36,558 bases of DNA, from NCBI GenBank assembly GCA_018224385.1, contig JAGTVB010000344.1, forward strand, positions 1 through 36,558. The letters run 5' to 3'. The notes beneath the pieces are model-generated. The model was not told the DNA's origin. It was given only the letters and a program-made list of their open reading frames with translations, and searched no databases. This stretch comes from Gammaproteobacteria bacterium. Lineage in GTDB: Bacteria > Pseudomonadota > Gammaproteobacteria > HK1. This document shows, piece by piece, positions 1 through 36,558 of this stretch; within the stretch, counting starts at the first letter, position 1, and each line of letters starts with the position of its first letter. The translations under genes were made by a program, and so were the position numbers.

Positions 1-2277
1 CAAAGTCGCCAGCTTCTTACCCAGCTCATCCACGAACACACAGGGATTGTGGCCGTCGCCGACCCACACCAAAGTGCCTCGCCGGGGATCACGAGAGCCT
101 ACGCCAAGTGTCACGACATCACCCACCTTCAGTCGCTTGGCTTGAGTTAACCAGCCTAACCATTCATCGGGGATCGGCCTCGCATTGGTGCGCACAACAG
201 GGCTCATCTCCTTTGCGGCCTTCTGTCTGGCTTTGACAAACGCCTGCTGTTCTTCCCGCGCTTTGACAACTTGAGCGACATTAGCCGCATACAGTGCCTC
301 TTGCTGCGACAACACTGCAGCAAGTTGCCCCTGAACCGCTGCGAACGTGCGGACATCAATGCTTTGCTCACCCTCTATGTGCTCAATGATGCGGTTAACC
401 TCGGCAACGATTTCATGACCGTCTTTGCCGCCTTCTGCAAAAAGCGCCGGCTTTATCTGTGCAATTTGATTTATCAACTGATTCGCAGGGTGAGACTGCG
501 AGGACAAGACCTGCTCATCCATGATGGTGGTCTGGCCCAAAGGAATCGCCAGACGCCGGATCCAAAGTTTCGCGTCCTCGCCGACCAAAGGGTCCTCTAT
601 AATCGTAGTCAAAATCTGATCTAGGAAATCAACGTCATCAAGGCGCTGTTCGGGGATGCAAAGCTTTTCAGTGTCACCCCGGCAAGCCTTCAGAGATGCT
701 AGCAGTCGCTGCCTCAAAGGCGCATGGGCCCTTTCTTGAGGTTGCGGATGAATAGCGGGCTCACTCGTGCCGAGCGCATTCTCACGCTCGCCGCTTGCGC
801 CGTTGGCGGGCACCGAGCTGGCAGACTGCGTGGCTGATTCCACGCGCACTGACGAGCCAACCGTGCTGTCTGTTGTTTGACGCGTGAGTCCGCGTGCCAG
901 CTGCAGCAACGTCCGCGCCGTTCCAGAGGCAGGATTCGGGCTTACTACTCCTGGCCTACTCCCCTCAGGATGGTATGTCCACGATCCCGCGGGCTCCGAT
1001 CGCGCATGCGCGGCTAAACCCGCTTGGTGTAGCCGCTGTGGCGCGGCCAACGCCTCAATGGGTGCTCCCTCTCGTGCACCTGCTGGTTCGAAAGGAAGGC
1101 TGCTTCTCCAACCAAAACTCTCCGCAGGTAATGGTGGCGATCCGTTTGCCGGCCCTGCCGCCTGACCAGGGGCCAACGTGGGCGAAGTCACCCCCCGCGA
1201 CCCATACGACGGGTGCGGACGGCCTACCGGTGTCGGTGCAGTTTCTGGCAGCGCGGCGGCGCCATGGGGCTCAATCCCGCCTTTCCGAGGCACAGCAGCA
1301 GGCGACACGCCCTGTGCGGCAAGCACCGTATTGAGCTCGTCATAGACACCACCAAGCTCGGCAACAACACAATCGTCAAAAACCCGGTAAATAAGCTGCA
1401 TCACCGCTGGCTGGATGTCCGACTCACGCAAAGCATTGCGAAAAGCATGACAAACCGCCGCTGGTCCCACGGGATTATTCGCCTTATCCACCGGCGCCTG
1501 AGCGCTGCAAGAAAAGCGCTGTTCAATCTCTGTCAGGAGCCGCTGATAGCGAGGCTCTGCCTTCGCTATGATTTCTCCAATCGCCAGCAGGTCTTCAAGG
1601 TCTTCCTTGTCCAACAGCGATAGCTCAGCTGGACAGGCCGCTTCGGGCTGTTGTTCCGGAGTGCCTTGGCTCTTCCCCAGGCGATTGAAGCCGTCCAGCA
1701 GATTGTCAGAAAACATACGCTCGATGAGGCCCCTTAATTTCTCAAGCTCCGTCATCGCGTCGAAATGACAAGACTGCTCCAGATTGTTACTGGCCTGGCG
1801 AGCAGCTAACAAAAGCCGCTCATTGATGTTCTCGAAAAAGGATCGGATGAGGGGGAGAAGCCGTCTTGACAACACCTCCCGGGAAAGCGCAACCATCGCC
1901 TCGTCAGTGCTTGCCTCTGCCGGCGGACCGGGATGCGAGGTTATTCGAGCGAGCCCCTCGAGCACCTTCAGGACTGCAGCGTCAGGATTCGAGAAGGCGA
2001 CTCCCAGGCCGCCCTCGAAAGCGCGCGCGACAACCGCGTGCAGCTGAAAATGTTTTGAACCTGGCCCAATCGGCACAGAAAAATCGATGGTGGCAGCGGT
2101 GCCCTTGTGGACCAATGCGGGGTTGGCGAATGGAGCTTGAGCCGCGTCATCGAGCGGCGTCAAAAACATGCCGCCAGTGCAAAAGTCGCGAATCTTACAA
2201 GCGCACGAGCCAAAGCTGCCCACCGTTATCATGGCATCGAGGTGCAGTGGGTGGCGGGGATGAGCGCGTCGTTCCAC
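1..2277 (-). CDS. DUF1631-family protein with N-terminal PilZ-like domain (3' end outside window)
   Basis: One minus-strand frame is open from about 2328 to the window edge, with no stop for over 750 codons. The first ~110 residues look PilZ-like: an ERRAHPRH basic stretch, then a KIRDFCTGGMFL motif and a short beta-rich segment ending near GGLGVAFSNPD. A mainly helical part follows (about residues 120-320). Next comes a low-complexity linker rich in Ala, Pro, Gly and Ser (about 320-520). A second conserved-looking part then runs to the edge (WIRRLAIP, RPIPDEWLGWLTQAKRLKVG, LVWVGDGHNPCVFVDELG). This layout fits the DUF1631 family, from memory. The role is unknown; PilZ domains often bind cyclic di-GMP, but that is not shown here. 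GTG at 2277 is the only usual start codon in the open stretch and has no clear ribosome site. A good AAGGAG lies about 40 bases further upstream, so the start is uncertain. Confidence 0.75.
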   Translation of the reverse strand, partial: MERRAHPRHPLHLDAMITVGSFGSCACKIRDFCTGGMFLTPLDDAAQAPFANPALVHKGTAATIDFSVPIGPGSKHFQLHAVVARAFEGGLGVAFSNPDAAVLKVLEGLARITSHPGPPAEASTDEAMVALSREVLSRRLLPLIRSFFENINERLLLAARQASNNLEQSCHFDAMTELEKLRGLIERMFSDNLLDGFNRLGKSQGTPEQQPEAACPAELSLLDKEDLEDLLAIGEIIAKAEPRYQRLLTEIEQRFSCSAQAPVDKANNPVGPAAVCHAFRNALRESDIQPAVMQLIYRVFDDCVVAELGGVYDELNTVLAAQGVSPAAVPRKGGIEPHGAAALPETAPTPVGRPHPSYGSRGVTSPTLAPGQAAGPANGSPPLPAESFGWRSSLPFEPAGAREGAPIEALAAPQRLHQAGLAAHARSEPAGSWTYHPEGSRPGVVSPNPASGTARTLLQLARGLTRQTTDSTVGSSVRVESATQSASSVPANGASGERENALGTSEPAIHPQPQERAHAPLRQRLLASLKACRGDTEKLCIPEQRLDDVDFLDQILTTIIEDPLVGEDAKLWIRRLAIPLGQTTIMDEQVLSSQSHPANQLINQIAQIKPALFAEGGKDGHEIVAEVNRIIEHIEGEQSIDVRTFAAVQGQLAAVLSQQEALYAANVAQVVKAREEQQAFVKARQKAAKEMSPVVRTNARPIPDEWLGWLTQAKRLKVGDVVTLGVGSRDPRRGTLVWVGDGHNPCVFVDELGKKLATL

Positions 2278-2448
2278 GACCGGGGCTTGATAGGAGGCTC
2301 TAAAAACGTCGGGTGAGCTGACTCCTTCTTATCGGCAACAAGCGACCACGGCTTTAGAAACGGCCTCCCCTTTCCCGCCGCAAGGGAGCGGTTACGGGAA
2401 GCCGACCTCTCGCCACGAGACGGTTTGGCTCCGCAGAGAGCTGAGTAC

Positions 2449-2913
2449 TCACCTCAAGCGGAGCACCAACTCTAGCATTTCCTGTGCGTGCCTTCCGGGC
2501 GACACCCCATACCGGGCATAGCGTATAATCCCATGCCGATCGATGATGAAAGTGGATCGAAGAATACTCAGCACCCTAATACCGTGCTTCTCTTTCTCCT
2601 GTAACACACCATAACTTGAACAAGCCTCACCCTCGACGTCCGCCAGCAGGTGAATCTTCAGCCCGAACTTGTCGCGAAACGCTTGATGACTGAAACAATC
2701 GTCCTGACTGATTCCAATTACCCAGGCTCCTGCCTCCTCAAAGGCATCGAGAAGCTCAGAAAACTCGGTAGCCTGAAGCGTACAGCCCGGTGTATCGTCC
2801 TTAGGGTAGAAATACAGCACGAGGATTTTGTCGGAGAAATCCGTAAGTGCCTTCATCTCCATATCTGCGTTCGGCAGCCAAAACTCAGGAGCGCGGTCCC
2901 CAGCCTTCAGCAT
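2449..2913 (-). CDS. bcp: Peroxiredoxin, Bcp/PrxQ type
   Basis: A thiol peroxidase of the AhpC/TSA fold that reduces hydrogen peroxide and organic peroxides in the cytoplasm. The peroxidatic site PKDDTPGCT is clear, with Cys44 when counted from the ATG at 2913. That ATG is preferred over GTG 2922 because a GGAGG lies eight bases before it. The length (154 aa) is normal. The usual resolving cysteine five residues after the peroxidatic one is missing: the sequence reads CTLQATEF. Other cysteines are Cys73, in DDCFSH where the family normally has DS, and Cys98. The enzyme may therefore be a 1-Cys type or use an unusual partner cysteine. It is transcribed toward the DUF1631 gene, with a gap of about 170 bases, and divergently from the HDAC-like gene. 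Confidence 0.92.
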   Translation of the reverse strand: MLKAGDRAPEFWLPNADMEMKALTDFSDKILVLYFYPKDDTPGCTLQATEFSELLDAFEEAGAWVIGISQDDCFSHQAFRDKFGLKIHLLADVEGEACSSYGVLQEKEKHGIRVLSILRSTFIIDRHGIIRYARYGVSPGRHAQEMLELVLRLR

Positions 2914-3221
2914 GGTCTCCACCTCCGCGGCATAGGTGAGGTAACCGGAATGGCAAATCAGCCAAGAGGAGGGTTAGGACGTAGTCCGCTCTAACATAAC
3001 CCTGGAATGCCCCTCGGCGTCCCTTAGCTCCAAAGGCGCCTATCGACAGCGCCACCTTGGGACACGAATCCTAGTGAATGGCGCCTTGGGATGCAAAGCT
3101 TTCTTGCCGCGTCGGCGTCTGATGCGCCATGTTGTGGTCGTCTAGGCTTTATCATCGCCATCACCTAGGTCATAAGAGACAACGGACACATTCTCCAATA
3201 TTTTGCAAGGGGTTCCATGCT
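2914..3221. other. Intergenic region between divergent bcp and HDAC-like genes
   Basis: About 308 bases that must hold the promoters for both divergent genes. I cannot pick a convincing pair of -35 and -10 boxes. Around 3046-3100 two short near-repeats of the form GGCGCC...TTGGGA occur, which may be regulatory or chance. No coding potential is supported. The open frame that extends the HDAC-like gene back to 3129 carries no ribosome site. Confidence 0.4.
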
Positions 3222-4181
3222 ATGAGTGCGCAAGGCAAAGTCTGCGTGTATATCGGGGAAGGACTCAGGCGTTATGGGTTCGGCCAAGGGCACCCCTTCG
3301 GTCCCGACCGTATGGACGCGTTCTGGAGCAACGTACTAAAAGAGGATCTCGAACAAGCGGTGTGCGTACTCGAGCCGAAACAGGCAACAGTCGATGATCT
3401 TCAACGCTTCCATACTAAAGGCTATGTGGAGCGCGTCATCGCCCAGTCCCAGACCGGTGCTGGCCTACTCGACTATGGTGACACACCCGCCTTCAAGGGT
3501 ATTTTTGAAGCGGCTTCGTTCGTCGTCGGCACCACTGTGGATGCCTGTGAGCGGCTGATGACAGGAGCCTGCCTACGAGCATTCACGCCGATCGGCGGAC
3601 TCCATCACGCACGCCGAGACTCGGCTGGAGGGTTTTGCGTGTTCAATGATCCAGGCGTCGCCGTAGAAACGCTCCGTACGCGTTTTGGGCTGCATCGATT
3701 CGCGTATGTTGACATAGACGCGCACCACGGTGACGGCATGTACTACGCGTTTGCTGAGGATCCCGATGTGTTCATTGCAGACATCCACGAAGATGGACGC
3801 TTTCTGTACCCGGGCACAGGCCAGGCGACAGAAACGGGAACTGGAGCCGCGACCGGCACTAAGCTCAATATTCCGATGCTACCGGATGCTGATGATGCCT
3901 CCTTCATGCAAGCCTGGGCTAAGGTCGAAGACTTCGTGGATCATGCCCGACCCGAGTTTATCTTCTTGCAGTGCGGCGCAGATAGCCTGGCGGGTGACCC
4001 CATCACTCATCTGCGTTATACCGCCGCAGCACACGCCCACGCGGCCCGAAGACTGTGTACCTTAGCCGACAAACACTGCCATGGCCGACTGCTCGCAATG
4101 GGCGGAGGAGGGTATAATCGACATAACCTTGCCATCGCGTGGACCGCCGTGGTAAGGAGTCTCCTGGCGAGTAGGGCATGA
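3222..4181 (+). CDS. Histone deacetylase-fold hydrolase (AcuC / acetylpolyamine amidohydrolase family)
   Basis: A zinc-dependent amidohydrolase of the arginase/HDAC fold, 319 aa from ATG 3222. This start is preceded by GCAAGGGG nine bases upstream and fits the family; an upstream ATG at 3129 adds only a basic, unrelated-looking tail. Visible active-site motifs are GGLHHA (His128-His129), DIDAHHGDG (zinc ligands Asp166 and His168), CGADSLAGDP (third ligand Asp254) and GGGGYN (Tyr298, transition-state tyrosine). All catalytic positions of the family are present, so it should be active. Bacterial members remove acetyl groups from proteins such as acetyl-CoA synthetase, or from polyamines; the substrate here cannot be read from sequence. 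It stands alone between bcp and glyA. A sirtuin gene further along the window is a second, unrelated deacylase. Confidence 0.9.
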   Translation: MSAQGKVCVYIGEGLRRYGFGQGHPFGPDRMDAFWSNVLKEDLEQAVCVLEPKQATVDDLQRFHTKGYVERVIAQSQTGAGLLDYGDTPAFKGIFEAASFVVGTTVDACERLMTGACLRAFTPIGGLHHARRDSAGGFCVFNDPGVAVETLRTRFGLHRFAYVDIDAHHGDGMYYAFAEDPDVFIADIHEDGRFLYPGTGQATETGTGAATGTKLNIPMLPDADDASFMQAWAKVEDFVDHARPEFIFLQCGADSLAGDPITHLRYTAAAHAHAARRLCTLADKHCHGRLLAMGGGGYNRHNLAIAWTAVVRSLLASRA

Positions 4182-4199
4182 CATTTATTGGCGCACGAG

Positions 4200-4330
4200 C
4201 ACTTGAACCGGTTGCAGAACATGTTGAAGCACCGGCACAAAATGGCTGGACGCCGAGGCGAAACCCCGCGATGCCACGCACAGTAGTTTTATTTTTGGTC
4301 ATGGCCGAATTTTCTAAGGCAGCTTCTTAA
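4200..4330 (-). repeat. Possible degenerate copy of the MITE-like element
   Basis: The end next to glyA, read on the minus strand from about 4330, is AAGAAGCTGCCTTAGAAAAT. It resembles the terminus of the clear copy at 14894-15042 (AAGAAGCTTTTTTAAAAATG). The other end, near the stop codon of the HDAC-like gene, is not clearly matched. The location between two genes is typical of the family. The remaining intergenic bases contain no ORF. The glyA ribosome site GGAGAA follows the element directly. Confidence 0.35.
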
Positions 4331-4344
4331 TTCTTGGAGAAGAC

Positions 4345-5658
4345 ATGTTTTCAAAAGACATGACGATCGCGGGCTTCGATGAAGCACTGTGGAATGCGAT
4401 GTTAGCCGAGCAGCGTCGCCAGGAAGAACATGTCGAACTTATTGCGTCGGAAAACTACGCCAGCCCCCGCGTGCTGCAGGCGCAGGGGTCGGTACTCACC
4501 AATAAGTATGCGGAAGGCTATCCAGGACGACGTTACTATGGCGGCTGTGAGCATGTGGATGTTGCCGAGCAGCTCGCCATTGAGCGTGTGAGGCAATTGT
4601 TCAAGGCCGATTACGCGAACGTACAGCCGCACTCCGGTTCCCAAGCAAATTTGGCTGTGTACCTGGCGCTGGCTGAGCCGGGAGATACGATTTTAGGAAT
4701 GAGTCTCGCGGATGGTGGCCATCTGACGCACGGCGCTAAGGTTAATTTCTCAGGGCGGCTTTTTCGGGCCGTGCAATATGGACTGGACCCCGGCATCGGC
4801 ACAATCGATTATGACCAGGTCACGGAGCTGGCGCAGGAGCACAGGCCTAAAATCATCATCGCGGGATTTTCGGCTTACTCGCGAGTCGTGGACTGGGAGC
4901 GATTTCGCGCAATAGCGGATGCGGTGAGCGCCTACCTTGTTGTCGACATGGCACATGTGGCGGGGCTGATCGCTGCCGGGCTCTATCCCAACCCCGTGCC
5001 GGTAGCCGATGTGACCACTTCCACAACCCACAAGACTTTGCGCGGTCCGCGGGGAGGACTTATCCTGGCACGTGCCAATCAAGACGTTACCAAAAAGCTC
5101 AACTCGCTGGTTTTCCCCGGTACTCAGGGTGGTCCGCTCATGCATGTCATCGCGGCAAAAGCAGTCGCCTTCAAAGAAGCCATGGAGCCGGAATTTAAGG
5201 ACTACCAGGCACGCACCATACACAATGCGCGCACAATGGCGGGAGTGTTTCTAGATCGCGGGTACAACATCGTCTCCGGCGGAACCGATAACCACTTGAT
5301 GCTTGTCGATTTAGTGAACCGCGACTTTACCGGAAAGGCTGCCGAAGAAGCCTTGGGTCGAGCAAATATCACGGTCAACAAAAACGCCGTGCCCAACGAT
5401 CCCCGCTCCCCTTTCATTACCAGCGGCATCCGTTTGGGAACTGCGGCAATCACCACGCGCGGCTTTCAGACGCGCGAGATACGCATGATCACCAATTACA
5501 TCTGCGATATCCTTGATGATATCGGTAACGAGAACGTTATGCTGGAAGTGCGCAGGGAAGTGCTCACGCTCTGCCAGCGATTCCCGGTCTACGACCCCGA
5601 CCTGTTTCAATCTGCGCAGGATGAGGTCGTCCACGGCTCGGCCGAGAGTCTGCCCTAA
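4345..5658 (+). CDS. glyA: Serine hydroxymethyltransferase
   Basis: A PLP enzyme that converts serine and tetrahydrofolate to glycine and 5,10-methylene-tetrahydrofolate; the main source of one-carbon units. At 437 aa it is slightly longer than the usual ~417-420. Family signatures are clear: [10 protein letters not shown] near residue 31, [15 protein letters not shown] (residues 53-67), [12 protein letters not shown] (201-212) and the PLP-lysine motif [15 protein letters not shown] with Lys230. The start ATG at 4345 follows GGAGAA at good spacing; MTIAG six residues later is also possible. The gene is followed by nrdR after only three bases, a common gammaproteobacterial arrangement, so the two are very likely co-transcribed. 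Confidence 0.97.
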
Positions 5659-5661
5659 TTC

Positions 5662-6162
5662 ATGCATTGTCCGTTTTGCGGCATGGGCAATACGCGGGTC
5701 ATCGACTCGCGCTTGGTCGGTGGCGGCAATCAGGTTAGGAGACGCCGGGAATGCGCCGCGTGCAAAGAACGCTTCACAACGTCCGAGCGGGCCGATCTCA
5801 GCTTGCCGCGAGTCATAAAACGAGACGGCAGCCGCGTGCCGTTCAACGAGGAAAAGCTGCGGGCGGGGCTGCTAAGAGCACTGGAGAAGCGTCCCGTATC
5901 AAGCGATCGGTTTGAGGCTGCGATTGGCCGCATTTTGCACGAGGTGATCTCGAGCGGCGAACGCGAGATCGGCTCGCGCCAAATCGGCGAATATGTGATG
6001 GAGCAGTTGCGTGAGATGGACGAAATCGCATACGTGCGGTTTGCTTCCGTCTATCGTAGCTTTCAGGACATCAATGAGTTTCGCGAGGAAATCGAGCGGT
6101 TGCAGAAAGAGCCGTCGCTGGCGTTGAAGCGCCAACAGCTCTCCTTGCTCCCCGAGAAGTAA
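5662..6162 (+). CDS. nrdR: Transcriptional repressor NrdR
   Basis: A nucleotide-sensing repressor of ribonucleotide reductase genes. The N-terminal zinc ribbon has Cys3, Cys6, Cys31 and Cys34 (MHCPFCG...ECAACKERF). An ATP-cone domain follows from about residue 48 ([19 protein letters not shown]), with the ending [11 protein letters not shown] typical of the family. The length of 166 aa is slightly above the common ~150. It starts three bases after the glyA stop and is followed by ribD after 81 bases, the classic glyA/nrdR/rib order. No NrdR box was searched for systematically in this window, and no nrd gene is present. Confidence 0.96.
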
Positions 6163-6243
6163 CCTTCGCCTTTCGAGCCTACTTTTACGGGTTAGCCGCT
6201 CTGTTTCCCGGGAAAGTGGCGCGTTCGACTGCTGAGTCACCCG

Positions 6244-7365
6244 ATGTACCGACCTGTGGATGCCCGTGAGGACCGTCGCCATATGGCGCGTGCCCTTGAA
6301 TTGGCCAAGAGAGGCTTATACACCACCGATCCCAATCCCCGGGTAGGCTGCGTTGTGGTGCGTGATACGCATGTGGTTGGGGAGGGCTGGCACGAGTATG
6401 CTGGCGGACCCCACGCCGAAATCAGCGCACTTGCAAGAGCAGGCGAATCGGCACGCGGGGCGACCGCCTATGTCACTCTGGAACCCTGCTGTCACCAGGG
6501 ACGAACAGCGCCGTGTACCGAGGCCCTAATCCGTGCAGGTGTGCGGCGGGTTGTTGCCGCGATGGTCGACCCGAACCCGCAGGTTGCGGGGCAAGGACTG
6601 CGGCTCCTCGAGGCTGGAGGAATTCTCGTGGAATGCGGGATACTGGAACGGGAAGCAAGAACGCTGAACGTCGGCTTTGTCTCTCGAATGCGGCACGGTC
6701 GGCCTTTCGTGCGCTGCAAGTTAGCTATGAGCCTGGATGGCCGCACGGCCATGGCCACGGGGGAAAGCCAATGGATTACCGGTGGGCCAGCACGCCGAGA
6801 TGTACAACGACTACGGGCACGCAGCTCGGCCATATTAACCGGCATTGGAACCGTGCTGGCCGACGACCCGTCCCTTACCGTGCGCTGGCAGGAGCTCAAT
6901 GAATCACCAACGCCTGCACGCCAGCCGCTGCGCGTCGTGCTCGACCCCCAGTTGCAGATCTCCCCGAGCGCACGGCTGCTGCAGCTACCGGGACGGACAC
7001 TGATCGTCACCACAGGCGATCCGGGTTACCGCAGGATCAAGCGCCTCGCCGCCGGTGCCGAGGTCGTGCCTCTGCCGGGAACGCCTGATGCCATTGATCT
7101 TAGCGCCCTCATGACCTTGCTTTCGGATCGCGCTGCAAACGAAGTGCTGCTCGAGAGCGGGGCGACGCTAAGCGGCGCGATGCTGCGTGCCGGGCTGATC
7201 GATGAATTGGTCATCTATGCCGCGCCCATACTCCTGGGAAGCGCGGCCCGTGGACTCTTTCAGCTCCCTGAGCTCCATCGTATGGAGCAACGCATCGCCC
7301 TCAAAATCAACGATATTCGGGCGGTTGGAGAAGACTGGAGAATTACCGCGCAGATACAGGATTAG
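6244..7365 (+). CDS. ribD: Bifunctional riboflavin biosynthesis deaminase/reductase RibD
   Basis: Carries out the second and third steps of riboflavin synthesis: deamination of the pyrimidine, then NADPH-dependent reduction of its ribosyl side chain. The N-terminal cytidine-deaminase-like domain has zinc ligands His57 (PHAEI), Cys82 and Cys91 (PCCHQGRTAPC) and the catalytic Glu59. The C-terminal reductase domain begins near residue 155 (RPFVRCKLAMSLDGRTAM) and has the GIGTVLADDPSLTVR signature. The length of 373 aa is normal. Start ATG 6244 agrees with family N-termini, which begin shortly before MARALELA. It is followed by ribC after 13 bases, so the two form one transcription unit. Confidence 0.97.
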   Translation: MYRPVDAREDRRHMARALELAKRGLYTTDPNPRVGCVVVRDTHVVGEGWHEYAGGPHAEISALARAGESARGATAYVTLEPCCHQGRTAPCTEALIRAGVRRVVAAMVDPNPQVAGQGLRLLEAGGILVECGILEREARTLNVGFVSRMRHGRPFVRCKLAMSLDGRTAMATGESQWITGGPARRDVQRLRARSSAILTGIGTVLADDPSLTVRWQELNESPTPARQPLRVVLDPQLQISPSARLLQLPGRTLIVTTGDPGYRRIKRLAAGAEVVPLPGTPDAIDLSALMTLLSDRAANEVLLESGATLSGAMLRAGLIDELVIYAAPILLGSAARGLFQLPELHRMEQRIALKINDIRAVGEDWRITAQIQD

Positions 7366-7378
7366 GAGATAAACGCCT

Positions 7379-7987
7379 ATGTTCACCGGCATTATTCAGG
7401 CCGTGGGCACGGTTCTTAGCCTAGATTCCGTAGGCACAGAGCGAAGGCTTCGCATTGGGGTCGCAACGCTCGATCAGAGCGATCTTGGCATCGGGCATAG
7501 CGTCGCCGTGAGTGGCGTCTGTCTGACGGTGACCGCCATGACCGATGGAGGCTTCTCAGCAGATGTCTCGACCGAGACGCTCTCGCGTACCGTGCTCGGC
7601 GATCTCGACGTCGGTTCGACCGTCAATCTCGAGAAACCCCTTACGCTCGCCACTCCCCTTGGCGGCCATCTCGTCAGCGGACATGTGGATGGGACCGGCC
7701 GCGTGGTCGGGCGGCGAGCAGAAGGCCAGTCCGTGCGCCTTGAGATCGAGGCGCCGGCCGTGCTCACCCGCTATATCGCAGAGAAAGGTTCGATCTGCGT
7801 GGATGGTGTCAGCCTCACGGTCAATGCGGTCTGGGGAAATCGGTTTGGGGTCAATATCGTGCCCCATACCTTGCGCGCAACCACGCTGGGGGAATACCGG
7901 GGCGGTCGCCGCGTCAACCTGGAAGTGGACATCATCGCCCGCTATTTGGAGCGTCTCCTGTTGGATCAGGAGCTAGCGCGGCCATGA
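7379..7987 (+). CDS. ribC: Riboflavin synthase alpha subunit
   Basis: Final step of riboflavin synthesis: dismutation of two 6,7-dimethyl-8-ribityllumazine molecules. It begins with the family hallmark MFTGIIQAVGTV and contains two lumazine-binding repeats, about residues 1-97 and 98-195, the second starting near GHVDGTGRVVG. At 202 aa it is slightly short of the common ~210 but complete. AGGAG precedes the ATG. The MITE-like repeat at 8010-8224 separates it from ribB, so the rib operon may be split or attenuated there. The symbol follows E. coli K-12 usage; other systems call it ribE. Confidence 0.96.
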   Translation: MFTGIIQAVGTVLSLDSVGTERRLRIGVATLDQSDLGIGHSVAVSGVCLTVTAMTDGGFSADVSTETLSRTVLGDLDVGSTVNLEKPLTLATPLGGHLVSGHVDGTGRVVGRRAEGQSVRLEIEAPAVLTRYIAEKGSICVDGVSLTVNAVWGNRFGVNIVPHTLRATTLGEYRGGRRVNLEVDIIARYLERLLLDQELARP

Positions 7988-8009
7988 TGGGTTACAATCT
8001 TGGTTGCGC

Positions 8010-8224
8010 TTCTGAAGCAGTCTCAAAGATATCGCAAGCGCCGGAGTCGCAAGGCGCACGGCAACGAGTACCCGGCGAGCATGAGGGTTACTCGCCCCGT
8101 CCCTGGGACGCACCCCTGTGTGGGCCCACTTGCCGCTGCTCAAAATGGCTCCTGGCCATGTTGTGCGTAAACGCCACGCAACGCGCGTTATGGCGAGCGC
8201 CGTAGTTTTAAAACGGCTTCTCAA
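8010..8224 (-). repeat. MITE-like interspersed repeat, copy between ribC and ribB
   Basis: A ~215-base non-coding element. Its left end GAAGCAGTCTCAAAGATATC (from 8014) and the reverse complement of its right end GAAGCCGTTTTAAAACTACG (from 8220) form imperfect terminal inverted repeats. They extend inward through a GGCG(C/A) block. On the minus strand it reads GCCATAACGCGCGTTGCG, then GTGCGCCTTGC after the variable centre. The plus-strand copy at 14894 has GCCATAGCTGCGTTGCGCGG and GTGCGCCTTGCTCTGCCGG in the same order. The short ORFs predicted across it have no family likeness. Confidence 0.7.
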
Positions 8225-8442
8225 GGTCGAAGCACTGCTGCAGCGCGCCTTCACAGCTACATTTGCCCGCCACTCGCGCTACCAAGCGGCCAGCGGCCGA
8301 AAGCAGTTAACGCCGCGAAATAGTTCGCGTGCCTTGCCCTCCCGCCTTCATCGCCAGCGGGCGGCCCCCTGAACAGCGTGCAGAGATGTAGCGATAAAGC
8401 GGTAAGCTAGAGAACATTTATTCACGAAAAATCTTTGCTGCT
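8225..8442. other. Leader region of ribB; no FMN riboswitch seen
   Basis: About 218 bases between the repeat element and the ribB start. I looked for the conserved FMN riboswitch (RFN) core, with its AGGGGC and ACCGGCGG segments, and did not find it here or in the ribC-ribB gap. A possible -10-like TAAGCTAGAG stretch lies near 8403, but no good -35 box accompanies it. Nothing else can be supported. Confidence 0.4.
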
Positions 8443-9552
8443 ATGGCACTTAACTCCATCGAAGAAGTCATCCACGACTTCCGTCAGGGACGTATCATCA
8501 TCTTGATGGATGATGAGGATCGCGAGAACGAAGGCGATCTAATGATCGCGTCTACTCTGGTCCGGCCAGAGGACGTTAACTTCATGGCCCGATACGGCCG
8601 AGGACTTATTTGTCAGACGCTGACCCGGGAGCGCTGCCAGTTGCTCCGATTGCCCCTAATGGTGCAGGAGAATACCTCTGCAACATCGACCAAATTCACC
8701 GTGTCCATCGATGCGGCGCATGGCATAACGACCGGCATCTCGGCCAAGGACCGTGCGATCACCATCCGGGCGGCCGCGGCCCTGGATGCAAAACCTTCGG
8801 ATATCGCGCAACCTGGACATATATTCCCACTCATGGCAGAGCCCGGAGGAGTTCTTACCCGAGCGGGCCACACCGAGGCCGGATGTGACTTAGCGCGCCT
8901 GGCGGGGCTAGAGCCCAGTGCGGTAATCGTCGAGGTGCTCAATGACGATGGCACCATGGCTCGGCGTCCCGATCTCGAAGTGTTCGCCAAACAGCATGAC
9001 CTAAAGATCGGCACCATTGCAGATCTGATTCATTATCGAGTGCTGCATGAGAAAACTGTGGAAAGGATGGCGGAGAGCGATCTGCCTACAATCTATGGAT
9101 CCTTTCGGCTTTATCTTTATCAAGACACCATCGATAAAGCGGTCCATATCGCGTTGGTCACGGGCGATATTACGCCGAGCACGCCCACTCTGATCAGGGT
9201 TCATGTTCAGGATTCTCTCTGTGACCTCACCGGCAGTGTCCGCCACGACTGTGGCTGGCCTCTGAGATCGGCTTTGAAACGAATCGCCGATGAACACACT
9301 GGAATAGTGCTCATCCTGCGCCATGAAGAGAAGGCGGGCGCATTGATCCGGCGGGTACAACAATATCAATCACAGAATGCTCATGCAGAGGCCGTTCGGC
9401 AAGAAAACCTGGAGAATCTGCGCACTTTTGGCCTCGGCGCTCAAATCCTATTGGATCTCGGCGTCAAGAAAATGCGGGTATTGAGTTCTCCTAAGAAAAT
9501 GCATGGCATCTCAGGCTTTGGTCTGGAAGTTGTCGAATACGTCACCGAATAG
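8443..9552 (+). CDS. ribB: 3,4-dihydroxy-2-butanone-4-phosphate synthase with degenerate GTP cyclohydrolase II domain (RibBX type)
   Basis: The N-terminal domain (residues 1-~200) makes dihydroxybutanone phosphate from ribulose-5-phosphate. [11 protein letters not shown] (23-33), the [11 protein letters not shown] stretch and [17 protein letters not shown] are intact. The C-terminal domain (~205-369) has the GTP cyclohydrolase II fold but not its active site. The zinc motif C-x10-C-x-C reads D257, H268 and C270, and the EGRG loop has become HEEKAGA. Such hybrids (RibBX in Shewanella and other proteobacteria) are known to lack cyclohydrolase II activity. A separate RibA must therefore open GTP; none is in this window. 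ribH follows after 54 bases. Confidence 0.95.
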
Positions 9553-9606
9553 ATGGGCTAATCGCCCCTTGCGCGACAGTCAATTACTGCTTTGATTGGG
9601 GATTAC

Positions 9607-10086
9607 ATGGCGAAATTTGACCTTGAAAAAACGGTAGATAGCGCCAGGGACGGCCGCTTCGGTATTGTCGCGTCTCGATTTAATCAGCGCATCGTTGAAC
9701 CGCTGCTCGACGGTGCCCTCGACGCGCTAACGCAACATGGGATAGCACGAACCGCCATCAAAATAGTGCGGGTGCCCGGGGCCTTCGAAATTCCGCTGGT
9801 TGCCCAACGCCTGGCCGCCAGCGAGCAATTCGATGCGGTGATTGCCCTGGGCGCGGTGGTGCGAGGCGATACGCCTCACTTTGACTATGTCGCGGGCGAA
9901 TGCGCCCGAGGTATAGCCAAAGTTGGATTAGACTTCAGCTTACCCGTCATTTTTGGCGTCTTAACGGTAGACGATATGGAGCAAGCGATGGCTCGGGCCG
10001 GCGGTCGAGAGGGAAACAAGGGCTATGATGCCGCCCTTGCGGCCCTCGAAATGGTTGCCTTGCTGCGAAGCTTGCAGGCGCCATGA
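9607..10086 (+). CDS. ribH: 6,7-dimethyl-8-ribityllumazine synthase
   Basis: Joins dihydroxybutanone phosphate with the pyrimidine product of RibD to make lumazine, the substrate of riboflavin synthase. It has 159 aa from ATG 9607, chosen because GGGG lies just upstream and the family normally begins close to this point. An in-frame TTG at 9592 adds only five residues. Visible signatures are [27 protein letters not shown] (55-64) and [10 protein letters not shown] with the catalytic His91. Its stop overlaps the nusB start (ATGA, 10083-10086), so the two are translationally coupled. Confidence 0.97.
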
Positions 10087-10544
10087 ATTTCTCTTCACCA
10101 ACACCAACCGCCGCTTCTCGAAGCCAGGCGCGACGAGCCGCGCTGCAAGCACTCTATCAGTGGCAGCTAACGGGCGAGGAACCTTACTGCATTGAAGAAC
10201 AATTCCTCGCCGAACGTCCAATGGGCAAGGCTGACCTGATTTATTTTAAGGACTTGCTGAGTAATGTCCCCAAGCAAGTCGCCGCCCTGGATGCCGCGCT
10301 CAAGGGCTTGCTGGACCGGCCGGTAGAACAGGTGGATCCGGTAGAGCGCGCCATTTTGCGAATCGGCGCCTATGAGTTAAGCTCCCGTCCCGACGTGCCG
10401 TGGAAAACGGTGATCACCGAAGCGGTAAAGCTTGCCAAAATCTTCGGCGCCGAGCAGGGCCACCGTTATGTGAACGGCGTGCTCGACAAACTCGCTCGGG
10501 CGACGACAGGTAAAGGGGACACGGCACCGATGAGTGCCCACTGA
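10083..10544 (+). CDS. nusB: Transcription antitermination factor NusB
   Basis: An RNA-binding antitermination factor that acts with NusE on rRNA operons. 153 aa, with a family N-terminus ([18 protein letters not shown]) and C-terminal helices containing [28 protein letters not shown] and [11 protein letters not shown]. It overlaps ribH by four bases. The next gene, thiL, is 292 bases away, so the transcription unit may end after nusB. Confidence 0.97.
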
Positions 10545-10568
10545 TCTCGTGAAGCCGCAAAGCTGATA

Positions 10569-10588
10569 GGCGCCAGGGCTCTGGCGCC
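10569..10588 (+). terminator. Hairpin after nusB, possible terminator or processing site
   Basis: A perfect 8-bp stem (GGCGCCAG / CTGGCGCC) closes a 4-base loop, 25 bases after the nusB stop. It lacks a following T-run, so it is not a textbook intrinsic terminator. It lies in the 292-base nusB-thiL gap, which otherwise shows no gene and no thiamine-pyrophosphate riboswitch. A GAAGCCG just before it may be the remnant end of a MITE-like element. Confidence 0.35.
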
Positions 10589-10836
10589 CATGATGCAGTT
10601 TGCACGGCGCTTGCACCCAGGGCGCACAGGACCCATGCCTGACAGCACTGGCGCCGCTTGATCGTTGGGCGCTGTGGATGACGTTTGCCCCACTCTGAAG
10701 TCAGCCCCGGTGCAGAAGAATCGAGATCGGTGCTCGATCCCTGCCTGGGAGCCGGTAGCGGTAGGCGATCTGGCCGTTGCAAAATCCCCGCGGCGGCGTA
10801 CTGGGCGCAAAAGCCGATGTATCAAGCAAGAGAACG

Positions 10837-11802
10837 ATGTCCAACACAGCGGACTGGCTTGAGCAGTTAATCAGCGGACATGGGGACAGTCCTCGGCCGC
10901 AGTATTCCTTTGCCGTCGACACGGCTGTTCTACAGCTACCGACAGGCTGCGCCCTGGCCACCTCGGTAGACACCCTCGTTTGTGGCGTGCACTTCACGAT
11001 GACGGCTCGTCCAGCCGACATCGGTTATAAGTCGCTTGCCGTCAATCTCAGCGATCTCGCCGCCATGGGCGCCAGCCCGAGCGCCGCGCTGCTCAGCCTG
11101 ACAGCGACCGCCATCAACACCGGTTGGTTGGCTGAGTTTGGTCGTGGATTCAAGACGCTCGCGGATCAGTTCGATGTCCAGCTGCTGGGTGGAACATTTA
11201 ATCGAGGACCGCTGGCCGTCACCGTTAACGTCTACGGACACCTGCCGGCACAGCATGCGCTTCGCCGCGACAACGCCACCGCGGGCGATCTTATCTTCGT
11301 AACGGGAACGCTCGGCGATGCCGGCTTAGCGCTGGCCATGGCGCGCGGAGAACTTGCTGCCGCAGCGTGTACGGTGCATCGGCGGTATTTGGATGCCCGC
11401 CTGAACCGCCCCAAACCCCGCATCGCTGAGGGTATTGCGCTGCGCAGTTTAGCCTCTTCGGCGATCGATGTATCCGATGGCTTACTGGCCGACCTGGGTC
11501 ATGTGCTCACAGCAAGCCATGTGGGCGCGACCATTGATGTCGCTCGCCTACCCCTGTCTCAGGCGATGATGAGCAGCATCGATCTGAAAGAGGCACGGCG
11601 ATTGGCGCTCTCTGCGGGTGATGACTACGAGTTATGCTTCACCGTAGCGCCCGATAGACTGGCTGAACTTCGAACTGCCGAGGCGCATCTGCACTGTCCC
11701 ATCCAGCACATCGGCACGATCGACCGCGCCGGCGGACTGCGCTGCTCGGATGAAGCCTGTTTATGGGCCGTGACGCGGTTAGGCTATCAACACTTTGCCT
11801 GA
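10837..11802 (+). CDS. thiL: Thiamine-monophosphate kinase ThiL with altered Mg-ATP motifs
   Basis: ThiL phosphorylates thiamine monophosphate to the active cofactor. The protein (321 aa from ATG 10837) keeps most family motifs: SVDTLVCGVHF (43-53), AVNLSDLAAMGA (68-79), AIDVSDGLLADLGH and GDDYELCF. Two conserved motifs are altered. The N-terminal GIGDD(A/C)A reads FAVDTA, so the first Asp is Val27. The GGDTTRGP motif reads GGTFNRGP, losing another Asp at position 120. Both positions normally help bind Mg and ATP in this AIR-synthase-like family. The frame is intact across both sites, so these are substitutions rather than frameshifts. Activity may be reduced or changed. Context (nusB before, pgpA after) is the usual one. 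Confidence 0.88.
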   Translation: MSNTADWLEQLISGHGDSPRPQYSFAVDTAVLQLPTGCALATSVDTLVCGVHFTMTARPADIGYKSLAVNLSDLAAMGASPSAALLSLTATAINTGWLAEFGRGFKTLADQFDVQLLGGTFNRGPLAVTVNVYGHLPAQHALRRDNATAGDLIFVTGTLGDAGLALAMARGELAAAACTVHRRYLDARLNRPKPRIAEGIALRSLASSAIDVSDGLLADLGHVLTASHVGATIDVARLPLSQAMMSSIDLKEARRLALSAGDDYELCFTVAPDRLAELRTAEAHLHCPIQHIGTIDRAGGLRCSDEACLWAVTRLGYQHFA

Positions 11803-11899
11803 CAAACAGCGGCAACCACGCATTTTCCGGGGACGCTTTTACCCTCTGAATGATAATGCTGCCGAACCGATGAGCATGGCCCCAGACCGACTCGCCCCC

Positions 11900-12020
11900 T
11901 CCTTAGGCCTCACCCTTGCAAGGCCGGCTTGCAGCCCTTCAAAATCGCGTCCCCACCTCCTCTCGAACGCCACACAAAGCCGCTATGACAAGCGCCGTCC
12001 TCCTTAGACAGCTTCCGAAA
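11900..12020 (-). repeat. Probable MITE-like repeat copy between thiL and pgpA
   Basis: Read on the minus strand from about 12016 it gives GAAGCTGTCTAAGGAGG, then GCGCTTGTCATAGCGGC. This matches the end and first conserved block of other copies (GCGCTTGCCATAGCTGC at 14917). The far end, near 11900, is eroded. It fills most of the 235-base gap between thiL and pgpA. The small ORF that can be read through this gap has no family likeness and is rejected as a gene. Confidence 0.5.
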
Positions 12021-12037
12021 CCCGGGCGATCGGCATC

Positions 12038-12547
12038 GTGAAGCGCCGCTTCGAACACATCCGCTTCGGCCCCGGCAAGCTTTTTTGGAATCCAGCGGGC
12101 TTTTTGGCCTGTGGGCTCGGCACCGGTCTGGTACCTGTCGCACCGGGCACGGCAGGAACGGCCCTCGGTGTCGGATTGTATTTGTTGATCATGGAGCTTC
12201 CGCTCCCCTGGTATGCAGCGACCGTTCTGTTCCTCTTTTGTCTTGGAATCGGATTGACACGAGCCGCTTCCCGCCTACTTGCGGTACACGACCATCCGGC
12301 GATCGTCTGGGACGAGATCGTAGGGTATCTCGTTACTATGATGGCCGCCCCGCCGCACCCCGGGTGGATTTTAACGGGATTTGTGTTGTTTCGTGTTTTC
12401 GACATCCTTAAGCCTTGGCCCATCTACCAGATTGACCGACGCATCACAGGAGGACTTGGTATCATGCTCGATGATCTGGTGGCGGGAATCTATGCTTGGG
12501 CGCTTCTCCAAGGCGCGCACCTAGGGCTCAAGTTCGTTGTCGGTTGA
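12038..12547 (+). CDS. pgpA: Phosphatidylglycerophosphatase A
   Basis: An inner-membrane enzyme that removes the terminal phosphate from phosphatidylglycerophosphate to give phosphatidylglycerol. Family motifs are GTGLVPVAPGTAGT (residues 28-41), IVWDEIVGY and RVFDILKPWPI. Three to four hydrophobic segments are visible. At 169 aa it is of normal size. The start is GTG at 12038; no strong ribosome site is visible and no nearby ATG is in frame. The nusB-thiL-pgpA order is standard in gammaproteobacteria. Confidence 0.95.
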   Translation: MKRRFEHIRFGPGKLFWNPAGFLACGLGTGLVPVAPGTAGTALGVGLYLLIMELPLPWYAATVLFLFCLGIGLTRAASRLLAVHDHPAIVWDEIVGYLVTMMAAPPHPGWILTGFVLFRVFDILKPWPIYQIDRRITGGLGIMLDDLVAGIYAWALLQGAHLGLKFVVG

Positions 12548-12598
12548 CCGCTATGGCTCACACCTGGCTCATGAAACCGTCTGTCCGAGGTGTGACCA

Positions 12599-13201
12599 GT
12601 GGGCTTTGCGCACAGCGCCGCCACCCGTCCGCATATTGCCGCAACCGGGATTCTTGTCCTCGCCCTTGCCTTTATCGATGCCCGGCCTGCCTCTGCGGAA
12701 GTCTATCGCTATGTCGATAAGCGCGGGCACGTACACTTCAGCGACCGAAAGCTCGGGCCGGGGTATCAAGCGATCGGCAAGAGGCATGACGCGACCTTGT
12801 CTGCCAACTCGACAGCAACCAGGGAGCAGCTTAACGCCCTGATCCTCGACACCGCGCAGCAATACCAACTTGACCCCGCCTTAGTGCATGCCGTGATCAC
12901 CGCTGAATCAGGCTATGATCCGGAAGCGGTATCCCACGCAGGCGCGGTGGGGTTAATGCAGCTGATGCCGGCAACCGCCCGCCGCTATGGTGTACACGAT
13001 CGTCGCGATCCAGCCGACAATCTCCGCGGGGGCGCACGCTACCTCCACTATCTCCTGAATCGGTTTGAAACCTTGCCGCTGGCGATCGCGGCTTATAATG
13101 CGGGAGAAAATGCCGTGGTAAAGTACGGCCATCAAATACCTCCCTATCCAGAAACCCAAGCTTATGTGCGTAAGGTATTGAATTATTACCGTGCGTACTA
13201 G
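12599..13201 (+). CDS. Secreted lytic transglycosylase with N-terminal DUF4124 segment
   Basis: A 200-aa exported murein hydrolase. Residues 1-33 form a signal peptide ending ASA before EV. A DUF4124-like piece follows (EVYRYVDKRGHVHFSDR, 34-50). Then comes an SLT/lysozyme-like domain (about 80-200) with ALVHAVITAESGYDP, catalytic Glu103, GLMQLMPATARRYGV, NLRGGARYL and AAYNAGENAV. These are all hallmarks of transglycosylase family 1. It should cleave the MurNAc-GlcNAc bond in the periplasm, forming 1,6-anhydro-MurNAc. The start is GTG 12599, eight bases after a GAGG. It follows pgpA by 51 bases and may be co-transcribed. Confidence 0.9.
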   Translation: MGFAHSAATRPHIAATGILVLALAFIDARPASAEVYRYVDKRGHVHFSDRKLGPGYQAIGKRHDATLSANSTATREQLNALILDTAQQYQLDPALVHAVITAESGYDPEAVSHAGAVGLMQLMPATARRYGVHDRRDPADNLRGGARYLHYLLNRFETLPLAIAAYNAGENAVVKYGHQIPPYPETQAYVRKVLNYYRAY

Positions 13202-13562
13202 CTCGCTGCCTCGGTACCTAAGCGCCGTATTACGTCATCTTATGCTTGGCTTGATCGGCCGTTTCCCGCGCATCTCCCCATCAGCAATTCTCATCTTGCC
13301 CGGTTGGGGCTACAGTAGGCACCGTCGGGGAAAAACCCTCATTGCTCTAACCTCGGCCGATACCCTAGGCTAACAGACAATAGGGCTCTCTTCCTGTAAC
13401 AGATGTAGCGAACGTCCAGCGCGTTCCCTATAATCGACAAGTAATGGGAACCCTGCATTGAGCTACTTGGTGATAGCCGTCCGGCCATCGCCCAAGTGAA
13501 TTCGCGACAATAACACGTCGATGTCTCGACCGCTTTCACCCAACGGACCATCGCAATGAAGG
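13202..13562 (+). promoter_or_regulatory. Upstream region of cfa with a candidate -10 box
   Basis: A gap of 361 bases with no supported gene. TATAAT at 13429-13434, preceded by CCC, is the best -10 candidate. No good -35 hexamer sits 16-18 bases before it. That would be acceptable for a sigma-S-type promoter, which drives cfa in E. coli, but this is inference. It implies a long 5' untranslated leader of about 120 bases before cfa. I found no other motif or RNA. Confidence 0.35.
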
Positions 13563-14897
13563 ATGAAAAAGGAAGTAAGCCCTTACAAACCTCTCCATGT
13601 TGAGGCAAAGAGCAATTATCGTAAAGGCACCAAGGAACGCCATTCTGTTGCGCAACCCAGCAAGGCCCTTCGAATCGAACAATTGCTGCTGAGGCGGTTG
13701 CTTGCCTCCCTAGGTCATCCACCTCTCGTGGTGACCCTTTGGAATGGCGAAGAGGTCTACCGACCGACGGTGCAACCGGTTGCCAGCGTCGCCATTCACG
13801 ACCGACGCACGCTATGGAAGCTCCTTGCCTCACCGGAACTCGCATTCGGAGACGGCTACGTCGATGGCAGCATCGCTTTGGAGGGCGATCTGGTCGAGCT
13901 TAATGCGGCAATCACTCGATCGCGCCTTCTTAGCACGGGATCCCGTTTGCTTGCCTTGGAGCGTAAACTCAACCGCTGGGTGGCACGCCCTCGCCGCAAC
14001 ACCCTTCGCGGATCGCGAAAAAACATCCACCATCATTACGACATCGGCAACGATTTCTATCGGCTCTGGCTCGATGAGGACATGATCTATACCTGTGCTT
14101 ACTTCCCGACTTACGCTGCAACGCTGGAACAGGCGCAGAGCGCGAAGATGGAGCACGTGTGCAGAAAGCTTCGGCTCTCCCCTGGCCAAACGGTGGTTGA
14201 GGCAGGCTGCGGTTGGGGAGGACTCGCCCGATATATGGCAAAGAGATACGGCGTAACCGTCAAGGCGTTCAATATTTCGCACGAGCAGATCACCTATGCA
14301 CGCGAACAGGCGAAGGCAAAAGGTCTATCTGGACGAGTCGAATTCATTGAGGATGACTACCGCAACATCAATGGCAAATACGATGTCGTGGTATCGGTGG
14401 GAATGCTGGAGCACGTCGGGGCCGATCATTACTCGGAACTTGGAAAAATTCTCCATCGTTGCCTGAAGCCACAAGGGCTGGGCCTCATCCATAGCATAGG
14501 CCGAGATCGCGCCAATCACATCAGCCCATGGATCGAGAGGCGTATTTTCCCCGGTAGCTATCCGCCTTCTTTGCGAGAGATGATGGATATCTTCGAGCCA
14601 AATCAATTTTCGGTTCTCGACGTGGAGAACCTGCGGCTTCATTACGCGAAAACACTGCAACATTGGCTCGATCGCTTTGAGCGAGCCGAGGATAAGATGA
14701 CTGGTCGCTATGATGAGCGCTTCGTACGTACTTGGCGGCTTTACCTCGCGGGATCGATTGCCGCGTTTCTAACCGGCTCACTGCAGCTGTTTCAGGTTTT
14801 ATTTACTCATTCCGGCAACAACCGCATCCCGTGGACTCGCGCCCACATTTACACTGGCAGTGAACAGGCGCATGCAGCGAACGAAGTGGTCTCTTAG
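13563..14897 (+). CDS. cfa: Cyclopropane-fatty-acyl-phospholipid synthase
   Basis: Methylenates the double bonds of membrane phospholipid acyl chains using S-adenosylmethionine, usually in late growth or under acid stress. 444 aa. The N-terminal lipid-binding part (to ~150) has PELAFGDGYVDGSIALEGDL. The catalytic domain has HHHYDIGNDFYRLWLDEDM (157-174), YTCAYF and the SAM-binding motif VVEAGCGWGGLARYMA (211-226). SVGMLEHVG and the C-terminal RTWRLYLAGS are also typical. ATG 13563 is the family-consistent start. The N-terminal ~30 residues are basic and poorly conserved. The TAG stop (14895-14897) lies inside the terminal inverted repeat of the adjacent MITE-like element. Confidence 0.96.
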   Translation: MKKEVSPYKPLHVEAKSNYRKGTKERHSVAQPSKALRIEQLLLRRLLASLGHPPLVVTLWNGEEVYRPTVQPVASVAIHDRRTLWKLLASPELAFGDGYVDGSIALEGDLVELNAAITRSRLLSTGSRLLALERKLNRWVARPRRNTLRGSRKNIHHHYDIGNDFYRLWLDEDMIYTCAYFPTYAATLEQAQSAKMEHVCRKLRLSPGQTVVEAGCGWGGLARYMAKRYGVTVKAFNISHEQITYAREQAKAKGLSGRVEFIEDDYRNINGKYDVVVSVGMLEHVGADHYSELGKILHRCLKPQGLGLIHSIGRDRANHISPWIERRIFPGSYPPSLREMMDIFEPNQFSVLDVENLRLHYAKTLQHWLDRFERAEDKMTGRYDERFVRTWRLYLAGSIAAFLTGSLQLFQVLFTHSGNNRIPWTRAHIYTGSEQAHAANEVVS

Positions 14898-15042
14898 AAG
14901 CTATTTTAAAAATTGCTGCGCTTGCCATAGCTGCGTTGCGCGGCGGCTCAGAATCCTCATGTACTCCCATGTACACTGCGGTTCTTCGCCACCGTGCGCC
15001 TTGCTCTGCCGGCGCTCGCGACATTTTTAAAAAAGCTTCTTA
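14894..15042 (+). repeat. MITE-like interspersed repeat, best-preserved copy
   Basis: About 149 bases, non-coding. The left end TTAGAAGCTATTTTAAAAAT and the reverse complement of the right end TAAGAAGCTTTTTTAAAAAT (from about 15041) are nearly identical terminal inverted repeats. Weaker pairing continues inward (GCGCTTGCCATAGC against GCGAGCGCCGGCAGAGC). The whole could therefore fold into a long hairpin. The inner signatures GCCATAGCTGCGTTGCGCGG and GTGCGCCTTGCTCTGCCGG are shared with the copy at 34387. The left end contains the cfa stop codon. Confidence 0.8.
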
Positions 15043-15270
15043 GAGGGTGTCTTAAAATCGGTGCGAGCGCAGGGAGACGCACGCGCACGATCGCGAGACA
15101 AAATCGTCCGCAACGATTTTGAACAGCCGCAGGCTGGCTCCGAAAGACCGAGCCCCAGGGATAGGGCGAGTCAGCCGGCGTGTAAGGGGGTACAAGGATT
15201 TCGAGCCAGCGCGCAACGCCGCTAGGGCAAAGCACGGAAATTCTTAACAACAGTTTCTTAGCCCATAGTC
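15043..15270 (-). repeat. Second, adjacent MITE-like element between cfa and ligA
   Basis: About 225 bases directly after the previous copy. Its ends (GGTGTCTTAAAATCGGTGCG from 15046, and on the minus strand GAAACTGTTGTTAAGAATTT from about 15263) form imperfect inverted repeats of the family type. On the minus strand it contains TAGCGGCGTTGCGCGCTGGC, equivalent to the first conserved block of other copies. The centre holds a perfect 8-bp hairpin, AAAATCGT with loop CCGCA, at 15100-15120. It lies 60 bases beyond the ligA stop, so the pair fills the space between two convergent genes. Confidence 0.65.
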
Positions 15271-15329
15271 TCTGCTCGCCTTCACCGCAGCGCTCCACAT
15301 CAGGGTAGTCTGCGACGTTTAATTACTCT

Positions 15330-18180
<2,851 letters not shown>

Positions 18181-18241
18181 TAGCGCCGCACCGTCTCAAA
18201 GCTCAACCCCTTGCTCGTCACCGTACCGCAGCAGGTGCCCC

Positions 18242-21200
18242 TCACATCGCCGCCAAGCGAACCGCCTCTTCGACGTCCACTGCCACCAGCCTGGAGACGC
18301 CAGGCTCCTTCATAGTAACACCAACGAGATGCTGGCTGGTCTCCATGGAGGTCTTGTTATGGGTGACAATAAGTAACTGTAACCGTTCCGACATCTCTGT
18401 GACTAGATCACAGAAGCGCCCCACGTTGGCGTCATCGAGGGGCGCATCGACTTCGTCGAGTAGACAGAATGGCGCGGGATTCAACTCAAAAATAGCAAAC
18501 ACCAAGGCCACCGCTGTCAAGGCCTTTTCACCGCCCGAAAGCAAATGAATGGTGCTGTTCCTTTTCCCGGGCGGGCGCGCCATGATACTGACTCCGGTAT
18601 CGAGCACGTCGCTGCCCGTCATTTCCAGATAGGCGTGTCCCCCGCCAAACAGGCGCTCGAACAACGCACTGAAGTGACCATTCACCCGCTCGAAGGTGTC
18701 CTGAAACCGCGTCCGACTTTCCTGGTCGATTTTTTGTATGGCCTCTTGAAGCGTTGTCAGCGCTTCGACAAGATCCGCGTGCTGCGCATCTAAATACTGC
18801 CCTCGCTGCGCCTGTTGCTGCAGCTCATCGATTGCCGCCAGGTTAATGGATCCCAATCGCTCGATACGCCGCGCCAATGCATCGCGGTTCGCCGACCAAA
18901 CATGTTCCGTGGTGTCCTTCGGCAGTTCGGCTATCACCGCGCCGAGGTCGTATCCGGCCGCCGCGACCTGCTCGGCGACGGTGTCGCTTCGAACCCGTAC
19001 CTCTTGAAACGTCATACGCCGCTGCTCGACCGCGGCGCGGGTGGTCTGGAGTCTGCCTTCCAGTGTTTGGCGCTGTTGCTCCAGTTGCTGAACGCGCGTC
19101 TCGGACCGCTCCATTTGTTCCCGTGCATGGCTTAAGCGCTCGTCCAGCGTACGTTGTGTCGCGAGCCATTCGTCGAGTTCTGCAGCAGATTCCTGCAGCG
19201 GCGCTTCAGTATCGGCTAACGTTTGGGACAGCTCCTCACATCGAGCCTGCAAACGAATAACCTGTTCTTGGTTGCGCAACCGCCCTTGCTCGAGCGACTT
19301 GAGCTCGGTGCGCAGAGACGCCGCTCGCAAGCGCGCCCCGTAGGCGTCGTCTTGCTGCTGCTGCCAACGGTCGCGCGCCGCTTCGATGAGCGGAAGCTGT
19401 GCTTTCCTAAGCGTCTCCAAATCATCGCGTTGGCGGTGAAGGGCCGCCAGCTCGTCAGTCATTTTCTGCAAAGACCTGCGCCCACTGCGCAATTGTTCTT
19501 CATCCCTCAGCGCACGCCCCTGGAGCTCATCGAGCTCATCGGCAATCGCCTGCAGCCGCACCCGCGTCCGTTCCAGTTCCTTGCGCTCGGACTCGAGCTT
19601 CGATGCCAGGGTAGTCTGCTCGCGGTGGGTCTCAGCGAGCTCCGTTTGCAGTGCCGTATAGTCTTGCTCCACGGCGGTGAGTGCTCGTTGCGCTGCAGCA
19701 AGCTCTGTGGTCCAATCATTTACCTCCTGATCAAGCTCTGCCGAGCGCGCCATCAAGGCTCTGATCTCCTGCTCTCTAGCAAGTATTCCGTCAGCGCCCT
19801 CTTTGCCCCGGACCACACGTACCCAGCTGCCGCCGACCCATTCACCGGTCGGCGTCACCATGGACTCTCCAGGCCCCAAGCACCCCCTGCGCTGAAACGC
19901 ATCTTCAAGGCAGTCCGCGATATAGATGCCGCTAAGAACATCATCGAGAGGCCAAGGGGCGGCAATTTTTTCTACGAGCTTGCACCAGGACTCTCCGCGA
20001 CCCTCCACGTTAGGCTCCTGCGTTAATGCCCTGTCGAATAGCGTCAGTGCGCCTTCCTTGAGCTGTGCCAAATCACCTTGATAACCCTCCTGCCCAACGA
20101 CGCAGACCGCCTCCAAGTGAGCGCCAAGCACGATCTCGAGCGCCCGTTCCCACCCGGGCGCGGCTTGCAGCCTCTCGGCGAGTCTCGGCCGATCGGACAG
20201 CGCCCGCTCTTCGAGCCACTTCATGACCTCGCCGGGTTTTTTTCCAAGAGCCTCTTGCTGCAGTGCGCTAAGGGAGGCCAGCCGACCGCGGCTCTCCTGT
20301 AGGCACGCCCGCGCCGCATGTAACGCCAATGAAACCTCGCTGACTCGCTCCCGTAAATCCCGTATCGCTGTCTGTCTGCCTGCAGCCGCTTTGTTTACCT
20401 GTGTGAGTGCCTGCGCCCGATCGCTAAGCCGTGCGTGCAGGGTACGGATGCTGTCCTCAAGCGTTTCGGGATGCAGGCTCGCACGTTCTTCCGCCAACCG
20501 GTGGACGCGCTTTTGAACTTCGATGAGCCGCTCCTCGACATGCTCGATCTGGGTACGCTGTGCGTGAGCTTTTTGCATGCTGTCCGCCACCTGCTCGCTC
20601 AACCGCTCCCACGCCACTTGCCAGCGGCGAACCGTTTGTTCATGCTCCGCATGCTCAGCCTTCGCCCGCGCCGCCAAGGATTCCAGGTTTTCAAGTTGCG
20701 GTTCGATCTCCCGCAAGCTTTCATCAATTGCCCGCCTCCTGCCTTCATCGGCACGCAAATGCGTTAATGCCTCGCTCAGCAAGGCCTCCTCGCTGTGTAA
20801 ACTGTGTGATAACTCCTTGCGCCTCGCCTTCTGGTGAGCAATATTCTCTCCGCGGCGGGCAATCTCGGCACCCGCGTCCACGACCTGGCGGTAGACGGCG
20901 TTAAACTCATCGGTGGTGCTGATTTGTGCCGATCGCATCTCTTCCAGCTCGGCCTCCATGGCCCTCTGCTCGGCCACTAGAGCTTCCAAGCCATTCTCCT
21001 GCGCACGAAGATCCTCCGCGTGCCTTGTCGCCTGTTCGGCCAGATCTCGCCAACGCAACACCAACAGCACGGCATCCGCTTGGCGCTGTTCCTGCATGAG
21101 TCGCTTGTATTTCTCAGCAACAGCGGCCTGCCGCTTCAGGGTCGCCAAGTGCTTTTCGAGCTCGGCACGCACATCATTGAGGCGCTCCAGATTCTGCTGG

Positions 21201-21760
21201 CAGTGTCGCAGGCGTGTCTCGGTTTCCCGTCGACGCTCCTTGTACTTGGAGATCCCCGCCGCCTCCTCCAAAAACTCACGCAACTCCTCCGGGCGCGCTT
21301 CGATGAGACGCGATATCATGCCTTGCTCGATGATGGCATAGCTCCGCGGTCCCAAACCAGTACCCAAGAAGATACCGATAACATCACGGCGCCGGCAACG
21401 CGCGCCGTTCAGGTAATAGCTGGATTGGCCATCCCGTACCACCTGGCGCCTGATGGCGATCTCCGCATAGGTCGCATACTGGCCACCGAGGCGCCCGTCG
21501 GAGTTATCGAACACGAGCTCGACGGAGGCCTGCCCCACGGGCCGACGCGAGGTGGAACCGTTAAATACCACATCCGCCATGGAGTCGCCCCGAAGATGGC
21601 GGGCGGAGATTTCTCCCATGACCCAGCGCACAGCATCAATGACATTCGACTTCCCACAGCCATTCGGGCCGACGATGCCAATGATGCCGGGCGGGAGATT
21701 GATGTTGGTTGGGTCCACAAAGGACTTGAAGCCTGCGAGTTTTATCCTACGCAATCGCAT
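18242..21760 (-). CDS. smc: Chromosome segregation ATPase SMC
   Basis: A 1172-aa structural maintenance of chromosomes protein that compacts and organises the chromosome as an ATP-gated ring. The N-terminal head begins MRLRRIKLAGFKSF, with Walker A GPNGCGKS (31-38). Two long coiled coils flank a hinge at roughly residues 510-650. The C-terminal head has the ABC signature LLSGGEKALTAVAL and Walker B FCLLDEVDAPLDD. The length and motifs are complete. Smc rather than MukB is present; no scpA or scpB gene is in the window. It is probably first in an smc-zipA-ligA operon and is divergent from queF across 125 bases that must carry both promoters. Confidence 0.97.
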   Translation of the reverse strand: MRLRRIKLAGFKSFVDPTNINLPPGIIGIVGPNGCGKSNVIDAVRWVMGEISARHLRGDSMADVVFNGSTSRRPVGQASVELVFDNSDGRLGGQYATYAEIAIRRQVVRDGQSSYYLNGARCRRRDVIGIFLGTGLGPRSYAIIEQGMISRLIEARPEELREFLEEAAGISKYKERRRETETRLRHCQQNLERLNDVRAELEKHLATLKRQAAVAEKYKRLMQEQRQADAVLLVLRWRDLAEQATRHAEDLRAQENGLEALVAEQRAMEAELEEMRSAQISTTDEFNAVYRQVVDAGAEIARRGENIAHQKARRKELSHSLHSEEALLSEALTHLRADEGRRRAIDESLREIEPQLENLESLAARAKAEHAEHEQTVRRWQVAWERLSEQVADSMQKAHAQRTQIEHVEERLIEVQKRVHRLAEERASLHPETLEDSIRTLHARLSDRAQALTQVNKAAAGRQTAIRDLRERVSEVSLALHAARACLQESRGRLASLSALQQEALGKKPGEVMKWLEERALSDRPRLAERLQAAPGWERALEIVLGAHLEAVCVVGQEGYQGDLAQLKEGALTLFDRALTQEPNVEGRGESWCKLVEKIAAPWPLDDVLSGIYIADCLEDAFQRRGCLGPGESMVTPTGEWVGGSWVRVVRGKEGADGILAREQEIRALMARSAELDQEVNDWTTELAAAQRALTAVEQDYTALQTELAETHREQTTLASKLESERKELERTRVRLQAIADELDELQGRALRDEEQLRSGRRSLQKMTDELAALHRQRDDLETLRKAQLPLIEAARDRWQQQQDDAYGARLRAASLRTELKSLEQGRLRNQEQVIRLQARCEELSQTLADTEAPLQESAAELDEWLATQRTLDERLSHAREQMERSETRVQQLEQQRQTLEGRLQTTRAAVEQRRMTFQEVRVRSDTVAEQVAAAGYDLGAVIAELPKDTTEHVWSANRDALARRIERLGSINLAAIDELQQQAQRGQYLDAQHADLVEALTTLQEAIQKIDQESRTRFQDTFERVNGHFSALFERLFGGGHAYLEMTGSDVLDTGVSIMARPPGKRNSTIHLLSGGEKALTAVALVFAIFELNPAPFCLLDEVDAPLDDANVGRFCDLVTEMSERLQLLIVTHNKTSMETSQHLVGVTMKEPGVSRLVAVDVEEAVRLAAM

Positions 21761-21885
21761 CGCCGATTCGCTCTCCGGCGTAGTTCATGTTCCCGGCTTG
21801 AATACCTTACACTATGGATGTTGGTCGATTGTAAAAGCAACTTCTGCGCCACGCATTCCCTACGCAACACTGCATCGACACTGCT

Positions 21886-22275
21886 ATGCCCACACAACCC
21901 TCAAAGCAGCTCGAAGTATTCGATAATCCTATGCCGCCACGGGATTATACGATCAGGATTCGGATTCCCGAATTCACCTGCCTCTGTCCTAAAACAGGAC
22001 AACCCGACTTTGCTACGCTGCACATCGAGTACGTACCGGACCAGCGCTGCATCGAGCTCAGGGCGCTTAAGCTCTACATCTGGTCTTACCGGCAGGAAGG
22101 CGCCTTCCATGAAGCGGTGACAAATCGCATTCTCGAGGATCTGGTGCAAGCCTGTGCTCCTCGCTTCATGCGCATCACGGCCAAATTCAATGTCCGGGGC
22201 GGTATCCAAACAACCGTCATAGCAGAACACCGTGCGCCCACCTGGACCCCAGCGCCTCCGGTCACCCTGCCATAG
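21886..22275 (+). CDS. queF: NADPH-dependent 7-cyano-7-deazaguanine reductase QueF (short type)
   Basis: Reduces preQ0 to preQ1 in queuosine tRNA-modification synthesis. At 129 aa it belongs to the single-domain class, like Bacillus QueF, rather than the two-domain class of E. coli. [14 protein letters not shown] carries the nucleophile Cys34 and the acid Asp41. The following stretch, [20 protein letters not shown], is the QueF motif, with Arg in place of the usual first Lys. It is the first gene of a likely queF-kinase-cysZ unit, with 26 bases to the kinase start. Confidence 0.95.
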
Positions 22276-22301
22276 AGCTTAACCTATCGGCGTACATTGA
22301 C

Positions 22302-23597
22302 TTGACCCTACACGCGGGCATTGATTTTGGTACCTCCGGTTGTCGCTTGGTTGTCATTGATACGCAAGGAGCGGTTCGCGGCTACAGCGCAGCACGGCTA
22401 CCTCCGTCAACCCGTGTCGGATGGCGCGTTGAACAGCATCCCGAGCTGTGGTGGGAAGCTTTGGATCAAGTGCTTACCGACCTTGACCGTCAAGTCCCGG
22501 CGCAGCAGATTGGCAGTATCGCCGTCGACGGCACCTCCGCCACCTTGCTGCTCACGGATCTCCACGGCCAACCCCTCGGACCGGCTTTGATGTACGATGA
22601 CAGTCGATCACGCATCCAGGCAGAACGCGTTGCACTGCTGGCGCCGCGCCGTAGCGCCGCGCACGGGGCTACCAGCAGCCTCGCGAAGCTACTTTTTCTT
22701 CGCCAAACAATTCCCGCCGCCGCCCACGCGCTCCATCAAGCGGATTGGATCACCGGTCGTCTCTGCGGGAAGTTCGGGATCAGCGACGAGAACAACGCGC
22801 TGAAGCTTGGATATGACGCCGAAGCAAGGGCTTGGCCAAACTGGCTTGAGCCGCTGAACCTGCCTGACGCCCTACTCCCCAAGGTACTCCCCCCGGGTAC
22901 TCCCATCGGTACCATCGCCCCGCCCTGGGCCGCGCGCTGGAAGCTGTCTGCAGATACGCTTCTGGTGGCGGGCACTACGGATAGCGTCGCCGGCTTCCTT
23001 GCAACGGGTGCATGCACCACGGGCGAAGCGGTAACCTCGCTCGGCAGCACACTGGTGCTAAAGGTGCTCTGCGATCAGCCCATCTTCGCGCCCGACTATG
23101 GGGTGTATAGCCATCGGCTAGAAGACCGATGGCTGGCAGGCGGCGCATCGAATACCGGGGGTGGTACCCTGTTAAAGTTCTTCAGCATTGAGCGTCTGCA
23201 ACAGCTCAGTGCGCAGCTCGATCCCGAGCGCCCGACCGGATTGAAGTATTATCCTTTGCCCCGGCCCGGTGAGAGATTTCCCATCAATGATCCGTACTGG
23301 ATCCCGATAGTGCAGCCACGCCCAAAGGACGATGCCGTTTTTCTGCAAGGGCTACTGGAGGGCATCGCTCACGTTGAGGCCGAGGGTTATCGCCTTCTCG
23401 CTAAACTCGGAGCACCCTATCCGCTGTCGGTGAAGTCCGTCGGCGGAGGCGCCGCGAATCGGGCCTGGGCTCGAATCCGCGCCCGCACCTTGGGTGTTCC
23501 CGTGACCTCGCCTCGGCATTCAGATGCCGCTTATGGCAGCGCCCAACTCGCCAGATTGGGGTATCGGCAAGCGCGTCAAGACAGGCGACGGCAGTGA
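22302..23597 (+). CDS. FGGY-family carbohydrate kinase (ribulokinase/xylulokinase-like)
   Basis: An ATP-dependent sugar kinase of the FGGY superfamily, 431 aa, shorter than typical XylB (~480-500). The N-terminal phosphate-binding motif GIDFGTSGCRLVVID starts at residue 6. AVDGTSATLLL, ALMYDDSR, LHQADWITGRLCG, the catalytic-Asp motif GTTDSVAGFLATG and the C-terminal adenosine motif SVGGGAANRAWARIRA are all visible. The closest remembered relatives are the shorter plant and cyanobacterial D-ribulokinase-like kinases; the substrate is not certain. The start is TTG 22302, because GIDFG lies almost at the N-terminus and no ATG is available. A CbbY-like pentulose-bisphosphate phosphatase lies 2 kb away. 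Confidence 0.88.
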   Translation: MTLHAGIDFGTSGCRLVVIDTQGAVRGYSAARLPPSTRVGWRVEQHPELWWEALDQVLTDLDRQVPAQQIGSIAVDGTSATLLLTDLHGQPLGPALMYDDSRSRIQAERVALLAPRRSAAHGATSSLAKLLFLRQTIPAAAHALHQADWITGRLCGKFGISDENNALKLGYDAEARAWPNWLEPLNLPDALLPKVLPPGTPIGTIAPPWAARWKLSADTLLVAGTTDSVAGFLATGACTTGEAVTSLGSTLVLKVLCDQPIFAPDYGVYSHRLEDRWLAGGASNTGGGTLLKFFSIERLQQLSAQLDPERPTGLKYYPLPRPGERFPINDPYWIPIVQPRPKDDAVFLQGLLEGIAHVEAEGYRLLAKLGAPYPLSVKSVGGGAANRAWARIRARTLGVPVTSPRHSDAAYGSAQLARLGYRQARQDRRRQ

Positions 23598-23625
23598 CAC
23601 CTTCTCACAGGAATCCACACCCATC

Positions 23626-24378
23626 ATGAGCAAGGACGCACTAGTTGGCGCAAGTTACTTCTTTCGCGGGTTAGGGTTGATAACGAAACCGGGAGTACGC
23701 CGCTACGTTGCAATGCCCTTGGCCATAAATAGCGTGCTGTTCGCCTCCCTCATTGCCTATGGATGGACCAGGCTGGAGCGGCTGCGGGAAGCAACCGAGC
23801 AATGGTTGCCGGGCTGGCTCGATTGGCTGAGCTGGCTCCTGATACCGATTTTTATCGTCAGTGCCGTGCTGGTACTCATCTATGGCTTTTCGCTGTTGGC
23901 CAACCTTATTGCCGCGCCCTTCAACGGCTGGCTCGCGGAAGCGGTGGAACACAAACTCACCGGTCGCGCGCCCGCATCCAACACGGCGAGCGAGCAGCTT
24001 CAAGAAGCACTTCGCAGCCTATACTCTGAAATTCGTAAGTTGGCTTATTTCCTAGTACGCGCCGTGCTGCTACTGCTGTTGTTCCTGATACCCGGCGTTA
24101 ATGTGATTGCCCCCTTTCTTTGGCTGCTTTTCAGCGCCTGGATGCTGGCGATCGAGTACCTCGACTACCCCATGGGAAACCACGGAATTAATTTGTCCGC
24201 GCAGCGACAGCTGTTGTCTCGCCGGCGCTGGCTGGGGCTCAGCTTTGGCGCTGCCGTAATGGTGGCGATGCTGATCCCCGGACTTAATTTCGTAGCCATC
24301 CCAGCGGCCGTGGCTGGCGCCACTGCGCTGTGGAGCGAGCAACTGCGTAAGGAAAACGAGTCGGCCCCTGGATACTGA
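23626..24378 (+). CDS. cysZ: Sulfate transporter CysZ
   Basis: An inner-membrane sulfate uptake protein that feeds cysteine synthesis. 250 aa from ATG 23626, close to E. coli CysZ (253). An in-frame ATG at 23524 would overlap the kinase gene and adds a hydrophilic tail, so it is rejected. Family features are GASYFFRGLGLITKPGVRRY at the N-terminus, FSLLANLIAAPFNGWLAEAVE, a four-to-six-segment hydrophobic profile, and AIEYLDYPMGNHG before the last membrane pair. It ends 16 bases before the convergent aminotransferase gene. Confidence 0.94.
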   Translation: MSKDALVGASYFFRGLGLITKPGVRRYVAMPLAINSVLFASLIAYGWTRLERLREATEQWLPGWLDWLSWLLIPIFIVSAVLVLIYGFSLLANLIAAPFNGWLAEAVEHKLTGRAPASNTASEQLQEALRSLYSEIRKLAYFLVRAVLLLLLFLIPGVNVIAPFLWLLFSAWMLAIEYLDYPMGNHGINLSAQRQLLSRRRWLGLSFGAAVMVAMLIPGLNFVAIPAAVAGATALWSEQLRKENESAPGY

Positions 24379-24384
24379 CGAGCC

Positions 24385-24401
24385 GCGCTGAGGGTCAGCG
24401 C
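24385..24401. terminator. Bidirectional hairpin between cysZ and aminotransferase gene
   Basis: A perfect 7-bp inverted repeat, GCGCTGA-GGG-TCAGCGC, starts seven bases after the cysZ stop and includes the stop codon of the convergent aminotransferase gene. It has no T-run on either side, so its strength as an intrinsic terminator is uncertain. Its position suggests it ends both transcripts. Confidence 0.45.
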
Positions 24402-25576
24402 AGAAGATAGCTCCTGAGCCGCGCCACAGCATCACGCAGCGCACCCATACCGGTGGTATACGAAAAACGCACATGCTCCCTGGCACCGTAGCTGCCGAAG
24501 TCGCAGCCCGGCGTGAAGGCGACACCCGTATGCTCAAGTACCTCGTGGGTAAAAGCGAAGCTGTCCTCGGCAAAACGTTGGCAGTTGGCATATAAATAAA
24601 ATGCGCCCGCGGGTTGTCCAGCGATTTCGAAGCCCATTGTCCTGAGCTCAGGCAGCAGGAAATCCCGCCGCGCTTTCAGCTCCCGTCGTCGGCTCTCCAG
24701 AATAGGGGCAATCTCTGGCAGGAACGCGGCAAGTGCCGCATGTTGAGCGACGGTCGAGGGCGCCAAGAATAGGTTCTGGGCCAGTATCTCAACCTGAGAC
24801 ACGAACTGCGCTGGCGCCACTAACCACCCCAAACGCCAACCAGTCATACCAAAGGTCTTGGAAAAGCTGTTCACAATGAACGCGTCATCGGTGAGTTCCA
24901 GGGCAGTTGCCTCGCGTCAATCGTAAACGAGCCGCTGGTAGGTTTCGTCGACGATAAGCCAAGCGCCTATGGCCCGCACCTGTTCGACGACATGCCGGAG
25001 CTCATCGCGATCAACCACTGTCCCGGTGGGATTGCCGGGGCTGGTCACGATCACGGCCGCCGTTTCCGCAGTCGCATGGCGCGCGATGTGCTCGGAAGCG
25101 AGTTGAAAACCGGTATCGGCGCCTACCGGAATCGCGATCGGCTGGCCCTCGAATAATCGAACGAGGTGGCGGTTGCAGGGGTAACCCGGATCGGCCAATA
25201 GCACCGTGTCGCCCGGATCGACCAAAACGGCCAGTGAAAGCTGAAGCGCGCCTGAACCCCCTGGCGTTACAAGGACACGGTCGGGAGCCAGCTGCACGCC
25301 ATGGCGCTCTTCGTAATCATGGGCGATGGCCGATCTGAGCTCCCACATCCCGGCGGCCGGCGTATAGCGGGTAAGACCCGAAGCAAGGGCTTGTCGGCCC
25401 GCTGCCACGATGGCCGACGGGGTAGGAAAATCACCCTCGCCCACCTCCATGTGTATCACCCCTCGGCCCTCGGCTTCCAGCGCCTGGGCGCGTGCCAGGA
25501 TGTCCATCACATAGAAAGGCGCGATAGCGCGCATACGTTGCGCGCAGCCGTGCCGTTTCGCCCCATCAACGGCCAC
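24395..25576 (-). pseudogene. PLP-dependent aminotransferase (class I/II) interrupted by an in-frame TGA
   Basis: Residues 1-219 (25576-24920) and the 159-residue piece starting at 24874 are two parts of one ordinary aminotransferase in the same reading frame. They are joined across a single TGA at 24917-24919. Between LVYD and TALELTDDAF the codons read straight through, without a frameshift. The first part has the substrate/PLP-binding region (TRYTPAAGMWELR, VTPGGSGALQL, DPGYPCNR, SPGNPTGTVVD, DETYQRLVYD). The PLP lysine (SFSKTFGMTGWRLGW, Lys240) lies after the stop, so the truncated product would be inactive. It resembles valine/aspartate-type aminotransferases; the substrate is unknown. 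A nonsense mutation, a sequencing error or readthrough are the options. It overlaps the cbbY-like gene by 11 bases. Confidence 0.85.
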
Positions 25577-26330
25577 GAACCAAGCGCCTCAGAAAGGCCA
25601 AATCGACAAAGGTCGCTGCCCCGGGGTGGCCTGCGAGAACGTGAAAAGGTTGTGTCGGCTCCCCCAGGCAATCCAGCACGATCACCGCACCCGCGAAGTC
25701 GTCGCTGACCGTGAAGTCATTGACCGTGACCACCGTGGGAACGCCTGCGCCCACGGCCGAGCGGATCCCATTTTGCGAGTCTTCGAAGGCAATGCAGTCA
25801 CACGGATTCAAGCGAAGCTGATCGAGTACCCATCGATAGATCGCCGGTGACGGCTTCTTCTGTTCGACGATGTTGCCAGCAGCGATCAGAGCAAAGCAAT
25901 CGGTGGCTTCCGCTCCCAAATTCATCTCCAGCAACACCCGAATATTGTCGTACCCAGCGGTGCTCGCAATCGCGAGCTGCAACCCCTCCGCCCGAGCTTC
26001 CCGCAGAAGCCTAGCGACCCCAGGGCGAAATCTCGCTTCCCCTTGACGAACAAGTTCGGCATAGTAGCGGTTTTTGCTCGTCTGCAATTGTGCGAGCAGT
26101 GCTTCCTGGTCCGCGCGCTGCTTCAAGTCGGTGTGATACGCGTCGATGAAGTGCCGGATTCGCTCCCGGCTTCCTGCAACTTTGAGAAGTGTCCTATAGA
26201 GAGGCGCCGACCAATGCCAATCGAGGCCGGCATCGGCGAACGCAAGATTAAACGCCCTGAGATGCAGATGTTCAGTGTCAGCGAGCGTACCGTCGACATC
26301 GAAAATGAGCGCCTTGAGTCTATCCGTCAC
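25566..26330 (-). CDS. cbbY: HAD-family phosphatase, CbbY-like
   Basis: A haloacid-dehalogenase-type phosphatase, 254 aa from GTG 26330. The motif I nucleophile is FDVDGTLADTE (Asp11, Asp13). The cap has HLRAFNLAFADAGLDWHW and AGSRERIRHFI, a pattern I recall from CbbY of Calvin-cycle bacteria. Motif II is AIASTAG, with KKPSP and FEDSQNGIRSA further on. CbbY removes a phosphate from xylulose-1,5-bisphosphate, an inhibitor of Rubisco; the assignment to that substrate is inference. The GTG has GAGG upstream; an ATG at 26414 would add a 28-residue tail without family likeness. It is transcribed into the broken aminotransferase gene. Confidence 0.85.
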   Translation of the reverse strand: MTDRLKALIFDVDGTLADTEHLHLRAFNLAFADAGLDWHWSAPLYRTLLKVAGSRERIRHFIDAYHTDLKQRADQEALLAQLQTSKNRYYAELVRQGEARFRPGVARLLREARAEGLQLAIASTAGYDNIRVLLEMNLGAEATDCFALIAAGNIVEQKKPSPAIYRWVLDQLRLNPCDCIAFEDSQNGIRSAVGAGVPTVVTVNDFTVSDDFAGAVIVLDCLGEPTQPFHVLAGHPGAATFVDLAFLRRLVRGR

Positions 26331-26718
26331 GGTCCTTGCCTCTGGCAACCTCGCCTCAAACACCGCAATGGCTTGCGCCCACAGCCCCAGTCCCTTGGGT
26401 CCCTGATCAGACAAAAGGACGACGCGAAACCGCCTAGAGCGCCGACGGCCGCAATAAATAACCGCTAACCACCGCTGTGGCCGACGACATTACCATTACT
26501 TATTGCGTCGGGCCAACCATTTTGGTATTTAAAGCGGTCCTACTATCTGAGACTGAACCGGCAGGCCCCTAATGCGGTCATAACCAGTCAGGTTCGTCAC
26601 GTTGCATACCTGATTAGGCGTTCCTATGACTACCGTTGATGATCATGGACGACAATCCGCCATTACACCCAAGCCCACAGCTTCTTACCCTTAGCGTACA
26701 AAAAATGGAGGGCTAACG
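26331..26718 (+). promoter_or_regulatory. Divergent region upstream of dksA with candidate sigma-70 promoter
   Basis: About 390 bases between the cbbY-like gene and dksA. TTGCAT (26602-26607) and TATGAC (26625-26630) are spaced by 17 bases and fit a sigma-70 promoter reading toward dksA, about 90 bases before its start codon. The dksA ribosome site GGAGG lies eight bases before the ATG. The part next to the cbbY-like gene shows no clear promoter. No gene or RNA was recognised. Confidence 0.45.
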
Positions 26719-27144
26719 ATGCCTAATACAACCACCTCAGCGCTAACCTTCGCCCCATACAGGGAGGAGCCGGGTGAGGAGTATATGAATGACAACCAAC
26801 GGGAACATTTCCGAAGCATTTTATTGGCGTGGAAAAAGCAGCTTATGGAGGAGGTTGATCGCACGCTTCATCACATGCAGGACGATGCCGCTAATTTCCC
26901 GGATCCAAATGATCGCGCCACTCAGGAGTCGGAATTTACTCTAGAGCTTCGTGCCCGGGACCGGGAACGAAAACTCATCAGGAAAATCGATGAGGCGCTC
27001 GCAGCCATCGACAATAGCGAGTATGGCTATTGTGAGAGCTGTGGGGTTGAGATAGGTATCCGCCGTTTGGAAGCACGCCCCACCGCCACGCTCTGTATCG
27101 ACTGTAAGGTGTTGGACGAGATTAGGGAGAAGCAGATGGCTTAA
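26719..27144 (+). CDS. dksA: RNA polymerase-binding transcription factor DksA
   Basis: Binds in the secondary channel of RNA polymerase and, with ppGpp, drives the stringent response. 141 aa. A coiled coil (about 27-100) carries the tip acids in [13 protein letters not shown] (Asp62 and Asp65). The C-terminal zinc finger uses Cys105, Cys108, Cys126 and Cys129 (CESC...CIDC). All functional positions match E. coli DksA closely. The N-terminal 20 residues differ, as usual. It is a single-gene unit; a weak 5-bp hairpin (GAGCC-ATGG-GGCTC, 27150-27163) follows the stop. Confidence 0.97.
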
Positions 27145-27272
27145 TCCCAGAGCCATGGGGCTCCGGTCAACCCGCGCGTCTATGGCACCGCGCTGTCCGG
27201 TATCCTCCGCTCGCGCGCCCGGCAGGAGAAGCAGGCCTTACCCAACGGAGGCCAGGCTAAAGAGATTTTCGA

Positions 27273-28385
27273 TCAACCCGCAGCACCCCCAAGCGCCAGT
27301 CGCTTTTGGTACGCTTCGCGGGTAGTGTGGATATCCTCCAAATAGTGGGGCAGTTCCTCCAGACGCAGTGCCTGAGCCCCGTCGACCAATGCTACTTCCG
27401 GGACCGGATGAAAGTCCGCCAAAACCAAATTAGCGCCAGCGATGATACCCTGGGCCGTCACATGGAACACATCGAGAAGACCGTCTGGAGCCCGATCGCG
27501 TGATCCCACTGAATGGGAAGGGTCAATGCAGACCGGCATGCGTGTCAGCCGCTTCACCACCGGGACATGGGAAAAGTCCACCAGATTTCGATGTGGTGCG
27601 CCCTTCTCGGTCTGAACGCCGCGCAAGGCAAAGACAACATTGCGATTTCCCTCGCTGGCGAGATATTCGGCCGCATTCAGTGACTCTTCCAAGGTGATTC
27701 CAAAGCCACGCTTGAACAGCACCGGAAACTCCCGTTGCCGCCCCACGCTTTTCAGCAACTCAAAGTTCTGGGTATTGCGGGTACCGATTTGCAGCATCAC
27801 ACCGGTGGCATCACCGCTGGTCCGCAATGCCTGGCAAATCTCCTCCACATGGGCCTCACAAGTCACCTCCATGGCCACTACTTTGATTCCGTATTTTCCG
27901 GCCAACTCGAACACGTAGGGCAGACAGGCTTTGCCGTGCCCCTGAAATGAGTACGGACTCGTACGGGGTTTGTACGCCCCCATCCGCGTACACACGAGGC
28001 GGTGTTCCCGGCAAGCCCGCATCATTGCCTCAACATGTTCCTTGGTATCCACAGCGCAAAGCCCCGGAAGAATTGTCAGATTATCTTGCCCAAAGCGAAC
28101 GCCGTTATATTCAAAATAAGTGGCGCGCTGGTCGTCCTTGTGGCGGCCAAGTATGCGGTACTCCGTCGACACACGCACGACGCGCTCAACTCCTGGCAAG
28201 GCACCCATCTCCTCGATCTGCAGCGCAGAGGTATCTCCAATCAAATACACTTCTGTGAGCTTCTGCTGCATGCCGCGCTCTTCATGCACCCGGTAACGAA
28301 TGCCATCGAAGCGCGCCAAAACAGCTATCAGCGATTGAAAAACATCGCTTTTCTGGTCCGTGTCCGGCTGCAGGATGAGAATCAT
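27273..28385 (-). CDS. Divergent 3-deoxy-7-phosphoheptulonate (DAHP) synthase
   Basis: A first-step shikimate enzyme of the AroA-beta/KDO8P-synthase-like class, 370 aa. Residues 1-~85 look like the ferredoxin-like extension of this class. The barrel has LCAVDTKEHV (Cys110), KPRTSPYSFQG (139-149), LQIGTRNTQNFELLK, LFKRG (Lys225), DPSHSVGS (His291) and DFHPVPEVALVDGAQ. Several motifs differ from the usual ones. DPSHGTGRR has become DPSHSVGSR. The metal-ligand Glu of the (I/V)E(V/I)HP motif is Asp324. The segment after DPSH is rewritten. It may be a paralogue with shifted regulation or substrate. It stands alone, with 128 bases to the convergent dksA. Confidence 0.85.
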   Translation of the reverse strand: MILILQPDTDQKSDVFQSLIAVLARFDGIRYRVHEERGMQQKLTEVYLIGDTSALQIEEMGALPGVERVVRVSTEYRILGRHKDDQRATYFEYNGVRFGQDNLTILPGLCAVDTKEHVEAMMRACREHRLVCTRMGAYKPRTSPYSFQGHGKACLPYVFELAGKYGIKVVAMEVTCEAHVEEICQALRTSGDATGVMLQIGTRNTQNFELLKSVGRQREFPVLFKRGFGITLEESLNAAEYLASEGNRNVVFALRGVQTEKGAPHRNLVDFSHVPVVKRLTRMPVCIDPSHSVGSRDRAPDGLLDVFHVTAQGIIAGANLVLADFHPVPEVALVDGAQALRLEELPHYLEDIHTTREAYQKRLALGGAAG

Positions 28386-28784
28386 GGTGACGCAAACGAC
28401 ACAGCCAGCATGGCGGGTACTTTAGGTTCCTGACGATCAGCAAAACTCAATGACAACAACGCAAATCCTCCGGGACAGTTCAGCAACTTGAACCGTATCA
28501 TACCGACTCCAGGTCACGATGGGCAGGTGATGCCCCAGCTCGCCTTGCTAAGCGCCGCCGCATCCTGCCGCACCATGAACTGGGGCGCGCCTCTTCGAAC
28601 GGCTTCCGGCTCGTGCCCTGTTGTCTGAAGCAGAGTAGATCAGACTGGGCGATGCACATCATACGTGATGCCAGACGGTCACCCTAACGCTCTCCCCCAC
28701 TGCCGCTTTCTCTGACAATGCACCACCCGGGCTCCGCCGCGCCCTAAAAATCCGCTGCCGCGCTGTACTGTGGGCATTGAGCGC
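28386..28784. other. Long intergenic region upstream of the DAHP synthase gene
   Basis: About 399 bases between two minus-strand genes: the end of the Sel1 gene and the start of the DAHP synthase gene. It should hold the promoter of the latter, but no convincing -35/-10 pair was found. Small hairpins are present: GGGCA-GGTGA-TGCCC near 28522 and CATCA-TACG-TGATG near 28658. A CGCCTTGCTAAGCGCCG stretch near 28541 faintly recalls the MITE-like core. I see no tRNA, no ORF with family likeness and no recognisable ncRNA. Confidence 0.4.
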
Positions 28785-29900
28785 TCAAGAGCTCGTCGGC
28801 GATTGACCTTCACCGAGCAGGGAGTGCGCTGGGGAAACCGCAGCCGGCCTATTGGAGTCGTTGCTGGTCTCGGCGGGGATCAGCTTACCCAAAGAGGCCC
28901 CGCGCCGGGCGAGTCGCTGCACCCTCAGCCGCTCGGCAGGACCCAGATGCAGGCCCACCTCATCGCGGCTAAGACGCGCGCCATCATGTCCCTGGGCCGC
29001 TGCCAAGCTGAGCCAGAGATACGCTTGCGACCAGTCTCTGGCTATCCCTTCACCTTTGACGTACAGCGAACCGAGATGATATTGGGCCGGCGCATAGCCC
29101 CGTTCTGCCGCAGCACGCAACCAGCGGACCGCTTGGGCAGGTGCCGGTGCCACGCCATTGCCCTGAGCATAGGCAATGCCCACCAAAAATTGCGACTCGA
29201 GATGTCCTTGGACTGCGGCCCGTTGATACCAGTACAAAGCTATGGACGGGTCGAGTGGCACCCCCTCCCCAATCGCGTATTTGAGGCCGAGGTTGAACTG
29301 GCCAAGCGCTGATCCCTGTTCCGCGGCCTTGCGGTACCAATAGGTGGCTCGGAGCACATCTTTCGCAACGCCCTGTCCCAGCTCATAGCGTACGCCGAGC
29401 ACGAATTGCGCTTCACGACGACCCGCCTCGGCAAATTTACGATGCCAGTAGATCACGCTTTGACTTTCTTCCAGGGGCCAGGCCGCTTGATCCCTTCTCT
29501 GATGACTCCTTAGATCAAGGTGTTCTCGAGTAGTGAGCTTGCTGGTGTCCTCAACAACCCGATCGGCAGCGGCCTGATGCCCTTCGGGTATATTCCCCAG
29601 CCGACGAATATCGAGAATGGCCTGGGCATCTCGATCTCCCTGATGCGCCGCTTGACCATACCAGTAAAGCGCCTGCCGCTCATCACGAGGTACTCCGAGC
29701 CCCTGAGAATACATCCAGCCCAGGCTGACTTGCGCCGCAGCATGACCGCGTCGTGCGGTTTCTGTAAAGGAGTCAAATGCGGTTACATAGTCGCCTCGCT
29801 CATACGCTCTGTAGGCTGTGGCAAAATCGGCCTGCGCTGCCGCAGCGCAAAATAACGCACCAAGCACACCAAACGAACAGGCTACGGAGCGCAGAACCAT
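28785..29900 (-). CDS. Exported Sel1-repeat (tetratricopeptide-like) protein
   Basis: 371 aa from ATG 29900. Residues 1-~25 form a signal peptide (VACSFGVLGALFCAAAAQA). Sel1-like repeats of ~36 residues follow, each of the form AQ..LG..Y..G.GV..D...A..WY..AA.QG. Five are clear (for instance LGWMYSQGLGVPRDERQALY and LGLKYAIGEGVPLDPSIALY), with an insert between the first and second. The C-terminus is polar and probably disordered. Such proteins act as protein-binding scaffolds; no partner can be named. Start choice: the longer frame back to 30083 lies entirely over the sirtuin gene. It begins two bases after the sirtuin stop, so the pair is almost certainly one operon. Confidence 0.88.
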   Translation of the reverse strand: MVLRSVACSFGVLGALFCAAAAQADFATAYRAYERGDYVTAFDSFTETARRGHAAAQVSLGWMYSQGLGVPRDERQALYWYGQAAHQGDRDAQAILDIRRLGNIPEGHQAAADRVVEDTSKLTTREHLDLRSHQRRDQAAWPLEESQSVIYWHRKFAEAGRREAQFVLGVRYELGQGVAKDVLRATYWYRKAAEQGSALGQFNLGLKYAIGEGVPLDPSIALYWYQRAAVQGHLESQFLVGIAYAQGNGVAPAPAQAVRWLRAAAERGYAPAQYHLGSLYVKGEGIARDWSQAYLWLSLAAAQGHDGARLSRDEVGLHLGPAERLRVQRLARRGASLGKLIPAETSNDSNRPAAVSPAHSLLGEGQSPTSS

Positions 29901-29902
29901 TG

Positions 29903-30733
29903 CTAAATCTCTAAGCGGGCCGCAATGGCGACTAGAGCCTCCAGGGCACCACCCACCAACGGCAAGGTGCCTGGCGGGCCCTCGGCCTCTCGCGGATTGA
30001 TGCGAATAAGCGGCGTACCCCAGCGCGCTGACATCAACTCGCAGGTATGACGCACCGTGGGCACAACAAGGCCGGCACCGCACTCGACTACCACCGTCCG
30101 CCCCTTGATCAAGGTTTCCATCCAGCGCTCGAAGTGAGCGCTCTGATGAGCGGTGCGTGCTTCACACCACCATCCATCGCCAAACATCAGCACATTAGGC
30201 CGGGCCAAACTCCCGCAGCGGGGACAATGCGGTAATGGGCCGCGGGCCCGAAAGGTTTGCGGATCCACATCCACGACCGTGCTATCGGCCGGCCAGATGG
30301 CATCTGTACAGGACCTAACGCATTGCAGATGATGCAGCGAACCGTGACACTCCACGATGTGATCTGCAGGAAATTGCGCTTTTTGAAACTGACCGTCGAC
30401 ATTGGAAGTAAAAATCCAGCCATCGCCAACGCGCGTCATCCATTCACGCAGGATCTGAAAACCGGCATGCGGGCTGGTGCTTCGGTAAAGCTGCAATCGG
30501 TGACCATAAAAACCCCAAGCGAGCCGGGGATCACGTTCAAACCATGCTGGATTGGCTAGCTCGACGAAGGCGAGCCCGAGATGCCGATAGGGCGGATAGG
30601 CTCGCCAAAATCCCTCATCACCACGGAAATCCGGGAGCCCGGAATCGACGCCCATACCGGCCCCCGCTCCGATGAAGATTGTCTTTGCGTCTCGAATGAG
30701 CTCAGCGGCCCGCACCAGCATCGATTCGTCCAT
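29903..30733 (-). CDS. Sir2-family NAD-dependent protein deacylase
   Basis: A sirtuin that removes acyl groups from lysines using NAD, or possibly acts as an ADP-ribosyltransferase. 276 aa. The NAD-binding motif is GAGAGMGVDSGLPDFRG (22-38). The TQNID motif reads TSNVDGQFQKAQF (109-121). Catalytic His130 is in ECHGS. The zinc site uses Cys138, Cys142, Cys170 and Cys173. RPNVLMFGD and VVVECGAGL follow. The SNVDGQF variant characterises a less studied bacterial subgroup (from memory). It is first in a two-gene unit with the exported Sel1-repeat protein and divergent from psd. Confidence 0.9.
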   Translation of the reverse strand: MDESMLVRAAELIRDAKTIFIGAGAGMGVDSGLPDFRGDEGFWRAYPPYRHLGLAFVELANPAWFERDPRLAWGFYGHRLQLYRSTSPHAGFQILREWMTRVGDGWIFTSNVDGQFQKAQFPADHIVECHGSLHHLQCVRSCTDAIWPADSTVVDVDPQTFRARGPLPHCPRCGSLARPNVLMFGDGWWCEARTAHQSAHFERWMETLIKGRTVVVECGAGLVVPTVRHTCELMSARWGTPLIRINPREAEGPPGTLPLVGGALEALVAIAARLEI

Positions 30734-30883
30734 CTTCCCTTGATTTTTCCTTCCAAAATGCCTCTTTGTCAGAGACGCCGTTTATTGACCATGGCGGGTT
30801 ATCCCACAGCGTATTCGGTTCACTTGGGATGAGCAAAGGCTTTGCCAACACCGGCCGCTACACTGCGCCGTTCGAGGGAAGAG

Positions 30884-30990
30884 TAAGAAGCGGTAAAAAT
30901 CGTCTCAAGCGCCGGCGCTGTAGACGCTCCCCAACCCGCCATGCCTTGGTTGGCACACGCCGCCAGCATTCCGTAGAATACCCTGCAAAG
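30884..30990 (-). repeat. Possible one-ended remnant of the MITE-like element before psd
   Basis: Plus-strand TAAGAAGCGGTAAAAATCGT (from about 30887), followed by CTCAAGCGCCGGCGCT, matches the right terminus of the copy at 14894-15042 read on its minus strand (TAAGAAGCTTTTTTAAAAAT, then GTCGCGAGCGCCGGC). The other terminus, close to the psd start, is not recognisable. The rest of the 261-base sirtuin-psd gap shows no supported gene. Confidence 0.4.
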
Positions 30991-30994
30991 AAGC

Positions 30995-31921
30995 ATGAAT
31001 TTACGAGATATGGCCGTATCGAGGCAATCACGCTGGGCGCACGCCGCCGATTACCTATGGGTCCTTCCACAGTACGTTTATCCTCAGCATCTCCTGTCCA
31101 GGCTAGCTTTTTATGTCACGCGTATGCGTTACGCGCCGGTTCGAACACGGCTGATCAAGTGGTTCGTGCACCACTACCGTGTCAACCTTGAAGAAGCCGT
31201 CCATACGGATATTGCGGCTTACCCCGATTTCAATAGCTTCTTCACGCGTTCCTTACGCCCCGGCGCCCGCCATTTTTCTGTGGATCCAGCAGCCATCGTT
31301 TCACCGGCCGATGGTGACATCAGTCAGATAGGCCACATTGAGAATGATCTTCTGCTACAAGCAAAAGGCCAAATGTACCCGCTCGCCGAGCTCCTGGGCA
31401 GGCGCCAATCATGGACCGAAACATTCAGGGGCGGGAGTTTTATTACTATTTACCTTGCTCCCCGGGATTACCACCGTGTACACATGCCGGTGGAAGGGAA
31501 AGTCATCGAAACGCTGCACGTTCCCGGGCGCCTCTTCAGCGTGAATCCCTCGACCACCCGCGTTGTGAATTCTTTATTTACGCGAAACGAACGGGTGATC
31601 ATCTTTTTCGAGACGGAAAGCACGCCCTTTGCCCTGGTTTTAGTGGGCGCGCTGCTCGTAGGCAATATTGAAACCGTATGGGCAGAACCCGCACCCCCAG
31701 CCGGGTCGAAGCGACCGCAGTTGCGGCACTATAACAAGAAACAAGCGCATCCAGTCGCACTCGCGCGCGGCGCCGAGGCGGCACGATTTAATATGGGTTC
31801 TACGGTGATTGCACTTTTCCCGGCGGGGACTGCCGAGTGGGATCCCCATCTTCATGCCGGGAAGCGGGTTGCCGTCGGGCAACGAATAGGCGAAATGCTG
31901 GCCCTAGAAGCGGCCAATTAA
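30995..31921 (+). CDS. psd: Phosphatidylserine decarboxylase proenzyme
   Basis: Makes phosphatidylethanolamine from phosphatidylserine at the inner membrane. 308 aa. It is a proenzyme that cleaves itself at the GST motif (FNMGSTVIALF, Ser269) to create the pyruvoyl group; the family usually has LGST, here MGST. Catalytic partners are Asp106 (IVSPADGDI) and His163 (APRDYHRVHMP). FNSFFTRSL and GNIETVWA are also typical. Two starts are possible: ATG 30995 and ATG 31010. No psd-linked rsgA or orn gene is present here. Its stop overlaps the stop of the convergent HDOD gene by four bases. Confidence 0.95.
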   Translation: MNLRDMAVSRQSRWAHAADYLWVLPQYVYPQHLLSRLAFYVTRMRYAPVRTRLIKWFVHHYRVNLEEAVHTDIAAYPDFNSFFTRSLRPGARHFSVDPAAIVSPADGDISQIGHIENDLLLQAKGQMYPLAELLGRRQSWTETFRGGSFITIYLAPRDYHRVHMPVEGKVIETLHVPGRLFSVNPSTTRVVNSLFTRNERVIIFFETESTPFALVLVGALLVGNIETVWAEPAPPAGSKRPQLRHYNKKQAHPVALARGAEAARFNMGSTVIALFPAGTAEWDPHLHAGKRVAVGQRIGEMLALEAAN

Positions 31922-32790
31922 TAGCCGAAAAAGAGTTCGATCTCTGCGAGCTGAAAGGTCGCCTCCTCAACCACTTCCTTTTGATTCAGCTCGCCCCTCT
32001 CTTGAGTCAACGTCTCCCAGGCCTGCGCCTCGATGGCAATCACTTCAGCGGGTCGTTCACAAAAAGCGGTTAATCTGGAACGGTTTGCCAGGCCATCGGC
32101 AACATGGACGACCGAAGCGTCGAAACAGCCAATTCCGGCCCGCCTCGGATTATGATGCCAACGCACGGCTTTGTGCAGCGTTTCGGGGAGCATCCAGGAT
32201 TTGAGTAAATCGCCGCCCAACTCGGCATGACTGAAGCCCAACATCTTGAGCTCAGCCCGGTGCAGCGCCTGCTCGTCTCCATCGGCAATCAACAACAGTC
32301 GCTTTGAGACATCCGGTGCCCGTAAATAAAGAATGAGGCTGCCGATGTCGTGCAGAAGTCCAGCAACGAAAAGGCGTTCAGGATGGAGCACGCGACAACG
32401 CTTAGCCAAGCCACGCGCGATCAACCCAGCATAAAAACTGTGCCGCCAAAACGTCCCCATGCTGACCAGGTTGGTCTCTATCTTGGCAAAGGTATCCAGG
32501 GCACAAACGGCCGTCACTAAGAGCTGCAGCGAACGCGTGCCAACGACCGCGACGGCTCGCGAAACCGTGTCGATCCGGGCAGAAAAATTATAGAAGGAGC
32601 TATTGACAACCTTTAGAAGGCGAGCAGTCAAGCTGGGATCCTGACGAATGACCTCGGCGATGTCTTCCGCTGAGGTATCACTTGCTTGAATGAGCTCGAG
32701 GACTCTGAAGTACACGTGCGGAGGGGATACGAGCCAGGAGAGATCGTCTACCACAGTGGTAGCCGCAAGCTCGCGTGCTTCGTGCGCCAT
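31918..32790 (-). CDS. HDOD-domain signalling protein
   Basis: A 290-aa protein with one HDOD domain (about residues 15-215) and a short helical C-terminus. Features are LPxx-like VSPPHVYFRVLELI, AEVIRQDPSLTARLLKVVNS, the AVAVVGTRSLQLLV helix, and LFVAGLLHDIGSLIL, in which the His-Asp pair is retained. HDOD proteins are regulators linked to cyclic di-GMP, chemotaxis or stress signalling, usually without proven enzyme activity. No receiver, EAL or GGDEF domain is attached. It lies 134 bases after nuoN on the same strand, so it might be read from the nuo operon, but no evidence decides this. Confidence 0.88.
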   Translation of the reverse strand: MAHEARELAATTVVDDLSWLVSPPHVYFRVLELIQASDTSAEDIAEVIRQDPSLTARLLKVVNSSFYNFSARIDTVSRAVAVVGTRSLQLLVTAVCALDTFAKIETNLVSMGTFWRHSFYAGLIARGLAKRCRVLHPERLFVAGLLHDIGSLILYLRAPDVSKRLLLIADGDEQALHRAELKMLGFSHAELGGDLLKSWMLPETLHKAVRWHHNPRRAGIGCFDASVVHVADGLANRSRLTAFCERPAEVIAIEAQAWETLTQERGELNQKEVVEEATFQLAEIELFFGY

Positions 32791-32924
32791 TTACCTTCCG
32801 CCATGTTCGGGAGCTACAGCAATCTTACCCCGAGTCGTCCCTCCGGCCCTCTTCAGGCTCGCGCCGTTATCGACCTGCCGGAGTGAAACTTGACGGACGG
32901 TGGGGTGCGGGCTCTCGAAGCAGC

Positions 32925-34364
32925 CTATGAAACAAGCACAGACGCGCACAAGGCCATGAGACCACCTGGGTAGATCCCCAGTGCGAGGATGGCCAAGGCA
33001 TTGGTACTCATCATTATTCGAACATCGAAGCCTGCCGTAATGCGCTCCATGGCCTCGGGTCGATCGAAGTACATCAACCGCACCAGCCGCAGATAATAAT
33101 ACAGGCCAACGACGGAGAAGATTACCGCCAGCACTGCAAGCCAGGTCATCCCTGCATTCACAATTTCGAGAAGAACGGACCATTTCGCCCAGAAGCCGAG
33201 AAACGGCGGTACCCGTGCCATTGACATCATGAGTATCAACATGAGGAACGCGAGCCAAGAACTGCGATCATTGAGGCCTCTAAAATCCTCGAGGGCATCT
33301 GATTCGAAGCCGGCCCGACTCAATACAATAATCATCCCAAAAGCGCCCATTGCCATCAATGCGTAGGCGATGGTGTAGAACATCGACGCCGCATAGCCTC
33401 CCGGAGACCCGGCAATAATGCCCAACAAAAGGAACCCGACGTGGGCAATGGTAGAGTATGCCAGCATCCGTTTCAGATTGGTCTGCGCGATGGCGACAAT
33501 ATTTCCAACGGCCAAGGAAAGTACGGCCAACGGGACAAGCATCTGCGTCCAGTCACCCTGCAAACCACCAAGGCCTTCCACCAGGAGACGCATTAACATT
33601 GCAAAGGCGGCGATTTTAGGGGCGGTCCCCAGAAACAGCGTGACTGAGGTGGGCGCACCCTCGTACACGTCCGGTATCCACATGTGAAAAGGAACGGCCC
33701 CGAGCTTGAAAGCGATCCCGACAACAATAAAGACCAGTGCTAACACCAAGACTAAGTTCTGCTCGGATTGCTCCGCCACGAACTGGCCTATTCCGAGCAG
33801 ATTCAAGGTGCCGGTAACGCCATACAACATGGACATGCCGTAAAGCAGCATGCCGGAAGCCAACGCCCCCAGAACAAAATATTTCATCGCCGCTTCCGTG
33901 GCGGCAAGAGAATCCCGGTGCATGGCCACGAGTGCGTACAGGGCGAGCGATAGCAACTCGAGCCCGAGATAGACCGTCAGCAGGCTTCGTGCCGAAACCA
34001 GCACCATCATTCCAAGCACGGCGAACAGACCCAGGACGAAATACTCTCCTTTGAACAGGTTGCGTTCGCGCAAGTACCCCTTGGAATAAAAGAACACGAC
34101 ATAGGTTACCAATAAAACGAACAGCTTTAGCACGGCGCCCATAGCATCGTTGACAAACATCTGACTAAAGGTGGTCTGCGGTTCGCCGGGATAGATGAGC
34201 AGAACCAAAACGAAAGTCGTTATCAGTCCCGCCTGGCTTAACTGATAGGTAAACGCGCGGTACCTCTCCGGTGAGAAAACATCGACCAGCAGACCAAGCG
34301 AGGCGACCGCGAGCAGGAACATTTCCGGCAACGCCGGTAACAAGCTTGGTGCGTCAAAGGCCAT
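32925..34364 (-). CDS. nuoN: NADH-quinone oxidoreductase subunit N
   Basis: A proton-pumping, antiporter-like membrane subunit of complex I. 479 aa with about 14 hydrophobic segments. Family motifs in order are GLELLSLALYALVAMHRDS, FKLGAVPFHMWIPDVYEGAP (with the key Lys), KIAAFAMLMRLL, NLKRMLAYSTIAHVGFLLLG and RVPPFLGFWAKW. ATG 34364 has AGGA nine bases upstream. It is the last nuo gene. It is separated from nuoM by 177 bases largely occupied by a MITE-like repeat, which is unusual because nuo genes are normally tightly packed. Confidence 0.97.
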   Translation of the reverse strand: MAFDAPSLLPALPEMFLLAVASLGLLVDVFSPERYRAFTYQLSQAGLITTFVLVLLIYPGEPQTTFSQMFVNDAMGAVLKLFVLLVTYVVFFYSKGYLRERNLFKGEYFVLGLFAVLGMMVLVSARSLLTVYLGLELLSLALYALVAMHRDSLAATEAAMKYFVLGALASGMLLYGMSMLYGVTGTLNLLGIGQFVAEQSEQNLVLVLALVFIVVGIAFKLGAVPFHMWIPDVYEGAPTSVTLFLGTAPKIAAFAMLMRLLVEGLGGLQGDWTQMLVPLAVLSLAVGNIVAIAQTNLKRMLAYSTIAHVGFLLLGIIAGSPGGYAASMFYTIAYALMAMGAFGMIIVLSRAGFESDALEDFRGLNDRSSWLAFLMLILMMSMARVPPFLGFWAKWSVLLEIVNAGMTWLAVLAVIFSVVGLYYYLRLVRLMYFDRPEAMERITAGFDVRIMMSTNALAILALGIYPGGLMALCASVLVS

Positions 34365-34386
34365 AATTGCTATCCTAATCCCCCTC

Positions 34387-34539
34387 GAATGCCGTTCTAT
34401 AAATTACTGAGCTTGCCATAGCGGTGGTGTGCGACGGCTCGCCATCCTTGTGGGTACTCCCAGGTGCGCTCCGCTTGCTCACCGCCGTGCGCCTTGCTCT
34501 GCCCCCGCTCTGGAGATTCTGTCGAGCGGCTTCTCAAGG
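34387..34539 (+). repeat. MITE-like interspersed repeat inside the nuo operon
   Basis: About 153 bases, non-coding. The left end AATGCCGTTCTATAAATTAC and the reverse complement of the right end GAAGCCGCTCGACAGAATCT are weak terminal inverted repeats. Inside are GCTTGCCATAGCGG, ACGGCTCGCCATCC, a TACTCCCA segment and CCGTGCGCCTTGCTCTGCC. The same blocks occur in the same order in the copy at 14894. The right end has CGGCTTCTCAAGG, exactly as in the copy at 8010-8224. It abuts the nuoM stop codon. Confidence 0.75.
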
Positions 34540-34541
34540 CG

Positions 34542-36059
34542 CTATAGCTTCGACTGCATGACGTGCTGCAGCAAATGGTCTACCGACGGGCGCATGACAT
34601 CTAACAACGGGGCAGGCCATACGCCGAACAGCACGACAACTGCCGCCAGCGAGCCCAGGACGAAGAACTCTCGCCGGTTGATATCTTTGAGCCCAGCTAC
34701 ACCCTCATTGGTTATTGCGCCATAGATAACCCGCTTATACATCCACAGGGTATAGGCAGCACCCAGTATCAAGATGGTCGCCGCCAGAAACGCAATCCAG
34801 AAGCTCGCTCGCATGCTGCTCAGGATTACCATGAACTCACCCACGAAACCTGAAGTTCCAGGAAGACCGGAATTGGCCATGGCAAAGACCATGGTTAATG
34901 CAGCAAAGGTGGGCATGGTCTTCACTACGCCGCCATAATCACCTATCTGCCGGCTGTGCAGCCGATCGTAGAGGACTCCGACGCACAGAAATAGTGCCGC
35001 CGATATAAACCCATGAGAAATCATCTGGACCAAGCCGCCAGCCATTCCCATCGCAGCGCCCTGAGGGCTCCCCGTATTTTCGACGATGCGGAACACCAGG
35101 AAAAACCCAAGGGTGGCAAATCCCATGTGAGAGATTGACGAATAGGCGATCAGCTTTTTCATGTCCGGTTGAATGAGCGCTACGAACCCGATGTATACAA
35201 TCGCAATCAGGGAAAGAGCGATGATCAGCCAATCGAGGGATTGACTGGCATCGGGGGTAATCGGCAGGCTGAAGCGCAAAAACCCGTAACCGCCAAGCTT
35301 CAACATGATAGCCGCCAGAATCACCGACCCGCCCGTCGGGGCTTCAACATGGGCGTCGGGAAGCCAGGTGTGAACAGGCCACATGGGCACCTTCACCGCA
35401 AAAGCGATCAGAAACGCGAGAAAAATCAAGATTTGAGCGGTCGATTCCAGCGGTATGCTGTGGAGCGTCAGAATTTCGAAGGTCCCAGCTTGAGAATACA
35501 AGTAAAGCAATGCAACCAGCATGAACACTGAGCCGAAGAACGTGAAGAGAAAGAACTTGATGGTTGCATAGACTCGACGTGGGCCACCCCAGATCCCGAT
35601 GATGACAAACATCGGTATCAGCAGTGCTTCCCAGAAAACATAAAACAAAATAGCGTCCAACGAAGCAAAGGCACCGACCATTAATCCTTCTTGGATCAAG
35701 AACGCCGCCATGTACTGTGCGGTCTTGTACTGCACCACCTCCCATCCGGCGAGCACGACCAACACCGTGGTAAACGTGGTGAGCAGTATGAGTGGCATGG
35801 AAATCCCGTCCACTCCGAGGTGGTAATTGATACTGAAGGTCTCAATCCAGGGTACCAGTTCCGTAAACTGCATGGCGTGGGTGGTGGTATCAAAGCCGAG
35901 ATACAGCGGAACGGACAGAAGGAACGTAATGACTGCCACCACCAGGGCAATGACGCGAGCCACAGGCGCATTTTGCTCTGCGCTCCCCCATAACACCCAA
36001 AGCCCCCCGACGATGGGCGTCCAGATCACCGCGCTAAGATAGGGAAATTCCGTTAACAC
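34542..36059 (-). CDS. nuoM: NADH-quinone oxidoreductase subunit M
   Basis: An antiporter-like proton-pumping subunit of complex I, 505 aa with about 14 membrane segments. ILFYVFWEALLIPMFVIIG carries the conserved Glu of the first half-channel. FAVKVPMWPVHTWLPDAHVE has the key Lys. LIAYSSISHMGFATLGFF, GLVQMISHGFISAALFLCVG and GLPGTSGFVGEFMV are all typical. It starts 21 bases after the nuoL stop, so the two are co-transcribed. Its TAG stop directly touches the MITE-like element, which separates it from nuoN. Confidence 0.97.
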   Translation of the reverse strand: MLTEFPYLSAVIWTPIVGGLWVLWGSAEQNAPVARVIALVVAVITFLLSVPLYLGFDTTTHAMQFTELVPWIETFSINYHLGVDGISMPLILLTTFTTVLVVLAGWEVVQYKTAQYMAAFLIQEGLMVGAFASLDAILFYVFWEALLIPMFVIIGIWGGPRRVYATIKFFLFTFFGSVFMLVALLYLYSQAGTFEILTLHSIPLESTAQILIFLAFLIAFAVKVPMWPVHTWLPDAHVEAPTGGSVILAAIMLKLGGYGFLRFSLPITPDASQSLDWLIIALSLIAIVYIGFVALIQPDMKKLIAYSSISHMGFATLGFFLVFRIVENTGSPQGAAMGMAGGLVQMISHGFISAALFLCVGVLYDRLHSRQIGDYGGVVKTMPTFAALTMVFAMANSGLPGTSGFVGEFMVILSSMRASFWIAFLAATILILGAAYTLWMYKRVIYGAITNEGVAGLKDINRREFFVLGSLAAVVVLFGVWPAPLLDVMRPSVDHLLQHVMQSKL

Positions 36060-36080
36060 TGGCCCTTCTTTCCGGCTGCG

Positions 36081-36558
36081 TTAGATCCACAAAAACCAAC
36101 TGAGAAAGCCGAGCAATCCCAGAATCATGGCAAAGGCATAGTGGTACAAATAACCGCTCTGCAGCTGCCGAAGCACGCCAGAAAACCGGCCTACGGCAGA
36201 GGCCGATCCGTTCACCAGCACGCTATCGATCAGCCATACGTCTCCCACCCGCCAAAATAAGTCGCCAATACCGCGCGCACCGCGCGCGAACGTGAACTGA
36301 TTAAATTCATCGGCCCAAAACTTGCGCTCCAGCGGCACATACAGCCATCGAAAGCGGCTGACCAGTAATCCGGGCACAGCCGGGCGCATCCAATATAAAA
36401 ACCAGGCCAAGATGACCCCGCCAACTGCCAACCATACCGCCGTGGCTTGCACGCTGTGCTGCATCAAAGCAATCTCACCATGGAAGTCCCGGCCCATTTC
36501 GGCAAGCACGTCGTGGGCAGGCAGCACCATGATCGAGCTGCCAAAGTATTCGCCGAAC
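36081..36558 (-). CDS. nuoL: NADH-quinone oxidoreductase subunit L, C-terminal part (5' end outside window)
   Basis: The frame enters from the right edge (FGEYFGSSIMVL) and ends at 36081, giving 159 residues. It shows the end of NuoL: a membrane segment (AVWLAVGGVILAWFLYWM), the PLERKFWADEFNQF motif before the long lateral helix, and a final hydrophobic segment (AFAMILGLLGFLSWFLW). It is followed directly by nuoM. The N-terminal antiporter core is not visible. Confidence 0.93.
   Translation of the reverse strand, partial: FGEYFGSSIMVLPAHDVLAEMGRDFHGEIALMQHSVQATAVWLAVGGVILAWFLYWMRPAVPGLLVSRFRWLYVPLERKFWADEFNQFTFARGARGIGDLFWRVGDVWLIDSVLVNGSASAVGRFSGVLRQLQSGYLYHYAFAMILGLLGFLSWFLWI

Follow-up and report, generated by a model that had tools for sequence, protein, structure and literature searches.

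Repeats of the REP/BIME type are palindromes of 20-40 bp, tagged with GTAG or CGTC and linked to RAYT transposases. The R0 and R2 MITEs of Pseudomonas fluorescens are intergenic inverted repeats with hundreds of copies and a bias towards convergent genes, and they are thought to be moved by an IS with the same ends (PMC2718517). The QMITE1 and QMITE2 families of Coxiella are also bacterial MITEs, with about 50 copies that often overlap gene ends; no orthologues of QMITE1 were found in other genomes (PMC5896051). The IS1031 group of full transposons is exemplified by ISLrh, an element of 857 bp with ends GAACCTGTCTAGTATCT, a TNA target and a 3-bp repeat (PMC12016507).

The DNA described here (the window, a stretch of 36,558 nucleotides from a 3.81-Mb gammaproteobacterial draft genome in 390 contigs) carries two adjoining elements, E1 and E2, of 143 and 215 bp. 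Like R0 and R2, their family consists of intergenic inverted repeats in high copy number with some excess between convergent genes, but R0 and R2 are 89 and 110 bp long and have ends identical to those of a resident IS. QMITE1 and QMITE2 are alike in kind and differ in having other lengths and direct repeats of 2-3 and 7-11 nt. The IS1031 group shares with the window family ends starting GAA/GAG..TGT, a TNA target and a 3-bp duplication; unlike those IS, E1 and E2 are miniature and lack a transposase. The length (~143/215 bp) and the DDE-type target duplications do not fit REP/BIME repeats. The joint explanation proposed below, in which we have considerable confidence, is that E1 and E2 are IS1031-type MITEs moved in trans and that they belong to a wider superfamily with a selected core and changed ends.

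Two copies of one element between cfa and ligA

The gene cfa ends at 14897 and ligA lies on the minus strand at 15330-17411 (Pfam). The gap between them has the layout TTA-E1-TTA-E2-TTA, in which a target duplication is common to both elements:

14894..14896, no strand: TTA target duplication, left copy of E1 (from the sequence; 14895-14896 supply the TA of the cfa stop TAG)
14897..15039, plus strand: E1, short-form MITE, 143 bp, ends GAAGCTATTTTAAAA / GAAGCTTTTTTAAAA
14945..14990, plus strand: conserved core hairpin of E1, GGCTCAGAATCCTCATGTAC...GTACACTGCGGTTCTTCGCC (coordinates counted from the alignment)
14960-14964 / 14971-14975, plus strand: innermost stem of the E1 core
15040..15042, no strand: TTA, right copy for E1 and left copy for E2
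15043..15257, minus strand: E2, long-form copy of E1's family, 215 bp, inverted relative to E1
15098..15172, minus strand: extra internal segment of the long form, ~75 bp, holding the AAAATCGT/ACGATTTT hairpin (from the alignment; boundaries approximate)
15258..15260, no strand: TTA, right target-duplication copy of E2

Much of this arrangement had been anticipated in an earlier note on the window. An inverted-repeat element does lie where the note placed it, with 23-bp arms that are 91% complementary; the 149 bases given for it agree exactly with E1 plus two 3-bp duplications (14894-15042); a second element adjoins it, E2 following E1's duplication without a gap; and the perfect 8-bp hairpin reported in that second element is AAAATCGT/ACGATTTT at about 15100-15120. 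The view that two different repeats stand side by side did not survive alignment: on the minus strand, E2 is the same element as E1 with ~75 bp inserted in its middle. Compared with each other, E1 and E2 are 83% complementary over 36-bp arms and 71% over 55-bp arms. Folded as DNA, E1 has an energy 4 sd lower than shuffled sequences (0 of 200 shuffles were as low), and for the stretch of E1 and E2, folded as RNA, the difference from its shuffles reaches 10 sd in the same direction.

The cfa stop codon had been placed inside the first repeat; TAG at 14895-14897 straddles the duplication (TA) and the first base of E1 (G). The stop survived because E1 starts with G, so that TTA|G still reads TAG. 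Joining the flanks over a single TTA gives ...TCT TAG CCC, an identical cfa stop, and the insertions therefore left the protein unchanged. Stop codons coincide with four copies (L020, L021, L026 and the window at 14895-14897), and at all four insertion was silent because the TNA duplication either is a stop or makes one with the element's first G. The cfa-ligA neighbourhood is not conserved (ligA was near cfa in none of the 109 cfa loci examined), and joining element flanks revealed no clear empty site among the loci compared.

Copies, target duplications and candidate transposases

Further copies in the window had been listed near 8010, 11900 and 34387, with remnants near 4200 and 30884. Two of these are clear members of the family and a third is a probable one:

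8014..8220, minus strand: older long-form copy, 207 bp
34388..34533, plus strand: older short-form copy, 146 bp
4205..4300, minus strand: probable remnant, marginal (local E 0.0075), with a TIR-like end and then TTA at 4312-4326

The other two were rejected as family members after model searches: near 11900 blastn support is weak and the covariance model gives none, and the remnant near 30884 is unsupported. Across the genome, copies fall into two recurring length classes (~143 and ~215 bp) bounded by the same ends. That the family is spread through the genome, as the earlier note proposed, was borne out by a genome-wide search: queries with E1 and with E2 each match at least 40 places, and a consensus query gives 292 first-look candidate places. 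Contig ends hold many of the copies, which is expected because repeats break assemblies. The density of one element per 5-6 kb read from the window is too high. Model R1, which was built from 23 copies of this genome, has 7 matches at E<0.01 in a regularly spaced sample of 20 contigs (145.8 kb), or ~1 per 20 kb, which extrapolates to roughly 180 copies in the genome (Poisson 95% about 75-375); the window, with four clear copies of which two are adjacent, is somewhat above the genome average.

At L017 (G000:C180, about 2045-2280) a copy lies near the end of an older copy, and its flanks, once joined, can be aligned to the greater part of an element, possibly a nested insertion. The start of the long-form insert, CTCGCCyCrTCCyTGrGGCTCGCyCCTTCGGrGC (34 bp), is found again in a core-bearing element from a different family, G044 (L164, about 1550-1584 of the reverse complement), where it scores 38 while shuffles reach 29 at most; because of this recurrence the long form may be old.

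E1 and E2 have the usual properties of MITEs: they are short, lack a transposase, bear terminal inverted repeats and occur in many copies. Exact 3-bp duplications flank 24 of the 33 copies with both ends measured, a count in which some ends were first placed by a score that included the duplication, while in most TIRs 10-14 of the 14 bases agree, which fixes the ends independently. All the duplications are TNA (TTA 10, TAA 8, TCA 4, TGA 2). The base before them is C in 18/24 and the base after them G in 15/24, so that the usual context is C-TNA-G. A second element|TTA|element junction occurs at C197 (L030), where shuffles lead one to expect 0. The ends, GAAGCTGTTTTAAAA, are similar and not identical to GAACCTGTCTAGTATCT of ISLrh and to GAACCTGTCTTGAAAAAC. 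Judged from sequence, GAAGCTGTTTTAAAA-like ends with TNA duplications are the signature of transposition of the IS1031 group of the IS5 family.

The full-length transposon with the same ends that the earlier note advised looking for was not found in the fragmented draft genome: there is no PF13340 match, and none of the six PF01609 loci has such ends, in an assembly of 390 contigs from which IS copies may be missing. Since no matching IS was seen in this draft, a helper transposase is what we infer. A comparable IS5-family element (NCBIfam IS5_3; DUF4096) is present in another genome, G151. It measures about 845 bp, has reading frames for PF13340 and PF01609 and is flanked by TNA, and its ends, GAACCTGTCTTGAAAAAC, are similar to those of the window elements. 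An identical pair of IS and element within one genome was sought in sets of 14 and 22 other genomes, and these showed similar end types only. On the G151 chromosome one PF01609 transposase gene (462 aa) is also present in about 17 copies of equal score, beside several other IS types. Mobilisation in trans, the first of the note's two suggestions, is nonetheless well supported by the copy number, the TNA duplications and the near absence of the family from 16 genomes of the same taxonomic family, in each of which blastn gives no more than one weak match.

A transposase supplied in trans would have recognised GAAGCTGTTTTAAAA-like repeats and inserted the elements at C-TNA-G, duplicating TNA. The element has G as its first base and C as its last, so both junctions of any new insertion again read C-TNA-G, and the duplication made by one copy can itself serve as the exact landing site of a second. 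The E1/E2 pair would have arisen through insertion into such a remade target. Remaking of the target would simply explain both the side-by-side copies and the sparing of stop codons.

A conserved core and changing ends

An IS1031-type MITE alone would be a routine new member, as bacterial MITEs are well known. The novelty appears to lie in a superfamily that can be recognised by its interior and whose ends are of several transposase types. No earlier description of it was found in the open-licence literature, a body that leaves out most subscription journals. Model R1 matches 82 of 274 Gammaproteobacteria (GTDB) genomes, in most cases over its full length (spans of 137-146 nt), and model R2, built from 43 diverse members, matches 132 of 399 Pseudomonadota genomes, other classes included. 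One R2-positive family is probably Enterobacteriaceae, because its pbpG region matches that of E. coli at 80%. A sequence-only HMM from own-genome copies, used to exclude pure hairpin effects, finds 42/49 class loci and 18/20 further loci at E<=1e-5; its best E on shuffled loci is 0.0076.

The best-conserved part of the 43-member alignment is the core, GCGTTG...GCTC.AAAT[GC]CTCAT[GT]TAC-loop-GTA[AC]ACT[CG]CG[CG]TTT..CG. Its 20 pairs are standard in 89.9% of cases, a share that drops to 34-51% once the columns are shifted by 1-3; the covariation score is 0.578 (0.179 when shuffled), and double-change cells number 223, compared with 71 after shuffling. The unpaired bulges TCA and ACT[CG]CG are kept, with mismatched or bulged positions more than 90% conserved. 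Mean identity is 68% for cores and 48% for ends, and the core exceeds the ends in 86% of 903 pairs. Target duplications differ with the ends of the core-bearing elements: TGA, TCA or TAA beside GAGGTTGTGAAAAAACC, TTAA or CTAG beside CAGGCTGTTGAAAAA, TTAA beside GGACACCTCTATAAA and CTAG beside GAGGCTGTCCGAAAA. Transposons with similar ends are of three types, IS5_3 (TNA), IS5_4 (TTAA/TAG) and IS1182 (CTAG). The ends CTAG-GAGTCTGTCGGACT and TTAA-GGGAACCTCTAAAA of IS1182 and IS5_4 elements in G151 resemble those of core-bearing elements elsewhere, as do the AGGGAACCTCTGATCAAT ends in G137; these IS are full transposons, unlike the short core-bearing elements. The window family would then be a local amplification of a wider superfamily of ~140-bp hairpin elements in which natural selection has probably kept the core structure, while the terminal repeats may have changed to suit different resident IS5- and IS1182-type transposases.

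The same distribution might be read as recent horizontal spread of one element, without an old lineage whose ends change, and its patchiness, together with the near absence from the window's own family, fits such spread. Recent spread should leave near-identity, which is not seen: cores are separated by numerous paired changes, and the ends have different terminal repeats altogether and different TSD classes, so we regard this as improbable. A related doubt concerns the covariation. Long imperfect palindromes are a known substrate for arm-to-arm template-switch correction, and all members are such palindromes; homogenisation of their arms by template switching could mimic part of the core covariation and would make the core a shared relic only. 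Homogenisation would erase the specific mismatches and bulges that the core keeps at more than 90%, and the core sequence is conserved across families while the ends diverge; as the whole explanation it is accordingly rather hard to credit.

The positions of the elements were compared with those of genes called with a home-made codon score. None of the 36 checked copies lies wholly within a predicted gene, and the median distance is 62 bp to gene 3' ends and 189 bp to 5' ends. Of 26 classified element gaps, 9 are convergent, a modest excess over 15 of 118 background gaps; 12 are codirectional and 5 divergent, and orientation relative to genes is unbiased (5/12 codirectional gaps). The earlier note's second suggestion, that the repeats were shaped into terminators, draws on the place of E1 and E2 between convergent cfa and ligA and on their strong hairpins. 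Neither an intrinsic-terminator-like site (a GC stem followed by a T run) nor a promoter-like site occurs in 14700-15450, however, and with the distribution over gaps, the lack of orientation preference and the clear signature of transposition, a main role as bidirectional terminators between convergent genes was rejected as very improbable. The main rival is use of the core as RNA: a hairpin at mRNA 3' ends would protect or destabilise transcripts, and the repeats would be domesticated 3'-UTR elements. The unpaired bulges conserved beside covarying stems, the proximity to gene 3' ends, the convergent excess and the reported regulation of mRNA by ERIC in Yersinia (PMC2267715) all speak for it; yet an RNA role sits poorly with the unbiased orientation, and the 3' bias is also expected if insertions upstream of genes are purged. 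We therefore think it unlikely, while taking it seriously. Given the lack of orientation bias, the core would most likely serve, as folded DNA, to move or maintain the element itself, and any influence on nearby transcripts would be secondary.

No Rfam family exceeded its gathering threshold for the window elements. There is a weak likeness to the Xanthomonas sRNA sX9 at superfamily elements, in the window at 14959-15032 (E 0.14) and at L234:312-352 (E 0.98), and sX9 may derive from such a repeat.

Relation to enterobacterial repeats and to other MITEs

A repeat with the core is present in E. coli:

L384:137-235 (NZ_CP031609.1): core-bearing repeat in the hemE-nfi gap

It is found by model R2 (E 1.4e-14 in a 3-kb search) and by the sequence-only HMM (4e-8), and its 58-bp core occurs at a median of 5 places per genome. 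This repeat may be the known boxC family. Only the core and the inner arms match the superfamily; the terminal repeats do not.

The enterobacterial 127-bp repeat ERIC (IRU) resembles the superfamily in being about 130 bp long and forming one long hairpin, and it has the central TCANTTAC...GTAANCTCC in register. The covariance models find each other's elements, a result that shape may drive. Model R2 aligns with one E. coli ERIC over its full length, and at seven of the eight ERIC loci its match falls on the element (scores of 6.2-14.4 bits, with E 0.0035-0.66 in 3 kb). The top match of the ERIC model R3 coincides with many superfamily elements, boundaries included (best 6.8e-15), although with 37 pairs this model may favour any hairpin of similar length. 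ERIC differs in its ends, and sequence-only HMMs of the superfamily and of ERIC gave no significant match in either direction. Because of this failure and because R3 may reward hairpin shape, kinship with ERIC is suggestive only, and ERIC was set aside as a proven member even though the models match in register. At L239:23-152 there is a match to the ERIC model (E 8e-5) outside that locus's superfamily element, possibly a second hairpin repeat.

A broader proposal, to which we are drawn without quite being persuaded, is that an ancient, Pseudomonadota-wide superfamily of ~140-bp hairpins is defined by its selected interior, has exchanged its ends for at least three transposase specificities (IS1031, IS5_4 and IS1182), and includes the core-bearing E. 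coli repeats and perhaps ERIC. If this is true, the function of the interior outlives any one transposase, and the superfamily offers a route for testing the origin of repeats such as ERIC. MITEs are usually viewed as transposase ends around disposable filler. The superfamily is the reverse of such ordinary MITEs: its ends are less conserved than its core, and what would be filler is the conserved part, with covarying stems.
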